Part shown: piece by piece, positions 1 through 64,000 of the stretch | Layout: every line of letters begins with the position of its first letter | Numbering within the stretch: position 1 is the stretch's first letter | Source: Armatimonadota bacterium | GTDB taxonomy: Bacteria; Armatimonadota; Fimbriimonadia; Fimbriimonadales; GBS-DC | Reading direction: 5' to 3' | DNA: 64,000 nt | Assembly: GCA_013359125.1 (NCBI GenBank) | Contig: JABWCR010000007.1 | Coordinates: 1 to 64,000 of the forward strand | Notes under the pieces: generated by a model | The model's input: only the letters and a program-made list of their open reading frames with translations | Told to the model about the DNA's origin: nothing | The model's database searches: none | Made by a program: the position numbers and the translations under genes

Positions 1-30
1 GCTTCGGCTGCGAGGAGTGAGGGGCGCTCT

Positions 31-378
31 TTATTTCGCCAGCTTCAACGCCCGCAGGGCTCGCTTGACCGGATCGTAGTATCGATCCGCAACGCGCTCC
101 TTCAGCGGGACGCCAGGCTTCCGCCTGGCACGGCGTTTCGGCTCGCGGGGGCGCTCGCCCTCCCGAACGGTTGGGAACCTTCCGCCTGGCCTGCCGCCCG
201 GAAGGGCGGCGCTCCGTCTTTTGGCTCGCGGGGACGCTCGCCCTCCCGAACGGTTGGGAACCTTCCGCCTGGCCTGCCGCCCGGAAGGGCGGCGCTCCGT
301 CTTTCGGCTCGCGGGGACGCTCGCCCTCCCGAGACATTCTCGACGAGCCGAACGGGAATCTGCGCAAATGTAGCACAA
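31..378 (-). other. open frame through the repeat block, doubtful coding
   Basis: A 115-codon frame opens with TTG at 378 and runs through the 83-bp repeats, giving a periodic Arg/Pro-rich translation. Its last ~25 residues (VADRYYDPVKRALRALKLAK at the end) lie outside the repeats and look more protein-like. They could be the real 3' end of a gene whose front was replaced by repeats, or chance. No Shine-Dalgarno sequence precedes the TTG. I would not annotate a functional product. The remainder of 1-408 holds only the repeats and the direct repeats near 356-399. Confidence 0.25.
141..335. repeat. 83-bp tandem repeat, two full copies plus part of a third
   Basis: Copies begin at 141, 224 and 307, all with gctcgcgggg. 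The two full units (141-223, 224-306) differ at only about two positions and the third stops near 335. Each unit contains the palindromic stretch cccggaagggcggcgctcc. A partial, diverged copy seems to precede them (111-140), and a degenerate cousin lies at 11123-11145. There are no spacers, so this is not a CRISPR. It resembles the dispersed GC-rich intergenic repeats of Armatimonadota and Planctomycetota-type genomes; that comparison is from memory. Confidence 0.85.
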
Positions 379-399
379 AACTGAGTACGAATCTGCGCA
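356..399. repeat. 11-bp direct repeat flanking a TGTAGCACAA motif
   Basis: gaatctgcgca occurs at 356-366 and exactly again at 389-399, so the 33-bp unit 356-388 is followed by the start of a second copy. Between them lies tgtagcacaa-aac-tgagtacg (369-389), which recurs with three changed bases at 61102-61122. Function is unknown. It lies just downstream of the aconitase stop. Confidence 0.6.
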
Positions 400-408
400 G
401 AAACGCGC

Positions 409-3141
<2,733 letters not shown>

Positions 3142-3217
3142 GTTGTCACCTCGGTTGTGGGAGATGATTGATTTTACCTGCAGGATTTTGGAACCTTGAG
3201 AGCGAAGATGGGTAATC

Positions 3218-4639
3218 ATGATTATGAAACGGCCTCTTGTTAGCTTCTGGCTCTCGCTCATCGCCGTCGCGCTGTTTGCCCAGTCGGATGAAGCCGTTAT
3301 CGAGCGCATCATCAAGGAAGGCAAAGAAAACAATCAGGTGATGGAACATCTGCGCCATCTGACCAAGCAGATCGGTCCGCGCCTGACCGGATCGCCTGGA
3401 CTTCAAACAGCTTGCGAATGGACGGCGCAGAAGTTTCGCGAGTACGGGCTCCAGAACGTAACTTTGGAAAAGTGGGGCGAAGTTCCGGTCGGATTTGAGA
3501 GAGGGAAGCGGCAGATCGCTCGAATGGTCGAACCTGAGCGGCGCGACTTTGAGTTTACTTCGCCCGCTTGGACGCCAGGAACGAACGGTCTGCAGCGAGG
3601 CCGCGCGGTCAAGGCGCCTGCCGACATGGAAGAGTTCGAGAAGGTCAAAGAATCACTGAAGGGCGCATGGCTGCTGATGCCGCCCACTCAAGGCGGAGGA
3701 CGGCGCGCTCCGGACGCCCAGCCTACCGATTTGGAGAAGGCGATAGCGGCGAGCGGTGCGTTAGGCAAGGTTTTTGGCTCGCAAAACGAGTTGGTGCGCA
3801 CGAGCGGCTCATTTAGGAACCTCACCTGGGAGAGTTTGCCGACCGAGGTGCGCATCACCGTCCGAAAGTCCGATTACGACGCTGTGATGGAGCAAATCGC
3901 TGCCGGCAAGCAACCGCTCCTTGAGTTCGATCTTGAGCAACGGTTTATGCGGGGGCCGGTGCCTCTGTACAATGTGATCGCCGACATTCCTGGCACGGAG
4001 AAGCCCGACGAGATGGTCATCGTCAGCGGGCATCTGGACAGTTGGGACGGGCCTGGATCGGAAGGCGCGCAGGACAACGGCACGGGCACAATGGTGGCCA
4101 TAGAAGCCGCACGATTGCTGATGAAATCCGGCGCAAAGCCCAAGCGCACGATCCGCTTTATCCTATGGACCGGCGAGGAGCAAGGTTTGCTCGGCTCGCG
4201 CGCCTATGTGGAGATGCACAAGGACAAGCTGGACAAGATTTCGGCCGTGTTCGTGGACGACGGCGGCTCGAACTATCAAGGCGGCCTAACCTGCATTGCT
4301 GAGATGGAGCCAATGCTGAAGACGGTGATCGAGCCGGCAATGAAGGCCTTTCCCGACTTACCGATGAAGGTAACCGTACAGGATCGAATGCCCCGCGGCG
4401 GCGGCAGCGACCATGCGCCGTTCAATGCGGTCGGCGTGCCGGGCTTCTTCTGGCACGAGACGGGCCGCAACAACTACACGCATCACCATCACACCCAGCA
4501 CGATAAGTTTGAAACGTGCATACCTGAGTACTTGGTGCAGAGCAGTGTGAACAGCGCGATCGCGTCCTACTTGTTGGCGAATGCGGAGACCCTGTTACCG
4601 AGAGAGAAGGCGGCCCCTGCTTCGGAAACGAGGCCCTAA
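3218..4639 (+). CDS. secreted M28-family zinc aminopeptidase
   Basis: A predicted exported metallopeptidase of the M28 (carboxypeptidase Q/aminopeptidase) family, 473 residues. A signal peptide occupies about residues 1-21 (hydrophobic core, ending LFAQ). The catalytic half has the two-zinc motifs: H272 and D274 in [17 protein letters not shown] just after, the paired Glu in [11 protein letters not shown], an acidic VFVDDGG motif, and the last His ligand region [10 protein letters not shown]. The middle section (about 110-200) is probably a PA-like insert. ATG at 3224 is an alternative start; neither has a strong ribosome site. Its stop is 4 nt from the convergent small gene at 4644. Physiological substrate is unknown. 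Confidence 0.9.
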
Positions 4640-4643
4640 GGCT

Positions 4644-4871
4644 TCATCCCGCCTCTGACGATTGGCTTGGCTCGCTGGGCGGCGTTTCGGGTTTGGGCGT
4701 CTGCTTCTTCTTCGCCTCCTGAACAATGCCAGCGGCAACAACGAGTAGGCCGACGCCGGCAGCGTAGGGCAAGAACCACTCGATCTGGCTGATTAGCTTG
4801 CCTCCGACGTAAATCGCCGCCGTGGCGACAATGATCAGCAGTCCAAAGTAAATCAGCTTGTTTTGAGGCAT
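4644..4871 (-). CDS. small membrane protein, two predicted TM segments
   Basis: Not recognised as a named family. The 75-residue product has two hydrophobic stretches (about residues 6-24 and 30-48) and a short polar, Pro/Glu/Ser-rich C-terminal tail after a KKK cluster, so the tail is probably cytoplasmic. The start ATG at 4871 has aggagat (rc of atctcct) about 6 nt upstream, a good site. It is the last gene of the minus-strand run aminotransferase-hisA-99 aa-75 aa, 17 nt after the preceding stop, so co-transcription is likely. No function can be assigned. Confidence 0.65.
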   Translation of the reverse strand: MPQNKLIYFGLLIIVATAAIYVGGKLISQIEWFLPYAAGVGLLVVAAGIVQEAKKKQTPKPETPPSEPSQSSEAG

Positions 4872-4888
4872 TGCCTATCTCCTCCGGG

Positions 4889-5188
4889 CTATTCCCTCAG
4901 CATTCTCTGCACTTCTTGAGCCGCTTCGACCTCGCCGATCCGATTTTCCATCGATTTCAAGCGATCTTCCATGTGATCCAATCGCTCCTGCAAGCTGAGC
5001 GAATGCTCGGTCGTCGAGCTGCGAAGTTTCTTGAGTTCCTCGCCGATCGCGCCTGTCCACTGCCTTTGTGATTCTGACTGCGGCAACGACTTCGGCGCCC
5101 GAACCAATCGGATCATGATGCCAATGCCGATCAAGATCAGCATCACCATGATGCCGACTGACGTTATGATGAAAACTCCATCGTCCAC
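4889..5188 (-). CDS. single-pass membrane protein with cytoplasmic coiled coil
   Basis: Not recognised. The 99-residue product starts with GTG at 5188, preceded by a G-rich ribosome site (ggggga). It has one TM helix (about residues 7-27), then a charged region and a heptad-like helix (about 55-97, rich in Leu/Glu/Arg: LQERLDHMEDRLKSMENRI) that should form a coiled coil. The architecture resembles small phage-shock- or LapA-like scaffold proteins, but there is no diagnostic motif. It begins 1 nt after the hisA stop, so translation is almost certainly coupled to hisA. Confidence 0.65.
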   Translation of the reverse strand: MDDGVFIITSVGIMVMLILIGIGIMIRLVRAPKSLPQSESQRQWTGAIGEELKKLRSSTTEHSLSLQERLDHMEDRLKSMENRIGEVEAAQEVQRMLRE

Positions 5189-5189
5189 T

Positions 5190-5885
5190 TTATTCCCCCG
5201 TAACGTGGCTTAGACTTATTTTACCCTCATAAATCGCTTTGCCGACGATCACGCTCTCGACGCCCAAGTCGAACAGCGTCTTAACATCGGCCATCGAGGC
5301 CACGCCGCCCGAGGCGATGACGGGAATCGAAACCGCGGCGAGTAAAGCGCGAACCGGCTCCGGGTCGATCCCGCGCATCGATCCGTCTCGCATGACGTTG
5401 GTAAACACAATGCGCTTGCATCCCGCCTGTTCGGCGCTTTTGGCCGCCTTCAGGTAGTCGCCCGCCATGCTTGCCCACCCGTGCGTGGCGGCCTCGCCGA
5501 ACTTCACATCTAACCCCAGCGCGACCTTCTCGCCGAACTCATTATAGAACGAAGCATCGCCCTCCACCGCCGCCGTGCCAATGACCAAGCGATCAACGCC
5601 GGCATCGATCAGCATCCGCGCAGACCCAAGCGTCCTGATGCCGCCGCCCGCCTGCACAGGGATGCCGACCGCGCTACAGATTTGGGCGATCAGAGCATGA
5701 GCGACTGGAATTCCGTCGCGGGCGCCCGCCAAATCGACAACGTGCAGCCGCCGCGCCCCTTGGCGCTCGAAATCGACCGCCACGGCGATCGGGTCGTTCG
5801 AATAATACGTCTCCGTACCGAACTCGCCGCGCGTCAGTCGCACGCATCGCCCGTCCAACAGGTCGATGGCAGGGATGATCTCCAT
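5190..5885 (-). CDS. hisA: ProFAR isomerase of histidine biosynthesis
   Basis: HisA performs the fourth step of histidine synthesis, an Amadori rearrangement of ProFAR to PRFAR, in a TIM barrel. The 231-residue length is typical (about 240). Visible signatures are the N-terminal catalytic Asp in IIPAIDLLDGRCVRL, the first phosphate site VQAGGGIRT, the second catalytic Asp region FTNVMRDGSMRGID, and the C-terminal phosphate site PVIASGGVAS. No other his gene is in the window, so it is an orphan from the usual his operon. It sits 1 nt after an aminotransferase gene and is followed 1 nt later by a membrane protein. Confidence 0.93.
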   Translation of the reverse strand: MEIIPAIDLLDGRCVRLTRGEFGTETYYSNDPIAVAVDFERQGARRLHVVDLAGARDGIPVAHALIAQICSAVGIPVQAGGGIRTLGSARMLIDAGVDRLVIGTAAVEGDASFYNEFGEKVALGLDVKFGEAATHGWASMAGDYLKAAKSAEQAGCKRIVFTNVMRDGSMRGIDPEPVRALLAAVSIPVIASGGVASMADVKTLFDLGVESVIVGKAIYEGKISLSHVTGE

Positions 5886-5886
5886 G

Positions 5887-6963
5887 CTAACGCATCTCCG
5901 TTAACGCGCCTAACAAAAGATCGACGTTTTCCCTCGTGCAGGACCGCCCCATAAGACCGATCCGCCAAACCTTGCCCTTCCATTCGCCCAGTCCGCCGCC
6001 GATCTCGATGTTGCAGTTTCGCAACAGCCTCTGGCGCAGTTCGGCCTCGTTCACGGGCGCTTCGATACTGGTGAGCATGGGCAAGCGATTCGGTTCGTCG
6101 ATCATAAAACGGAATCCCAGTTCGCCTAAGCCCTGCCAAAGCGCCTGAGCGGTTTCGAGGTGGCGCCGATAGCGATTCTCCAGACCTTCTTCTTCGATCA
6201 GTCGCAAAGCGGCGTCCATGGCATAGAGCAGGGTTGGGCTGGCCGTGTGGTGATAAATGTGCGGCTCGTTCCAGTAATCCCAAAGCAGCCTAAGGTCTAA
6301 ATACCAACTGAGGTTGGGCGACCGACGAGTTTGAATGCGCTCCCAAGCGCGAGGACTGACGGTGATGGGAGCCAGGCCAGGCGGCCCGCCAATACACTTT
6401 TGCATTGCGGAATAGACGACATCGACCCGATCGCCGTGCACCGGCAGCCCGCCAAGGCTGGTAACGCAATCGACCACGACCAAAGCGCCGTAGTCGTGCG
6501 CAAGTCGAGCAATATCCTGAATGGGTTGGGCAATGCCGATGCTCGTTTCGGCATGTACAATCGCGACCAAGCGGGGATTGGGAGTTTCCTTTAGCGCGGC
6601 CTCGACCATCTCAGAATCGATAGGTTGACCCCAGGTTTGCTGAACGACCTTACAGTTGGCGCCGTAGCGTCGGGCGATCTCGACCATTCGAGCGCCAAAG
6701 AACCCGTGCACGGCGATGATGACGCTGTCGCCCGGCTCGATCAAGTTGCCGAGGGCGGCCTCCATCCCGCTCATCCCCGTGCCGGGCAGGGCGAGCGCGA
6801 CCTCGTTCTGGGTCTGAAAAACTAGGCGGAGGCGCTTTTGAATAGAAGTCAGAACTTCGAAAAGTTCGGGGTCGAGATAACCGACCACCGGCCTCTGCAT
6901 GGCCTGGTACACCTCTTCGGGAACCATGCTCGGCCCCGGCCCTAACAGAATCCTCTGCTCCAT
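5887..6963 (-). CDS. alanine-glyoxylate / serine-pyruvate type aminotransferase (class V)
   Basis: A PLP enzyme of fold type I, class V, close to alanine-glyoxylate, serine-glyoxylate and purine-catabolism (PucG) transaminases. The 358 residues are full length. The pattern GPGPS at the start, LPGTGMSGMEAALGNL for the cofactor phosphate, DCVTSLGG for the pyridine-contacting Asp, and K189 in SAMQKCIGGPPG (Schiff-base lysine) are all present. The exact amino donor cannot be read from sequence. It heads a run with hisA 1 nt downstream. The upstream region has no strong ribosome site, so the start is probable rather than certain. Confidence 0.88.
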   Translation of the reverse strand: MEQRILLGPGPSMVPEEVYQAMQRPVVGYLDPELFEVLTSIQKRLRLVFQTQNEVALALPGTGMSGMEAALGNLIEPGDSVIIAVHGFFGARMVEIARRYGANCKVVQQTWGQPIDSEMVEAALKETPNPRLVAIVHAETSIGIAQPIQDIARLAHDYGALVVVDCVTSLGGLPVHGDRVDVVYSAMQKCIGGPPGLAPITVSPRAWERIQTRRSPNLSWYLDLRLLWDYWNEPHIYHHTASPTLLYAMDAALRLIEEEGLENRYRRHLETAQALWQGLGELGFRFMIDEPNRLPMLTSIEAPVNEAELRQRLLRNCNIEIGGGLGEWKGKVWRIGLMGRSCTRENVDLLLGALTEMR

Positions 6964-7019
6964 GAGATTCGAGATTCGCTCCAGAACTCCGTAATCCTGG
7001 CATAATAGGAAGTAGAGCC

Positions 7020-8000
7020 ATGAAACTACTCCTACCTGCCCTATTGTTGGCTTTTGCTCCGCAACCGTCGGATCGCGCCGATGTAACGTTTCAGAACCAG
7101 TCGTCGTACAAGGTCTACGTGTTCGTTAAGGAGAACCGTCAGTGGATTGGGCCGATCAAGCCTCGGGAAAGCCTCTTGGTTGATGGGGCATTCAAAGTGG
7201 GCATCAACCCTTTTGTGGTCGTCAGAGAGAAGAACGAGGATGAGGGCGACCAGAATAGCCATGCCATGGTCTGGCCGTCGAACGAGGTGGTCTACCGAGC
7301 TGCCGAGGGCAGGCCGCTCAGACCGGTTAACATCGACATTCCGAACAGAGTGTTCCAATCCATTCGAGAGACCGACCGGAGCATCGACCTGAAAGTTGAG
7401 AACAACACCGACTACACGATCGAATTGACTGTCGAAGGGATTGGTAAAGCCTCTGGCCTAGTATCGCCTGTCAGCGTACAGACGTTTGAAGACGTCATTG
7501 AGCTAGGAAAGAACAGAATTCTAGTCGTAGCGAAACCCAAGAAAGAACCGACCGAGCCTGGCAAGAGCCCGTTCGTGGATGTGGCTTTCATCGAAGTGGA
7601 CGGCGGGCGCAAAGGGGATGGCGCATCAATCAAGACGTTGGTGATCACCGACAAGAGTTTTGGATCACAAGGACTGCCCCGTGTGATCGATGAGCCAATA
7701 GAGCCGCCCAAGCCGAGCATAAACGGCAGTTGGAAGATGCCGGACGGCCCAGTTCTGCGCATCGAGGGTTCGAACGGATACTGGGAAGAACTGGCTCACT
7801 TAGCCAACTTTGGTTTTAAGAAGGGCGAGTTGGGCGTGCGCAACATCAAAGAAGACCCCCAAAAACCCGGCGCTTTCACAGCCGAGGTGCTCTACCGGTT
7901 CCAAAGCGGCGAAGAAGATGGCTGGAAGCCAATGACGTTTGACCTAATCGACGCGAACACCATCCAATCCTCCGGCGGCGAATGGAAGCGGGTGGAGTAG
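7020..8000 (+). CDS. secreted protein of unknown function
   Basis: No family recognised. The 326-residue product has a short signal peptide (about 1-14, MKLLLPALLLAFAPQ), followed by a beta-rich exterior with repeated pattern 'N.[ST].Y.[IV].[LV].V' (VTFQNQSSYKVYVFV and LKVENNTDYTIELTV), suggesting two related Ig-like or jellyroll subdomains at about residues 20-115 and 117-215. A proline-rich linker (about 220-233) leads to a C-terminal domain beginning INGSWKMPDGPVLRIEG that resembles lipocalin/'lysozyme inhibitor-like' small barrels. A CATAAT box at about 7001-7006 with aggaag near the start supports a monocistronic gene. Convergent with the gene at 8011. Confidence 0.75.
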   Translation: MKLLLPALLLAFAPQPSDRADVTFQNQSSYKVYVFVKENRQWIGPIKPRESLLVDGAFKVGINPFVVVREKNEDEGDQNSHAMVWPSNEVVYRAAEGRPLRPVNIDIPNRVFQSIRETDRSIDLKVENNTDYTIELTVEGIGKASGLVSPVSVQTFEDVIELGKNRILVVAKPKKEPTEPGKSPFVDVAFIEVDGGRKGDGASIKTLVITDKSFGSQGLPRVIDEPIEPPKPSINGSWKMPDGPVLRIEGSNGYWEELAHLANFGFKKGELGVRNIKEDPQKPGAFTAEVLYRFQSGEEDGWKPMTFDLIDANTIQSSGGEWKRVE

Positions 8001-8010
8001 TATCCTAAAC

Positions 8011-8307
8011 CTACCCCCCTGCAATTGCGCCGATGATCATGAACGGCTCTTCGCCCTTGGCCACAGCCTCGGGCAAAGGCGCGTCTGCCGGTTCGTTCGA
8101 CCAATCTTCGCCGCAGGCAAAGAACCGGATGAACGCCCGGCGTTTTAGCGTCCCATAATCGCGGATGGCGCCCTTGAGGGTCGGGTATCGAGCCTCAAGG
8201 GCGTCCAAGATCGCGCCGATCGTAACCGCGCCTTCCATCTCTAAACGAACCTCGCCTTCGACCTTGGCCAAATTGCGAAGGTGAAAGGGAAGCGTTACCC
8301 GAATCAT
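8011..8307 (-). CDS. ThiS/MoaD-type ubiquitin-like protein
   Basis: A small beta-grasp protein of 98 residues, ending in Gly-Gly (AIAGG at the terminus). This is the hallmark of ThiS/MoaD sulfur carriers, whose terminal Gly is adenylated and thiocarboxylated. The start [13 protein letters not shown] and the region [10 protein letters not shown] fit MoaD. No moaE, moeB or thiF-type E1 enzyme is nearby. Instead its ATG overlaps the stop of a beta-propeller gene (ATGA at 8304-8307), so the two are translationally coupled. It may act in molybdopterin or thiamin sulfur transfer, or in a separate modification pathway with the propeller protein. Confidence 0.82.
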
Positions 8308-9419
8308 GCCAGCGTCTGCACCTCGACCGAGAGTACGCCCGGCAGATGCTCGGCAATGGGCGCCCAGCGGTCGCCCGAGTTGTTGCTGGCGTACACTTGC
8401 CCGCCCGTAGTGCCAAAGTAGACGCCGCACGGATCGAGCGAATCGACGCACATCGCATCGCGCAGCACGTTCACATAGCAGTGGCTCTGGGGCAGGCCGT
8501 CGGTCAGGGCTTCCCATTCGTTTCCGCCTGTACGGCTGCGATAGACGCGCAGTTTGCCCTCAAGCGGGACGTGCTCCGAATCGCTCTTGATCGGCACCAC
8601 ATAGATCGTCTCCGGCTCGTGCGCGTGCACATCGATAGGGAAACCAAAGTCGCCAGGCAGGTTGCCGCTCACCTCGTGCCAGTTGTCGCCCGCGTCGTCG
8701 CTGCGCATCACGTCGTAATGCTTCTGCATAAACAGCGTGCTGGGTTTCGAGGGATGAAACGCGATCCGGTGCACGCAATGGCCGACCTCTGCATCCTGAT
8801 CGGGGATGTACTCGGAGCGCAACCCTTTGTTGATCGGCTTCCAACTGGCGCCGCCGTCGTCGGTGCGGAACGCGCCCGCGGCCGAGATGGCGATAAACAT
8901 CCGGTTCGCATCGGTCGGATCCAGCAGAATCGTGTGCAGACACATGCCGCCCGCGCCCGGCTGCCATTGAGACCCGGTGCCATGATCGCGCAAGCCAGGG
9001 AGCTCGTGCCAGCTGGCGCCGCCGTCGGTCGAACGGAAGATTGCGGCATCCTCCACGCCGGCATAGACGGTATCGGCATCGGTCAGCGACGGCTCTAAGT
9101 GCCAAACGCGCTTAAACTCCCACGGATGCTGCGTGCCGTCGTACCACAGGTGATTGCCGGTCGGCGTGGCATAGGCGAACTCGTTGCCCACCGGCTCCCA
9201 AGTTTTCCCCCCGTCGTCCGAGCGCTGCATCACCTGGCCGAACCAGCCGCTGGTCTGCGACGCGTAGATGCGGTTCGGGTTGACGGGCGAACCCTTGACG
9301 TGATAAATCTCCCATCCGCCAAAAAATGGGCCATCGATCTTCCAATTCTCGCGCTTTCCGTCCGATGTGATAACGAACGCGCCCTTTTTCGTACCGACCA
9401 AAACTCTTACGGCGCTCAT
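8304..9419 (-). CDS. BNR/sialidase-type beta-propeller protein
   Basis: The 371-residue product consists of repeated blades with the Asp-box pattern S.DGG..W ([44 protein letters not shown]), typical of the sialidase/VPS10-type propeller fold. No signal peptide is seen ([17 protein letters not shown]), so it is probably cytoplasmic, and the catalytic Arg/Tyr/Glu set of true sialidases is not evident. The open frame reaches 9455, but ATG 9419 has gggagg 8-9 nt upstream. The coupled downstream gene encodes a ThiS/MoaD-like protein. Automated pipelines often call such proteins 'exo-alpha-sialidase' or 'glycosyl hydrolase'; I see no support for a hydrolase activity. Confidence 0.82.
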
Positions 9420-9562
9420 GCGGTTGTAGCCTCCCAAGCCATTGAATGTGGACAAGAATCTACCTCATGGCCAAGGAAGCTGTGGCCTCAAAGCGTCCGA
9501 CAATGAGAAACATGAGCGGTTTTGATTGCGCCAGATTCGGCTCTAATCGCTCGAATCCGGCG

Positions 9563-9568
9563 TATACT
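9563..9568 (+). promoter_or_regulatory. -10 box TATACT of the tail-fibre-like gene
   Basis: tatact lies 27 nt before a TTG start that is preceded by a perfect aggagg (9581-9586). This supports transcription starting near 9575 and the choice of the TTG at 9596 as the start. No clear -35 box. Confidence 0.5.
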
Positions 9569-9595
9569 ATCGTGATTCATAGGAGGCAGGCAACG

Positions 9596-11068
9596 TTGAA
9601 AACTCGAATACTTGGTGCTCTTGCAGTTCTTGCGATGGCGTCTATCGCTTCGGCGCAGACCACAGTCATGACGTACCAGGGCCAGCTGCGAGAGAATGGT
9701 TCGCCCGCAAATGGCAGTTTCAACATGACTTTTCGACTCTTTAGCGCAGCCTCGGGCGGAGCGGCGTTAGAGACATTTGGACCGACTGCCGTTACCGTGA
9801 CCAACGGGCTCTTTAGCCAATCGCTCACGTTCTCGGCCTCTCACTTCAGCGGCTCGGATAGATGGCTAGAGATCGCTGTCGGTTCCAACACGCTTTCGCC
9901 GCGAATTAAACTCAATATGGCGCCTTATGCGACTTTTGCGACCAAGGCGCCTTGGACCGGCCTGTCTGGCGTACCGGCAGGATTTGCAGACGGTATCGAC
10001 AACGACACGACCTATTCAGCCGGTAGCGGCCTCTCTCTTGGCGGAACCACCTTCAGCGTTGCGAACAACGGCATCTCCAACGTCATGCTGGCCAGCGATG
10101 GGACATCGCTCAACAAGGTATCGGCAGGCAATATGTTCGTCAATGGCGCGAACATCGGCATTGGTACTAGCGCTGCGATTGGCAATGCGCGATTTGTGGT
10201 CAGCCAAGCGACGACCGGTTTCGGCGGTATGTACGTCAATACGAATACTGGCGGACAACCCTTTTATGGATATTCGCAGAATGCCGTGCCAGTCGCATAC
10301 CACTATCTGGACGGACCGGATGGCAACAAGTGGAAGCTCTTTCATGGCGGAATACGCCTGACCGTTACCTCAACGGGCGATATTGGCGTGGGCACGACCG
10401 CGCCAGTTGCAAAGTTAGACGTTGCCGGCACGACAAGGATGACGGGATTTCAGTTGACAACAGGCGCCGCGGCTGGCCGAATGCTCGTCTCCGATGCCTC
10501 AGGTATCGGAACATGGCAGGTCAATCCGGGCGGTCCGCCATCGGGCGCCGCAGGAGGCGATCTGACAGGCACCTATCCCAATCCGACTATTGCCGCCAAT
10601 GCAATAACTGCCACAAAATTAGCGAACGACGCCGCCTCGCTCTCAAAGGTTTCTAACGGCGTCCTGATCAGTAACAATGTGCACGTGGCGTTGCCTACAA
10701 ACGGCACCCTTCTTTTGAAGAACGATTTCAACCATGGCGTAGGCTGGTTTGGGACGGGCAAACCGTTTGGCACGCACATGCCGGATGGCCCAATTCTTTA
10801 CGGCTGGGCAGGCGGCGCGCTGGGCACCACCCAGGGCGGCGTTACCTTGGCACTGTGGTGGACGCATACCGGTCGCGTCGGAATTGGGACAACCTCGCCC
10901 AGCAACACTCTTACTGTCAATGGAGTTTCAAACTTCAACAATAACGTGGCAATCGGCCTCACAACCCCTGTCGAAGCCTTGCACGTAGTGGGCAACATTC
11001 GCGTTGACAGCGGCGAGATCCGAGTTGCGCCAAAGGGTAAGATTGAACTTGAAAAGGGGCTAAGTTGA
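9596..11068 (+). CDS. secreted phage-tail-fibre-like protein with repeated beta motifs
   Basis: A 490-residue exported protein. TTG at 9596 is preferred over the upstream in-frame codons because aggagg sits 9 nt before it and the sequence then gives a clean signal peptide (about 1-20, ending ASAQT). Residues 20-120 (YQGQLRENGSPANGSFNMTF...) form a domain common in Planctomycetes and Armatimonadota secreted proteins. The rest contains repeated tail-fibre-like motifs: GIGTSAAIGNARFVV, VGTTAPVAKLDVAGT, IGTTSPSNTLTVNG, GLTTPVEALHVVGNI, each 'v/iG(I)GTT.P...L.V.G', and GDLTGTYPNPTIA. The C-terminus is abrupt (KIELEKGLS), with no chaperone domain. Likely a cell-surface fibrous protein; partner unknown. 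Confidence 0.8.
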   Translation: MKTRILGALAVLAMASIASAQTTVMTYQGQLRENGSPANGSFNMTFRLFSAASGGAALETFGPTAVTVTNGLFSQSLTFSASHFSGSDRWLEIAVGSNTLSPRIKLNMAPYATFATKAPWTGLSGVPAGFADGIDNDTTYSAGSGLSLGGTTFSVANNGISNVMLASDGTSLNKVSAGNMFVNGANIGIGTSAAIGNARFVVSQATTGFGGMYVNTNTGGQPFYGYSQNAVPVAYHYLDGPDGNKWKLFHGGIRLTVTSTGDIGVGTTAPVAKLDVAGTTRMTGFQLTTGAAAGRMLVSDASGIGTWQVNPGGPPSGAAGGDLTGTYPNPTIAANAITATKLANDAASLSKVSNGVLISNNVHVALPTNGTLLLKNDFNHGVGWFGTGKPFGTHMPDGPILYGWAGGALGTTQGGVTLALWWTHTGRVGIGTTSPSNTLTVNGVSNFNNNVAIGLTTPVEALHVVGNIRVDSGEIRVAPKGKIELEKGLS

Positions 11069-11122
11069 TGCGGTTGCGGCGTCTGAATGAAGAGATTGCG
11101 CTCTCGGCTTTCACACCGGAAT

Positions 11123-11145
11123 GCCACCCGGAAGGGCAGCGTTCC
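11123..11145. repeat. degenerate copy of the 83-bp repeat core
   Basis: gccacccggaagggcagcgttcc resembles the repeat-unit core at 141-306 and lies in the 96-bp gap between two plus-strand genes. The flanks ccggaa...ttccgg allow an imperfect hairpin (about 11117-11148), so it may also serve as a terminator of the preceding gene. Confidence 0.45.
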
Positions 11146-11164
11146 GGGATTACTCTTGAAACGC

Positions 11165-12034
11165 ATGGCACGACGAGACGATACTAAGAAGATATCGCAG
11201 GACTACCAATTCTTCCAGAGGATGGCAAGGGAAAGAAAGTCCTTCACGCTGGATGAATGGAAGGCTGAGTGCAGACCCAATATGAGAATGGAATCTCTCA
11301 AGACCTACATTTCTAAGCACACCCAAGGGTTGGTGGAGGCACAGCTGGATGGGAGATACGCAGTCAAGCGCAAGGTGCTGCGGCTTGATTTTGAGGACTT
11401 TGCAATGGGCTACCGTCAGGCGAACCCTCCGGTGCACTCTTATATTCCTAAAGAGCCCAGGCGGGCGCTGGTGTTCGATTTCTTCATGCCCCTTACTCAT
11501 GAAAGGCGACTGAGGACACAATTAGACCGTTTGTTTCATCATGACGGGCTTGTGAAGTTTGTCGACGGGACGGAGGATGAGGACATCCGCAAGTGCTTGA
11601 GGTCTTGCGACGCCTTGAGGTTAGACATTGGTGAACTGCGAACAGCAGTGGTAGAGTTCATGGGAAGGTTATTCTCGGGCTACTCCATCAGCCACGTTTC
11701 TGGCCGATTTCGAATCACAGATGTCGTCAAGTCGAGAAAGGAGGCCGCCGAACTTGTCGAAAAGGGAGATCAATACCTTGCCGATGAGACGACTGCGGTA
11801 GTGAGATTTATCGTGCCGCTCGGATCAGATTCCAAGGAGGATCAACTTTCACTTCAGATGGAAGGTCTGGAGTGGCCTTCGAATGAGGGCGAACAGATAT
11901 CCATCATCCGAGAGTTTTTTCATCTTGTCATCGTCCAGACGATCGTTGAGAGCGTAAAGGGCGAGGATGAGATCTGGGTACTAGAGAACGGCCCTGAGGG
12001 GCCTCAACTCGGCATCTGGGGCAAACCCGATTGA
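11165..12034 (+). CDS. protein of unknown function with N-terminal winged-helix-like domain
   Basis: A 289-residue product from ATG 11165. The N-terminal ~70 residues (SFTLDEWKAECRPNMRMES, then LKTYISKHTQGLVEA and YAVKR) follow a pattern I associate with a small winged-helix module in poorly characterised, often mobile, bacterial proteins: F-T-L-[DE]-[DE], then [TV]-[KS]-T-Y-[IL]-S-K, then a short strand pair. The remainder (about 90-289) is alpha/beta with a strongly acidic C-terminus and no motif I recognise. No signal or membrane segment. Codon use looks more AT-rich than neighbours and the ribosome site is weak, both consistent with acquisition by transfer. Transcribed alone. Confidence 0.7.
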   Translation: MARRDDTKKISQDYQFFQRMARERKSFTLDEWKAECRPNMRMESLKTYISKHTQGLVEAQLDGRYAVKRKVLRLDFEDFAMGYRQANPPVHSYIPKEPRRALVFDFFMPLTHERRLRTQLDRLFHHDGLVKFVDGTEDEDIRKCLRSCDALRLDIGELRTAVVEFMGRLFSGYSISHVSGRFRITDVVKSRKEAAELVEKGDQYLADETTAVVRFIVPLGSDSKEDQLSLQMEGLEWPSNEGEQISIIREFFHLVIVQTIVESVKGEDEIWVLENGPEGPQLGIWGKPD

Positions 12035-12036
12035 CT

Positions 12037-12054
12037 ATCGCTTGCGAAAGCGAT
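12037..12054 (+). terminator. small hairpin after the winged-helix gene
   Basis: atcgctt (12037-12043) pairs perfectly with aagcgat (12048-12054) over a 4-nt loop, starting 3 nt after the stop codon. There is no T-run, so termination is uncertain. Confidence 0.35.
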
Positions 12055-12249
12055 CTTAAGCGCGCATCTGAGCGCCTATATTCTCCGCGCCATTGGTCCA
12101 TAGTTGTCTCGCGATAGAGAACGGGCTTACAGGAGCGCCCAGCCTTATACCGAAGTTAGTTCTAAGACAGACGAGCAGCGGGTCTGAATTCGCACCTGCT
12201 CTCTTTGCCCCGCCAAGGGATATTCCCCTTCGCCTCGAATAGGTCTCTC

Positions 12250-13047
12250 ATGGACAGTTATCCGGTCGATGTAACCGATGAAACCCGCAAGAACTGCGCG
12301 GAACTGGCTCGGCTGGAGAGGCCGGGCGTTAGGCTGTTCGAAGATCGATTCGACGGCGATCTGAAGGCTTACTTCGAGATTCGAGGCTTGAAAGAGGGCA
12401 AAGTCAAGATAGAGGACGGCGCGCTCCGGGTTACATCGACGGCGAACGCTGGGCGCGAGTCGGGCGCGGGCGTGTCGTATTGGTTCGGCGATCGGGCGCA
12501 GGATCGGGTCTACCTGCGCTATCGGATGAAGTTCGCGCCCGATTACGATCAGGGCAACCTCAATCACACGGGCGGCGGGCTGTCGGCGGTATCGGGCGAC
12601 AACAAGTGGCAGGGCATGGGAACGGCGGGGCAGAAGCCGAAGGGCGACGACCACCTGAGCAGCCGGTTCGAGACGTGGCGCGACTATGGGCGCCACCCGT
12701 CGCCGGGCTACCTGTTCTGCTATGTCTATTGGATGGACATGCGGCGAGACCGAGACGGCAACTATTGGGGCAACCTGCTGGCGCCGGCGGAGCGGATTGT
12801 GCCCAAGCGCGGGCAGTGGCATTGGATGGAGCAGATGATCGGGCTGAACAAGCCGGGCGAGGCGGACGGGGAGCTGGCGGCGTGGGTGGACGGACGGCTC
12901 TATCTGCATTTTAAGGGCTTTCGGTGGCGCAGCAGCCCGGCGGTGCGGCTCAAGCGGTTTGGGCTGGACGCCTATGTGCATCGGGCGCAACAGGACAACA
13001 CGGTTTGGTTCGACGATGTGGTCTTATCGACGGGGTATGTGGGCTAA
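12250..13047 (+). CDS. polysaccharide-lyase-14-like jellyroll protein
   Basis: A 265-residue protein resembling the PL14 / alginate-lyase-like jellyroll: LFEDRFDGDL near the start (FED.F.. motif), YWFGDRAQDRVYLRYRMKFA, a Gly-rich segment GGGLSAVSGDNKWQGMG, and the WHWMEQMIGLN and WVDGRLYLHFKGFRWR strands. It ends with NTVWFDDVVLSTGYVG, typical of this fold. No signal peptide is present, although relatives are exported. A TTG at 12205 would add 15 residues but still no signal. Either the front of the gene has been lost, the start is misplaced, or the protein is cytoplasmic. Enzyme activity is not proven; catalytic residues cannot be assigned by eye. Confidence 0.6.
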   Translation: MDSYPVDVTDETRKNCAELARLERPGVRLFEDRFDGDLKAYFEIRGLKEGKVKIEDGALRVTSTANAGRESGAGVSYWFGDRAQDRVYLRYRMKFAPDYDQGNLNHTGGGLSAVSGDNKWQGMGTAGQKPKGDDHLSSRFETWRDYGRHPSPGYLFCYVYWMDMRRDRDGNYWGNLLAPAERIVPKRGQWHWMEQMIGLNKPGEADGELAAWVDGRLYLHFKGFRWRSSPAVRLKRFGLDAYVHRAQQDNTVWFDDVVLSTGYVG

Positions 13048-13088
13048 GATCGAAGTGGACGGTTGACACCACCCAGGTAAACTCGGGT

Positions 13089-13709
13089 GTGGCTTCCGAA
13101 CTCTCGCATCTGAAAGAAGAAGAGCTGGCCGAAGTGTTGCATCGAGCGCAGGAGATCGATGTCGGGAGTCTTACCGGCGCGACCGATGCTCACGATCTGG
13201 AACAGTTCATCGCGGCAGCAGAAGAGGTCGGCATTAGCCGAGAGGCCGTCCTGCAGGCCATCCGTGAGAAGACCGGCCAAACTCTCCAATCCTTTAATGT
13301 CGGCGACCGCGTATTCGCCAAATCGGCCGACAACGCCTATTATATTGCGACTGTAACCGAGGTTGACGGCCGCACGGCAAAGGTTCGCTTCCTCAGCGGC
13401 GGCGATCATACGCTTGCGGTCGCAGACCTGCACTCCGCCTCATTCTTGCCCGGTCAAAAAGTCGAAGTGGATTGGCCCTTCTGGGGCTGGTACAAGGCAA
13501 CCGTGGTCAAGTTTGACGAGCGGACGGGCAAACTCACGGCGAACGACGGCATGAGCGAGAAGAGCTTTCACTTGACCAAGGTGCGCCTAGGCGCAAAAAG
13601 GAGCCAGACCCAAGCGCGCATCTCCTCGCTGCTTTTTCGCACTGCGCTGATTGCGGGCGGCTTGGGCGCTGTGGCCGGCGCGCTGGCCGCCCGTTTTCTG
13701 GGGTTTTAG
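13089..13709 (+). CDS. tail-anchored protein with two Tudor/SH3-like repeats
   Basis: Unknown function, 206 residues from GTG 13089. Residues 1-65 are helical and acidic (LSHLKEEELAEVLHRAQEI, then HDLEQFIAAAEEVGISREAV), a module seen at the N-terminus of several bacterial membrane proteins. Two consecutive small beta-barrel units follow: VGDRVFAKSADNAYYIATVT and PGQKVEVDWPFWGWYKATVV, each 'G..V...W/Y..A.V....' as in Tudor/Agenet or SH3 folds. The end (about 180-206) is a single hydrophobic helix, implying tail anchoring. The frame is open upstream to 12924, but that part is a shadow of the lyase gene. Convergent with the DinB gene, 2 nt apart. Confidence 0.65.
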   Translation: MASELSHLKEEELAEVLHRAQEIDVGSLTGATDAHDLEQFIAAAEEVGISREAVLQAIREKTGQTLQSFNVGDRVFAKSADNAYYIATVTEVDGRTAKVRFLSGGDHTLAVADLHSASFLPGQKVEVDWPFWGWYKATVVKFDERTGKLTANDGMSEKSFHLTKVRLGAKRSQTQARISSLLFRTALIAGGLGAVAGALAARFLGF

Positions 13710-13711
13710 CC

Positions 13712-14179
13712 TCAGTTATCTGTGGTCGTATGCCCCAATAGGTGACGAACCGAATACGCTTGGCCGCAGTGGTATGCGGTGTGAAACACCTTGTACTGCA
13801 GGCATGCTCCCCAAGTCCAGTCCGACCGCCAAGGGACTAACTGATCAAAGTCTTGGACGCTCGCGATGCCGGCTTTCGCCGCCTCGTGCACTTTCTTCAC
13901 TTCTTCAAGCGTTTGAGCGACGGTCATCGGCAGATGCACGGGATGATCCGCGTGGTCGTCGTAATAGTTGAACCGTTTGTCCACCAGCGGGCTGTCGAAC
14001 GTGCCGCCGGGCGCCATGCTGGCCTCGTGATAGGCAATGTGCCCGGCCAATTCGCCGACGCTTAGCAGTTTCGGATGCGGCCGCTTCCACAGGTCTTCGT
14101 CCGACAGGCCTTCGAATACGAGCGTGAACTCCCAGTGCCCTTCGTCCCATGCCGCCACCAGCGCATTGATCTTTTCCAT
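13712..14179 (-). CDS. DinB-like four-helix metal-binding protein
   Basis: A 155-residue DinB/YfiT-superfamily protein: a four-helix bundle with a triad of His ligands for a divalent metal. The expected His positions are in GELAGHIAYHEASM and HTAYHCGQAYSVRHLLG. Members act as thiol S-transferases (for bacillithiol or mycothiol) or have unknown roles, and DinB itself does not identify a substrate. The ATG at 14179 lies 6 nt after cacaat on the minus strand (14186-14191), a possible leaderless arrangement. A second DinB-type gene lies at 47441. Confidence 0.8.
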   Translation of the reverse strand: MEKINALVAAWDEGHWEFTLVFEGLSDEDLWKRPHPKLLSVGELAGHIAYHEASMAPGGTFDSPLVDKRFNYYDDHADHPVHLPMTVAQTLEEVKKVHEAAKAGIASVQDFDQLVPWRSDWTWGACLQYKVFHTAYHCGQAYSVRHLLGHTTTDN

Positions 14180-14227
14180 GCGGCCATTGTGGCATACGTT
14201 CGTATACTATCGCGGCGACCCGACCGA

Positions 14228-14257
14228 TTGACTTTCACGGCGCCCATAGTCTATAAT
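14228..14257 (+). promoter_or_regulatory. sigma-70 type promoter of the tRNA pair
   Basis: ttgact at 14228-14233 and a perfect tataat at 14252-14257 are separated by 18 nt. Initiation would fall at about 14264, a few bases before tRNA-His. It is the clearest two-box promoter in the window. Confidence 0.85.
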
Positions 14258-14268
14258 GTTCTGCCCAT

Positions 14269-14345
14269 GGCGGGCATAGCTCAGTGGTTAGAGCGCCTGA
14301 CTGTGGCTCAGGAGGTCGTGGGTTCAATTCCCATTGCCCGCCCCA
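14269..14345 (+). tRNA. tRNA-His (GTG anticodon)
   Basis: The cloverleaf reads directly: acceptor gcgggca pairs with tgcccgc, the anticodon loop is ctgtggc with anticodon GTG, and the T-arm is gtggg-ttcaatt-cccat. The extra 5' G characteristic of tRNA-His is at 14269 opposite discriminator C, and CCA is encoded (14343-14345). Confidence 0.96.
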
Positions 14346-14357
14346 ATTGGTTGCTGG

Positions 14358-14433
<76 letters not shown>

Positions 14434-14461
14434 TTCCCTGCGATTGGGCAAGGAGGAGCAG

Positions 14462-15025
14462 ATGGAACCGTGGCTGATCATCCCCATCGCCTTTGTCGTC
14501 GTCATCCTGATCGCCTACATCGCCATTCGCAACGGCCTGATCGGCAAGCGCAACGCCGTAGAGAACGCCGAGGGCGCCGTCGATGCGATGCTCAAGCGGC
14601 GGCACGATCTGATCCCCAACTTGGTCGCGACGGTTCAGCAATACATGAGCCACGAGCAGGGCACGCTGACCAAGATTACCGAGCTACGGTCGCAGGCCAT
14701 CGCCGCATCGCCCGCCGAACGAGGACCGATCGAGGCTCAGCTGACCCAAGCCCTGAGAGGTTTGATGGTGCAGGTCGAGGCCTATCCCGATCTGAAAGCC
14801 AGCTCTAACTTCCTTCAATTGCAGGCGTCGTTGAATGAGACCGAGGAGCAGATCGCCGCTTCTCGACGAGCCTATAACGCGGCGGTTACGGATTATAACA
14901 ACGCCATTGAGATGTTCCCCGGCAGTCTGTTCGCGTCGGGCATGGGGCTGATGCGCCGCCAGGTGTTCGAAGCCGAAGATCAGGAGCGAGAGACTCCCAA
15001 GGTCGCAGAACTGTTTAAGCAATGA
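14462..15025 (+). CDS. lemA: LemA-family membrane protein
   Basis: LemA-family protein of 187 residues: an N-terminal TM helix (about 3-22, WLIIPIAFVVVILIAYIAI), then a long helical bundle with the family signature RNAVENAEGAVDAMLKRRHD followed by LIPNLVATVQQY, and EEQIAASRRAYNAAVTDYN. The domain sits outside the membrane in characterised members; its function is poorly known. ATG 14462 has aaggagg 6-7 nt upstream; an in-frame TTG at 14444 is less likely. Its stop overlaps the ATG of the next gene (ATGA), so the two are coupled, as in many genomes where LemA neighbours a DUF3137 protein. Confidence 0.93.
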   Translation: MEPWLIIPIAFVVVILIAYIAIRNGLIGKRNAVENAEGAVDAMLKRRHDLIPNLVATVQQYMSHEQGTLTKITELRSQAIAASPAERGPIEAQLTQALRGLMVQVEAYPDLKASSNFLQLQASLNETEEQIAASRRAYNAAVTDYNNAIEMFPGSLFASGMGLMRRQVFEAEDQERETPKVAELFKQ

Positions 15026-15990
15026 CCTCGACGGGCGACGACATCGGTCGGATCGTCGCCCAGTTGGAGGCGACCCGAGCCGAAGAGGCGTCCGGCGTTA
15101 AGCGCACGGCGATCATTTCGCTCATCGTCGGCGGCGTTATCGGCGCAGGCGTTGCGATCTATCTTCAGAACCCGATCGGCTTGGTGACTGCTCCCGTTGC
15201 GGCTATCATTGGCGGCCTCATTGCGCATTCCATGGCCGCTTCTCGCTGGAACCACTCTTTCAAGCATCTCTTTGTGGCTACGGTCGCTCGCAAGCACGGT
15301 TTGGAATACGAGCCGAACGCAGGCATCGAAGAATGGGAGTTCATGGCGACCGGTCTCTTCAATCAGGAACCGGATCGCTATTCGACCGAAGACCTGATGC
15401 ACGGGACGCACGAAAAGACTAAGCTCAAGTGTGCCGAAATCCATGCGGAGTACAAGACCGAGAGCGTCGATAGCAAGGGCAATCGGACGACGCATTGGCA
15501 CACCATTTTTCGCGGTCGAATGTTCGTGTTCGACTTTAACAAGCACTTCAACGGAGTCACCTTGGTATTGCCGGATCGCGAGGCTTCGTGGCTCGGCGGA
15601 TTTGGCGAGACGCTTCAGAAGTGGGCAGGGAAACTGGGCCTAGCAAAGGGCGAGTTGGTGAAGTTGGAAGACCCGGAGTTCGAGAAACTTTTCAAGGTCT
15701 ACTCGACCGATCAGGTGGAAGCGCGGTACATCTTGACTCCCTCGCTGATGCGGCGGATTTTGGACTTTCGGCAAGCGCTGAAGTCCGACGTGCATTGTGC
15801 CTTTTTCGGCGCTAACTTGTATGTCGCGGTGTCGTCGAAGCAGGATTACTTTGAAGCGCCCAGTCTCTATCAGCCGCTGGAGCATTCGCTGAGCCCGGAA
15901 AAGGTTCACGAACACGAGTTCGACGTTCGCTTTGCGCTCGATCTAGCCGATCAGCTCAATCTTAACACGCGCATTTGGTCAAAGCAGTAG
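15022..15990 (+). CDS. DUF3137-family membrane protein, LemA partner
   Basis: A 322-residue protein with two adjacent hydrophobic helices (about 29-47 and 52-70) followed by a large soluble domain. The pattern ...LYDREPDRYSSED..-like (here FNQEPDRYSTEDLMHG), a beta-rich core with GRMFVFDFNKHFNGVTLVLP, and the end LAVS-like strand FFGANLYVAVSSKQDYFE fit DUF3137. It overlaps lemA by 4 nt. No enzymatic motif. Likely works with LemA at the membrane. Confidence 0.85.
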   Translation: MTSTGDDIGRIVAQLEATRAEEASGVKRTAIISLIVGGVIGAGVAIYLQNPIGLVTAPVAAIIGGLIAHSMAASRWNHSFKHLFVATVARKHGLEYEPNAGIEEWEFMATGLFNQEPDRYSTEDLMHGTHEKTKLKCAEIHAEYKTESVDSKGNRTTHWHTIFRGRMFVFDFNKHFNGVTLVLPDREASWLGGFGETLQKWAGKLGLAKGELVKLEDPEFEKLFKVYSTDQVEARYILTPSLMRRILDFRQALKSDVHCAFFGANLYVAVSSKQDYFEAPSLYQPLEHSLSPEKVHEHEFDVRFALDLADQLNLNTRIWSKQ

Positions 15991-16015
15991 AGGCATTTCG
16001 GCGCCCTACTGCTTT
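15981..16015. terminator. bidirectional hairpin between convergent genes
   Basis: aaagcagtag (15981-15990, including the stop codon of the DUF3137 gene) pairs perfectly with ctactgcttt (16006-16015), leaving a 15-nt loop. It sits between two converging genes and could terminate both. Confidence 0.55.
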
Positions 16016-16034
16016 GCATCTCGCTATACCTTAG

Positions 16035-17387
16035 CTAGCACCCCACCCCATAGTTCTCCAGCACAATGGCCAGATCAACGTCGTCGATCGTGCCATCGCT
16101 ATTTAGGTCTTCCCGCATTAGGGCGCCGCTGGTGCCAAACGCTGCCAGAATTAGGGCCAAGTCGGTGTCGTCCACGCATCCGTTGCCGCTTACGTCGCCA
16201 ATAGGCGAGCAGATGCCTCTTGGATTTGCAAGGTAGCTCTGCAACCCCGAATGTTGGACAGCCGTGCCCGAGTTGGAGCCGCCCGTCGTCGTGCATCCGC
16301 CATGGGTGTGGACACCTATGGCTAGGCCGTCCGCCTCGGTTACAACGGGAGACCCAGAGTTGCCGCCGGTGGTGTCGACGGCGTATTGGATTCGGGTGCC
16401 TGACAGCCCGCTGTATGGGCCGGTGTGGGTTTTCTGCACCAGGCTGAGTTCGCGAGGCAATCCGCCGCCGCTGGGGGTGTTTGGGCTTGTCGTGCCATAG
16501 CCGGTTATGCGGATCGTTTGTCCAGAGCCGGTAGGGGCCGCGCCAGCCAGTCGGTACGCCGTTCCGCCCATGTGGGCCCGTGCGTGCTTACCAGTGATCG
16601 AGTTTGCGCCAGTGAAGAATTGGGCATAATCGTTGCCAGTGCCGCCGCTGCCGCTGGTTTGTATGGAAGAGTTGAGCACCGGGAATTGATCTTGCGGAGG
16701 CGGGGCGACCGCCGTGCCGTCGGATGTGGACAGCGGCACATTGAACTGTACGATAGCATTGGTCGTTGAGGTGGAGATGCAGTGGCCGGCAGTCAGGAAG
16801 CGATTCGTGCAGTCTCCCCGGTCGATCAGCCATGCAGTGCATCCAATCGGCCACAGGCGGCCTTGACGCGGGTCGAACGATCGAACACGGTCGTCTCTGT
16901 TGCCGCAAATCGATTGCAATTCTGCCGCAGGACCATCGCTGGCCATTACGTTCGTCATCGATAGCCGATTGCCGCCGGTGCCCGGATAAGCAAACAATTC
17001 AACCAAGACCTTTTCACCATTGAAAACGGCAGACGAGTAGCTCCAGTCGGCCAAATGTCGCACATCCATGGTCTGATGCGCGCCGTCGAATATAGAGGTC
17101 ATCTTAATGTAAGACCCAGTGCCTTGGTAGGGATCGCCCGAAAGTACGACAACGTCGAACATCAGACGGAGCCACTCGGAGTGCGGAACCCAGACCCATG
17201 TCGAATAGATCGGCACAGCGATATTCGGGTCTCCATCGGCGGGCGCCATGACGACGCCGGAATCGGCATAAATCGCTACGTTCTTGACGGGAATTGGCGA
17301 CGGCTGTGCAATGGCCGATCCCGCACTTACGATGATCAACGCTACCAACGACCACCGTGCCAACCTTCTGCTAACTATCTTTAACAT
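16035..17387 (-). CDS. secreted trypsin-like serine protease with dockerin-like tail
   Basis: A 450-residue exported S1-family protease. The signal peptide covers about 1-27 (ending GSAIAQ). Residues 30-150 form a beta domain of unknown type. The catalytic triad is readable: H202 in FLTAGHC, D253 in GTGNDYAQF, S344 in TTGGNSGSPVV. Residues ~395-450 carry two EF-hand-like dockerin repeats (GDVSGNGCVDDTDLALIL and DLNSDGTIDDVDLAIVL), ending NYGVGC. The tail closely matches those of the gene at 59144 and the remnant at 59020. ATG 17387 has aggagg 8 nt upstream; the extended -10 is at 17452. Confidence 0.9.
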   Translation of the reverse strand: MLKIVSRRLARWSLVALIIVSAGSAIAQPSPIPVKNVAIYADSGVVMAPADGDPNIAVPIYSTWVWVPHSEWLRLMFDVVVLSGDPYQGTGSYIKMTSIFDGAHQTMDVRHLADWSYSSAVFNGEKVLVELFAYPGTGGNRLSMTNVMASDGPAAELQSICGNRDDRVRSFDPRQGRLWPIGCTAWLIDRGDCTNRFLTAGHCISTSTTNAIVQFNVPLSTSDGTAVAPPPQDQFPVLNSSIQTSGSGGTGNDYAQFFTGANSITGKHARAHMGGTAYRLAGAAPTGSGQTIRITGYGTTSPNTPSGGGLPRELSLVQKTHTGPYSGLSGTRIQYAVDTTGGNSGSPVVTEADGLAIGVHTHGGCTTTGGSNSGTAVQHSGLQSYLANPRGICSPIGDVSGNGCVDDTDLALILAAFGTSGALMREDLNSDGTIDDVDLAIVLENYGVGC

Positions 17388-17451
17388 TGCGCATTCCTCC
17401 TGTCAACCTTGTGCCTACTGGCACGCATAGGCTCTCTCGGCATTGATGATG

Positions 17452-17457
17452 ATTATA
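17452..17457 (-). promoter_or_regulatory. extended -10 box of the protease gene
   Basis: On the minus strand tga-tataat gives an extended -10 (TGnTATAAT) about 64 nt before the ATG. No convincing -35 box, as expected for extended -10 promoters. Confidence 0.5.
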
Positions 17458-17547
17458 TCATAGGTTCGGCCCAGAAACTCGCTGCCGAGGCGTCGTCCGC
17501 TAAGCGACCGAGCAAAAGCCGCAGTTGTTGCGATGGCAGGCATCTGG

Positions 17548-17553
17548 TATAAC
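17548..17553 (+). promoter_or_regulatory. -10 box 8 nt before the lipoprotein ATG (leaderless type)
   Basis: tataac is followed by 8 nt and then the ATG at 17562. There is no Shine-Dalgarno sequence between them, so the transcript probably begins at or within a base or two of the start codon. Confidence 0.5.
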
Positions 17554-17561
17554 ATTCGGCC

Positions 17562-17909
17562 ATGAAGCGAAATGGGTCGATAACGCTCCTTGTTGTACTG
17601 TTGCTCTCAGGATGCCAAAAAGACTCGACCGAAACGACTGCGACAACGGACGATTCGGCGCGGACGACGACTACAGCGCCTGCGTCTACAGAAGCGACCG
17701 GCTCGACCGATTCCTCTACGCCCGCAACGGCCACTGAAGCCACTGAAGTCAAAGCCGGTATGGATATGGCCGAAGTGAAGAAACTACGAGGCGCTCCCAA
17801 AGAGGCCAAGCATGAGCACGGACCGGGCGGCGCCGAGATCGACATTTGGGTCTACGAAGACCGGGAAGTCCGATTCGAAGGCGGTAAAGTGGTCGATCGG
17901 CCAAAATAA
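17562..17909 (+). CDS. lipoprotein with BamE/SmpA-like domain
   Basis: A 115-residue predicted lipoprotein: hydrophobic signal with lipobox LLSGC (Cys at about 18), then a low-complexity Thr/Ala/Ser/Glu linker (about 22-62), then a C-terminal domain with the SmpA/OmlA pattern 'V..GM...EV..L.G.P' (VKAGMDMAEVKKLRGAPKE), W-Y near the end, and V-x-F..GKV. BamE-type domains usually bind outer-membrane assembly partners, and here the role is unknown. It is just upstream of a metal-efflux locus but may be independently expressed. Confidence 0.75.
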   Translation: MKRNGSITLLVVLLLSGCQKDSTETTATTDDSARTTTTAPASTEATGSTDSSTPATATEATEVKAGMDMAEVKKLRGAPKEAKHEHGPGGAEIDIWVYEDREVRFEGGKVVDRPK

Positions 17910-17915
17910 GAAACG

Positions 17916-18326
17916 ATGACTAGAGGCGTCAGAGGCTCGGTTTGGTCGATTTTGCTGTGTTGCTGTCTCTTGTCGCCTCTTGTCCACAGTTTTGTGCCCC
18001 ATCATCATCACGGAGTCGGCGGAAGCGGGCATGCCCATTGCGACGCCGCCCATGACTGTCATCAAGGCCTTAGCCACTATCGGCATCATTCGCGCGTTCA
18101 ATTTACGTGCGATCCGCTATTGGCGGATCATGGCGACTTAGTTTCATCGATCGCCATAGTCTGGAAACGGTTTTGGATTGCTCCAGCTTCGATGCCTTCG
18201 GCACAAGAGATTCGACTAAGCGACGAATCTGAGACCGTTTGTCAACCTTTAGGCCCGGTCGCCAAACGGCGGGCCGCAGTTGTAGGACCGGTCGGCCTCC
18301 GAGCCCCTCCTGATTCATTGGCTTAA
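17916..18326 (+). CDS. small secreted His/Cys-rich protein
   Basis: A 136-residue protein with a signal-like N-terminus (about 1-25, containing three consecutive Cys) and a His-rich segment: HHHHGVGGSGHAHCDAAHDC, then HYRHHSR, adding a dozen or so His. This pattern suggests binding of Cu, Zn, Co or Ni ions. The C-terminus ends GLRAPPDSLA; 'LRAPP' endings recur in small proteins next to CzcCBA/CusCBA operons in other bacteria (from memory). It starts 6 nt after the lipoprotein gene and precedes the TolC-type gene by 63 nt, so a periplasmic metal chaperone or sensor role is likely but unproven. Confidence 0.7.
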   Translation: MTRGVRGSVWSILLCCCLLSPLVHSFVPHHHHGVGGSGHAHCDAAHDCHQGLSHYRHHSRVQFTCDPLLADHGDLVSSIAIVWKRFWIAPASMPSAQEIRLSDESETVCQPLGPVAKRRAAVVGPVGLRAPPDSLA

Positions 18327-18389
18327 GTTGTTTGCAGGGCGGCGACGCCCTGTCTGACCTTAGTCAATTTTAGAACTCAGGAGGCAATC

Positions 18390-19610
18390 ATGATCATTTA
18401 TCGGGTCGCGATCGGGGCATTTCTGCTCGTGTGCGGGCTCGGCTCGTTCGGACAGAGGGCGATTACGGCTGAGGAGTTTGTGCTCCGGACCTTGGCCGCG
18501 CACCCTCTCGTCCAAGCGGCGGACGCAGACGCTGCGAGGGCTCTTGCCCAGCTAAAGTCCGCCCGCGCTCCGGCTAATCCGACCATTGAGCTTGCGCCAG
18601 GCGTTGGCGCGACCAATGGCAACCTAGCGCTAGCCTCGACCATCGATCTGTTCGGCAAGAATCGAATCGCCGCTAGGGTAGAGGCGGCGGAGAGGTCGTT
18701 GTCAGAGGCATTGGGCGTCGGCGTTCGGCTTGAAGCGGCGCGAGAGGCGCTGTCCGTCTATGCCGAGGTCTTGACCGCCCAATCAATGGTCGCAGCCTCA
18801 GAAGAAGGTTTAGCAACGGCCATAGCCATCGCTGAGACCGTGCGCAAACGGCACGAGATTGGCGCGGCCACCCTCGTTCAAGTTAGAAGAGCCGAGTTAG
18901 ATGCGTTGCGCGCCGGTCAAGCGTTGAATGCCACAAAGGCGACCTTGCACCAAGCCAGAATGGCGGCGCTCTCTTTGATTGGCGCCAAGCCGGAGGAAGA
19001 AGTCTCGTTTGAGGGCTGGATCGCCTCCAGCGACGAGGGTGGCGCAGTCGCTCCTTCATCTCCGAGCGTCAAGGCTGCCTTGGCGGAAATTACCATCGCT
19101 GAGGCCAAGATTGGCTTGAGCAGGGCCTCTCGCCTACCCTCTGTTACCGCAGGCATTGTTGCCGACTTCTGGAGCTTAGACAGAAACCCGACGACGAGGA
19201 ACAACATCGGCTTCCAAGTGTTGCTGACAACGCCGATTGTGGATCTTGGACAAAGCTCAAATGCGTTGAGAGCGGCCGAAGCGAGTTTAGCCCGCTCAAG
19301 GGCGATGCTTGCAGAGGCTCAAAGAAGGTCGGCGCTCGCACTCGGCCAAGCTCGATTCCAGTTGGATGCAGCGCGCAGCGGACACAAAGCATACAGAGAA
19401 GAACTGATTCCGATGGCAACGGCCATCTTGGAATCGTTGCGCGCGGGCTACGAAGCCGGACTAGTCGCGCTTGCAGAGGTTTTGGAAGCCCAGCAATCCC
19501 TAGGGCGTTTGAACGCAGAAGAATCACAGGCCAGGTTGGCCGTTTACAAAGCCGAGGTCGAGTTGCTCGCAGCATTGGGCAGACTCCCCGGCGCGGAGGC
19601 AAGTCGATGA
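18390..19610 (+). CDS. TolC-family outer-membrane efflux protein (CzcC/CusC type)
   Basis: Outer-membrane channel of a tripartite metal pump, 406 residues. Signal peptide about 1-22 (ending SFGQ). The TolC-type inner repeats appear as LAAHPLVQAADADAARA with ARAPANPTIELAPG, and near the C-terminus YREELIPMATAILESLRAGYEAG. Extensive helical coiled coils are evident (rich in Ala/Leu/Glu). ATG 18390 follows aggagg with 6 nt spacing. Its TGA stop overlaps the next ATG (19607), so it is coupled to the adaptor and pump genes: a C-B-A order typical of CzcCBA. Confidence 0.88.
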   Translation: MIIYRVAIGAFLLVCGLGSFGQRAITAEEFVLRTLAAHPLVQAADADAARALAQLKSARAPANPTIELAPGVGATNGNLALASTIDLFGKNRIAARVEAAERSLSEALGVGVRLEAAREALSVYAEVLTAQSMVAASEEGLATAIAIAETVRKRHEIGAATLVQVRRAELDALRAGQALNATKATLHQARMAALSLIGAKPEEEVSFEGWIASSDEGGAVAPSSPSVKAALAEITIAEAKIGLSRASRLPSVTAGIVADFWSLDRNPTTRNNIGFQVLLTTPIVDLGQSSNALRAAEASLARSRAMLAEAQRRSALALGQARFQLDAARSGHKAYREELIPMATAILESLRAGYEAGLVALAEVLEAQQSLGRLNAEESQARLAVYKAEVELLAALGRLPGAEASR

Positions 19611-21787
19611 AACTCAATCATCTTTTGATCTTTCTGACGCTGGCCACAAAGGCCGCGATGGCCGGAGGCGAAGGTCCCGGCCACGCGCACGGCCCGGACG
19701 GTCGGCACATTGTTACCGTTGACGAGCGGCAAGGCCGGAGCGGCTACGTCCTCAGCCACCACGACATGAAGGTGCTAACCGAGGACGGCAAGCCTGTTCT
19801 AAACGTCGTCATCGACTCTACGATCTATCGTGCGGGAAAGCCTGAGGAAGTCGTTCATCGAGAAAGGAACGTCTACGAGCCAGAGAACGGCGTTTACGGT
19901 TCTCACATGACCTATCAAGAAGAGGGCGATTATGTGCTTTCTCAGGCCGTGGCGATGCCGGATGGGCGAAAGCTCAATGTGGAGTTTCCGATATTTGCGA
20001 GGGCCGAATCGGAAACGGCCGCCTCGACTGCCGCCAAACCCGCGATCTCGCCCGTCATGGTTGGAATCGGAGCGCTCGTCTTTTTATCCGGGCTTTACGC
20101 AGCCTATCGCTTTGGAGCGCGAAACGCTCGCCAAACCGGCGCGGTTCTGCTCGCTCTGTACCTATCGATGGGGGCTTTGACTCTAAGGTCGGCGACTGCA
20201 GGAGAAGAAGGGGAGGGTCATGCTCATGGTCCGGATGGGCGCCACATTCTTGCCGATGCCGGCGCCCAGCAAGCGGGCGCCCCGAAGATTCTGGCCTACG
20301 CTTCTGGCGATTTGAAATTAGATGCGTCGAAGACCGTCGATGGCATCACATTCGTGCTATCGATTGAGAACGAGACGATCGAGCCGGATCCAAGCGTCGT
20401 CTACTTGACCGAGGCGGAAGCAAGCAAGATTGGTCTTGAGACCGCGCAGGCAACACAGAGCGCCGCCGCAAGCTCTTTGCAAGCCACCGGACAGATCAGC
20501 GCCAGCCCGGACGGCATTGTAACCGTCAACGCGATTGCTTCAGGCAAGATCGTTGCTCTGAGAGCGATCCCTGGCACTGAAATTCGCAAGGGCCAGCCCC
20601 TTGCGATTATCGAAAGCGCCGAGCTAGCCGATGCCCAAGCAGAGTACCGGAGCGCGAATGTCCAGATAACCGATGCGCAGTCAGGCATTGAGGTTGGCAA
20701 AGCGGCGCTTGCACAAGCCTTAGCGGAGCTTCAGATCGCCGAGCAAACCTGGGAAAGGCAGCGCAAACTGGCCGAGTTAGGCGAGTTTGACGCGCCCTCT
20801 TTGGAGAGGGCGCGCAAGGAACATGCTATGGCCGTCGCACAGCACAAGGCGCTCAAAGCCCAACAGAGCACATTAGCCAGCTTGCTCGAACGCCAGCGGC
20901 GCGGCTTTCAGTCGGGCGTAGTTTCTCGAAACGACTTAGAGGCCACTGAAGCAAACCTTGCGGAGACCGCTTCCAAAGTTGAAGAAGCCGTCCAGAACGA
21001 GTCGATTTCAAAGGCTGCGCTTCAAAGAGAAGAAGGCATTGCGAGAGGTGGAATCCGCACATCCAAAGAACTCGAAGCGGCCGAAGGCGCCGTAATCATC
21101 GCTCGATCGCGCGTCCGTTCGTTACAGAGCGAGCAAAGCCAACACCGCGCCCGACTGGAAAAGGCGCAAAGTGCGCTCAGGCTTGCACAGGTCAGGATAG
21201 CCCAGTTGGGCGGCGCGCCCAATCAAGGAAGCCAAGTCGTCGTTTCGGCTCCCATCTCGGGCGAAGTCGAGAGGCGTACGGTCAGCGTTGGCGAGACGGT
21301 CTCGGTCGGGCAGCCTCTGTTCGAGCTTCTGAATGCGGACGTTGTGTGGGTACTCGCCGACCTGTACGAAAAGGACATTCCGAAGGTCCGGGTTGGCCAA
21401 CCGGTCGAGATTGTCGCCGACGCCCACCCCGACCTGCTTTTCAAAGGTCGAGTCTCATTCATACACAAGGAAGTGAATCCGGAGGCTCGCACGACGCCGG
21501 TCAGGATTGTGATCGACAATCCCGGCGAGATTCTCAAACAGCACATGTTCGTACGAGTAACGATTGGAGACAACGATACGTCGGCGGTAACGGTGCCAGC
21601 CTCCGCGGTACAGCGACAAGGCGGTATCGACTACGTCTTTGTCAAGGAGGGCGATCGGAGCTTTCGAAAGACGATCGTCCGCACCCTTGTGCGGCGAGAC
21701 AGTCGAACGGTCGTCGAAGGCCTGAAACCAGGTCAGACGGTTGCCACGGCCGGCTCGTATCAACTGCTAGCGCTTGCGGGGAGGTAA
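19607..21787 (+). CDS. RND efflux adaptor, fused to an N-terminal membrane domain with His motif
   Basis: Periplasmic adaptor (CzcB/CusB type), unusually long at 726 residues versus about 400-450. Residues 1-19 are a signal; then GHAHGPDGRH (about 25-34), a beta domain resembling copper-binding 'YtkA-like' modules, and two TM helices (about 149-170, 176-198). A second copy of the motif, GHAHGPDGRH, falls at about 204-213. The adaptor core follows: lipoyl halves around GIVTVNAIASGKIVALRAIP and VVVSAPISGEVERRTVSVGE, separated by about 200 residues of coiled coil, and a membrane-proximal end VEGLKPGQTVATAGSYQLLA. Coupled by ATGA to the channel gene. Confidence 0.85.
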   Translation: MKLNHLLIFLTLATKAAMAGGEGPGHAHGPDGRHIVTVDERQGRSGYVLSHHDMKVLTEDGKPVLNVVIDSTIYRAGKPEEVVHRERNVYEPENGVYGSHMTYQEEGDYVLSQAVAMPDGRKLNVEFPIFARAESETAASTAAKPAISPVMVGIGALVFLSGLYAAYRFGARNARQTGAVLLALYLSMGALTLRSATAGEEGEGHAHGPDGRHILADAGAQQAGAPKILAYASGDLKLDASKTVDGITFVLSIENETIEPDPSVVYLTEAEASKIGLETAQATQSAAASSLQATGQISASPDGIVTVNAIASGKIVALRAIPGTEIRKGQPLAIIESAELADAQAEYRSANVQITDAQSGIEVGKAALAQALAELQIAEQTWERQRKLAELGEFDAPSLERARKEHAMAVAQHKALKAQQSTLASLLERQRRGFQSGVVSRNDLEATEANLAETASKVEEAVQNESISKAALQREEGIARGGIRTSKELEAAEGAVIIARSRVRSLQSEQSQHRARLEKAQSALRLAQVRIAQLGGAPNQGSQVVVSAPISGEVERRTVSVGETVSVGQPLFELLNADVVWVLADLYEKDIPKVRVGQPVEIVADAHPDLLFKGRVSFIHKEVNPEARTTPVRIVIDNPGEILKQHMFVRVTIGDNDTSAVTVPASAVQRQGGIDYVFVKEGDRSFRKTIVRTLVRRDSRTVVEGLKPGQTVATAGSYQLLALAGR

Positions 21788-21792
21788 CTTGC

Positions 21793-24700
21793 GTGCTTAA
21801 TCGCGTTATTCAAGAGAGTCTTAAGCACAGGGTTATCATCATCGCATTCGCGGCGCTAACAATCTTGTACGGCATCTACACAGTGCCCCAAATGAATGTG
21901 GACGTGCTGCCGGATCTGAACAGACCCGTCGTTACCATCATGACCGAAGCGCACGGGTTGGCGCCAGAAGAGACCGAGACGCTTGTTTCCTTTCCAATTG
22001 AGGCGATGATGAACGGCGCAACTGGAGTGCATCGAGTGCGCTCCTCTTCGAGCGCGGGATTTAGCATCGTTTTTGTAGAGTTCGATTGGGACATGGAGAT
22101 CTACCGAGCGCGGCAGATCGTCAGCGAGAAACTCCAGTTGGTGCAGGCGCGCCTTCCGGTAGGGTCGATTGCCTCGCTGGCCCCGATCAGCTCGATCATG
22201 GGCGAAATTATGCTGATCGCTCTGTCGAGCAAGAGCGGCGACACTGCGCCGACAGAGGTGCGGGCGCTTGCGGATTTTGTCGTCAGACCTCGATTGTTGG
22301 GCGTGCCCGGCGTGTCTCAAGTCGTCGCGATCGGTGGCGGAACAAGACAGTTTCAAATACTCACGAATCCATCGCGCCTAAAGCAGCATGGCATCACGCT
22401 GACCGAACTGACCGATGCGGCCTCCAAAAGCAACGTGAGCGCGGGAGGCGGATTCCTGTTGGAGGCTCAACGAGAAGAGATCATCCGCATCAAGGGCCGA
22501 ATCAACAACATCAAGGACATCGAGCAAACGGTGATCAAAGCCGTTAATGGCGTCCCGATCACGATCGGTCAGGTCGCAGAGGTGAAGTTTGACAAGGGAT
22601 TGCAGCGCGGAGACGCGAGCGTCAACGGCGATCCGGCCGTTATCCTCTCTGTACAAAAGCAGCCCGAAGCGAACACCCTGAAACTTACGCGAGAGGTCGA
22701 CGTCGCATTGCGCGAGATAGAGGCATCGCTCCCCGACGACATTCAGGTCAATCGCGACCTCTTTCGACAAGAGCGGTTCATCTCGCTCTCGATCGAGAAC
22801 GTGTCCAAGGCGCTTCTTGAGGCCACCGTCATCGTGCTGATCGTCATCCTGGCGTTTCTGATGAACGTTCGGGCGACTCTGATCTCGATCGTTTCGATCC
22901 CAATGTCGTTCGTGCTGACCCTGTTGCTACTGGCCCGAATGGGCATAGCGATCAACACGATGACGCTGGGAGGGCTGGCAATCGCGATCGGCCTTGTGGT
23001 CGACGACAGCATAGTGGACGTCGAGAACGTCTTTCGCAGGCTGAGGCAGAATTCGGTCTCGAACTCGCCAAAACCAATTCTAGACGTGATCTTTCGCGCC
23101 AGCGCCGAAGTGCGCAACAGCATCGTTTACGCCACGCTGATCGTGGTCTTGGTGTTTGTGCCCCTCTTGTCGCTCGAAGGCATCGAAGGCCGCGTGTTCG
23201 CGCCTTTGGCGATCGCGTTCACCTGCTCTATGGCTGCCTCGTTGCTCGTCTCTCTAACGCTCACCCCGGCGCTTTGCGCGATCGCCCAGAAACAAAGTTC
23301 AGCGGCCGAGGCGCGAGAAACCAGGCTGGTCCGACTGCTCAAACGACTGAACGCTCCTTTAGTGCTCGGCGCAATGGGCAGGCCCTGGCTGGTGATGGCG
23401 GTTGTTGCAATGTTGACTGGCTTGGCGATTCTCGCGGTCGTCAACTTGGGCCGTGAGTTTCTTCCAAAGTTCAATGAGGGATCGCTCTCCATAAGCGTCA
23501 TTCTGCCGCCCGGCTCGAGTCTGGAGGAGAGCAACCGCATAGGCACGATTATCGAACGTGCTGCTTTGACCGTGCCGGAAGTTACCTACATCGGTCGCCG
23601 GACTGGGCGCGCAGAGATGGACGAGCATGCGGAGGGCGTCAATCACTCCGAACTGGACGTCGGTTTAGCCGATTCTCCGCGTGGTTCGGCGCTCGCCATC
23701 GAAGAGTTAAGATCCAAGATAGGCGGCATTCCGGGGGTGTACACCTCCTTCGGCCAACCCATTTCACATCGATTGGACCACTTGTCGTCGGGCGTCCGCG
23801 CAGCGCTCGCAATCAAGATATTTGGCCCGGATCTCGATATCCTCCGGGGCATAGCGAACCAAGTGAACGGAGTGATGCAGGGCGTTGAAGGCATTGTCGA
23901 CTTGCAGATAGAACCTCAAGTCGAGGTGCCCCAAGCCAGCATAGAAATCGACCGGCCAGCGGCGGCACGGTACGGAATCTCTCCGTACGACTTGGCCGAG
24001 AGCCTCGAAATCGGGTTCGCCGGACAGAAGGCGTCGCAGGTCTTGCTGGGGCAGCAGACGTTCGACATGGTCGTCTGGTTTACGCCTGAAGCCCGGGGCG
24101 ACTTGGATCAAATCAGGTCGATTCTTATCAGCGCTCCGACTGGCCGACCGATACCTCTGGGCGAGATCGCCAAGGTGAGCCGCAACACTGGCCCCAACAC
24201 GATCAATCGCGAGAACGTCTCTCGTCGCATCGTCATTCAAGCCAACGTGGAAGGCCGAGACTTGGGCGGCATCGTCGGCGAACTTAGAGGCAAAGTGAGA
24301 GAAATCCAATCGTCTTGGCCGCGCGGCTACTATGTGGAGTATGGCGGCCAGTTTCAAAGCCAAGAAAGCGCCATGCGCCGCATATTGGTTCTTGGCGCGT
24401 TTACCATCGTAGGGATTTTCTTGGCGCTTCTCGTTGCGCTCAAGTCTTGGAGAATGGCGCTTCAAGTCATGGTCAATCTGCCCTTAGCATTGATTGGCGG
24501 CGTCGTCTCTGTCTATCTGACCGACGGCATGCTATCGGTTGCGTCGATGGTGGGCTTTATTACTCTGTTCGGAATTGCCACGCGAAACGGCATCATGATG
24601 CTGTCGCACTATTCGTACCTAATGCAGGAAGAGGGCGCGCCTTTCTCCAAAGAGACGATTCTGCGCGGCACTCAGGAGCGTCTCGTGCCTGTGCTGATGA

Positions 24701-24912
24701 CCGCGCTGGCCGCTTCGCTCGGATTGTTGCCCCTCGCGCTTTCCCACGGAGAACCGGGCAAGGAGCTTCTACATCCTATTGCAATAACGATTCTGGGCGG
24801 ATTGGTGTCTAGCACCCTCTTAGACCAAATGGTTACTCCGGCGCTCTTTTGGGTTTTCGGTAAGAAGGAGTGGGCAGCGCGGGCCGAGCAGATCGATCGG
24901 TCTGCAGACTAA
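21793..24912 (+). CDS. RND heavy-metal/drug efflux permease (CzcA/CusA-like)
   Basis: Inner-membrane proton-driven pump of 1039 residues, the usual RND size with 12 TM helices. The N-terminal TM1 (VIIIAFAALTILYGIY), the TM4 motif GLAIAIGLVVDDSIVDVENV with its Asp pair and Glu, VLMTALAASLGLLPLAL in TM11-12, and the twin periplasmic domains are evident. The acidic TM4 pattern is of the HME/CzcA-like group rather than the AcrB drug group. The long open frame starts earlier, but GTG 21793 has ggggaggt 8 nt upstream and starts the family N-terminus. Follows the adaptor gene by 5 nt, completing a C-B-A operon. Confidence 0.9.
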   Translation: MLNRVIQESLKHRVIIIAFAALTILYGIYTVPQMNVDVLPDLNRPVVTIMTEAHGLAPEETETLVSFPIEAMMNGATGVHRVRSSSSAGFSIVFVEFDWDMEIYRARQIVSEKLQLVQARLPVGSIASLAPISSIMGEIMLIALSSKSGDTAPTEVRALADFVVRPRLLGVPGVSQVVAIGGGTRQFQILTNPSRLKQHGITLTELTDAASKSNVSAGGGFLLEAQREEIIRIKGRINNIKDIEQTVIKAVNGVPITIGQVAEVKFDKGLQRGDASVNGDPAVILSVQKQPEANTLKLTREVDVALREIEASLPDDIQVNRDLFRQERFISLSIENVSKALLEATVIVLIVILAFLMNVRATLISIVSIPMSFVLTLLLLARMGIAINTMTLGGLAIAIGLVVDDSIVDVENVFRRLRQNSVSNSPKPILDVIFRASAEVRNSIVYATLIVVLVFVPLLSLEGIEGRVFAPLAIAFTCSMAASLLVSLTLTPALCAIAQKQSSAAEARETRLVRLLKRLNAPLVLGAMGRPWLVMAVVAMLTGLAILAVVNLGREFLPKFNEGSLSISVILPPGSSLEESNRIGTIIERAALTVPEVTYIGRRTGRAEMDEHAEGVNHSELDVGLADSPRGSALAIEELRSKIGGIPGVYTSFGQPISHRLDHLSSGVRAALAIKIFGPDLDILRGIANQVNGVMQGVEGIVDLQIEPQVEVPQASIEIDRPAAARYGISPYDLAESLEIGFAGQKASQVLLGQQTFDMVVWFTPEARGDLDQIRSILISAPTGRPIPLGEIAKVSRNTGPNTINRENVSRRIVIQANVEGRDLGGIVGELRGKVREIQSSWPRGYYVEYGGQFQSQESAMRRILVLGAFTIVGIFLALLVALKSWRMALQVMVNLPLALIGGVVSVYLTDGMLSVASMVGFITLFGIATRNGIMMLSHYSYLMQEEGAPFSKETILRGTQERLVPVLMTALAASLGLLPLALSHGEPGKELLHPIAITILGGLVSSTLLDQMVTPALFWVFGKKEWAARAEQIDRSAD

Positions 24913-24961
24913 ACGGGCAGGAACCGGAAATCGCCTGTCAAAACTACCGGTAAAAGGAGCG

Positions 24962-25339
24962 ATGAACATGGCGGATCAATATGCTTACAAGATGAACATC
25001 AGCCCGGACGAGGCGGATGCCCTGCAGCAAGAAATTCTCTCTGCGCTCAACAACTCTGGCATTCAGGCGCCGGCAGGGCCTTTAGTCTCGGCCGACGCCC
25101 CTCCAGAAGGCGCCTTTGGCTTTGCCGACGGCGTTGGCGGATTCTTGCTGAGCGCCTGGAAGGAACTGACCAAGGTGCCTGGCGCGGTCAAGAGTCTGGC
25201 CGACGGGGTTAAGAACTGGCTGAGCCAGCGACCCAACGGCACCGTTACTCTGGAATGCCCAAATGGCAAGAAACTGAGCGTGCGCGCCAACATGAACGGC
25301 GAGGACATTGCCAAGATACTCGAAAGCGGATGTGACTAA
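24962..25339 (+). CDS. EACC1-like small protein, partner of the next gene
   Basis: A 125-residue cytoplasmic protein. Residues 12-35 form a helix (PDEADALQQEILSALNNSG), 36-60 a short Gly/Ala-rich segment containing GAFGFADGVGG, then a helix (FLLSAWKELTKVPGAVKSLA), and the end is a beta-hairpin plus helix (TVTLECPNGKKLSVRANMNG, then EDIAKILESG). That order resembles 'effector-associated constant component 1' (EACC1), described as a fixed partner of variable effectors in bacterial conflict systems. This is my reading of shape, not a proven match. Ribosome site aaaaggag 5 nt upstream of ATG 24962. Its stop overlaps the next ATG (TAATG). Confidence 0.5.
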   Translation: MNMADQYAYKMNISPDEADALQQEILSALNNSGIQAPAGPLVSADAPPEGAFGFADGVGGFLLSAWKELTKVPGAVKSLADGVKNWLSQRPNGTVTLECPNGKKLSVRANMNGEDIAKILESGCD

Positions 25340-26562
25340 TGGCGCTGCCGTCGCGGATCGATCCGCTTAGCTGGACGATCTTTGTAGAGCATCCCAAGCC
25401 AGAGATCGATCCAACCGAGATGTGGGACAACCCGTCGTTCTATCCAGAGATGCGCCACATCCTGCACGAGAGCGTCCACTTTTGGCACAGCATATCGACC
25501 TTCCAGGGCATATACCTTGCCTTTGATTGCCTTAAGTCGATGAACGCCTTGCGCTTTGCCAGCCGCAAAGGCGAAGACCTGACCCAAATCGGCGCAGATT
25601 GGACGTTCGAGGGGTACAAACCCTTCCAACTTCTATCAGACTTCTATGCGAAGGCGCCGGATCCGCCGCTCTCGACGTCCCACCTGTTCGAGGGCCTCGC
25701 TCGCTACTGGGACGTTACGATTTGCGCCGGATTCACGTTTGATGGAATCGTATCGAGCTTGATCAAGGAAGATTCGCCCACTTACAGCGAAGCTTACGCG
25801 CACGCTTACGACACGGTGGGCAACGTTGCCTTTATCATTTTTCCCATTTTCGCTTATCTCGCGCTTTGCTCTGAGGAACCCGTTCGCTGTTTCGACACAT
25901 CGTTGAAGATCTATGCGGACGATCCCTTTGAAGTGCCTGTGGGCATGAATTTTCAAGAGGCCTGGCTGATCGCATGGGGCAACGCGGCAAAGTGGGGGCG
26001 ATTTTACCCCGTGCCTTATGGGCCGATGTCGTGCTACAAGACCGCGCACAAGAGATATGTCAAATGGAAGATGCAGTATGCGGGCCTGGTGCCGGAGGAC
26101 TTTCCGCTGACCGGCCATCCGATCTTGGAAGACAGCGTCCAAATGATGATGTCGCTGGCCAAGCACAAGTGGCCGGACAAGAGCGAATACGACCTGGAGG
26201 TAATGTTCTTGGAGGAGTTTGTTTTCCCGGGCAATCCGTTCTTTCGTCAACGGTTGTTGCTCGGCTTTCATCCTCCGGTCATTCATTTTTCGGACGGCGG
26301 CTACTGGGTATCGCCGACTCAGGGGTTTAAGGAAAAGCCCGACTTCTTTGCCAAGAGCATGGCAGATTTCTCGATGATCATGGGCGCTGCGAACGGCCTG
26401 CTGGCGCGGGCGAAGGGTAAACCGACGAAGCACGGCTGCCCGCACGCCGAGTGCCCCGTGCATCCATTGGGTCTCTGCTCCTTCGTGCCCGATTATCCTG
26501 CTGCGCACGAAGATTGCTACGTCAAGCCGCTCATCAAGCATGAGTTTGGGATTGCGCTATAA
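25339..26562 (+). CDS. putative zinc metallopeptidase (HExxH), effector-like
   Basis: A 407-residue protein with no signal peptide. The zinc motif HExxH is complete: H43, E44, H47 in HILHESVHFWHS, and a candidate third ligand E118 lies in LFEGLARYW, the gluzincin spacing and 'EGLA' context seen in several uncharacterised peptidases. The rest is helical with many aromatics. The C-terminus is Cys/His-rich (KHGCPHAECPVHPLGLCSF), perhaps a second metal site. Start ATG shares its A with the stop of the EACC1-like gene, so translation is coupled. Function is unknown; a toxin-like or processing protease in a two-gene system is the working idea. Its last codons overlap the upstream frame of hutH. Confidence 0.7.
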   Translation: MALPSRIDPLSWTIFVEHPKPEIDPTEMWDNPSFYPEMRHILHESVHFWHSISTFQGIYLAFDCLKSMNALRFASRKGEDLTQIGADWTFEGYKPFQLLSDFYAKAPDPPLSTSHLFEGLARYWDVTICAGFTFDGIVSSLIKEDSPTYSEAYAHAYDTVGNVAFIIFPIFAYLALCSEEPVRCFDTSLKIYADDPFEVPVGMNFQEAWLIAWGNAAKWGRFYPVPYGPMSCYKTAHKRYVKWKMQYAGLVPEDFPLTGHPILEDSVQMMMSLAKHKWPDKSEYDLEVMFLEEFVFPGNPFFRQRLLLGFHPPVIHFSDGGYWVSPTQGFKEKPDFFAKSMADFSMIMGAANGLLARAKGKPTKHGCPHAECPVHPLGLCSFVPDYPAAHEDCYVKPLIKHEFGIAL

Positions 26563-26563
26563 T
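26558..26563 (+). promoter_or_regulatory. -10 box immediately upstream of hutH (leaderless type)
   Basis: A perfect tataat lies inside the final codons of the peptidase gene. Six nt follow before the GTG at 26570, so the predicted mRNA 5' end coincides with the start codon. Confidence 0.6.
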
Positions 26564-26569
26564 CAACCC

Positions 26570-28078
26570 GTGGGCAGCGAGCACGATTCGATCCGCAAAG
26601 TCGTCCGCGTCGCTCGCCGTCAAGATAAGCTTGAATTAACCCCTGACGACCTCAGCCGGATGGACGATGCGCATCGCCGGCTGCAGGCGCTCTTCAACAC
26701 CGGAGAGACCATTTACGGCGTCAGTACTGGCTTTGGTCCCCTCAAGTCCGAACGTATCAGCCTCGAAAAAGCCTCCCAACTGCAGACCAACCTTATACGT
26801 TCCCATGCTTGCGGCGTCGGCCCGCCGCTAAAAGAAGACCAAACCCGCGCAATGATGGCGCTCTTAGCGCTTTCGCTCTCTAAAGGCGCATCGGGCGTTC
26901 CGGCCAGCCTTGCACAGGCAGTGGTCGATCTGCTCAACAACGATATCGTGCCCGTCGTTCCCAGCCGCGGATCGTTGGGCGCCAGCGGCGACCTCGCCCC
27001 GCTCGCCCATGCCGCGCTCGTGCTCATCGGCGAAGGCGAAGCGGTCTATCAAGGCAGGCGGATGCCGGGTAGGGAAGCGCTCTCGGCGGCGGGTTTGTCG
27101 CCAATCGAACTCACCCCTAAGTGCGGTCTGTCGCTGATCAATGGCACCCACGCGCACACGGGCATCGCCTGCTTGCTGTGGACCGACATGGAGCGGCTGA
27201 TCAAGACTGCCGAAATCGCCGCCGCCATGAGCATCGAGGCGATGTTAGGTTCGGCTAAGCCCTTTGGCTCGGTGGCCCGCCTCAAGCCCCATCCGGGGCA
27301 GTTAGCGTCGTCGGCCAACCTTGATCGGCTGCTGGCTGGAAGCGCTATCGTCGCTTCGCACGCCGGGTGCGCCGAGGTTCAAGACGCCTACTCTATGCGA
27401 TGCGCGCCCCATGTACTGGGCGCCGCTCGACAGACGCACTTGCACTTGGGCGAAACGCTCCTGCGAGAGCTTGAGAGCGTTACCGATAACCCGTTGCTAG
27501 TCGATGGAGAAGCCGTCAGCGCGGGGCATTTTCACGGTCAAGCGGTCGGCTTCGCGCTCGATTATGCCGCAATGGGGCTGGCCGAGATCGCCTCGATCAG
27601 CGAGCGGCGCGCCGCCCGAATCTTGGACGCCTCCATGTCGCGCGGGCTGCCGGCCTTTTTGGTGGCCGAGCCGGGTCTGAACTCTGGATTTATGATTGCC
27701 CAGTACACCGCCGCCGCGTTGGTGTCGGAGAACAAGACCTTATGCCACCCTGCCTCGGTCGATTCGATCCCGACCGGCGCCAACCAAGAGGATCACGTCT
27801 CGATGGCGATGACCGCCGCGCTCAAGGCGACGGATGTCCTTAAGAACGCCCAAACCGTCGTCGCCATCGAACTGCTCTGCGCCGCTCAAGGGCTCGAGTT
27901 TCGCAAGCGGGAGACCGGCTTGAAAGCAGCAAAAGGCACGGGGACTGCTCTCGAAGCCGTCCGCGAAGCCGTGCCGTTTTTAGAATCGGACGCGCCCCTA
28001 GCGCCGATGATCGAGAAAGTCCTGCAGATCGAAGACGTGGTCGAGCGGGTGGAGCAGGCGATCGGTGAGATGGTATGA
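26570..28078 (+). CDS. hutH: histidine ammonia-lyase
   Basis: Converts histidine to urocanate and ammonia, the first step of histidine degradation; cytosolic tetramer. Length 502 residues from GTG 26570 (normal about 510). The self-formed MIO cofactor comes from A138-S139-G140 in LGASGDLAPLAH. YGVSTGFG near the start and SVDSIPTGANQEDHVSM near the end are diagnostic. ATG 26540 (10 codons earlier) is an alternative, but neither has a Shine-Dalgarno site, and TATAAT 6 nt before the GTG suggests leaderless expression. Overlaps the ureohydrolase gene downstream by ATGA, giving a partial hut operon. Confidence 0.94.
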   Translation: MGSEHDSIRKVVRVARRQDKLELTPDDLSRMDDAHRRLQALFNTGETIYGVSTGFGPLKSERISLEKASQLQTNLIRSHACGVGPPLKEDQTRAMMALLALSLSKGASGVPASLAQAVVDLLNNDIVPVVPSRGSLGASGDLAPLAHAALVLIGEGEAVYQGRRMPGREALSAAGLSPIELTPKCGLSLINGTHAHTGIACLLWTDMERLIKTAEIAAAMSIEAMLGSAKPFGSVARLKPHPGQLASSANLDRLLAGSAIVASHAGCAEVQDAYSMRCAPHVLGAARQTHLHLGETLLRELESVTDNPLLVDGEAVSAGHFHGQAVGFALDYAAMGLAEIASISERRAARILDASMSRGLPAFLVAEPGLNSGFMIAQYTAAALVSENKTLCHPASVDSIPTGANQEDHVSMAMTAALKATDVLKNAQTVVAIELLCAAQGLEFRKRETGLKAAKGTGTALEAVREAVPFLESDAPLAPMIEKVLQIEDVVERVEQAIGEMV

Positions 28079-28953
28079 CCCTGGATCGCCGTTTGGGCGA
28101 TCTGCCCCAAGCGCCGCTGGATGCCGCGGATATCGCGATTATTGGTCTGCCCGATGACAGGGGCATTGTAGCCAACAACGGTCGACCGGGCGCCCGCCAA
28201 GCGCCAGAAGCCATTCGACGCTATCTATACAAGACGACCCCTGGCCCTAAGGGCGCGATCGAGAAATTGAAATGGATCGATCTAGGCGACGTTGATCCGG
28301 GCGACAGCATCGAGGCCATGCACGAAGCCGGCGCCGAGATGTGCAGAACCGCGCTCAGCGCCGGGGCCGCTGTTATCGCTTTGGGCGGCGGGCACGATCT
28401 TGCGCACTGCGATCTGAGCGCTCTGATGGACCGCACGGGCGGGCCGGTCGGCGTGGTCAATATCGACGCTCATTTAGACCTTCGAGAATACGACCAGGGC
28501 ATCAATAGCGGCACGGCCTTCCGAAGGCTCATCGACCGAGGCCTTGAACCGGGCAACTTGATCGAGTTTGGCATTCAGGCGCACTCCAATGCTTCGGGCT
28601 ATCTCGATTATGCGGCCGAGAAGGGCGTTGAAGTTTATCCGTGGGAACATGTTCGAGACGATCCGGTCGGCCATCTGCAGAACATTTTTGGGCAGTTGGC
28701 CGAACGAACGTCGGCGATTGGCGTCAGCTTCGATATCGATTGCGTGGCCGGGATGGCCGGTTGCAGCGCACCTTCGCCCATAGGTCTAACGCCCCAGCAA
28801 GCGCTCGATATTGCACGTCTGAGCGCAAACTATGCCCGTTCATTCGGAATCTTCGAAGTCTCGCCGCCGTTAGACGTTGCCGATCAAACCAGCCGTCTAG
28901 CAGCCCTGATGGTCTGGACGATTCTCTACGAACGCTCGCTCAAAGCGCCATGA
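28075..28953 (+). CDS. hutG: formimidoylglutamase-like ureohydrolase
   Basis: A 292-residue member of the arginase/agmatinase/formimidoylglutamase family with the bimetal manganese motifs: GGGHDLAHC, NIDAHLDLR and SFDIDCVAG, plus RPGARQAPEAIRRYLYK near the start. Coupling to hutH (4-nt overlap) points to formimidoylglutamate hydrolysis in histidine degradation rather than arginine breakdown, though sequence alone does not separate them. The urocanase and imidazolonepropionase genes needed between the two steps are not in the window. Its 3' end overlaps convergent fabI by 14 bp. Confidence 0.85.
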   Translation: MTLDRRLGDLPQAPLDAADIAIIGLPDDRGIVANNGRPGARQAPEAIRRYLYKTTPGPKGAIEKLKWIDLGDVDPGDSIEAMHEAGAEMCRTALSAGAAVIALGGGHDLAHCDLSALMDRTGGPVGVVNIDAHLDLREYDQGINSGTAFRRLIDRGLEPGNLIEFGIQAHSNASGYLDYAAEKGVEVYPWEHVRDDPVGHLQNIFGQLAERTSAIGVSFDIDCVAGMAGCSAPSPIGLTPQQALDIARLSANYARSFGIFEVSPPLDVADQTSRLAALMVWTILYERSLKAP

Positions 28954-29704
28954 TGCTGTAGCCCGCGTCCACGTAGATCGTTTCGCCCGTTATTCCTCGC
29001 CCCAGATCGCTGAAGAGGAACACTGCGGCGCTCGCCACTTCCTCTGGATCGGTATCCCGTTTCATCGCCGATTTGCTTCGTACATGTTCCAGCATCGAGT
29101 TGAAGTCCCGCACGCCGCGGGCTGCCAAAGTCTGTACCGGGCCGGGCGAAAGCGCATTGACCCGAATGCCTCGAGGGCCAAAATCCCATGCCAAGTATCG
29201 GACCGAGGCCTCCAATGCCGCCTTGGCTACGCCCATCACGTTGTAGTTGGGCGCCACGCGCTCGCCGCCCAGATAACTAAGCGTCAGAATGGAGGCCGAA
29301 TCGCTCAGTATGGGGTCCAATGCTCGACAAGCCGCCACCAAGGTATAGGCGCTCGTCTCAAGAGCAATTTTGAACCCCTCGCGAGAGGTCTCGACAAACC
29401 GACCCATCAAATCATCCCGCACCGCGTAGGCCACGCAATGCGCTACGAAATCGACCTGTCCCCACTCTTCTTCCAACCGCTTGGCCACGCCGATAATCTC
29501 CTCATCGTGATTGAGGTCGCACTGCAAAGCCAAAGCGCCCGGAAGTTCGGGCAACAACTTCTCCATGTGATCCTTCAGCCGTTCGTTCTGATAGGCCACC
29601 GCCAGTCGCGCGCCTTGGGCTTGGCAGGCCCGTGCTATAGAGAACGCCAAACTACGATGGTTGGCCAATCCAAAGATGACCCCGCGCTTGCCTTCCAAAA
29701 GCAT
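28940..29704 (-). CDS. fabI: enoyl-ACP reductase (NADH)
   Basis: Final reductase of type II fatty-acid elongation, cytosolic. The 254 residues fit FabI (about 255-260). The nucleotide motif is the FabI variant GLANHRSLAFSIARA (not GxxxGxG). The catalytic pair is Y-x6-K in YNVMGVAKAALE, with SYLGGERVAPN upstream. The C-terminal TGETIYVDAGYSI is also typical. It is the last gene of the run from ald: the ATG at 29704 abuts the GerMN gene's stop (29705), so coupling is likely. Confidence 0.93.
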   Translation of the reverse strand: MLLEGKRGVIFGLANHRSLAFSIARACQAQGARLAVAYQNERLKDHMEKLLPELPGALALQCDLNHDEEIIGVAKRLEEEWGQVDFVAHCVAYAVRDDLMGRFVETSREGFKIALETSAYTLVAACRALDPILSDSASILTLSYLGGERVAPNYNVMGVAKAALEASVRYLAWDFGPRGIRVNALSPGPVQTLAARGVRDFNSMLEHVRSKSAMKRDTDPEEVASAAVFLFSDLGRGITGETIYVDAGYSIMAL

Positions 29705-30202
29705 CTATTTCTCCCTCTCCACTGGCAAAGCCTGAGTAATATCGATATGCCCGCCCAAAGTCTCAGCCTCTTTGCCTTCTATCAGAATCTGCACCTTGTC
29801 GATCTCGGGGAAGGAGCCAGCCGTGCGCACGATGGCGTTGATCAAGGCGGCCTCGCCCGTCGAGCCTTGCTCAAAATCCGTCGTCATCGCGGCGTTAAAG
29901 TTCAGAACGAGGGTTTTCTCCTTCACCTCTGCGCCCAACAGCTTCGCCGTGCGGGGCGCTTCTTGACTTTCTTGCAACAGATGTTCGAACGTCGCTTGAT
30001 AGGCGTTCTCCGCACCCTCCAAATTGAGCGCTTTCTTGTCATAGACCGTCTCGCCGTCTTCGGTCCTTGGTACAAAGACGTGCACTTCGTTCGGCGGTTT
30101 GGGTGGTTCGGGCGGCGGCGTTGGATTTAAGCGCAACCAAGTAATGACGCCGACTGCCAGCACTAGTACCACAAAGAGAGCGACCGCGAAGATGTTACGC
30201 AT
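29705..30202 (-). CDS. GerMN-domain membrane-anchored protein
   Basis: A 165-residue protein with an N-terminal TM/signal anchor (about 5-24), a proline-rich spacer (TPPPEPPKPPNE) and a GerMN domain (about 40-160): VHVFVPRTEDGETV, the LNFNAAMTTDF strand, a helix EAALINAIVRTAGSFPEIDKVQ, and a final strand ILIEGKE. GerMN modules bind peptidoglycan-associated complexes in spore-formers but also occur in non-sporulating bacteria. Nothing else here indicates sporulation. It overlaps the FHA gene stop by 8 nt. Confidence 0.85.
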   Translation of the reverse strand: MRNIFAVALFVVLVLAVGVITWLRLNPTPPPEPPKPPNEVHVFVPRTEDGETVYDKKALNLEGAENAYQATFEHLLQESQEAPRTAKLLGAEVKEKTLVLNFNAAMTTDFEQGSTGEAALINAIVRTAGSFPEIDKVQILIEGKEAETLGGHIDITQALPVEREK

Positions 30203-31001
30203 CGTCCTCGCCCGGTTCTTCTTCGACGGCCTCTGCCCACTCTAACCGATATTCGGACTGCCCGATTTTCGCAATCGCGTCCTCAGGCCATTCGGTCGCG
30301 ACGTTCGGTGTGATCCGACCCTCGTTGATGTAAACGCCGTTTGCGCTGCCGAGGTCGGTGATCTTTACAAGGTCGCCCACCAACTCGATCGTTGCGTGTT
30401 GGCTGGATACGTAGGGATCGTTGATCGCGATGTCGTTGCCGGGCTTTCGGCCAACGCCATTGACGCCCGATTTAAGAGCGTATCGCTGATCGCCGCTCAC
30501 CATGTAGGCAATGGCGGGCGCTTCGGGCGGAGGCTCCGGCGCGACAAAGCCTTCTGGTAGCTCGAGCGTCATCAGTATGCTGCCAAACTTGATCGATGCG
30601 CCGTTGGCCAGCCCGACTGGTTGTTCTGGCTCGACAGCGACATCGTCCACTTTGGTGCCGTTCGCACTGCCCAAATCCTCGATGGTCGCCGTATCGTCCG
30701 CTATCGTTATCTGTGCGTGTTTGCGACTGACCGCCGGATCGTTGATCAAAATGTCCGACGCAGAGTCTCGGCCAACGATGTTGACTCCGGCCTTCAATAG
30801 GTGCGTCTGCCCCAGGCCGTCCACCAATTTGGGCACGGCTTGAGGCTCTTGCTCTGTTTCCGGCGCGCCGCCGACTAACAGCAAGCCGCACTCTATGCAA
30901 TAAACCTCTGCAGGCGGATTGACCTGGCCGCAGATAGGGCAGTTGGCGGGTGCCAAGGTCATCGTGGCTTCGGGAGCGGACATCTGGATCGTGTTTTCCA
31001 T
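30195..31001 (-). CDS. zinc-ribbon protein with two FHA domains
   Basis: A 268-residue cytoplasmic protein. A C4 zinc ribbon opens it (CPICGQVNPPAEVYCIECGL, about 19-38), followed by two FHA phosphopeptide-binding domains, each with the GR..S..I.I.D..VSR.H...D..SANGT motif (VGRDSASDILINDPAVSRKH and VGRKPGNDIAINDPYVSSQH, with SANGT and SANGV). The second has SSQH in place of SRKH. FHA domains read phospho-Thr marks, but no kinase gene is in the window. ATG 31001 shares a base with the upstream stop (TAATG). Confidence 0.9.
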   Translation of the reverse strand: MENTIQMSAPEATMTLAPANCPICGQVNPPAEVYCIECGLLLVGGAPETEQEPQAVPKLVDGLGQTHLLKAGVNIVGRDSASDILINDPAVSRKHAQITIADDTATIEDLGSANGTKVDDVAVEPEQPVGLANGASIKFGSILMTLELPEGFVAPEPPPEAPAIAYMVSGDQRYALKSGVNGVGRKPGNDIAINDPYVSSQHATIELVGDLVKITDLGSANGVYINEGRITPNVATEWPEDAIAKIGQSEYRLEWAEAVEEEPGEDDA

Positions 31002-31828
31002 TACTTTAATCCTACCCAAGCGCCGCCTTCGCGTCGCGATTGTTCGGCCGCTTGGTGTATCTTCACCGCTTCGAGCGACTCTTCGATCGGCCAGGGCGAG
31101 CGTCCCGTCTCGAAGAAGTCTAACATGCTCAATGCTTGATTTCGATAGAACCCGGCAAAATCCTTGACAACCTCTGTTACGTATTCGCCGCTATATTTGG
31201 CGCCCATTTGCCAAGAAAGAGAGTCCCACAGATTGTCCGCCGTTCTCAATTCGACAAATGCGCGACGATCGCCATAATCCAGCGCGATCAATCGACAATT
31301 CTCCGTGCCCGTGTCGATGACGCGGCGAACCCCGACGCCCATCAAGCGCTGCACCATAGAAAGGGTATGAATGCCATACCCGAACAACTTGCCCATCCCC
31401 CGGCCAAAGGCTTCTTCGGGCTGCTCGCGGCCTTCAAATGCCTCAAACTCTACCGCGCAGCGCAAGGCCGATCCGCTCATGATCGGAGTCTTATGTTCTG
31501 CGGCCAATGCGACGATCTCCTCGGCTTCTCGCGTCTCAAATGCCAGCATCTTGTCGATGAAGGTCGGCTTACCAAACGGCAAAACCACGCGGCAAAGATC
31601 AAGATGGCGCTCGATATTGTCAGGGGCCAAGAGCATGGTCGCATCGGCCGCATTGACTGCGTCTTCGATCGAATCGGCGCGCGACACGCTGTTCTTAGCT
31701 GCCCAATCATCGCCATCTGGGTGGCTTTCCCAACAGGCTGCAACTTCGGCGCCCTCCTCGCGAAGCAGTTTGAGGAAGGTGTTGGCGTGGTAATTGTTCA
31801 GATGGTGATCGATAAAGGCAATTCGCAT
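31001..31828 (-). CDS. Gfo/Idh/MocA-family oxidoreductase
   Basis: A 275-residue NAD(P)-dependent oxidoreductase-like protein. The start IAFIDHHLNNYHANTFLKL is a Rossmann-type strand-turn-helix, although the usual glycine-rich GxGxxG is not obvious. LLAPDNIERHLDLC, KPTFIDKMLA and GIHTLSMVQRLMG (the H of the active-site region) are consistent with the family. Its length is shorter than the common 330-380. Substrate cannot be assigned. The start ATG 31828 follows the ald stop by 1 nt (TGAGATG), and the stop overlaps the FHA gene. Confidence 0.75.
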   Translation of the reverse strand: MRIAFIDHHLNNYHANTFLKLLREEGAEVAACWESHPDGDDWAAKNSVSRADSIEDAVNAADATMLLAPDNIERHLDLCRVVLPFGKPTFIDKMLAFETREAEEIVALAAEHKTPIMSGSALRCAVEFEAFEGREQPEEAFGRGMGKLFGYGIHTLSMVQRLMGVGVRRVIDTGTENCRLIALDYGDRRAFVELRTADNLWDSLSWQMGAKYSGEYVTEVVKDFAGFYRNQALSMLDFFETGRSPWPIEESLEAVKIHQAAEQSRREGGAWVGLK

Positions 31829-31829
31829 C

Positions 31830-32939
31830 TCAAAGCGCCTGCCCGGCTGAAATGTACGGATAGCCGAACAGTTCGGCAATCGGCTGAAGGGTTACTTTGC
31901 CTTCGATCACGTTGAGACCTTGCAACAGGAATGGATCATTGCGCAAAGCTTCGCGCGCCCCGTGCTTTGCGATCTGCCTGACGAATCCTAGGGTTACGTT
32001 AGTCAAAGCATAGGTGGAGGTTCGTGCGACCGCGCCCGGCATATTGGCCACCGCGTAATGCACGACGCCTTCTTCCACATAGGTCGGGTCGCTGTGGGTG
32101 GTCGGTCGCGTCGTCTCGGCAACGCCGCCCTGATCGACGCAAACGTCCACCAAGGCCGAGCCGTCTTTCATCTCTTTCAGCAAGGCGCGGTCGATCAGTT
32201 TAGGCGTCCGCTCGCCGGTCAGGTAGATCGCTCCAATGGTCAGATCGGCCTGCCGCACGGCATCTCGCAAGTTGGTCGGATTGGAATAGAGCGTCTTGAC
32301 ATTGGCCGGCATCACGTCGTCCAGATAGCGCATTCGTTCTAAGTCGAGGTCCAAGATCGTAACCCTTGCGCCAAATCCAGCGGCGATCTTGGCTGCGTTT
32401 GTGCCGACGACGCCCCCGCCAATGATAACGACCGATGCGGGCGGCACTCCCGGCACTCCCGACAGCAGCACGCCTTGGCCCTTGTGGTGCTTTTCCAGAC
32501 AGGCCGCTCCAGCCTGAACGCTCATACGGCCGGCAATCTCGCTCATCGGCGTCAATATCGGCAGTTTCTCGTTCGCATCGGGGATAGTCTCATAGGCGAT
32601 GCAAATTGCGCCCGATTCGACCATCGCTCGGGTCAAGTCGGCGCTGGCTGCAAAGTGAAAAAACGTGAAGAGCGCTTGGCCGGGACGAATTCGCGGAAAC
32701 TCTTCTGACAGCGGCTCTTTGACCTTGACGATCAGATCGCTTTGCGCCCAAACTTGGCTCACGTCCGCCAAGGTTGCGCCCGCAGCCGCATACTCGTCAT
32801 CGGACAATCCGGTCCCGACGCCCGCGCTTTGCTCAACGATGACTTTATGGCCGTCCTGCGTGAGCCGATGAACGCCCGCCGGGGTCATCGCCACGCGATG
32901 TTCGTCCTTCTTCACTTCCTTGGGTACGCCGATGACCAT
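31830..32939 (-). CDS. ald: alanine dehydrogenase
   Basis: NAD-dependent interconversion of L-alanine with pyruvate and ammonia, 369 residues (family about 370). Seen: the start MVIGVPKEVKKDEHRVAMTP, the KVKEP segment with its catalytic Lys, HFAAS, and the nucleotide-binding VVIIGGGVVGTNAAKIAAGFG. The late VDQGG and MPGAVARTST regions close the fold. A good ribosome site (ggagg, 6 nt) precedes ATG 32939. It heads a five-gene run ald, Gfo/Idh, zinc-ribbon FHA, GerMN, fabI, each joined by 0-8 nt. Confidence 0.95.
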   Translation of the reverse strand: MVIGVPKEVKKDEHRVAMTPAGVHRLTQDGHKVIVEQSAGVGTGLSDDEYAAAGATLADVSQVWAQSDLIVKVKEPLSEEFPRIRPGQALFTFFHFAASADLTRAMVESGAICIAYETIPDANEKLPILTPMSEIAGRMSVQAGAACLEKHHKGQGVLLSGVPGVPPASVVIIGGGVVGTNAAKIAAGFGARVTILDLDLERMRYLDDVMPANVKTLYSNPTNLRDAVRQADLTIGAIYLTGERTPKLIDRALLKEMKDGSALVDVCVDQGGVAETTRPTTHSDPTYVEEGVVHYAVANMPGAVARTSTYALTNVTLGFVRQIAKHGAREALRNDPFLLQGLNVIEGKVTLQPIAELFGYPYISAGQAL

Positions 32940-32949
32940 CCTTGCCCTC

Positions 32950-34233
32950 CTATTGCGGCTGAACGCGCATAGATTCCGATTCTACCTGCTGTACGGGCGC
33001 CTCGTCGAGTTTGCGAAGCAGCGCAGCGCCGGCCAATACATAGATCGGAATGAAAGCAAAGACCGCCCGCCATCCCAAGCCGGGAGAATATCGATTGAGG
33101 GCGTCGGCGACTGGGCCGGCGATCATTGGCGCTACCACTTGTGGCAAAGTCATCGAAATGTGCCAGATCGCCATGTATCGACCGGCTTCGTCTGCCTTGG
33201 GCACTAAGTTTGCGGCCAACGCCCAATCGACCGCGGCAAAGGCTCCCCACGCGATTCCGAAAAGAACGCCCAACAGCATCACCGCGCGAAAATCGCTGAC
33301 CAGCAGAAATGCTATCGCCGCTGCGCAGAGAAGACCGCTGCACATGAAGATAATACTCTTCTTGCTGTGGCGGTCCGCGTTGCGCGCGACCATAAAGGTG
33401 CCGATCACGCCTGCGAAGGTTACAATCTCGAATAAAATGAACGCAGACTTAAGATAGCCGTCGCCAAGCCCGATTGAATCGCGCAGGTAGAAGGTGATGA
33501 AGTAGACCGCTGTATAGAACCCCGCGTTGAAGAAGAACCGCGAGAGGGTCAGTAGCCGAAAGTTGGGCGCGTCTTTCAGACGGATATCGAACACATGGCG
33601 CAGTTTCACCTTGGCATCCGCAGGATTTTTCGGACTCCAGGGCTTCTCCCGCAGCCCACAATGCGTCCAGAGCATCGTGGATAGCAGCACGCCCCCATAA
33701 ACCCATCCCACAAGCCTCATGCGCGCATCTGCAGACCAATGGGATAGCAGCATCGGCTCCTTGTCAAGGAGCGCGCCGACCAGCGCAAGCCCTAAGCCCG
33801 TTCCCAATAGCGTCATCGCCCCCATATAGCTCGACGCAAGCCCATGCCGATGAGGCGGCACGACATCGGGGATGACCGCTTGATAGGGCCCGTTCGCCCA
33901 GTTTAGAAAGAACTGAATGGCCGCAAAACAGACCATCAGCTGCCAGAACGAGCCGCTGTAAGTAAAGAGAACGATGAACGGGATGCACCATATCACCCCA
34001 TGAAAAATGAACGGCCGGCGTCGGCCCCACCGAGACTGGCAACGATCGCTGTAAGGCCCTGCGATCAGTTCGACAACGGTGGAAAACAGCGCGCCGCCAG
34101 CCGCCAGCACGCCCAAATAGGCGCCATGAGATTCTTTGGGTATGAACTCGGCAACGCGCTCCTGCAAGACCAGCGTCAACATGCCCGCCCAAAAAAAGCT
34201 GACGCCGAACCAGAACACACTGATGGCGATCAT
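32950..34233 (-). CDS. MFS sugar-type transporter (GPH/SLC45-like)
   Basis: A 427-residue 12-TM major-facilitator carrier. The loop 2-3 motif GPYSDRCQSRWGRRRPFI, with the R-x-G-R-R-R-P run, is the signature of the GPH/sucrose-transporter-like (SLC45) subgroup, which moves glycosides with cations. Substrate is not decidable here. It overlaps the pilD stop by ATGA, so it is read from the pilus operon end, an unusual partner for a pilus gene cluster. Confidence 0.85.
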   Translation of the reverse strand: MIAISVFWFGVSFFWAGMLTLVLQERVAEFIPKESHGAYLGVLAAGGALFSTVVELIAGPYSDRCQSRWGRRRPFIFHGVIWCIPFIVLFTYSGSFWQLMVCFAAIQFFLNWANGPYQAVIPDVVPPHRHGLASSYMGAMTLLGTGLGLALVGALLDKEPMLLSHWSADARMRLVGWVYGGVLLSTMLWTHCGLREKPWSPKNPADAKVKLRHVFDIRLKDAPNFRLLTLSRFFFNAGFYTAVYFITFYLRDSIGLGDGYLKSAFILFEIVTFAGVIGTFMVARNADRHSKKSIIFMCSGLLCAAAIAFLLVSDFRAVMLLGVLFGIAWGAFAAVDWALAANLVPKADEAGRYMAIWHISMTLPQVVAPMIAGPVADALNRYSPGLGWRAVFAFIPIYVLAGAALLRKLDEAPVQQVESESMRVQPQ

Positions 34234-35270
34234 GGCCCGCCCGTGATGTTATCCAGATAAGCCCGAACCAGCGAGGCTAAGGGGTTGGCAAAGATCAGCG
34301 TCAGGATCGCGCCCAAAGCCATGCTGGGGCCGAATGGAATGGCGCCAACTTGCGGCGGTTCGTCGTCCAGTTCTTCCGACTGTGTTGAGCCAAACGTCCG
34401 CTCCAGCCATTCGTCGATGCGTCTCTTGATGGCTCCCGGGAGAAACAGATAGAGCACATCGAGCCACAGCAGGTAGAGGATCGAAAAGAAGAAGAGGGAA
34501 GCGATCGATTCGGGAACGTAGGATTCAAGTTCTTCGCTCGTATCTATAGCCGGATGCAAGCGCGCATAGATCATCCCAACAACCCCAAAGACCAATCCGA
34601 GCATGACGGCCAAACCAAAGGAGACGACCGCCGCCGGCGCCATCAAACAGGCGCCGATCGCCCTGGCTAGCTTGATGTCGCCGTGTCCCATCGCGTCCTT
34701 GCGAAACGCGATCCTCCCCAAGAGGCTGATGAATACAAAGATGCCGGCGCCGACTGTCGCCCCGATCAGCGCATTTGATAAACTTAGGCGCCCCGGTTCG
34801 GCCCAATCCCAAGGCGTGGCCAACCTGCTTGCAAATCCGGCGACAAGCAACCCTATGATCAGCGCAGCCGCGTTCAACTCGTCCGGAATAATGAACCAGC
34901 GCAGATCGATCATCGAAAGCGCGAGCAGGCATGAGCAAAACGCCGACAGTCCCAAAAACGCAACCCAAGATTCTCCTTGCACCAAATGCAGATGCCAAAA
35001 CCATGCCCAGATAGCCGCATTGACGATCTCTACCAACAAGTATCGAACGGGGATCGAGGCCCTGCAGTGCCGACAACGGCCTTGCTGAACGAGATAACTC
35101 AGAATCGGGAAGAGATCGAGCGCGGTCAGTCGCGTTTTGCAGTTAGGGCAGTGCGACGGCGGATGGACGATGGAGAGCCCGGCCGGCAAGCGATAAATCA
35201 GTACATTGAGAAAACTGCCTATTGCCGCCCCGAAGGCGATGCCGAAGACAACGCTCCAGGGCGGCAGCAT
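34230..35270 (-). CDS. pilD: prepilin peptidase / N-methyltransferase
   Basis: Type IV prepilin leader peptidase, an A24 aspartic protease in the inner membrane, which cleaves and methylates prepilins. The N-terminal methyltransferase part has the start GAAIGSFLNVLIYRLP, the Cys pairs CPNCKTRL and CRHCRASI for zinc, and catalytic Asp in SMIDLRWFIIPD and GHGDIKLA. The length, 346, is longer than usual (about 250-290): an insertion of roughly 80 residues, partly hydrophobic and ending in an acidic stretch, separates a late TM helix from the terminal IPFGPSMALGAI motif. Follows pilC by 7 nt. Confidence 0.93.
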   Translation of the reverse strand: MLPPWSVVFGIAFGAAIGSFLNVLIYRLPAGLSIVHPPSHCPNCKTRLTALDLFPILSYLVQQGRCRHCRASIPVRYLLVEIVNAAIWAWFWHLHLVQGESWVAFLGLSAFCSCLLALSMIDLRWFIIPDELNAAALIIGLLVAGFASRLATPWDWAEPGRLSLSNALIGATVGAGIFVFISLLGRIAFRKDAMGHGDIKLARAIGACLMAPAAVVSFGLAVMLGLVFGVVGMIYARLHPAIDTSEELESYVPESIASLFFFSILYLLWLDVLYLFLPGAIKRRIDEWLERTFGSTQSEELDDEPPQVGAIPFGPSMALGAILTLIFANPLASLVRAYLDNITGGP

Positions 35271-35277
35271 ATGCCGA

Positions 35278-36495
35278 TTATTGGGCTTGGCTCAGGTTGC
35301 TGATAACGCTGATCATTGGCAGGAACATCGCAATAACGATGAAACCGACCACGAAGCCCAAAAGTACGATCATCAACGGTTCGATGGCTGCCGTCAAACT
35401 GGCCAATTGCGCCTCCACCTCGCCCTCGTAAAAGTCGGCAATCTTGGTCAGCATGTGGTCGAGCGAACCCGATTCCTCGCCGACGCTGACCATATGTACG
35501 ACCATAGGCGGAAACTGCCGGCTTTTGGCCAACGGATCGGCGATGCGCTCTCCTTCGCGAATTCGCGCGCGGGATTCCATCACTGCTTCGGCAATGATCG
35601 AGTTGCCCACGACGCCCGCGACCGTTTCTAACGCTTGTAGGATCGGTACGCCCGAGACTAACAGCGTGCCCATGGTTCGGCTGAATCGCGCCATGACGAT
35701 CTTGTGGTGCAAAGGGCCGAAAACGGGCATTTTCAGTTTCATACGGTCGACAGTGCGCCTGCCTACGCGAGTGCTGACAAAAAGCCGGTAAGCGACTAGC
35801 AGCACCAGCAACGAGATGATCAGCACGTACCAACGATTGGCGACGAAAGCCGAAAGGTCGATCAAGAACTGGGTCATGAACGGCATGTCCTTGACGCCCA
35901 GCTCCTTGAACAGGTCGGCAAACTGCGGCACCAGCCACGTTACCAGGAACGTAACGATGCCGATAGCCGCGATCAAAACCAAAGTTGGGTAGGTCAATGC
36001 CGACTTGATCTTGCGCCGCAGTTCTACGTCCTTCTCTAAGAAGTGCGCGATGCGCTGAAGCGATTCTTCTAACACGCCGCCGACCTCCCCCGCTCGGATC
36101 AGACCGATGATCAGCGGAGAGAACGCCTTCGGGTGTCGAGCCATCGATCGCGACAGGCTCTCGCCCGATTCGACGCGCGCCGACAGATCCATCAAGATCT
36201 TGCGCAAGCGAGAATCGCTCGTTTGCTGTTGCAGCACGTCCAAGCAGCGCACCAGCGAAACGCCTGCGTCGAGCATTGTGGAGAATTGCCGCGAGAAGAT
36301 CGAAAGGTTAGAGAGTTTGACCTTCCCATAGCCGCCAGAGGGCACGCGCTGGCCGCCCTTCTCCTGCGTCATTTCAAGGACGACAAAACCCTCTTCCTGT
36401 AACCGCTTCTTGAGTACTTCGCCGTTTTCCGCTTCGGCGCGTCCGCTACGGGTCGCGCCGCTTTCGTCTCGAATGGTGTACGCAAAGGTCGCCAT
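35278..36495 (-). CDS. pilC: type IV pilus inner-membrane platform protein
   Basis: PilC/GspF platform protein of 405 residues with two homologous T2SSF domains (about 70-190 and 270-395), each containing conserved FSRQFSTMLDAGVSLVRCL-like and FSRTMGTLLVSGVPILQALE segments, and three TM helices (about 170-195, 220-245, 375-400). The N-terminal ~65 residues (FAYTIRDESGATRSGRAEAE) are the usual cytoplasmic extension. Ribosome site agaggat 6 nt before ATG 36495. Between pilT and pilD, as expected. Confidence 0.95.
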   Translation of the reverse strand: MATFAYTIRDESGATRSGRAEAENGEVLKKRLQEEGFVVLEMTQEKGGQRVPSGGYGKVKLSNLSIFSRQFSTMLDAGVSLVRCLDVLQQQTSDSRLRKILMDLSARVESGESLSRSMARHPKAFSPLIIGLIRAGEVGGVLEESLQRIAHFLEKDVELRRKIKSALTYPTLVLIAAIGIVTFLVTWLVPQFADLFKELGVKDMPFMTQFLIDLSAFVANRWYVLIISLLVLLVAYRLFVSTRVGRRTVDRMKLKMPVFGPLHHKIVMARFSRTMGTLLVSGVPILQALETVAGVVGNSIIAEAVMESRARIREGERIADPLAKSRQFPPMVVHMVSVGEESGSLDHMLTKIADFYEGEVEAQLASLTAAIEPLMIVLLGFVVGFIVIAMFLPMISVISNLSQAQ

Positions 36496-36522
36496 TGCTT
36501 ATCCTCTCTGAGCGTTCTCGCT

Positions 36523-37704
36523 CTATAGTCCGCCTGGTCGGCTAGAGCCGGGAGCGGTCGTGCCGGTGGAAGACGGCGCGAGCATCTTCTTCAACTCGTC
36601 CGTATTGATGGCGCGGGCCATGACTTCTTCGTAGGTAACGGTGCCGCGCATGTAAAGATCGCGCAGGCACATGTCCATCGTCTGCATTCCAACGTTCGCG
36701 CTGGTCTGGATCATGGTGTGAATCTGGTGCGTTTTGTTCTCGCGAATCAGGTTTCTGACGGCGGGAGTGGCGGTCATCACCTCGATGGCGGGCACTCGTC
36801 CGGGCTGTCCGGCTCTGGGCAACAGCTGCTGGCTGATAATGGCCTGCAAGTTGTTGGCCAGTTGGATTCGAATCTGTTCCTGTTGGCCGGGCGGGAAAAC
36901 GTCCACCATTCGGTCGATCGATTCGGCGGCGTTGTTGGTGTGCAGAGTGGCCATGACTAAGTGGCCCGTTTCCGCGGCTGTGATCGCCAATTGTATGGTC
37001 TCAAGGTCTCGCATTTCGCCTACGAGGATGACGTCCGGATCCTCTCGAAGGGAAGAGCGGAGTGCGTTTGCGAACGACTTGGTGTCTTGGCCCAGTTCGC
37101 GCTGGTTGATAATACTGAACTTGTGGGTGTGCAGGTACTCGATCGGGTCCTCGATCGTAATAATGTGCACCGAACGCTCCGTATTGATCTGGTTGATCAT
37201 GGCGGCAAGCGAAGTCGATTTGCCGGAACCGGTCGGCCCGGTAACCAGGATCAGGCCTCGAGGCTTTCGGGTCAAATCTTCCAAAATGCCTGGCAAGTGA
37301 AGTTCTCGAATGGTGGGGATCCGTTGCGGAATCAATCGAAACGCGGATGCGACCGCGCCCTTGTCTCGATAGACGTTGACGCGGAAACGAGAGACCTTGC
37401 CGAGAGCATACGACATGTCCAGTTCCATCGTCGATTCGAACCGCTGAATCTGCTCGTCCGTTAAAATGTCGTAAACCAGACGCTGCGTTTCGGGCGCAGA
37501 AGCCTTCTCGTAGTTCAAGCGTATCAACTGCCCGTCCACTCGAATGATCGGCGCTTCGAACGGCACTAGGTGCAGGTCGGACGCGCCCTTTTCGGTTACG
37601 ATGTAAAGCAGTTCGTCGATATGGATCTCTTCAAGGCGGCGCGCCTGTCCGGCTTGCTGTTGCGCCTCCTCGGTTGTCGTCTGTTGAGCGCCGGGCAGTC
37701 CCAT
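36523..37704 (-). CDS. pilT: type IV pilus retraction ATPase
   Basis: Hexameric secretion ATPase that disassembles the pilus, 393 residues. Walker A GPTGSGKSTSLAAM, Asp box ITIEDPIEYLH, Walker B ILVGEMRDLETI and His box ATLHTNNAAESIDRM are intact. PilT-specific late elements (AIISQQLLPRAG and VPAIEVMTATPAV) separate it from PilB. The frame is open to 37725, but ATG 37704 has aaggagga 7 nt before it. It follows pilB by about 22 nt. Confidence 0.95.
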   Translation of the reverse strand: MGLPGAQQTTTEEAQQQAGQARRLEEIHIDELLYIVTEKGASDLHLVPFEAPIIRVDGQLIRLNYEKASAPETQRLVYDILTDEQIQRFESTMELDMSYALGKVSRFRVNVYRDKGAVASAFRLIPQRIPTIRELHLPGILEDLTRKPRGLILVTGPTGSGKSTSLAAMINQINTERSVHIITIEDPIEYLHTHKFSIINQRELGQDTKSFANALRSSLREDPDVILVGEMRDLETIQLAITAAETGHLVMATLHTNNAAESIDRMVDVFPPGQQEQIRIQLANNLQAIISQQLLPRAGQPGRVPAIEVMTATPAVRNLIRENKTHQIHTMIQTSANVGMQTMDMCLRDLYMRGTVTYEEVMARAINTDELKKMLAPSSTGTTAPGSSRPGGL

Positions 37705-37726
37705 GGGCGTCTCCTCCTTGTGCAAT

Positions 37727-39487
37727 TTAGTAGAACCCGGCGGTAAAGACGACCCGCATCACTTCTTCGGGCGTCGTAACCCCTTCGAGCACTTTGACCA
37801 ATCCGTCTTCTCTCAGCTCTTTCATCCCGTTCGCCTTTGAGGCTTCCTTGATGTCGGCCAAAGGCGCGCGCCGAACGATCAGTTCGGCAATCTCGTTGTT
37901 GACGACCATCAGTTCGTAAATCCCAATTCGGCCTCGGAATCCCGTAAAGCGGCACTGGTCGCAACCCGCTCCGCGCCACAGTGTAACCGTGTCGCCCTGT
38001 TCCTTTGGATTGAATCCAAAGCGTCTAAGTTCCGCGCCTTGCGCCTGATACGGCTCTCGGCAGTTCGAGCAGATCTTTCGGGCTAGCCTCTGCGCCATGA
38101 TTCCAATGACGGTCGCTGCGATCAGGTATGGCTCGACGCCCATGTCCACCATACGAAGGGTGGCTGACGGCGCATCGTTGGTGTGAAGCGTGGACAAGAC
38201 TAAGTGTCCCGTCAGCGATGCTTCGATCGCGATCTCGGCCGTCTCCAGGTCGCGCATCTCGCCGACCATGATAATATCGGGGTCTTGCCGCAAGAAGGCG
38301 CGGAGCGCGTTGGCAAAGGTCAATCCGGCCTTTCTGTTCACCTGGACCTGCGAGACGCCTGGAAGCTGATACTCGATCGGGTCCTCGATCGTAAGGATGT
38401 TCTTTTCGACCGAGTTCAACTTGTTCAAAACGCTGTACTGGGTGGTGGTCTTGCCGCTTCCCGTCGGTCCGGTCGATAGGCACATTCCGTTTGGCTGGAT
38501 GACCAGTTCTTCCAATCGGGCTTGCGTGTCGGGCGTAAAGCCGAGCTTGTTCAACCCGAGCAGGACGCTCGTCTTATCCAGAATACGCATAACGATCTTC
38601 TCGCCCGCAGGCGTTGGGATCGAGGATACGCGCAAATCGAAGTCTTTGTTCTGATACCGAATCGGTATGCGTCCGTCCTGCGGGATTCGCTTTTCTGCGA
38701 TGTTCATCTCGGCCATGATCTTGAGGCGCGAGATGAGCGGCGGCTGGACGTACTTGGGCAAGGTGAGCACTTCGTGCAAAACGCCGTCGATTCGGTAGCG
38801 AACGCGAACGTTGCGATACGAGGGCTCGACGTGAATATCGCTGGCTCGCTCGTTGATCGCGTTCTGGATGATGGTGTTGGCCACCCGAATGATCGGGCCT
38901 TCTTCCGATTGTCGAACGGCATCGTCGTCATCGACGTCGGTATCGCCGCGCGCGCTGTAGGCCGCAATGTCGCCTTTCAGGGCGCTCATCATGTCCATGC
39001 CGCGAGCAACGTTGGCCGCGGGAGGCCCGCTCGAATCGCCGCTGTCCCCGCTGCCGGCGCCGTAGGTCTTGCGAATTGCGTCCTCGATCGCGCCGGGAGA
39101 CGCCATAGCCGGTATCACTTGGCATCGCGAGGCAAGGCGCACTTCGTCAATGGCCAAAACGTCTCGCGGGTCGGCCATCGCTACCCATAGACGATCGCCT
39201 TCCTTGCGCACGGGCACGATGTTGTGATGGCGGGCGATGTTCTCCTTGACAATATTGGCGGCAGAGGGATCGACCTGCACGCGATCCAGATCGATGTAGG
39301 GAACGTTCAGTTCCGCAGCCTTGGCCTCGTACACGTGCGTCTCCGAGGCGAAGTTGTTGGCGACTATAACCTGCCCAAGGTCTTGATTCGTGCTCTGCTG
39401 TATCTTTATCGCTTCATCAAGCTGCTCTCGGGTGATATACCCCTTTTCGACCAGGTACTCCCCCATTGATTTTCGCAGCATGGCCAT
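37727..39487 (-). CDS. pilB: type IV pilus assembly ATPase
   Basis: Extension ATPase of the type IV pilus (PilB/GspE), 586 residues. An N-terminal MshEN-like domain (LVEKGYITREQLDEAIKIQ; may bind c-di-GMP), a linker rich in Gly/Ser/Asp (about 145-200), then the ATPase core with Walker A GPTGSGKTTTQY, Walker B IIMVGEMRDLETAE, and His box STLHTNDAPSATLRM. The tetra-Cys zinc finger CSNCREP..CDQCRFTG typical of PilB/GspE is present. First gene of the block pilB-pilT-pilC-pilD-MFS. Start ATG 39487 has ggagag about 7 nt upstream; a minus-strand tatact is at 39528-39533. Confidence 0.95.
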   Translation of the reverse strand: MAMLRKSMGEYLVEKGYITREQLDEAIKIQQSTNQDLGQVIVANNFASETHVYEAKAAELNVPYIDLDRVQVDPSAANIVKENIARHHNIVPVRKEGDRLWVAMADPRDVLAIDEVRLASRCQVIPAMASPGAIEDAIRKTYGAGSGDSGDSSGPPAANVARGMDMMSALKGDIAAYSARGDTDVDDDDAVRQSEEGPIIRVANTIIQNAINERASDIHVEPSYRNVRVRYRIDGVLHEVLTLPKYVQPPLISRLKIMAEMNIAEKRIPQDGRIPIRYQNKDFDLRVSSIPTPAGEKIVMRILDKTSVLLGLNKLGFTPDTQARLEELVIQPNGMCLSTGPTGSGKTTTQYSVLNKLNSVEKNILTIEDPIEYQLPGVSQVQVNRKAGLTFANALRAFLRQDPDIIMVGEMRDLETAEIAIEASLTGHLVLSTLHTNDAPSATLRMVDMGVEPYLIAATVIGIMAQRLARKICSNCREPYQAQGAELRRFGFNPKEQGDTVTLWRGAGCDQCRFTGFRGRIGIYELMVVNNEIAELIVRRAPLADIKEASKANGMKELREDGLVKVLEGVTTPEEVMRVVFTAGFY

Positions 39488-39527
39488 TCTTCACTCTCCG
39501 GCGCACCCTGGTGCCAAGATGCCGATT

Positions 39528-39533
39528 AGTATA
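39528..39533 (-). promoter_or_regulatory. -10 box of the pilus operon
   Basis: Minus-strand tatact lies about 40 nt before the pilB ATG. No certain -35 hexamer. It is divergent from the -10 box of the next gene at 39595. Confidence 0.4.
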
Positions 39534-39594
39534 ACACAGTTCGGCAAGCGCCGAGCCGTTCCTGTCGATTGTACGAAACATCGTCCGATATTGG

Positions 39595-39600
39595 TATACT
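39595..39600 (+). promoter_or_regulatory. -10 box of the Met-rich secreted protein gene
   Basis: tatact with ttggtatact context (TGg extended form, tg at 39592-39593) lies 46 nt before the ATG, whose ribosome site is aggagg. Confidence 0.5.
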
Positions 39601-39646
39601 ACGTTCAATGCGCGCCCGCGTGTTCCTGCGCGATAGGAGGATTTCG

Positions 39647-40441
39647 ATGACAAGAAACGCCGTATGGACAATTTTGGCATGTTTGGCCGTGATCTGCTCC
39701 CATGCCCAGCAGGGCGGTGCCCGGGGGAATCAGAACGACGGACGCACCGACGTTCGCGATGTGTTGGCACAGCTTGAAAAGAAGCACGAAGTTCCAGTCT
39801 GGTTCGACGCGACCGTAACGGGTCGAGTCAATCCGAAGGTCGAAGCCGAAGATTTAGAAGGCGCTCTAAACGAAGTAACCCGCCAAGTAGTCGGAATGAC
39901 CTGGCGAAAAGTCTTCGTCCGAAAAGAACTGGGCGCCCAACCGGACAAGGCGAAGATTCTCGCTGCCGTCCGCAACCTTTTGAGCATCGAGGCGAGCGGA
40001 TTGATGGTATTGGACACCGCCAATAGCCGTGTGAACTCGTTCATCAAAGACTGGCCGGTCGATTCCGAGTTTGAAAAAGGCCTGGAGAAAATGGAGCCGG
40101 CCTACCGAGGCGAACCGATCTACGTTGTGGTCAATCCGCGCGCGGTTTCCGCATTGGCGGCCTCGATGGGGTCGGAAGGCGTGGATCGATACCTTTCCAT
40201 GCAACAGAACATGCTCGACATGCTAGGGCAAATGACGCCCGAAGAGCGCCAGAAAGCCATGCGAGAGGGCATGAACATGTGGATGAACATGAATCCGGAG
40301 CTGCGCGGTCAAATGATGATGGAGGGCATGCGCATGGGCATGGACATGTGGGAAAAGATGCCCGAAAGCGAACGACGCATGATGATGGAACAAGGCATGA
40401 GGATGTTCGAACAGTTTATGGGCAATCCTCGCCGACCGTAA
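39647..40441 (+). CDS. secreted protein with methionine-rich C-terminal tail
   Basis: No family recognised. The 264-residue product (ATG 39647, aggagg 7 nt upstream) has a signal peptide about 1-20 (ending SHAQ). Residues ~35-95 have a secretin-N-like pattern (VRDVLAQLEKKHEVPVWFDA followed by ATVTGRVNPKVEAEDLEGAL) resembling the short domain of secretin/STN proteins. The last ~60 residues are extremely Met-rich (motifs MNMWMNMNPE, MMMEGMRMGMDMWEKM, RMMMEQGMRMFEQFMG), a composition known from copper/silver-binding and chaperone proteins. It lies divergent from the pilus operon. Function unknown; metal binding is a guess. Confidence 0.7.
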   Translation: MTRNAVWTILACLAVICSHAQQGGARGNQNDGRTDVRDVLAQLEKKHEVPVWFDATVTGRVNPKVEAEDLEGALNEVTRQVVGMTWRKVFVRKELGAQPDKAKILAAVRNLLSIEASGLMVLDTANSRVNSFIKDWPVDSEFEKGLEKMEPAYRGEPIYVVVNPRAVSALAASMGSEGVDRYLSMQQNMLDMLGQMTPEERQKAMREGMNMWMNMNPELRGQMMMEGMRMGMDMWEKMPESERRMMMEQGMRMFEQFMGNPRRP

Positions 40442-40444
40442 TGT

Positions 40445-40477
40445 ATCGAAGGGCGGGCATTGCGCCCGCCCTTCGAT
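40445..40477. terminator. strong hairpin between convergent genes
   Basis: atcgaagggcgggc (40445-40458) pairs perfectly with gcccgcccttcgat (40464-40477), a 14-bp stem with a 5-nt loop, followed by ttt on the plus side. It should terminate the Met-rich gene and the convergent PEP-CTERM gene. Confidence 0.85.
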
Positions 40478-40486
40478 TTGTCTACT

Positions 40487-41260
40487 TCACCGTTCTCTCC
40501 TTCGCCCTAACAGCCCTAACCCCAGCATCAGCGCAATCATCGATGCCGGCTCGGGCGTTAAATAGGCGCCAGCAACCTCGACCGTGCCCTGATCGTGCGG
40601 ATAGGTAACCCAATTGGTGTTCAACAGACAGGTTCGAAGCGTAACGCCTTCTTGTCCGACTGGCGACAATCGAGTCGTCGAAATCACGACCTCCGTTCCA
40701 TACGGAGTGTCTTCTCTGACCCGTAAGAGAAAGTGGCCGACGAACGTAGGCGGCACGTGTTGCATCCCGCCGGCGAACCCGATCTTGAAACCGGCGCCGT
40801 GTCCGGTTGCAAGATCGAACGAACTGTCCCATGGACGCAAGCTGTTCGCATAGAGCGTGCCTGCAGCCGCCGTCATGATGCGCAAGTTTGAGTAGTCGAA
40901 GTCCGGATGAACACGGGCGTTCATACGAGGGTCGATGCCGTATCGGTGAATCTCCAGATATTGCTCGTTGCTGTCGTCAGGCAGGCTATCGGCAAAGTCC
41001 ATAAAGAAGTTGCCGATCGTCAACCGTCGGTCTGTGTTGCGAAAGTCCAGGTCGATTCCGAGCGTAACCCGAATGTACTGTCCGGCATCCGCTACGAGAG
41101 AGGTGTTCGGGCTGGTCGGCGAATAGGGAGTCGGTTCGGTCAAAGGCGGGGGCTCGTCGTAGGGGCCGGACAAATCCAAAAAAATCCGGGCAACGCCCTG
41201 GCCCATGGAAGATGAGATCATGAGTACAACGAACAGCAGTACTGCGAGAATGCGATGCAT
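40487..41260 (-). CDS. PEP-CTERM secreted protein
   Basis: A 257-residue exported protein with signal peptide (about 1-20, ending SMGQ) and the sorting signal TPEPASMIALMLGLGLLGRR at the C-terminus: PEP motif, hydrophobic helix, basic end. PEP-CTERM proteins are processed by exosortase (EpsH/XrtA-type) and go to the exopolysaccharide matrix or surface. No exosortase gene is in the window. The middle is beta-rich with Pro-rich linker PPPLTEPTPYSPTSPNTS and shows no enzymatic motif. ATG 41260 has aggagg 8 nt upstream. Confidence 0.88.
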   Translation of the reverse strand: MHRILAVLLFVVLMISSSMGQGVARIFLDLSGPYDEPPPLTEPTPYSPTSPNTSLVADAGQYIRVTLGIDLDFRNTDRRLTIGNFFMDFADSLPDDSNEQYLEIHRYGIDPRMNARVHPDFDYSNLRIMTAAAGTLYANSLRPWDSSFDLATGHGAGFKIGFAGGMQHVPPTFVGHFLLRVREDTPYGTEVVISTTRLSPVGQEGVTLRTCLLNTNWVTYPHDQGTVEVAGAYLTPEPASMIALMLGLGLLGRRRER

Positions 41261-41404
41261 GATGAAACCTCCTATTGCATCTGAAAGATACATGTTAGTA
41301 CTCAGATAAACCTCACAATGTTCCCGAGGTTTCCAAATGGCTTGCGTCTCAGGGTATCCTTGTGGTATACGGGCGTCTACCGAGCGCCAGGAGGCCGCAA
41401 ATCA

Positions 41405-42526
41405 ATGATCGATCGTGAGCAGTTGGTCGAACTCTTCATCAATCTATGCCGCATCAACTCGCCGCCAAGGCAAGAGCGCGAGGTCGTTGACTTCGTCAAG
41501 AACTACCTATCGAACCTTGGTCTCTATATCAAAGAAGATCGGGCCGGCGAGGCCGTCGGCGGCAACGCGAACAATGTGATCGCAACGCTGCCCGCCAATC
41601 GCTCTGGCGCTCCAAAGATCTTCTTCAGCGCGCACTTCGATACGGTCGAACCCAATCCGAATCTAAGGGTTGTCATCAAGGACGAGATCATCAAGTCGGA
41701 CGGCACATCTATTCTGGGCTCGGACGACAAATCGGGTATGGCAGCCATTCTCCAGGCCGTGCGGGCTGTCGTGGAGAACGACTTGCCGCATGGCCAAATC
41801 CAGTTGCTCTTTTCCATTTGCGAAGAGGTCGGACTGCTGGGCGCGCGCCATCTCGACATGGCTTTGGTAGATAGCGACTACGGATTTGTATTCGACTCTG
41901 GATCGCCGGTGGGCACGGTGATCAACTCGGCGCCGACCCATGATTCTATGCGATTCAAAGTGATCGGTCGCCCCGCCCATGCCGGAGTGCAGCCGGAGAA
42001 GGGCATCAGCGCGATAAAGATCGCCGCCGATGCGATCAGCCAAATGACGCTCGGCCGAATCGACGAGGAAACCACCGCCAACATTGGCGTCATCGAGGGC
42101 GGTACGGCCAACAACATCGTCTGTCCAGAAGTCAACGTGCGCGCCGAGGCCCGGAGCCGCAGCGTCGAAAAGGTCGATGCCCAAACGCGCCATATGATTG
42201 ATTGCTTTGAGCAGGCAGCGGCTCGAGCGGGCGGACAGGTCGAAGTTCAAAAAGACCGCCACTACACAGGCTATTTGCTGACCGACGACCAGCCTCAAGT
42301 CAAGTTGGCGATGGAGGCTATCCGGGATGTCGGGTTGGAGCCAAACTTCCGTCCGACGGGCGGCGGAAGCGACGGCAGCATCTACCTTGATCGCGGCCTT
42401 CCGAGCGTCGTGTTGGGCACCCCGATGGAGCACATCCACACGCATCAAGAACAGACCCCCATCGCAGCCCTGGTCAAAAGTTCCGAAATCGCCCTCGCCA
42501 TCATCCGGCGGGCAGCAGGCGCCTAG
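41405..42526 (+). CDS. M20-family peptidase (peptidase T-like)
   Basis: A 373-residue cytosolic metallopeptidase of family M20, with two zinc ions in a dinuclear site. Seen: AHFDTVEPNPN (first His/Asp), GSDDKSGMAAILQAV (bridging Asp), ICEEVGLLGARHLD (catalytic Glu), DSGSPVG and final His in EHIHTHQEQT. The dimerisation domain occupies about 180-295. It is close to PepT tripeptidase-like proteins. ATG 41405 has aggagg about 10 nt upstream; an earlier in-frame ATG at 41318 lacks one. It is followed 4 nt later by a small Cys-rich gene. Confidence 0.9.
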   Translation: MIDREQLVELFINLCRINSPPRQEREVVDFVKNYLSNLGLYIKEDRAGEAVGGNANNVIATLPANRSGAPKIFFSAHFDTVEPNPNLRVVIKDEIIKSDGTSILGSDDKSGMAAILQAVRAVVENDLPHGQIQLLFSICEEVGLLGARHLDMALVDSDYGFVFDSGSPVGTVINSAPTHDSMRFKVIGRPAHAGVQPEKGISAIKIAADAISQMTLGRIDEETTANIGVIEGGTANNIVCPEVNVRAEARSRSVEKVDAQTRHMIDCFEQAAARAGGQVEVQKDRHYTGYLLTDDQPQVKLAMEAIRDVGLEPNFRPTGGGSDGSIYLDRGLPSVVLGTPMEHIHTHQEQTPIAALVKSSEIALAIIRRAAGA

Positions 42527-42530
42527 CCCC

Positions 42531-42797
42531 ATGGACTGCCGCGATTGCAATCTCTATGAGGACGGGAAGTGCCGCTCGGGCAAGGTCAACCCTGCGCGGA
42601 AGGAGGATGCGGCGCTGGCCGTCAAGTTCTTCGGCCCGCGATGTCTCTGCATCATGAACCCGCATAGAGAGCCGATTCTTCAGCGCATGTACGAGCCGTC
42701 AACCGAGCCGCTTGAGCTCCCTCAAAGCGAGCCTTGCGACGGCGGTCGCCGGTCGATGTCGCGCGGTCTTGATCTGAGCGTTCGGATAGTGCGATAG
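42531..42797 (+). CDS. small cysteine-rich protein
   Basis: An 88-residue protein with a CxxC pair (MDCRDCNLYEDGKC) and further Cys in a conserved-looking SGKVNPARK...FFGPRCLCIMNP stretch, then C at 79 or so. The pattern suggests a metal-binding or thiol protein; similar small proteins of the form 'CRDC.FY..GKC.N.K.NP' are seen in Armatimonadota-type genomes (from memory). It follows the M20 peptidase stop by 4 nt. The last 99 nt overlap the 3' end of the convergent kinase gene, which is large for a real overlap, so the C-terminal third could be a read-through past the original stop. Confidence 0.6.
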   Translation: MDCRDCNLYEDGKCRSGKVNPARKEDAALAVKFFGPRCLCIMNPHREPILQRMYEPSTEPLELPQSEPCDGGRRSMSRGLDLSVRIVR

Positions 42798-43610
42798 GAT
42801 CGCCTGACGGAAAAGGCTCAGATAGAGTTTGCTCCGAAACATCCCGCCCGACAGCGCCCATACGACCGGTTCGCTTCTGTCGAACCAAGCCTTCGCGCCG
42901 CTCATCGCGTCCGATGCCAACTGTTCGACGCCCTCTGCCACAATGCAATAGGCGACCTTGTCCTTGCCGTTTTCAGCCAATTCGCAGACTTTGCACGAGA
43001 AAGAGGCAATCTTATGGCGAGGCGTCCTTGCCTGATAGAAAACCGGCACCAAGTCCCGAGGTTCCGCAACGCCAAAGTGATCCAGCGCGGCCTGTAACAG
43101 CGCCGTCTTAGGCCCGCGAGCATCCGCAAACCGCACGGCCGCCCGAAATGCCCGGATAGCCGTATCATAAGCGCTTCCTTCGTCGCCCAAGAGACTGCCC
43201 CAACCCCCGCACTGACCGACCAGCTCGTTGTCTCGAAAGTAGCCGATGTTCGATCCGGTGCCTGAAATGACCGCGACGCCTTCGGCGTTCAGGCTGCCGG
43301 CGATCGCCATGGCCGCGCGCATCTCGTCAAATCGAAACAACTTGGGCTTGGGAGACTGTCGGGTCAGCCAGCCGATGTCGCTTGGCGCTCCGGCGGAAGC
43401 GACGCCCACTGCCCGAATTTCGCCCTTTACACCATCCATCGCGTCTGCGACGGCGCTCTTGATGTTGGCCCGAGTTTCCTCAGCGCTCACAAAGTTCGGG
43501 TTGGAAGGCCCAGCCTTGCCATATCCCAACAGTTGCCCGGCGTCCGTGATGGCGGCGCACTCCGTCTTCGTGCCGCCTCCTTCTATCCCCAAGATTACGA
43601 GATTTGCCAT
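42699..43610 (-). CDS. BadF/BadG-type ATPase / N-acetylglucosamine kinase-like
   Basis: A 303-residue sugar-kinase-fold (actin-like) protein: phosphate 1 motif GIEGGGTKTECA, connect 1 and phosphate 2 VISGTGSNIGYF, then GGWGSLLGDEGSAYD (the N-acetylhexosamine-kinase-like segment), and C-terminal adenosine loop ALSGGMF. These features are of the BadF/BadG/BcrA/BcrD family, containing both 2-hydroxyacyl-CoA dehydratase activators and amino-sugar kinases. The [Fe-S] Cys of activators are not evident, favouring an amino-sugar kinase. It lies upstream of hpt, 66 nt apart in the same direction. Confidence 0.85.
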   Translation of the reverse strand: MANLVILGIEGGGTKTECAAITDAGQLLGYGKAGPSNPNFVSAEETRANIKSAVADAMDGVKGEIRAVGVASAGAPSDIGWLTRQSPKPKLFRFDEMRAAMAIAGSLNAEGVAVISGTGSNIGYFRDNELVGQCGGWGSLLGDEGSAYDTAIRAFRAAVRFADARGPKTALLQAALDHFGVAEPRDLVPVFYQARTPRHKIASFSCKVCELAENGKDKVAYCIVAEGVEQLASDAMSGAKAWFDRSEPVVWALSGGMFRSKLYLSLFRQAILSHYPNAQIKTARHRPATAVARLALRELKRLG

Positions 43611-43676
43611 TTCAGTTTAAGCAAGCGTGCGACAAAAGGCCAAAAACAGTGGAAGAGCCGTCCGGAAGGCGCAACT

Positions 43677-44252
43677 CTACCGCAAGATCGGCGGATCGAT
43701 CTTCAATACGCCGATAAACGGCAGATTCCTGTACTTCTCTTCGTGATCCAATCCATAACCGACCACAAACCGGTTCGGGATTGAGAACCCTTTATAGTGC
43801 ACCGGAACATCGACTTTTCGCCGCTCTGGCTTATCCAACAGCGAACAGACCCGCAAGGATGCGGGCTCCCTTGCCATTAATAAGTCAAGCAGATAGCGCA
43901 GCGTCAACCCGGTGTCCACAATGTCTTCGACAATCAGCAGATGTCGACCGATGCACTGCGCGTCCAGGTCCTTTAGCAGCCGCACGACGCCCGACGATTC
44001 TTGACTGCCCGCATAACTGCTGATGGCCACAAAATCGCAGGTGATCGGCGCATGAACCGCACGGAACAGATCGCTCATGAAGAGCATAGAGCCTTTCAGA
44101 ACGCCGATGAACACGGTGTCCAATCCGGCGTAGTCCTGCTCGATCTGCTGCCCTAATTCCCGAATGCGGTTCTGGATCGCGTCGGCCGGGATGAGCTCCT
44201 CAACCTCGGGAAAGAGTTTTGTCCAGTCTTGCATCGCAGCCACCGCGCTCAT
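43677..44252 (-). CDS. hpt: hypoxanthine phosphoribosyltransferase
   Basis: Purine salvage: hypoxanthine or guanine plus PRPP gives IMP or GMP; cytosolic. 191 residues. The PRPP loop IVEDIVDTGLTL (E-D-I-V-D-T-G) and the LKGSMLFMSDLFRA segment are diagnostic, with YKGFSIPNRFVVGYGLD near the end. Its start is 7 nt after the guaA stop, so the two purine genes are co-transcribed. Met7 (44234) is an alternative start. Confidence 0.94.
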   Translation of the reverse strand: MSAVAAMQDWTKLFPEVEELIPADAIQNRIRELGQQIEQDYAGLDTVFIGVLKGSMLFMSDLFRAVHAPITCDFVAISSYAGSQESSGVVRLLKDLDAQCIGRHLLIVEDIVDTGLTLRYLLDLLMAREPASLRVCSLLDKPERRKVDVPVHYKGFSIPNRFVVGYGLDHEEKYRNLPFIGVLKIDPPILR

Positions 44253-44259
44253 ATTTGCT

Positions 44260-45810
44260 TCACTCCCATTCGATCGTCGCCGGCGGCTTGCTCGACAAGT
44301 CGTACAAGACGCGGTTGACGCCTTCCACTTCGTTTACTATCCGATCGGCGATTCTCCTCAACAAAGTCCAAGGCAGTTCTGCCGGTTCTGCGGTCATTGC
44401 GTCCTCGCTGGTTACGGCCCGCACGACGATGGCGCTTTGATGCGTGCGCTGATCGCCCATGACTCCTACGCTCTGCGTCAAAGGCAATACTGCAAACGAT
44501 TGCCAAATGCGACCCAGCCATCCGTCTTGCCGAAGTTCGCGCATTACAATGGCGTCGGCCAGGCGCAATCGCTCCAGCTTCTCCGACGTCACTTCGCCTT
44601 CTATGCGCACGGCCAAGCCCGGGCCCGGAAAAGGCTGCCTGTGCACGATCGACTCCGGCAGTCCCAACTCCAATGCGACCGATCGAGCCTCGTCTTTGAA
44701 CAACATCCTCAGCGGTTCGATGGTCTCCAACCGCATCCAAGAGGGCAATCCTCCCACGTTGTGGTGCGTCTTGATCTTGGCCGCGTGAGCCGAGCCGCTT
44801 TCGATCACATCGGGGTAAAGAGTGCCTTGCGCCAAGAAGCGACAGTCGCTCACTTCGTCTGCCGTCTCCTCGAAAACGCGCACAAACTCCTCGCCTATGG
44901 CTTTGCGTTTCTCCTCGGGGTCCGTAACTCCTGCAAGTCGATCGAGAAATCGATCGCGCGCATCGACCGCTACCAAATGGGCAGGGAAGTAGCTGGTGAA
45001 GAGTTCTCGAACCTCCTCGGCCTCGCCCTGCCGCAACAGTCCGTGATCCACAAACACACAGGTCAGCCGGTCCCCGATCGCTCGGTGCACCAACGCGGCG
45101 GTCGTACAAGAGTCCACCCCGCCGCTCACGCCGCAGACAACCCTTGCATCGCCCGTTTGTTGCCGAATCGCCTCGACCGTCTCCTCTACAAAGTGCACGG
45201 GCGTCCATTCGCCAGAACAGCCGCACACCAGATAGAGAAACTGTCGTATCAGCGCAGATCCAAACGGCGTGTGCGAAACTTCGGGATGAAACTGGACGCC
45301 ATAGAGCTTTCTCTCAGGATCGCTCATGGCCGCCACCGGCGCGTTGGAAGTAACTGCCGTAGTCCTAAATCCAATAGGCGGGCTCTCGACGCGATCGCCG
45401 TGGCTCATCCAACAGGTCAATTCTCGCGCCAAGCCCTCGAACAGCGCATCCTTCTCGGTAATCCGCAACTGAGCGCGGCCATACTCTCGATGCTCTGCTC
45501 GGACGACTTCGCCGCCCAGTTGGACCGCCATTAACTGTAAGCCATAGCAGATCCCCAAGATCGGAATGCCGAGGGTGTAGAGGTCTTCGTGGAGAACCGG
45601 CGCCCCTGGATCATAAACGCTGCTGGGTCCGCCGGAAAGGATGATGCCGGCCGGATTGCGCTGGCGAATGGAGTCTAACGGAAGCGTGTGCGGCTCGATC
45701 TCGCAGTAAACGTTCTGCTCGCGCACTCGCCGGGCGATCAGCTGAGTGTATTGCCCGCCAAAATCGAGAATGAGGATTGTCTGGCGCTGCGCAGTGGGCA
45801 AAGATGACAT
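44260..45810 (-). CDS. guaA: GMP synthase (glutamine-hydrolysing)
   Basis: Converts XMP to GMP using glutamine, two-domain enzyme of 516 residues. GATase class-I domain: nucleophile Cys in [13 protein letters not shown], His/Glu in [13 protein letters not shown]-loop ATP-pyrophosphatase: [15 protein letters not shown]. The C-terminal dimerisation domain ends [18 protein letters not shown], standard. The ATG at 45810 lies 7 nt after tataat, with no room for a ribosome site. Heads guaA-hpt. Confidence 0.97.
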
Positions 45811-45817
45811 GCGGCTA

Positions 45818-45823
45818 ATTATA
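45818..45823 (-). promoter_or_regulatory. -10 box of guaA (leaderless type)
   Basis: Minus-strand tataat with 7 nt (tagccgc) before the ATG. Upstream on the same strand lies the hairpin at 45844-45873. Confidence 0.65.
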
Positions 45824-45843
45824 TCTCATAGCCCCATTTGGAT

Positions 45844-45873
45844 TGGCGGGGAGGCAGCGCGCGTTCCCCGCCA
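45844..45873 (-). terminator. hairpin between a small membrane protein gene and guaA
   Basis: tggcgggga (45844-45852) pairs with tccccgcca (45865-45873), a 9-bp GC-rich stem with a 12-nt loop. It lies 22 nt after the stop of the gene at 45895 (minus) and just before the guaA -10 box. Confidence 0.55.
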
Positions 45874-45894
45874 TTCTGCTTGGGCCGGATCGCT

Positions 45895-46095
45895 CTACTT
45901 GGTCTCGAGCGGCGTTGCCTGACCGACTTTGCCGGGCTCGGTCGATGGCTTCGGCGGCGGTCCGCTTGTAGGCTGGTGCTTGCCGGTTTCACCGCTGTCG
46001 CGGCTGTTCATCCACATGTATCCGCCAGCCGCAACGACAAGAAGAACGACGAGAACGATCACGATGGCCATCGGCGTTGAGATTTGGTTCTTCAT
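45895..46095 (-). CDS. small single-pass membrane protein with proline-rich tail
   Basis: Not recognised. 66 residues: one TM helix (about 9-27, MAIVIVLVVLLVVAAGGYMW) and a polar tail rich in Pro, Gly, Ser, Lys and Thr (about 30-66). A strong ribosome site (ggaggt, 6 nt) precedes ATG 46095. It shows no relation to guaA, from which a hairpin separates it. Confidence 0.65.
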   Translation of the reverse strand: MKNQISTPMAIVIVLVVLLVVAAGGYMWMNSRDSGETGKHQPTSGPPPKPSTEPGKVGQATPLETK

Positions 46096-46273
46096 GCTTT
46101 TACCTCCTGGTTGAGATTTGGATTGATCGAGAGAAATCGGCGTTGAATAGTACGGAAAATCGTTCGATTGCCCTTCTCTCGCCCTGCCCGCATCTCCAAG
46201 AATCCCTCCGTGCTTTTGTAAGCGATATGATATTACTCCATCTCGCTTCATTTTCCTGCTTTGGCCTCTGGGC

Positions 46274-46279
46274 TATAAT
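46274..46279 (+). promoter_or_regulatory. -10 box of the D,D-carboxypeptidase gene (leaderless type)
   Basis: tataat precedes the GTG at 46288 by 8 nt, without a Shine-Dalgarno site between them. Confidence 0.6.
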
Positions 46280-46287
46280 TATTGGTC

Positions 46288-47451
46288 GTGAAGAGGCCAT
46301 ATCTTCTCCCCGCTTTCTTCTGCCTTGTTGGGATGGCTGTCGGCCAATCCCCCATTGTTCTGTCGTATCGCCAGCCAGAGGTCAAAGCAAAGGCCGCGAT
46401 CCTCGTCGATGTCCGCACAGGCCAAGTTCTCTTCGAGAAGAACGCCGATCAAAAGCTTCCGCCCGCAAGCGTTACCAAATTGATGACCGCGCTCATCCTC
46501 ATGGAAAACTGCCAACCGGACGAGATCGTCCGCGCATCCGAAAGAGCGACGAAAACCCCCAGCAGCTCCATGCATTTGATGCGAGACGAGGAGGTATCGG
46601 TTCACGGAATGCTGCAGGCGCTGCTTCTTCGGTCGGCCAACGACGGCTGCGTGGCGGTCGCCGAGCATGTCGGCGGATCGCTGGAGAAGTTTGTAGACAG
46701 AATGAATGCAAAGGCCAAAAGTTTGGGCGCAACGTCGACAACCTTTCGCAATCCGCACGGCCTGCACGACAAGGAGCATCTATCGACCGCGAGAGATCTG
46801 GCGAAGATCGCCCTGGAAGCCATCAAGATCCCCTTGATCAACGAAACGGCCAAACTCCCAACCTGCTGCATTGTGCGAAGCATGAACCAGGAAGACACCG
46901 TCTTCATCTCGCCTAATAAATTTCTTGGCAAATACCAATGGGCCGATGGGCTTAAGACAGGCTATACTCGACAAGCCGGCCCGTGTCTGGCCGCGTCCGC
47001 AACGCGAGACGGGCGCCGACAAATCGCAATCATCCTCAACAGCCCCGACAGAGACTCCGACGCCATCGCTCTCATGGAGTATGGCTTCAACCAATGGACG
47101 GCAGTCCCGCGACCGCCCGACACGATCAAAGCTAAAGTGGGCAACCGCGAGATCAAGGCCGTTGCGGGCCAAGTGCAGGAAGCGCTGGTGCCCGCCGTCG
47201 CGGCCGCGTCGTCCAGGTGGGTTGTCGAAGTCGAGCCCGAACGAGTCAGCGCCCAAGAAGGCGACGTGATCGGCAAAGTGAAACTCTTGGGCGAGGGCGA
47301 ACCCTTGGTCATGGCCGACCTGGTCTCCATGGAGAGCGTCGGCCCGCCGACCCATTGGTCGCGCGTCTTCGGAGCGCTTTTTCTCGGGGCGGCGGCGCTG
47401 GCCTACACCGGCAGGCGAAAACGACACAGGAGACGCCCTCATGGACGTTAA
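46288..47451 (+). CDS. D-alanyl-D-alanine carboxypeptidase (PBP5/DacF type)
   Basis: Trims the terminal D-Ala of peptidoglycan; family S11, exported and membrane-anchored. 387 residues from GTG 46288. A signal peptide covers about 1-18 (ending AVGQ). The active site is complete: SxxK S61-K64 in ASVTKLM, SxN at S116 in RSANDG, KTG at K223 in LKTGYT. A C-terminal PBP5-like beta domain (about 270-345) precedes a terminal TM helix (FGALFLGAAALAYTG) and a basic tail (RRKRHRRRPHGR). Overlaps the next DinB gene by 11 nt. Confidence 0.92.
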   Translation: MKRPYLLPAFFCLVGMAVGQSPIVLSYRQPEVKAKAAILVDVRTGQVLFEKNADQKLPPASVTKLMTALILMENCQPDEIVRASERATKTPSSSMHLMRDEEVSVHGMLQALLLRSANDGCVAVAEHVGGSLEKFVDRMNAKAKSLGATSTTFRNPHGLHDKEHLSTARDLAKIALEAIKIPLINETAKLPTCCIVRSMNQEDTVFISPNKFLGKYQWADGLKTGYTRQAGPCLAASATRDGRRQIAIILNSPDRDSDAIALMEYGFNQWTAVPRPPDTIKAKVGNREIKAVAGQVQEALVPAVAAASSRWVVEVEPERVSAQEGDVIGKVKLLGEGEPLVMADLVSMESVGPPTHWSRVFGALFLGAAALAYTGRRKRHRRRPHGR

Positions 47452-47920
47452 AGCCGCTCTTAAGTCGCAGTATCTGGCCGGTCTCGCCATGCTCCGTCAA
47501 GCCATCGAGCGATGTCCCGACGACCTTTGGCTGTCTGGCGAGCATCCGCGCAACTATTGGCGCATTGCCTACCATACTATCTTCTATACCGACCTCTATC
47601 TAAGGACCGGCGAAGAGGCCTTCGTGCCTTGGACCAAGCATCGAGAAGACGTGCCATGCCTATGGGAAAACCCGCCCGTCGAAGAGCCTTACACCAAAGA
47701 AGAGACCATCCAATATCTAAACGAAGTCGTAGCAAACCTTGATGACTTTCTTGCGGCGCTCGACCTCTCGGCAAAGGAGACCGGATTCCACTGGTACCCG
47801 ATACCCAAACTCGACCACCAGATGATGAATCTGCGGCACATTCAAGGCCATGTCGGGCAACTCTCAGAACTCTTGATGGCGCGCGGCATCGATATCGATT
47901 GGAAGGGCGCCGTCCTCTAA
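47441..47920 (+). CDS. DinB-like protein (second copy)
   Basis: A 159-residue DinB-superfamily four-helix protein. His ligand positions look present in NYWRIAYHTIFYTDLYLR and RHIQGHVGQLSELLMARG. It shares the fold but little identity with the DinB protein at 13712. Its ATG lies within the last codons of the carboxypeptidase gene, so it is expressed with it. Biological role unknown. Confidence 0.8.
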   Translation: MDVKAALKSQYLAGLAMLRQAIERCPDDLWLSGEHPRNYWRIAYHTIFYTDLYLRTGEEAFVPWTKHREDVPCLWENPPVEEPYTKEETIQYLNEVVANLDDFLAALDLSAKETGFHWYPIPKLDHQMMNLRHIQGHVGQLSELLMARGIDIDWKGAVL

Positions 47921-47954
47921 GACGACTGGCCCATCGGGTATCCTTAACCGTAAG

Positions 47955-48656
47955 ATGACCACCAAGATTTGTATTCTCACCCTCTCTCTTACGCTCGTCG
48001 CGCATTGCTCTGCTCAGACCGCCACCATCGTTGGCAAAGTGAAACTGAACGGAACTCCTCCCAAACCCAAAGCCTTAAACATGAAAGACGATCCCGGCTG
48101 CGTCGCAGCCCATGGCAACAAAACCGTCTACTCCGAAGAAGTCGTCGTTGGCAAGGACGGCGGCCTGCGGTGGTGCTTCGTCTCGATCCGCTCCGGCGTC
48201 AAGGGCGCGTACAAGCCGCCAGCAAAGCCGGTCGTGCTCGATCAGATCGGATGCGTCTACAAACCGCACGTCTTCGGCGTCCAAACCGGCCAAACCATCG
48301 AAATCCGAAACTCCGATCCCGTTTTGCACAACGTGCACGCCGTTACCAAAATCAACCCGCCTTTCAATATCGGACAGCCGCGAAAAGGCATGAAGAACGT
48401 CAAAGTCTTCATGAAGCCCGAACAGATGATCCGCATCAAATGCGACGTGCACCAGTGGATGGTTACCTACTGCGGCGTCGTCGAGCACCCTTTCTTTGAC
48501 GTATCCAAGGCCGACGGTACCTTCGAGATCAAAAATCTGCCGCCCGGCACCTATACCCTGGGCGTCTGGCACGAGAAATTCGGCTCTAAGACCGAACAAA
48601 TCACCGTGAAGGCTGGGGAGCGCAAAACAGTGAACTTCGAGTACGATCAGAAATAG
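47955..48656 (+). CDS. secreted cupredoxin-like protein with C-terminal carboxypeptidase-regulatory-like strand domain
   Basis: A 233-residue exported protein: signal about 1-20 (ending HCSAQ), a first beta domain from ~24 (ATIVGKVKLNGTPPKPK), then a cupredoxin-like region with candidate Cu ligands (DPVLHNVHAVTK His, and CDVHQWMVTYC with Cys/His/Met), and a terminal prealbumin-like domain (FEIKNLPPGTYTLGVWHEKF). Similar proteins are annotated as 'carboxypeptidase regulatory-like/plastocyanin'. It sits 4 nt upstream of ctaA and may belong to respiratory copper handling. Confidence 0.8.
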   Translation: MTTKICILTLSLTLVAHCSAQTATIVGKVKLNGTPPKPKALNMKDDPGCVAAHGNKTVYSEEVVVGKDGGLRWCFVSIRSGVKGAYKPPAKPVVLDQIGCVYKPHVFGVQTGQTIEIRNSDPVLHNVHAVTKINPPFNIGQPRKGMKNVKVFMKPEQMIRIKCDVHQWMVTYCGVVEHPFFDVSKADGTFEIKNLPPGTYTLGVWHEKFGSKTEQITVKAGERKTVNFEYDQK

Positions 48657-48660
48657 CCCA

Positions 48661-49731
48661 ATGGATAATCCGCGCCGCCCGATCGTTTACTGGTTCTCGA
48701 TAGCGACGGCGCTCAGCGCCTTATTCCTGATCGTAGCCGGAGCGGCTGTAACCAGCACCGGCTCGGGCGACGCTGTGCCCGACTGGCCGACCTCGTTTGG
48801 CGGTTGGAATCCCCCCATGCGGGGCGGCGTCTTCTACGAGCACGGACACCGGATGATCGCCATGTTCGTCGGTCTGATGATCCTCGTTCAGTTTGTCCTT
48901 ATGTTCCTCTTCAAGATGCCGAAGAAGCTGAAAGTCTTGAGCGGCTGGGCGCTCTTTCTGGTCATCGTTCAGGCGATCCTCGGCGGGCTCAGAGTATTGG
49001 TCGTCTCGAACGAGGAACTCCAGCAGAGCGCGATGCGCCTCTTTGGCGTCGAGCACATCGATCCCGTCCGCGTGGGAGTGGCCGTTGCTCATGCCTGCCT
49101 TGCCCAAATCGTGCTGACCCTGACCTTTGCAATGGCCTTTATCAGCAGTCGATTCTATCAAGAACTTCAGAAGGGCTTCGTGTTCCATGCCAAGGCGGCC
49201 TCGCCGGTCAAGCGACCTGGGCTGGGTTTAGGCGGACTGATTTTCGCGGTTATTTTCGTTCAGTTGGTCGTCGGCGCTGTCATGCGGCACATCAATGCGG
49301 GCCTGGCCATCCCCGACTTTCCGCTCTCCTTTGGCCAAATAATCCCGCCGTTCGGCAGCCTTCCCAACGATCCGAACGCGCCCATGCCCGTTACAGACAG
49401 GGAGCTGGCCTTTCAAGTCGCCGTTCATTTCGCCCATCGTGTCGGCGGCATCTTGATCGCCATTCTTATCTTCATCAACCTTCTCAACGCTTCTAAGACC
49501 CGCTCTCAGCCCGGCTTTAGCACGGCGGTTTGGATGACGGGGCTCGTCATCGCACAGATCTGCCTCGGCGCAGCAATCATCTGGACCGAAAAGTCGGTGC
49601 ACGTTACTGTAACGCACGTGCTGATCGGCGCGACGCTATTGGGCCTGACCGCGCTCTACGTCATCCAACGCCGCAGTCGCACCGAGCCGATGACCACGAT
49701 CGCAACGACCCAGAAAGAGGCGCTCGCATGA
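48661..49731 (+). CDS. ctaA: heme A synthase
   Basis: Oxidises heme O to heme A for the aa3-type oxidase; inner membrane, eight TM helices, 356 residues. Expected His positions are present: EHGHRMIAMFVG, AHACLAQI, HFAHRVGGILIA and VTHVLIGATL, in a COX15/CtaA-type pattern (SGDAVPDWPTSFG in the first loop). Four-residue overlap with ctaB (ATGA at 49728-49731). Confidence 0.93.
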   Translation: MDNPRRPIVYWFSIATALSALFLIVAGAAVTSTGSGDAVPDWPTSFGGWNPPMRGGVFYEHGHRMIAMFVGLMILVQFVLMFLFKMPKKLKVLSGWALFLVIVQAILGGLRVLVVSNEELQQSAMRLFGVEHIDPVRVGVAVAHACLAQIVLTLTFAMAFISSRFYQELQKGFVFHAKAASPVKRPGLGLGGLIFAVIFVQLVVGAVMRHINAGLAIPDFPLSFGQIIPPFGSLPNDPNAPMPVTDRELAFQVAVHFAHRVGGILIAILIFINLLNASKTRSQPGFSTAVWMTGLVIAQICLGAAIIWTEKSVHVTVTHVLIGATLLGLTALYVIQRRSRTEPMTTIATTQKEALA

Positions 49732-50633
49732 AAGCGACCGCAGTTGCCGATGCGACCGTAAGCCAACGAACCAACCGGCTTCGCCAATACTATCTGCTCA
49801 GCAAGCCGCGAGTGACTCTTCTCGTTTGGATCACCACTTGTGCGGGCCTGCTTACAGGCGTCCTGGTCTCCGGCGCGTCCGTCAGCCCTCTGATCGTCTT
49901 TCACGCCCTGGTCGGCAGTTGGTTCGTGATAGCCAGCGCAAACGCCCTCAATCAAGCCTTAGAGCATCGAGAAGACGGCCAAATGGCGCGCACCGCCAAT
50001 CGACCTGTGCCTGCCGGGCGCGTCTCCTACGACGAAGCCGTCGCCGTCGGCGTCGCATGGGGCGTGATCGGCGTTCTGCAGCTCGCCTTTTTCGTCAATC
50101 TGCTGACGGCCTTTCTCGGCGCTCTCTCCATTGCGCTCTATGTGGGCGCCTACACGCCTCTCAAGAAAGTTACCCCCCTATGCACGGGCATTGGCGCCAT
50201 CCCGGGCGCGATACCGCCACTGGCGGGATACACCGCTGCCACGGGCGAAATCACCCCGCTTGCTTTTCTGCTCTTCCTCGTGCAGTTCTTCTGGCAGTTC
50301 CCGCACTTTTGGGCCATCGCCTGGCTGAACAGAGAAGATTACGCCAAAGCCGGGTTCCTGATGCTGCCCGTGCGCAACAATCCCGAGCGCTCCACAGGGC
50401 TGCTCGCCTTCGTCTATGCGCTGGCGCTAATCCCCGTCGCCGCGATGCCCGCGCTCTATCTGCACCGCCCCGTCCTTTATCTGATCGGCGCAATCCTCCT
50501 CAGCGCCTGGTTCGCCGCCAAAGCCTATCGCTTTGCAAAACAGCCCGACCAATCGACCGCAAAGAAGACCCTGTTAGCGAGCGTTGCGTTTCTGCCGGTT
50601 TGGCTGATCCTCTTGATTCTGGGGGCGGCATGA
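49728..50633 (+). CDS. ctaB: protoheme IX farnesyltransferase (heme O synthase)
   Basis: UbiA-family prenyltransferase, 301 residues, attaching farnesyl to protoheme. The first Asp-rich site is NALNQALEHREDGQMARTANRP (N..D...RT..RP), and YTPLKKVTPLCTGIGAIPGAIPPLAGY is typical of CtaB, with the second motif in FWAIAWLNREDYAKAGF. Overlaps ctaA (upstream) and ctaE (downstream) by ATGA on both sides. The frame is open further upstream, but that part is a shadow of ctaA. Confidence 0.94.
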   Translation: MKATAVADATVSQRTNRLRQYYLLSKPRVTLLVWITTCAGLLTGVLVSGASVSPLIVFHALVGSWFVIASANALNQALEHREDGQMARTANRPVPAGRVSYDEAVAVGVAWGVIGVLQLAFFVNLLTAFLGALSIALYVGAYTPLKKVTPLCTGIGAIPGAIPPLAGYTAATGEITPLAFLLFLVQFFWQFPHFWAIAWLNREDYAKAGFLMLPVRNNPERSTGLLAFVYALALIPVAAMPALYLHRPVLYLIGAILLSAWFAAKAYRFAKQPDQSTAKKTLLASVAFLPVWLILLILGAA

Positions 50634-51259
50634 GCGCATCCGACGCACAACCCATCGTCCCGCCGCCGTCGAGCGATCTCGCGCGAGACCGCCTGCCCGA
50701 TAACTGGCCGAACGCCCAGCCCAATCCCGAAGTGACAACTCGCTTGGGCGTCCTGCTGTTCCTCGTCTCCCTAGGCGCTCTTTTTGCAGCGCTGGCCGCC
50801 ATCTTTCTCTACCGATTGGGCGACCGCCTCGACTATCGCTTCGAGGCGCCCCGCATCCTGTGGGCCAGCACGGCGGCGATCCTGCTCAGCGACATCGCCT
50901 ACTTTCTGGGCCAGCGCGCCATCCGCCGCGATCTAAAGAATATGTTGCTTCTCTGGGTCGGCGGGGCGCTGGCTTTGGGCATCGCCTTCACCACCATGCA
51001 AGCGCTAGCCTGGGTCGAACTGCTCATGCTCGGCATCACCGCACAGTCCAACCCGTTCAGCGGCATGTTCTATCTCTTTACAGCGATTCATGCATTGCAC
51101 GTTGCGGTCGGCCTTGGACTCTTGGTCGCCGTGCTCTATGGCGCCTATCTTCATCGCTACTCCGCCGCCCGCCGCTCGTTCGTCGATCTCACCGGCCTCT
51201 ATTGGCGCTTCCTCAACATCGTCTGGCTGGGACTCTTCTACCTCTTGGTGATTTTATGA
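50630..51259 (+). CDS. ctaE: cytochrome c oxidase subunit III
   Basis: A 209-residue oxidase subunit III with about five TM helices. The end HALHVAVGLGLLVAVLYG...LTGLYWRFLNIVWLGLFYLLVIL is the standard final pair of helices, and the W-R-F-N-I-V-W-L-G-L-F-Y-L-L ending is diagnostic. An N-terminal soluble extension (about 1-35, Pro/Asp-rich) is present. The catalytic subunits I (CtaD) and II (CtaC) are not in the window. Overlaps ctaB and the SCO1 gene by ATGA. Confidence 0.9.
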   Translation: MSASDAQPIVPPPSSDLARDRLPDNWPNAQPNPEVTTRLGVLLFLVSLGALFAALAAIFLYRLGDRLDYRFEAPRILWASTAAILLSDIAYFLGQRAIRRDLKNMLLLWVGGALALGIAFTTMQALAWVELLMLGITAQSNPFSGMFYLFTAIHALHVAVGLGLLVAVLYGAYLHRYSAARRSFVDLTGLYWRFLNIVWLGLFYLLVIL

Positions 51260-51864
51260 ATATTCGTCTCGCGCTGTGGACGCTCCTGATCTGCGTTTTG
51301 GGCGGCGTCTCCGTCGCGTTCTTTCTCAAGAATCGACCGGCGCTCGCCGCCCTGCCTGTGGTCAAATCCGTTCCCGACTTCAGCCTTGCCGGACACGACG
51401 GCAACCCCATCGCCCTCAAAGACCTGAAAGGCAAGGTCTGGGCCGCCGACTTCTTCTTCGCTTCGTGCAGCGGCATCTGCCCGACCATGCAGAAGAATCT
51501 GACCCAGGCGCACAAAGCCTTCGCCAAAGAGCCGAACTTCCGCATGCTCTCCATCACCGTCGATCCCGAGCGCGACACGGTCGAAATCCTGAGCGAATAC
51601 AGCAAAAACTGGGACGCCGACGCCAAAGGCTGGCTGTTTGTAACCGGCGACCGCAAAGCGATCTACCAATTGGCGCGGCACGGCTTCCTGCTGACCGCCG
51701 AACCCGCGCCCAAAGGCGAGGACGGCGGCCCGGACGACTTCATCCATAGCGAAAAGACCGCGCTGGTCGATAAAAAAGGCCAAATCCGAGGCTACTACGA
51801 TGCCACCAACCCGGAAGCCGTCAAGCAGATGATCAAAGACGCCCGCGGACTGCTGGCCGAATGA
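51256..51864 (+). CDS. SCO1/SenC/PrrC copper chaperone
   Basis: Thioredoxin-fold protein that delivers copper to the CuA site of oxidase subunit II. 202 residues: N-terminal TM anchor (about 5-22), CxxxC as C71 and C75 (CSGICPTM), and the distal copper ligand H164 in DDFIHSEKTAL. All three ligands are intact. Joined by ATGA to ctaE and to the DUF420 gene. Confidence 0.94.
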   Translation: MNIRLALWTLLICVLGGVSVAFFLKNRPALAALPVVKSVPDFSLAGHDGNPIALKDLKGKVWAADFFFASCSGICPTMQKNLTQAHKAFAKEPNFRMLSITVDPERDTVEILSEYSKNWDADAKGWLFVTGDRKAIYQLARHGFLLTAEPAPKGEDGGPDDFIHSEKTALVDKKGQIRGYYDATNPEAVKQMIKDARGLLAE

Positions 51865-52286
51865 ACTGGATCGACCAGCTCCCCACCGTCAACGCCTGCC
51901 TCAACTCGACCTCGTTCGTCCTCTTGCTCCTCGGTTACGTCCAAATCCGCAAACGCAATATCAACGCCCATCGCGCCTTCATGGGTTCGGCGTTCGCCGT
52001 CTCCTGCCTCTTTCTGGTCAGTTACCTGACCTATCACTTCTACGCTGGCTCTACTCGATTTCCCGACATTTACCCCTGGCGGACGATCTATTTGGTCATT
52101 CTGCTGACGCATACGGTGCTAGCCGCCGTGCTGGCTCCAATGGCGCTGATCACTCTCTCTCGCGGATTGTCGAAGCGCTTCGACCAGCACCGCCGGATCG
52201 CCCGGATCACGCTCCCTATCTGGCTCTACGTGTCGCTGACCGGCGTGCTGATCTACCTCATGCTCTACCATTGGTTCGCGGCTTAA
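51861..52286 (+). CDS. DUF420-family membrane protein
   Basis: A 141-residue integral membrane protein with four TM helices. It has the family pattern HRAFMGSAFAVSCLFLVSYL, HTVLAAVLAPMALITL and HRRIARITLPIWLYVSLTG with conserved His. DUF420 proteins cluster with cytochrome oxidase assembly genes in many bacteria; the biochemical role is unknown. Last gene of the ctaA-ctaB-ctaE-sco1-DUF420 run; 3' end overlaps the convergent permease gene by 4 bp. Confidence 0.88.
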   Translation: MNWIDQLPTVNACLNSTSFVLLLLGYVQIRKRNINAHRAFMGSAFAVSCLFLVSYLTYHFYAGSTRFPDIYPWRTIYLVILLTHTVLAAVLAPMALITLSRGLSKRFDQHRRIARITLPIWLYVSLTGVLIYLMLYHWFAA

Positions 52287-53416
52287 TCCCGCTCCAGCTC
52301 CCAGTTCTTGGAGATCGCGAACACGACCCAGCCCGCCGCCACGCCGATTAAGTAGCCGTTGGGAAGCCCGACCGCGCAAAGCCCCGTGATCAGCGTCGTC
52401 ATCCAACCGCGCGCGTCCAGTCCCGATATGCTGACGCGGCGCATCAGCGCGAGCCCCTCGATGAACAGCAGCACGCCCAAAATCGCCTTGGGGAAGATCA
52501 TGATCAACGTATGGAACGATTCGCTAAAGAAAAGCCCGGAAATCAGATAAAACAGGCCATAGATGACGACCGAGGCGCCCACCCGCGCGCCGAACGCATA
52601 ATGCCCGGCCATGCCCCCGCTGCCGTGGCAAACCGGTATGCCGCTCAAAAACGGCGAAACCAGATTCATAAAGGAATAGGTCAGGCCCAGCTTTCTCATG
52701 CTGGGCGCCCGCTCGGGAAACAAGTCCTTGGCCAATCGATGCGTGGCCAGCAGGGAATTGGCCAGCGACAACGGCAGCTGCGGCAGCGCCAGCACGACTA
52801 AACCGGTCATGATGTCCGACCATTGCGGCACGTGCGTCTGAGGCAGGGCAAAGCCGACGCCCGCCGCCAACTTCGCCCAATCCATGTCGAATATCCCCGA
52901 GTAGACCGCGCCTAAGCCCACAACAACCAGAGCCGCCGGTACGCGCCGATTGCCCCACAATCCGAACACGAGCGCAATGGAGACCGCCGCCAGCGCCCAT
53001 CCCGCAGCGTCCGACGGGGCGATAAACTCCTTGCCCGCCAGCGTCGCCAAGTTCATTCCCAGGCCGAACTGCACGCCGCGAACCACAGGAGTGGGGATCG
53101 TCTTGGCCAGCCATCCCAGAGCGCCCGAGGCCGCCAAAACCAAGACCATGATCCCAATCGCCAGGCCGCCGCCGTACAGCGTTTCGGGCGAAAGCTTCTG
53201 GGCGATGACGATCGCCGCCATCGCCTTTAACGGCTGCACCGGCATCGGCATGCGGTAAACCAGGCCGGTCATGATCTGCAAAGCGCCAAAGAGGATCAAG
53301 ACGCTGGCTGCATCTAACTTTGCGGCGATGATCATGGCGGCAATGAGAGGCAGATCCGTGCCCAGATCGCCCACGCTGCCAGCCGCCTCCCTGCGGTTCC
53401 ATCCCGTCAACGCCAT
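52283..53416 (-). CDS. MOT1/SulP-related molybdate or sulfate permease
   Basis: A 377-residue integral membrane protein with about ten TM helices. Key motifs of the MOT1 molybdate-transporter family are present: GDLGTDLPLIAAMI, PMPVQPLKAMAAIVIAQKLS, LATLPQLPLSLAN-like (ALPQLPLSLANSLLATHRLA), and CHGSGGMAGHYAFGAR. MOT1 family members import molybdate with high affinity in eukaryotes; bacterial substrate specificity (molybdate or sulfate) is not certain. Transcribed alone, start ATG 53416. Confidence 0.88.
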   Translation of the reverse strand: MALTGWNRREAAGSVGDLGTDLPLIAAMIIAAKLDAASVLILFGALQIMTGLVYRMPMPVQPLKAMAAIVIAQKLSPETLYGGGLAIGIMVLVLAASGALGWLAKTIPTPVVRGVQFGLGMNLATLAGKEFIAPSDAAGWALAAVSIALVFGLWGNRRVPAALVVVGLGAVYSGIFDMDWAKLAAGVGFALPQTHVPQWSDIMTGLVVLALPQLPLSLANSLLATHRLAKDLFPERAPSMRKLGLTYSFMNLVSPFLSGIPVCHGSGGMAGHYAFGARVGASVVIYGLFYLISGLFFSESFHTLIMIFPKAILGVLLFIEGLALMRRVSISGLDARGWMTTLITGLCAVGLPNGYLIGVAAGWVVFAISKNWELERD

Positions 53417-53454
53417 GGATAGGCGGAATTATGGCGCCTGATCCTCAGGTTTAG

Positions 53455-53493
53455 CATGCGTTCAACATGCGTTCAACATGCGTTCGACATGCG
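53455..53493. repeat. 11-bp tandem repeat upstream of a divergent gene pair
   Basis: catgcgttcaa is present at 53455-53465 and 53466-53476, then catgcgttcga at 53477-53487 and a partial catgcg (53488-53493). At 11 bp per unit the copies face the same side of the helix, as operator arrays do. It lies between the permease start (53416, minus) and the next gene (53632, plus). Confidence 0.8.
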
Positions 53494-53607
53494 CCGAGAT
53501 GCAGGATAAACCCAGAAGAGTTCGGCGCTAAACCGACACCAAACCCCGCATTCTTGCTTGTTTCTGGTCACTGACTGGCTTAACCTAATCGGTCTAATGA
53601 CTTAGCG

Positions 53608-53613
53608 TATAAT
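53608..53613 (+). promoter_or_regulatory. -10 box of the cytochrome c/cupredoxin gene
   Basis: tataat at about 53608-53613 immediately precedes an ATG that is probably not used; initiation near 53620 would leave a short leader containing aaggag before the ATG at 53632. Confidence 0.55.
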
Positions 53614-53631
53614 ATGGCCAAGGAGCCAACG

Positions 53632-55923
53632 ATGAACCCTAGCGAACGAAACCTGTTCCGGGCGACTGTGGCGGCCACCATCGGCACCCTCGCCCTTGCC
53701 TTCATATCGGCGCAACCCAAGATCGACAACTCGCCCAAGATAGCCTCCGAAGACCGCGACCCGGCCCTCCTATACTCCGCCTCGTGCTCAACGTGCCACG
53801 GCGCGCGGGGCGGCGGAGGCTATTTCAGTTGGGCGATTCCGTATAGATGGGCGCCCGAGATCGCTCACGGTTACTCGACGCCCCAACCCTTGCTGGAACA
53901 GCGGTACCGCTTTGCCGTTCGAAACGGCCCATACCGCCACGGAGACGGTTTCACCAACGCAATGCCGGCTTTCGGCAGAGAGGTCATCTCGGATTCGGAG
54001 TTGGAAGCCCTCGTCCGTTGGCTCATCTACGCGCCGCCGATCGGCGGAGCGGTTCCCAGCGAGGGTGTACCGCCGCCCCAGCGCCCCAACGGTCGCGAGA
54101 TCGTGGTGAGCATTCTGGACGAAGCGCCTTGGTTTATGGACGACGGCACGGACGTCCGCGACCCGTTTAACGATCCTCGGCGCGTCGTGCTCTCGCCCGG
54201 CGACTATATCAAGGTCGTCAATCGAGGCAAAACCTGGCATACGGTAACCAGCGCGAACGGTTTTACCGATACCGGCTTTATCGGCTATTCGGCCAACATC
54301 CCTTGGGAGGAGGTGGGCTATTACTACCTGACGATCCCCGACCTTGTGCCGGGCGCCCAGAAATATTATTGCAAGCTTCATCCTTACATGCAGTTGGAGA
54401 TAGTAACCCCAGAGGCCGACCCAATGCCCTTAACGCGGGCGAGTAAAGTTCCCCTCGGATTGCCTCCTCGAGGCGGAATGGGTGAAGTTTGGGTCGGCCT
54501 ACAAACCTACGACAACGGCGCCGGGCCCAACGGCGCGATCCAGATCATTAACGCCGCCGATTGGAGTTCGACTTTGATCCCGGGCGTAGGGAACAACCCG
54601 CACAATGGCTGGGGCGGCACGGCGGTCGATTGGTACGGCAACCGGCGACGAGTGTCCGTTTGGGCCAATTGGCACGACATTACGGCATCGGTCATCGACA
54701 TTGACACCAAGGAACATTTGGGCGACTTTCCGGTCGGCGCCGCCAGCGCGCACGTGATGACCGCGCCCGGCGTCGTCGATCCCATAACGGGCGCGGATCG
54801 ATGGTTTATCACCCTGATGGGCAGCAACAAGGTGCAGGAGGCGCTGCCGTTGATGGATCTGGTGTCCGGGATGCCGAACCTGCCGCCGATCTCTCAGGCC
54901 AGCGGCCTTCTGGGACAGCCCGCCTTCTCGCCCCACGGTATCTGGTTCTTGGACAACGGGCGATACTTTATCACGGCCAACACGCTGGCCAACACAGCAT
55001 CGCTCTATTCCACCGATAAGGCTTGGTCGGACGAACAGGGCCGAGCGGGCGTCGGCATGGAGCTGGCGCAGGCGTCCACCGGCGGTCGGACGCCTCTGGC
55101 CGCTTCGGTCTTTAACAGCGGCAAGCGCGGCGACCGGCGGTACACGGTCTATACCAACAACGCGGGCACGGACGACATCAGCGTCTATCGGGTCGACACA
55201 ACGCCCGGCTTCGAGAGCATCGTTCGGGTCAACGTGCCGCCGCCGCTGGGCAACGCGGCGGGCAACATCGCGCTGAGCGACCCCATGATGGAACCGATGC
55301 GCTGGGCGCACATGCCGATCCAATGCGCCGTCAGCCCGCCGGACGCCAGCGCGCACGGACGCTACATGGTGGTCTGTAACAAGGCGAGCTTCAACGTTAC
55401 GATCATCGCGCTGGGCGACAATGGGATGCCCGAGGCGATCTATACGTTTCCGTGCGGGCTGGGCTCGCACGGCGTGTCGTTCGGTCGCAGCAACCCGGTT
55501 ACGGGCGGAAAGGGCTACTACGCCTATGTTACCAACACCTTTGAGAACTATATCAGCGTCTATGATTTGGAGCTGCTGGAGCGTCTGCGCAAGTTGGAAA
55601 GGCGCGGCATGGCGCCGGCGGAGTTTTTGCCGGGCGGGGCGCAAGAGCGGGCGATGGTTCGCGGCCATGCGGCCATGATGCTGACCGGCGAGATGGAGGC
55701 CGAAGTTCCCATTACGCTGTTCAGTCCCGACGCGCGGGGTTTGGTGCATGTAGGCGACATTCCGTTGGCCGTGGCGCCGGGAGACGCGCGCACAAGCTAT
55801 CTCAAAGAGCACGTCATGATCGACGTTCCGGGCTTTCATCACACCGTGCTAGATTTGGACTTGAAGACTCAGAGCGGCGCGATGGGCGTGTTCTGCTGGC
55901 CGTTGCCTTCGCCTTGGCGGTAG
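53632..55923 (+). CDS. secreted cytochrome c / cupredoxin / beta-propeller redox protein
   Basis: A 763-residue exported protein with three redox-type modules. Signal about 1-26. Cytochrome c domain with heme motif C52-x-x-C55-H56 (CSTCHG) and axial candidate M111 (NAMPAFG). Cupredoxin with type-1 copper ligands H203 (TWHTV), C247, H250, M253 (YYCKLHPYM). The large C-terminal part (about 285-760) reads as a seven-or-eight-bladed YncE-like propeller (e.g. VDWYGNRRRVSVW, NGRYFITANTLANTASLY, GYYAYVTNTFENYISVYD). The upstream ATG 53614 sits on the tataat, whereas ATG 53632 has aaggag 6 nt upstream. Function unknown; an extracellular electron carrier or oxidoreductase is inferred. Confidence 0.85.
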   Translation: MNPSERNLFRATVAATIGTLALAFISAQPKIDNSPKIASEDRDPALLYSASCSTCHGARGGGGYFSWAIPYRWAPEIAHGYSTPQPLLEQRYRFAVRNGPYRHGDGFTNAMPAFGREVISDSELEALVRWLIYAPPIGGAVPSEGVPPPQRPNGREIVVSILDEAPWFMDDGTDVRDPFNDPRRVVLSPGDYIKVVNRGKTWHTVTSANGFTDTGFIGYSANIPWEEVGYYYLTIPDLVPGAQKYYCKLHPYMQLEIVTPEADPMPLTRASKVPLGLPPRGGMGEVWVGLQTYDNGAGPNGAIQIINAADWSSTLIPGVGNNPHNGWGGTAVDWYGNRRRVSVWANWHDITASVIDIDTKEHLGDFPVGAASAHVMTAPGVVDPITGADRWFITLMGSNKVQEALPLMDLVSGMPNLPPISQASGLLGQPAFSPHGIWFLDNGRYFITANTLANTASLYSTDKAWSDEQGRAGVGMELAQASTGGRTPLAASVFNSGKRGDRRYTVYTNNAGTDDISVYRVDTTPGFESIVRVNVPPPLGNAAGNIALSDPMMEPMRWAHMPIQCAVSPPDASAHGRYMVVCNKASFNVTIIALGDNGMPEAIYTFPCGLGSHGVSFGRSNPVTGGKGYYAYVTNTFENYISVYDLELLERLRKLERRGMAPAEFLPGGAQERAMVRGHAAMMLTGEMEAEVPITLFSPDARGLVHVGDIPLAVAPGDARTSYLKEHVMIDVPGFHHTVLDLDLKTQSGAMGVFCWPLPSPWR

Positions 55924-55927
55924 GCCT

Positions 55928-56155
55928 CTAAGGGTTGCTGGCGTTCTTATCCATCAGATGCAACAGCAGTTGGCCCAGGATGAAGAGCGCGGCAGAGCAG
56001 AAGAGCCCCTTGGCGAGGAAGTAGGTCGCAAAGCCGCCGTCCATAATGGCCTTTAGTCTAAACACACTTTCTTCCGGCGTACTGCCGGCGTAGACGCATA
56101 GAGCCAGCACGGCCAAAGCCACTAAGGGATTGATGTACCGCAGATAGGTCCTCAT
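55928..56155 (-). CDS. small membrane protein, two TM helices
   Basis: A 75-residue protein, not recognised as a family. It has two hydrophobic helices (about 7-24 and 42-65) and a short polar end (MDKNASNP). The open frame goes to 56215, but ATG 56155 has a cataat box 6 nt upstream on the minus strand and starts a plausible membrane protein. Its end comes close to the stop of the large redox gene (convergent, 4 nt apart). Confidence 0.6.
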   Translation of the reverse strand: MRTYLRYINPLVALAVLALCVYAGSTPEESVFRLKAIMDGGFATYFLAKGLFCSAALFILGQLLLHLMDKNASNP

Positions 56156-56161
56156 GCCGCC

Positions 56162-56167
56162 ATTATG
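56162..56167 (-). promoter_or_regulatory. -10 box of the small membrane protein gene (leaderless type)
   Basis: Minus-strand cataat with 6 nt (ggcggc) before the ATG at 56155. Confidence 0.5.
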
Positions 56168-56185
56168 GCCTGCGTCCCCCCGTGC

Positions 56186-56191
56186 CATAAT
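56186..56191 (+). promoter_or_regulatory. -10 box of the DUF512 gene (leaderless type)
   Basis: cataat followed by 8 nt (gggcggcg) and the ATG at 56200. It mirrors the divergent box at 56162-56167. Confidence 0.5.
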
Positions 56192-56199
56192 GGGCGGCG

Positions 56200-57552
56200 A
56201 TGGGCGAGGCGACAACGCGCAAGTATGACGGCCTGAGAGTTGGCGGCACAGAGCCCGGCAGCCCCGCGCATCGCGCCGGACTATTGCCAGGAGACCGGAT
56301 AGTCAGTGTTAACGGCCAGACTGTGCGCGATCTGATCGACTTTCGTTTCCAGACCGCCGAGCAACGTTCGACACTGACCGTCCAGCGCAACGACGAAACG
56401 CTGGCCCTTCAGATCCGTCGCCAAGAGAACGAAGAGATCGGCCTCTCGTTCGAGTTCGAGCTGGCGGACGAGATTCACACGTGCAACAACAAGTGCGTTT
56501 TTTGCTTCATCCACCAGATGCCCAAGGGCATGCGCCGTTCGCTCTATTTGATGGACGACGATTATCGTCTCAGCTTTCTGCACGGCCACTATGTTACGCT
56601 GACCAACATGAGCGAGGAGGAGTTCGATCGTTTGATCGAGCAACGCCTCTCGCCCATCTATGTCTCTGTCCATGCGACCGATGCTTCGATGCGGGCGGTG
56701 ATGCTAGGGCGGGCGGGCGCGGACCCGATATTGCCGAGATTGCGCGCGCTGGCGGAAGGCGGCGTGGACGCGCATTGTCAGATCGTGCTTTGCCCCGGAA
56801 TGAACGACGGGGCCGTGCTCGACCGAACTTTGAGCGACTTGGCCGCTCTGCATCCCGAATCGACCGGCTTGGCTTGTGGCGCGCTGTCGGTCGCCATTGT
56901 GCCCGTGGGACTGACAAAGTTTCGCCAGCGCCTGTATCCGGTTACGCCGGTTACCCCCGAGTATGCCTCGGCGTTTCTGGACGAGTTGGAGCCCTATTGG
57001 AAACAGTTTCGAAAGCAGTTGGGCTGTCGCTTCGCCTATCCTGCGGACGAGTGGTTCTATTACGCCGCTCGTTCGATCCCTGGTCGCGCTTTTTATGACG
57101 ATTTTCCCCAATTGGAGGATGGCGTCGGCACGACGCGCCTGTTTTTGGACGAACTGGCTTCGCTCAAGAAACGCCTTCCGACTTCTATCGATTCCCCGTT
57201 TCATGCCGCTCTTGTTACCTCCACGCTCGCCGCGTCGCCCGTCCGCCAATTGGCCGACGCGCTCAACCAAGTCAAGGGCATCGATTTGGACGTGCTGGTC
57301 GTGCCCAATCGTTTTTTTGGGGGCAACGTCTGCATCGCCGGATTGATAACCGGTCAAGACATTGCCGCCGCTTCCAATGGGTTGGACGCGAAGAGGCCGC
57401 TCGTCATCCCATCGATCTGCCTGCGGGACGAGAATCTTTTTTTGGACGACTGGGATCTAGCGCAATTGGAGAAGGAGACGGGCAGAAGGGCGATGGTTTC
57501 AGAGCCTAGCCCTAAGGGCTTATGGTCGACAATCCTGAAAAGCGAGTTATAA
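56200..57552 (+). CDS. DUF512-family protein: PDZ plus radical-SAM-like
   Basis: A 450-residue cytoplasmic protein. The N-terminal ~70 residues form a PDZ-like domain (GLRVGGTEPGSPAHRAGLLP, GDRIVSVNGQTV). The cysteine trio CNNKCVFCF (Cx3Cx2C) near residue 95 matches a radical-SAM 4Fe-4S motif, followed by DUF512: DEWFYYA, GRAFYDDFPQLEDGVGTTRLF and VPNRFFGGNVCIAGLITGQD. Members are broadly distributed in anaerobes and phototrophs with unknown substrates. It starts with ATG 56200 eight nt after a cataat box. Confidence 0.9.
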   Translation: MGEATTRKYDGLRVGGTEPGSPAHRAGLLPGDRIVSVNGQTVRDLIDFRFQTAEQRSTLTVQRNDETLALQIRRQENEEIGLSFEFELADEIHTCNNKCVFCFIHQMPKGMRRSLYLMDDDYRLSFLHGHYVTLTNMSEEEFDRLIEQRLSPIYVSVHATDASMRAVMLGRAGADPILPRLRALAEGGVDAHCQIVLCPGMNDGAVLDRTLSDLAALHPESTGLACGALSVAIVPVGLTKFRQRLYPVTPVTPEYASAFLDELEPYWKQFRKQLGCRFAYPADEWFYYAARSIPGRAFYDDFPQLEDGVGTTRLFLDELASLKKRLPTSIDSPFHAALVTSTLAASPVRQLADALNQVKGIDLDVLVVPNRFFGGNVCIAGLITGQDIAAASNGLDAKRPLVIPSICLRDENLFLDDWDLAQLEKETGRRAMVSEPSPKGLWSTILKSEL

Positions 57553-57654
57553 TCAATGCAGGGCGTTTAGGTTGACGTTGTCGAGCGTTAGCTCGTTCAA
57601 CCATTTGATCGTCCTATCGGAAGTTAGACTTTACTGAGGAGGCAGGAAGTCGTG

Positions 57655-58944
57655 ATGCGCATTGCAAGATGCTGTATTGTGGCGACGACGATGCTCGCAG
57701 CCGTTGTCGCGGTCGCTCAGGGGAGTTGCTTTGACCCTCCCAGGCCGCCCGTGATCAAGGCCGACGTGTTCGTAAGAAGTATCATCCTAACCGCCGACCA
57801 GGACGACGGGCTTGACGGCAATGCGGAGCTCTATTTGACCGTGAATGTGAACGCGGGCAAGTGCGGACAAAGAACGAAGTCGTATGAGATCGATTATGAC
57901 TGGGACACTGATCACGCGAGAGGGATATTCGACACGATTTGGTCTCACTTGGAGTGCACGCCTCGGCGCGAAATCACTGTCGGCACGGCGCTGATCGAGG
58001 TCGATTCGGACCTTTCGACCAATATTATGAGCGGTTTGGCCGGAGCGGCCGCAGGGTTGGCGGTTGGCGCTATTGGCGGGCCGGTGGGCGCGATCGGCGG
58101 CGCTGCGGCCGGATTTGTGGTCGGGCTTGTGCTATCGTTGAATGGCAACGACGACCTTGGGGTTGGTTCGGGCGTTGTGCCGGAAAACGGATTGATGAGG
58201 ATTCAATCGCGCGGTCCAGACGGTGGCGCGGATATCTTTATCGATGGGGCGACGACCGATCAGGCGGGCTCTAACTGTCACACTTCTCCACCGGCGCCGC
58301 CGCGAAACCCTCCGAACGTCCGCACGCAACAGGTGTACAATCCTCTGCAAGAATCGTTGCCTTTGGTGCCGATGATCGTTTCTGAATCGGGCAATCCCGG
58401 AAATTTGGACGACGACGAGATCGCCGGTATACGGAAGACTTTGGAACGAAGCGTTCTTGGGCTTGCTGCTCTAGGCGCGGCAACGGAGATCGAACAAGCT
58501 TACGGCTTTTTGGGCGTCAACGAGGCCATCGCTTTGTACCACCAGGCTCGAGCCGCCGATCAGCTCGGCGATTCGGCGGAGGCTCTGCAGAAGTATCGAG
58601 AAGCGTTCTTCGCGGCGGCGACGGCCAACGACAACTACGTGAAGGTGAGAGGCCTGATGCGGCTGCCGTTCCACATCGTTTTGTCTACCGACTGCATGCA
58701 GACGAAGGCGCATCGCAAGCCAAGGTTTGTGATTTTTGCGCCTGGCGGCAGGCTGAAAGAGCGCCTCTCGTTTCACGGTTTGCCTCCGGAGATGGCTCTT
58801 AAACTGCAGCCGCTGGGCGATGGCGCCTATGAACTAGACGTTAGCATAGGAAGCGCTGCGCCCGGACGCTATTTGTTGCACATCGATGCGCACAACGGCC
58901 TGGAGGGCGCCCAGGCGGTCGTCGAGATCGTCGTCAACGGCTAG
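57655..58944 (+). CDS. secreted glycine-zipper protein, paralogue 1 (tail lost)
   Basis: A 429-residue exported protein. ATG 57655 follows aggagg with 11-nt spacing (GTG 57652 is alternative). Signal about 1-22 (ending VAQG). A conserved beta domain (SCFDPPRPPVIKADVFVRSI, then EVDSDLSTNIMSGL) leads to a glycine-zipper hydrophobic hairpin (about 125-160, AGAAAGLAVGAIGGPVGAIG and continuing), a linker rich in Pro, and helical regions (SAEALQKYREAFFAAATAN). The last residues are VEIVVNG. It is 50-60% like the next gene by eye but lacks its dockerin-like tail. Function unknown. Confidence 0.8.
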   Translation: MRIARCCIVATTMLAAVVAVAQGSCFDPPRPPVIKADVFVRSIILTADQDDGLDGNAELYLTVNVNAGKCGQRTKSYEIDYDWDTDHARGIFDTIWSHLECTPRREITVGTALIEVDSDLSTNIMSGLAGAAAGLAVGAIGGPVGAIGGAAAGFVVGLVLSLNGNDDLGVGSGVVPENGLMRIQSRGPDGGADIFIDGATTDQAGSNCHTSPPAPPRNPPNVRTQQVYNPLQESLPLVPMIVSESGNPGNLDDDEIAGIRKTLERSVLGLAALGAATEIEQAYGFLGVNEAIALYHQARAADQLGDSAEALQKYREAFFAAATANDNYVKVRGLMRLPFHIVLSTDCMQTKAHRKPRFVIFAPGGRLKERLSFHGLPPEMALKLQPLGDGAYELDVSIGSAAPGRYLLHIDAHNGLEGAQAVVEIVVNG

Positions 58945-58958
58945 TCTATTGCGATGAG

Positions 58959-58987
58959 ATGGGCGCGAGCGGCACGCTCGCGCCCAT
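58959..58987 (+). terminator. 12-bp hairpin after paralogue 1
   Basis: atgggcgcgagc (58959-58970) pairs perfectly with gctcgcgcccat (58976-58987), with a 5-nt loop. It lies 15 nt after the stop of the gene at 57655. A strong T-run is lacking (cgatttgc). Confidence 0.7.
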
Positions 58988-59019
58988 CGATTTGCTTGCG
59001 CGATCAAAATCTCTTTCTA

Positions 59020-59064
59020 GACGATAGGGCGATCGTGCTGGAGAACTTTGGCGCGGGGTGCTAA
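59020..59064 (+). pseudogene. remnant of a dockerin-like tail
   Basis: The reading gac gat agg gcg atc gtg ctg gag aac ttt ggc gcg ggg tgc taa gives DDRAIVLENFGAGC, stop. This aligns with DDTDLAIVLENFGTGC at the C-terminus of the gene at 59144, one codon shorter. It is in the same frame as paralogue 1 but follows an in-frame stop and a hairpin, and has no start. It is the likely remains of that gene's lost tail. Confidence 0.75.
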
Positions 59065-59143
59065 TAGCGCCGTTACCAGTCTTTCGACCTTCATGCTACA
59101 TCGCCTCTGAGGTGGGCATACCCCTTCTTAGAGGTGATAACGC

Positions 59144-60613
59144 ATGACACATTTAACAAGATTCATCGGACTGACGGCGGCCCTCTTGACGGCCGCTAGC
59201 GCAATCGCGCAGACGACTTGCTATGATCCGCCCAGCCCGCCCGTCATCAAAGCAGAGGTAACCGTCAAGAAACTGACCCTTACCAGCGACCAAGATGACG
59301 GATTTGACGGCAACGCAGAACTTGTCTTGACCGTGAACGTGAACGCTGGGGATTGCGGTCAAACGACCAAGAACTACGAGAAGGACGATTTGAACTGGGA
59401 TGTAACCTCGGTCTGGAACATCAATGACTTGATCTGGTCGCATCTCGAGTGCACGCCTAGGCGGTCTATGTCGGTAGGGACGGCACTGATCGAAGTCGAT
59501 TCAGATCTATCGACCAACGTGATGAGCGGTCTGGCCGGCGCCGCAGCTGGATTGGCGGTCGGCGCCTATGGCGGACTGGTCGGCGCGATCGGCGGCGCCG
59601 CCGCCGGATTTGTGGTCGGCTTTGTCCTTTCTCTCAACGGCAACGACGACTTGGGCGTTGGGTCGGCCTCGCTGCCAGAGAACGGCACCGTTACGGTGCC
59701 TTCGCGCGGCGCAGACGGCGGCGCGGACATCGAAATCGAAGCCAAGACCACGCCGCAGGCAGGCAACGAGTGCAACCCGCCCCCGCCGCCTCCGCCCGTC
59801 GAGACGCCCAGCGGCCGAACGCAACAGTCCTACAATCCGCTGCAAGAGGCGCTGCCTTGGGTCGATTCGGTCGCTCCAGAGCCGGGCAATCCTGGTCAAT
59901 TGGAGCCGCACGAGATCGAAGGCATCCAGCGCTCTTTGCGCACCGCCGTGCTGGGAATGGGCGCTTTGGCCGCAGCGGCCGAGATCGAGCAAGCGCAGCG
60001 CATGTTCGGCGTTAATCAGGCCATTGCTCGGTATAACCAGGCCAGGATGATGGAGCAGAACGGCGATTCGCACGGCGCGCTTCAAATGTATCGCGAGGCG
60101 TTCTTTGCTGCGGCGACGGCCAACTTCAACAACGTGCCCGGCGGGCTGATGCGGCTGCCGTTCCATTTGGTGATGTCGAATACCCGAATGGACACGGTTG
60201 TAGGCCGTTCGCCCAAGTTCTTGATGTTCGCGCCTGGCGCGATTCAGAACGTGCAGTTCATGGTGCACGGATTGCCGCCGGAGATGACGCTGAACGTTCA
60301 GCCCTTGGGCCACAACGTTTACATGCTCCATCTGGACGCAAGCGCGGCGCTGCCCGGACACTATCTGATGCATGTGATGGCGAACGACGGCATTCGCGAT
60401 GCGCAAGCGATGGTCGAGATCGTTGTGAACGAGCCGCCTCAGCGGCGCGTGCCCGGCGATGTCAACGGCGACGGTTGCGTAGACGATACCGACCTGGCCA
60501 TGCTGTTGCAGGCGTTCGGAAACGCTGGCGGACCCGAAGACGTGAACCAGGACGGCGTCGTGGACGATACCGACCTGGCCATCGTGCTGGAGAACTTCGG
60601 CACGGGCTGCTAG
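59144..60613 (+). CDS. secreted glycine-zipper protein with dockerin-like tail, paralogue 2
   Basis: A 489-residue exported protein with the same architecture as paralogue 1: signal about 1-22 (ending AIAQT), beta domain (TCYDPPSPPVIKAEVTVKKL), glycine-zipper (about 125-160), Pro-rich linker, and helical region. It continues through VEIVVNEPPQRRVPG into a dockerin-like tail of two EF-hand-like repeats (GDVNGDGCVDDTDLAMLL and DVNQDGVVDDTDLAIVL), ending NFGTGC. The two tail repeats have the D-x-[ND]-x-D-G Ca-binding spacing. ATG 59144 has gaggtg 8 nt upstream. Probably an envelope or surface protein; partner unknown. Confidence 0.82.
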   Translation: MTHLTRFIGLTAALLTAASAIAQTTCYDPPSPPVIKAEVTVKKLTLTSDQDDGFDGNAELVLTVNVNAGDCGQTTKNYEKDDLNWDVTSVWNINDLIWSHLECTPRRSMSVGTALIEVDSDLSTNVMSGLAGAAAGLAVGAYGGLVGAIGGAAAGFVVGFVLSLNGNDDLGVGSASLPENGTVTVPSRGADGGADIEIEAKTTPQAGNECNPPPPPPPVETPSGRTQQSYNPLQEALPWVDSVAPEPGNPGQLEPHEIEGIQRSLRTAVLGMGALAAAAEIEQAQRMFGVNQAIARYNQARMMEQNGDSHGALQMYREAFFAAATANFNNVPGGLMRLPFHLVMSNTRMDTVVGRSPKFLMFAPGAIQNVQFMVHGLPPEMTLNVQPLGHNVYMLHLDASAALPGHYLMHVMANDGIRDAQAMVEIVVNEPPQRRVPGDVNGDGCVDDTDLAMLLQAFGNAGGPEDVNQDGVVDDTDLAIVLENFGTGC

Positions 60614-60944
60614 TAGACGCAATTCCTCCGCCAAGGGCCTTGGCCGGCTCTTGGCGGATTCTTGTCTTCCTCCATTCTCCTCTAGTTCTCCGGTAGCCGT
60701 GTACGAACATTGCGGCGCGGGCTTGCTCCAAAACCGCCCGTTTGTATCCGTTGATCGCTTTCAGGCGCGATTTTGCATTCTTTTCGGCTTGGATTCGGGT
60801 CTTCTTCGCGTAGCGCGCCATAAGGTCGCTGAGGGCGGCTTGCCGAGCGAACTGTCCCCTGCCGACATAGATGGAGCGCACTTTGTTGCCCACCCGCACC
60901 TTTCGATAGTAGTACCGCCCGTTGCCTCTCGTTTCCCAAGCCAT
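60462..60944 (-). CDS. basic small protein of a widespread uncharacterised family, C-terminus run on
   Basis: From ATG 60944 (gagaagg upstream) the product begins MAWETRGNGRYYYRKVRVGN and continues SIYVGRGQFARQAALS, a pattern I recall from a family of basic, 100-150-residue hypothetical proteins (WE.R.NGRYYYR..R.G..V...YVG.G) found in Planctomycetota and relatives. The family end 'GYRR.RGEWRK.R' appears near 60670. No stop follows, so the frame runs about 60 codons further through the hairpin and antisense to paralogue 2 to 60462. The real gene probably ended near 60660, and the extension is spurious or a result of stop loss. No function known. Confidence 0.5.
   Translation of the reverse strand: MAWETRGNGRYYYRKVRVGNKVRSIYVGRGQFARQAALSDLMARYAKKTRIQAEKNAKSRLKAINGYKRAVLEQARAAMFVHGYRRTRGEWRKTRIRQEPAKALGGGIASTSSPCRSSPARWPGRYRPRRRPGSRLRVRQRFRTPATAWPGRYRLRNRRR
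60627..60658 (+). terminator. hairpin after paralogue 2
   Basis: tccgccaag (60627-60635) pairs with cttggcgga (60650-60658) over a 14-nt loop containing ggcc...ggcc, followed by ttcttgtcttcc. It lies 14 nt after the stop. Confidence 0.7.
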
Positions 60945-61022
60945 GATCGCCTTCTCCATTCCGTTGGCGATGGGAAAGCATCGCGTCAACCCTTGTTGTC
61001 TGGGGGCTGTTCTTACCTAAAC

Positions 61023-61111
61023 TTGTGCTACATTTTTTGCCGAGGCCGCTTTTTCGGCTTTATCGGCCGCGAGCGCCCGTCCAAACGGCCTTTGTGATTT
61101 TTGTAGCACAA
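61023..61111. repeat. 89-bp element with 10-bp terminal inverted repeats
   Basis: ttgtgctaca (61023-61032) and tgtagcacaa (61102-61111) are perfect inverted repeats. The interior is GC-rich with runs of T. The right end with its flank (tgtagcacaa-ttt-tgagtacg, 61102-61122) matches the sequence at 369-389 with three changed bases. It could be a miniature inverted-repeat element or a regulatory palindrome ahead of serC. Confidence 0.55.
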
Positions 61112-61176
61112 TTTTGAGTACGGAGCGATCCTGAATCTTGCAGGACGGGCGGGCGCCGGCATCGAACTGATAGAGC

Positions 61177-62256
61177 ATGAGCGAGCGAGTTTGGAACTTT
61201 TCTGCCGGGCCAGGCACATTGCCGTTGAGCGTGCTTAAGCAGGCTCAAGAGGAACTTTTGTGCCTGCCGGGCGCGGGCGCATCGGTGTTGGAGATCAGCC
61301 ACCGTTCCAAGGCTTTTGACGCTGTTCTTGAAGAAACTCAGGCCAATCTTCGAGGCTTGTTGGAGATACCGGACGGCTATCGCATCCTGTTCTTACAGGG
61401 CGGCGCATCGATGCAGTTCTCGATGATCCCCATGAACTTTTTGCAGGGCGGGATCGCCGACTACATTGTAACCGGTTCGTGGGGGCAGAAGGCCGTGCCG
61501 GAGGCCAGGCGCGAGGGCCTTGTGAACGTCGCATGGGACGGCAAGGCGACCAACTACGACTGCGTGCCCAACAACAGCGATTTGAGCCTGACTCCCGGCG
61601 CGCGGTATCTACACTTTACGTCGAACGAGACGATACAAGGCGTTGAGTTCAACTTTGAGCCCGAGACGACCGCGCCTCTTGTCTGCGACATGTCTTCCAA
61701 CTTCTTGTCTCGGCCGGTCGATGTTTCCAAATACGCTTTGATCTATGCCGGGGCGCAGAAGAACGCCGGGCCCGCAGGCGCAACGATCGTTATTATTCGC
61801 GACGATCTGCTAAAGTCTGTCAAGGAAAACTTGCACACAATGTTGGACTATCGCGTTCAGGCCGAGAACAACTCGGTTTACAATACGCCGCCCGTCTTTA
61901 CGATCTACATGATCATGCTGGTTACCCGCTGGCTGACGACAGAGATTGGCGGGCTGCAACGCATGGCCGAAATCAATCAGGCCAAGGCGCAGATTTTGTA
62001 CGATGCGATCGGCAAGAGCGACGGATTCTATCGAGGTCACGCTCAGTTGGATTGTCGATCGCGCATGAACGTTACTTGGCGTTTGCCGAGCGAGGAGTTG
62101 GAGGCCGAGTTCATCTCAGCGGCGAAGCAGGAAGGTCTGGTGGAATTGAAGGGGCATCGGTCGGTCGGGGGCATTCGGGCTTCGATCTATAACGCGATGC
62201 CGATGGAAGGGGCGGTGGCTCTAAGGGACTTTATGGAGGCGTTTCGCAACCGTTAG
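61177..62256 (+). CDS. serC: phosphoserine aminotransferase
   Basis: PLP enzyme of serine (and pyridoxine) biosynthesis: 3-phosphohydroxypyruvate plus glutamate gives phosphoserine. 359 residues, full length. Markers: VWNFSAGPGTLPLSVL start, FLQGGASMQFSMIPMN, DMSSNFLSRPVD (Asp contacting cofactor), K195 in YAGAQKNAGPAGATI, and the end GHRSVGGIRASIYNAMP. Upstream of fmdB, 3 nt apart, so co-transcribed. The start is supported by the conserved N-terminus though the ribosome site is weak. Confidence 0.96.
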   Translation: MSERVWNFSAGPGTLPLSVLKQAQEELLCLPGAGASVLEISHRSKAFDAVLEETQANLRGLLEIPDGYRILFLQGGASMQFSMIPMNFLQGGIADYIVTGSWGQKAVPEARREGLVNVAWDGKATNYDCVPNNSDLSLTPGARYLHFTSNETIQGVEFNFEPETTAPLVCDMSSNFLSRPVDVSKYALIYAGAQKNAGPAGATIVIIRDDLLKSVKENLHTMLDYRVQAENNSVYNTPPVFTIYMIMLVTRWLTTEIGGLQRMAEINQAKAQILYDAIGKSDGFYRGHAQLDCRSRMNVTWRLPSEELEAEFISAAKQEGLVELKGHRSVGGIRASIYNAMPMEGAVALRDFMEAFRNR

Positions 62257-62259
62257 GCG

Positions 62260-62556
62260 ATGCCCATTTATGAGTATCGGTGCGGCGGATGCGGGCGGCG
62301 GTTCGCCCGGCTGGTCGGCGTTTTGGCAGCGGACGACCCTGAGGAGTGCCCAAGTTGTGGTTCCGCCGATGTCAAAAGGCTGATTTCGCGCTTTGTCCGC
62401 GGTCGCACCGAGGATCAACGAATCGACGAGCTCTCCGACCGGTTGGAATCGATGGAGAATCCCGACGATCCGCGCCAAGTGGAAGCGTTTATGCGCGAGG
62501 CGGCTTCGGCGATGGACGAAGACCCCAACGAGATCGAGCCTTATTTGGACGATTGA
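62260..62556 (+). CDS. FmdB-family zinc-ribbon protein
   Basis: A 98-residue protein with the FmdB/CxxC_CxxC_SSSS zinc ribbon: MPIYEYRCGGCGRRF and CPSCGSADVKRLISRF, followed by an acidic helical tail. FmdB proteins regulate or assist amide/formate-associated operons in some bacteria; here the role is unknown. It starts 3 nt after the serC stop and ends overlapping the convergent glycosyltransferase by 16 bp. Confidence 0.9.
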   Translation: MPIYEYRCGGCGRRFARLVGVLAADDPEECPSCGSADVKRLISRFVRGRTEDQRIDELSDRLESMENPDDPRQVEAFMREAASAMDEDPNEIEPYLDD

Positions 62557-63671
62557 GCGACGCTGGCGAAGAGCTCCTCGTATCGTTTGACCATAACGCC
62601 GGAACTGTAGTTTTCGACTGCCCGTTCTCTGGCTTTTGCGCCCATTGCAGCGCGCTTGTTAGGATTGTTGAGCAATTCTAGGAGGCGTTCGGTCAAAGCT
62701 TCTGCGTCTTGGCTGGGCACGACATAGCCTGTTTCGCCGTCTACCACCAGATCGCGCACGCCGCCGATGTCGGTTCCGATACCGGGCGTGCCGCATGCGT
62801 TGGCTTCTAAGAAGGTTAGCGGAAAGGCCTCGGTGTGGATCGAGGTCAGCATCTCGACATCGCACATTTGATGCCAAACGGCTGGGTCGTCGACCGCGCC
62901 GGGAAAGACGAAATGTTCTTCGATTCCTCGGCTTCTTACGTCGCTCTGCAACATTTCTTGCTCTGGGCCGTCGCCGACGATCGCAAAATGACAGGGCGTG
63001 CCGTTCTTGATGACCCGATGAGCGACCTCGATGAAGAGCGGGATGTTTTTGTACGGCTTTAGATAGGCGATGACGCCGACCATGGGTCGATCGTCCGGCA
63101 ATCCGTGCTGTTTGCGCAGTTCGGCCTTGTTTGCCGGGGGATGAAACCGCTCGATATCGATGCCGTTGGGTATGGTTACGAATCGGTCGGGCGATGCGCC
63201 GATCAGCCGCTCCCAATGCTTTTGGTGCGCGGGGGCCAGGGCGACGATCTTGTCCGCTGTCTTGGCCGCCAGACCCAAGCTGAGACGCGCCGCGCGTCCC
63301 AGAGATGCAGGGCTCATATGAAATCCGAGCACATATCCCTTCGCCATTCCCAATCGGCGCATGGCGCTGCACCAGAACGACGAGATGTTGTTATCGGTGG
63401 TGAAGAGCACATCGGGAGGGCTCTGTTTGGCCAATCTTCGCAGCTTAAACGGGAGTTTCAGGCTCTTGCGCGATTGGGCGAGGTTGCTAAAAGTCGGTAC
63501 GCCCAGTTCGGCCAACTGCCGCCCGATGTCGCCTCTTTCGTAGAGCAGAACCTGCACGCATTCGAAGCGTTGAGGGTCCATCTCCGTGATGAGGCGGTAG
63601 ATGACTCGTTCTGCGCCGCCTTTTCCGGGAAGGGCCGTGGAGACAAACCAGATTCGTATTCTCTCGTCCAT
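62541..63671 (-). CDS. glycosyltransferase family 4 (GT-B)
   Basis: A 376-residue GT-B enzyme for polysaccharide or glycolipid synthesis, cytosolic or membrane-associated. Pattern: start STALPGKGGAERVIYRLI, donor-side GVIAYLKPYKNIPLFIEV, HFAIVGDGPEQEML, and the EX7E-like region HTEAFPLTFLEANACGTPGIGT. ATG 63671 is preferred; earlier codons lack a ribosome site. Divergent from the next gene. Confidence 0.9.
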   Translation of the reverse strand: MDERIRIWFVSTALPGKGGAERVIYRLITEMDPQRFECVQVLLYERGDIGRQLAELGVPTFSNLAQSRKSLKLPFKLRRLAKQSPPDVLFTTDNNISSFWCSAMRRLGMAKGYVLGFHMSPASLGRAARLSLGLAAKTADKIVALAPAHQKHWERLIGASPDRFVTIPNGIDIERFHPPANKAELRKQHGLPDDRPMVGVIAYLKPYKNIPLFIEVAHRVIKNGTPCHFAIVGDGPEQEMLQSDVRSRGIEEHFVFPGAVDDPAVWHQMCDVEMLTSIHTEAFPLTFLEANACGTPGIGTDIGGVRDLVVDGETGYVVPSQDAEALTERLLELLNNPNKRAAMGAKARERAVENYSSGVMVKRYEELFASVAQSSK

Positions 63672-63705
63672 GAGCAACCGCTTCCCTATTATTCCACACC
63701 AACGG

Positions 63706-63711
63706 TATACT
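63706..63711 (+). promoter_or_regulatory. -10 box of the last gene
   Basis: tatact, 9 nt before the ATG at 63721, again leaving little or no leader. Confidence 0.4.
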
Positions 63712-63720
63712 CGGCCAGGC

Positions 63721-64000
63721 ATGGCTCGAATTAGCGTCCTGATCCCCAGTTACAATCATGCGCGATTTATCGACGAAGCGCTTCGGTCGGTCGAGGCGCA
63801 GACTTTTTCAGACCTTGAGATCGTCGTGTTGGATGACGGGAGCACGGATGAAACGCCTAAAGTATTGGAGGCATGGCAAGACAGGGCGCAGATCGAGTTT
63901 CAGGAGAACGCGGGCACGTATCCGACCCTGAATCGGCTGATCGACCGAGCAAGCGGGGAGCTGATCGCGATCTTGAACTCGGACGATCTGTGGGCGCCAA
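63721..64000 (+). CDS. glycosyltransferase family 2, truncated by window end
   Basis: The first 93 residues of a GT-A family 2 enzyme are visible: ARISVLIPSYNHARFIDEAL (P-S-Y-N-H), VVLDDGSTDETPKVLEAW and the DxD region ILNSDDLWAP. Translation is open to the last base, so the gene continues outside. It is divergent from the GT4 gene by 49 bp and may belong to an exopolysaccharide or surface-glycan locus. Confidence 0.9.
   Translation, partial: MARISVLIPSYNHARFIDEALRSVEAQTFSDLEIVVLDDGSTDETPKVLEAWQDRAQIEFQENAGTYPTLNRLIDRASGELIAILNSDDLWAP

Follow-up and report, generated by a model that had tools for sequence, protein, structure and literature searches.

The window analyzed here, a stretch of 64,000 nucleotides from an Armatimonadota bacterium (genome G000), contains an intact open reading frame on its forward strand (53632-55923) that encodes a 763-residue protein with a cytochrome c domain, a cupredoxin domain and a propeller; the gene is supported by its translation and by full-length homologues. 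We prefer the start at 53632 to a longer one at 53614 because a Shine-Dalgarno sequence, AAGGAG (53620-53625, + strand), lies 6 nt upstream of the ATG at 53632. Residues 1-27 (53632-53712) read by eye as a Sec-type signal peptide or N-terminal anchor, with a hydrophobic stretch ahead of FISA↓Q, and three homologues (L007, L009 and L010) carry clear AxA↓Q signal peptides. AlphaFold2 modeled the whole 763-residue chain with a pLDDT of 89.7 and a pTM of 0.90, placing helices at the cytochrome, followed by an all-beta cupredoxin, then a propeller of seven blades and, at the C terminus, a short beta domain.

In Pfam and NCBIfam searches with the window protein as the lone query, only the cytochrome c was matched (Cytochrome_CBB3, PF13442; residues 42-131, E=2.5e-10), and the cupredoxin and propeller gave no match because they are too divergent for single-sequence searches. 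Models for Copper-bind, amicyanin, pseudoazurin, Lactonase, YncE and YVTN were matched by relatives, and a profile of 46 relatives compared with known structures recovered the YVTN surface protein 1l0q (1e-40), hydrazine synthase beta (1e-19) and the cupredoxins of amicyanin, pseudoazurin and NirK. Foldseek returned generic propellers only and no full-length match to the window protein. Together, the Pfam match, the profiles of the relatives and the AlphaFold2 model uphold the initial annotation, which had read a secreted cytochrome c-cupredoxin-propeller protein from the translation.

The cytochrome c domain (residues 42-133; 53755-54030, + strand) has the CxxCH motif at residues 52-56 (53785-53799) and an axial methionine, Met111 (53962-53964), so that C52, C55, H56 and M111, with the profile match, assign it to the class I cytochromes c. 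CxxCH occurred by chance in 0.16% of shuffles of the protein, and cytochrome c assembly genes are present in the genome. The cupredoxin domain (residues ~155-260; 54094-54411, + strand) has H203 (54238-54240) and C247-x2-H250-x2-M253 (54370-54390) within AlphaFold2 strands, matching the His...Cys-x2-4-His-x2-4-Met arrangement of type-1 copper proteins in a beta sandwich; the CuA motif CxxxC is absent from it. These heme and copper ligands stand at exactly the residues first proposed for them, and all eight are invariant in the alignment of 13 of 13 cytochrome c-fused proteins, their conservation having been chosen beforehand as a point on which the assignment could fail. Of 33 non-fused relatives, 32-33 likewise retain the copper ligands, a figure that for C247, H250 and M253 is partly selected because the patterns used to find relatives contain either C247-M253 or H324. 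Conservation of H203, the heme ligands, H374, H435 and H613 is independent of these search motifs.

Residues 275-648 (54454-55575, + strand) form a seven-bladed YVTN/lactonase-like propeller, for which modeling of the domain by itself gave a pLDDT of 90.3 and a pTM of 0.90. Its Foldseek matches are HzsB, YVTN, lactonase, YncE and cd1 propellers, and its seven four-stranded blades, with the profile match to 1l0q, place it in the YVTN/YncE/lactonase superfamily. A search for an active-site metal in this domain, suggested by the initial annotation, led to a ring of histidines on the inner strands (54601-55470, + strand). H324 (54601-54603), H374 (54751-54753), H435 (54934-54936) and H613 (55468-55470) occupy the inner-strand starts of the second, third, fourth and seventh blades in the model and vary little or not at all across ~45 aligned bacterial and archaeal proteins, although for H324, which lies in a search motif, this is partly selected outside the fused clade. 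Q564 (55321-55323), in the sixth blade, is invariant. H348 (54673-54675), M396 (54817-54819) and K584 (55381-55383) are specific to the subfamily: they are located in strand B-C loops, are invariant in the fused clade except in two Methylococcales and, because of the propeller topology, are expected on the same face as the His ring. The generic YVTN propeller 1l0q has other residues at the ring positions. Conservation and strand position make a metal site at the ring likely, and the metal would probably be copper; the ring could instead be structural or bind another metal. A C-terminal beta domain (residues ~660-763; 55609-55920, + strand; AlphaFold2 strands 673-756) with an invariant H706 is found only in the cytochrome c-fused clade and has no family match.

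A scan of ~85,000 genomes yielded 288 relatives, and the analysis continued with the best 80. Twelve of these 80 have the cytochrome c-cupredoxin-propeller order, and their assignments span about six phyla: one from Armatimonadota (L006), four from Planctomycetota, two from Acidobacteriota, one labeled Uhrbacteria, one each from Methylomirabilis and Nitrospirota, and two from Methylococcales. With the window protein they form a single clade on a long branch (support 100/99), and the fusion thus arose in one clade. The fused homologues show 32-60% identity, and the nearest to the window protein is L006 (59%), from Armatimonadetes ATM1 (G025), which belongs to the same order as G000; these two genomes are the only ones with the full protein among 291 from Armatimonadota. 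A frameshift fusion, misassembly or chance motifs might be suspected in a single draft genome, and some homologues come from metagenome-assembled genomes that are perhaps misbinned (the Uhrbacteria label is probably a binning matter); because the same order recurs on 12 independent homologous contigs at these identities, we give an artefact almost no credence. The two acidobacterial homologues (L011:878-4555 and L013:5908-9540; ~1,210-1,225 residues) additionally carry two IPT/TIG domains and a further cytochrome part with two CxxCH motifs, which brings them to three c-type heme motifs.

Without the cytochrome, the wider family is nearly confined, among the best 80 of 288 relatives, to ammonia oxidizers and methanotrophs, with hosts that include Nitrosomonas, Nitrosospira, Nitrososphaeraceae, Nitrosocosmicus, Nitrosopumilus, Methylocystis, Methylomicrobium, Methylocaldum, NC10 and Methanoperedens. 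The His ring is kept in these relatives. In many ammonia oxidizers a multicopper oxidase part takes the place of the cytochrome, and a separate multicopper oxidase gene often lies upstream. The proteins with a multicopper oxidase part (Nitrosomonas, Nitrososphaeraceae and Nitrosopumilus; for example L060, L018 and L025) share the cupredoxin ligands and His ring with the window protein, but they stand apart on a long branch and have F348 and N396 in place of H348 and M396. As an observation in its own right, this unannotated fusion of multicopper oxidase, type-1 cupredoxin and propeller (820-1090 residues; L060:4396-7179 of Nitrosomonas europaea, L018, L025 and L027) is common to ammonia-oxidizing bacteria and archaea, and most of its members have a Cys pair (CDPGCHGV) by a ring His. 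Searches of viral contigs found no relative, and searches of plasmids found a single one, from Methylocystis.

The concentration of the wider family in copper-monooxygenase organisms, where it is fused to or lies beside multicopper oxidases, would suit a sensor, oxidase or metallochaperone that handles copper for copper-rich periplasmic enzymes, much as AztD does for zinc; one member of group A3 weakly matches the AztD zinc chaperone model. We consider such a role improbable for the window protein, as AMO/pMMO genes occur in only 2 of the 13 cytochrome c-fused carriers tested (G297 and G299) and the fusion to a heme c points to electron transfer, not metal delivery.

The initial annotation knew of no named enzyme with this domain order, and we likewise found no described enzyme with it in Pfam, NCBIfam, the PDB or the literature searched, nor any paper in that literature describing the wide cupredoxin-propeller family. 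Several known systems share parts of the architecture. Cytochrome cd1 nitrite reductase (NirS) also has a cytochrome c followed by an active-site propeller, and cd1 is among the top fold matches; its d1-heme propeller has eight blades and no cupredoxin accompanies it, whereas the window protein has seven blades in the model, a cupredoxin and no PF02239 match, and we rejected this assignment. Heme c-fused NirK, in which one polypeptide leads from heme c through type-1 copper to another metal site, resembles the arrangement proposed for the window protein, but NirK combines a pair of cupredoxin domains with a His3 type-2 copper; with one cupredoxin and no TIGR02376 match, the window protein is not a NirK. 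The nearest propellers in fold (TM up to ~0.6) and sequence are those of HzsB, YncE and YVTN surface-layer proteins, which have no fused cytochrome or cupredoxin and, in 1l0q, no His ring. To our knowledge, none of these is a metal enzyme.

Nitrous oxide reductase (NosZ; TIGR04244/TIGR04246) warrants a closer comparison, since it too is periplasmic and combines a seven-bladed propeller with a cupredoxin, has an Asn-Lys after blade strand B and, in about three blades, carries inner-strand His at matching positions. In hhalign, a profile of seven NosZ proteins aligned in register over blades V-VII (probability 95%, E=3e-8): H435 falls on the CuZ His of SPHG, A490 takes the place of the His in blade VI, and N583-K584 coincide with the Asn-Lys of NosZ. 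In NosZ, blade II supplies two CuZ ligands and blades III, V, VI, VII and I one each, and metal loading is lost in six of the seven variants in which one His is replaced (PMC11573801). The window protein matches those of blades III, V and I, the blade III and I matches resting on low-confidence alignment plus motif; it has lost those of blades II, VI and VII and has gained one His in blade IV. We also considered pairing H324 with the NosZ blade II His pair; hhalign prefers blade III, with low confidence there. Given the outcome of those replacements, we do not expect an ordinary CuZ here, and with about three CuZ positions matched and the others lost, we conclude that the window protein is not NosZ. 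Membership in NosZ clades I/II was rejected on ~3 of 7 CuZ His, no C-terminal CuA CxxxC and a score of 12.4 bits against a cut-off of 625. The clade III enzyme L-NosZ has a lactonase/YVTN-type propeller and a cupredoxin, as does the window protein; its model, NF052460 (cut-off 700 bits), does not match the window protein and scores 19-68 bits against the wide-family members scanned, and this candidate was rejected as well. The L-NosZ-like genes described in PMC11033732, one of which adjoins nosDFLYX genes, are distinct from the window family. A divergent N2O reductase, whether a NosZ or an L-NosZ variant, would account for the same two building blocks, the in-register match, Lys584 at the NosZ Asn-Lys, the weak L-NosZ scores in the wide family and the lack of NosZ in G000, G025, G291, G293 and G294. 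We nevertheless regard it as very unlikely, given how few CuZ His positions are kept, the type-1 copper in place of CuA, the opposite order of domains (propeller then CuA in NosZ; cytochrome c, type-1 copper and then propeller here) and L-NosZ scores that reach at most a small part of the cut-off.

The divergent neighbor of the gene (52283-53416, - strand) encodes a MOT1-type molybdate transporter (PF16983, E=2.4e-53), as had been read from the sequence. Beyond it, genes for cytochrome oxidase assembly (CtaA, CtaB, COX3-like, SCO1-like and DUF420-like; 48661-52286, + strand) were recognized by eye from their translations and serve as context only. The assembly genes lie nearby as initially noted, but their functional link to the window gene is weaker than that annotation implied, with MOT1 in between on the other strand; we looked for a conserved neighborhood around L006 and found quite different neighbors. 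More generally, neither MOT1 nor the assembly genes are conserved around homologues. Elsewhere in the window are two tandem paralogous secreted proteins (57652-58944 and 59144-60613), of which only the second has a dockerin-like GDVNGDG repeat at its end. The genome also encodes two paralogous plastocyanin-like secreted proteins, one (window 47955-48656) preceding the cytochrome oxidase assembly genes and the other (L113:4000-4659) preceding a nitrite oxidoreductase operon.

The surroundings of the homologues vary. In Planctomycetota (L007, L008 and L009), the gene is downstream of a 4Fe-4S NapH/NosR-like membrane protein (PF12801 in L008), and a ThiH/HydG-like radical SAM gene lies immediately downstream of two of these homologues (L007:8252-9280 and L008:8171-9482). 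The gene is flanked by NnrS and SirB2 in L012, and a Methylocystis relative occurs with SirB2, NnrS and a heme-copper oxidase/qNOR-like gene. The Methylocystis clusters (L005:4067-14521 and L022) comprise a YncE-like protein, a sigma factor, a multicopper oxidase, the cupredoxin-propeller, folE, a qNOR-like oxidase, SirB2 and NnrS; that of L005 is on a mobilizable plasmid. The inner strands of the YncE-like protein (P0004) carry His in similar places.

The nitrite oxidoreductase operon of G000 lies outside the window, on a separate contig from the gene (C4:122196-125651; L113:7197-10655), and encodes alpha and beta subunits, a chaperone and a cytochrome; its alpha subunit aligns over its full length with Kuenenia NxrA (PDB 7b04; 1700 bits). 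Full-length Kuenenia-type NxrA is present in G000, G025, G291, G293 and G294, that is, in both Armatimonadota and three of the four Planctomycetota carriers. Within Armatimonadota, NxrA occurs in 10 of 291 genomes, including all three with any cupredoxin-propeller (naive P=3e-5, which ignores shared ancestry). In G293 and G294, a Tat-signal nitrite oxidoreductase operon and moaA are found ~5-6 kb away from the gene. Separately, the NxrA operon suggests that some Armatimonadota oxidize nitrite or reduce nitrate. Among carriers of the fused form, Kuenenia-type NxrA is absent from G292 and from those of Acidobacteriota, Nitrospirota and NC10, and NnrS, present in a few carriers, is absent from most, so there is no universal partner. 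A general denitrification partner was also sought without success: NirK and NosZ are absent from G000, G025, G291, G293 and G294. The molybdenum imported by MOT1 would serve the nitrite oxidoreductase encoded elsewhere in the genome. As for the initial proposal that context points to electron transfer or oxyanion reduction, electron transfer is plausible, and the oxyanion link comes through co-occurrence with nitrite oxidoreductase, not through the window alone.

These genomes also suit an arrangement in which heme c and type-1 copper relay electrons between nitrite oxidoreductase (or another dehydrogenase) and a terminal oxidase, the propeller being a binding platform without a catalytic metal. 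Pure electron carriers have the same cytochrome and cupredoxin ligands, HzsB, YncE and YVTN surface proteins are among the nearest propeller folds, the carrier has a single haem-copper oxidase, and nitrite oxidoreductase requires an electron acceptor. Such a relay or docking subunit seems to us rather unlikely as the whole explanation, because the inner-strand His, Gln564 and the BC-loop residues are conserved beyond what a docking surface would need and the His ring is present even in relatives that have no cytochrome.

Because the metal ligands are kept in relatives and the nearest carriers have a nitrite-oxidizing enzyme, the window protein is probably an undescribed nitrogen-cycle redox protein. 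More specifically, we favor a periplasmic redox enzyme with three sites, heme c, type-1 copper and a propeller metal, whose likely substrate would be a small nitrogen oxide; we advance this reading tentatively, at a confidence somewhat short of probable. In such an enzyme, electrons would pass between a soluble cytochrome c pool and the protein's own heme c (His56/Met111), and from there to the type-1 copper held by H203, C247, H250 and M253. The last step, in either direction, would be exchange with a metal, probably copper, where the propeller channel opens. H324, H374, H435 and H613 would hold this metal, with H348, M396, Q564 and K584 nearby. Like NosZ, cd1 and heme-fused NirK, the protein would couple a relay of heme or copper with a further metal site, yet it belongs to none of these classes. 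The substrate would most likely be nitrite or NO, handled alongside the periplasmic nitrite oxidoreductase/nitrate reductase.

A bolder version of this three-site reading, which we think unlikely, is that of a new enzyme class acting on nitrogen oxides in the periplasm, such as a nitrite/NO reductase or a NO/hydroxylamine oxidase, in which a YVTN propeller contains a copper centre of four to five His that is fed by heme c and type-1 copper. In Armatimonadota and Planctomycetota it would operate beside nitrite oxidoreductase, and it would have cousins in many ammonia oxidizers and methanotrophs, and its site may have evolved separately or degenerated from CuZ. If a propeller copper does act on a nitrogen oxide, the protein would represent a new nitrogen-cycle enzyme class beside NirK, NirS, NosZ and L-NosZ, seated in little-studied phyla that have nitrite oxidoreductase. 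It would show how cytochrome, cupredoxin and propeller parts can be reshuffled into new redox enzymes, and it would give a testable function to a conserved, unannotated family of ammonia-oxidizing bacteria and archaea and of methanotrophs, organisms in which nitrite and NO chemistry has open questions.
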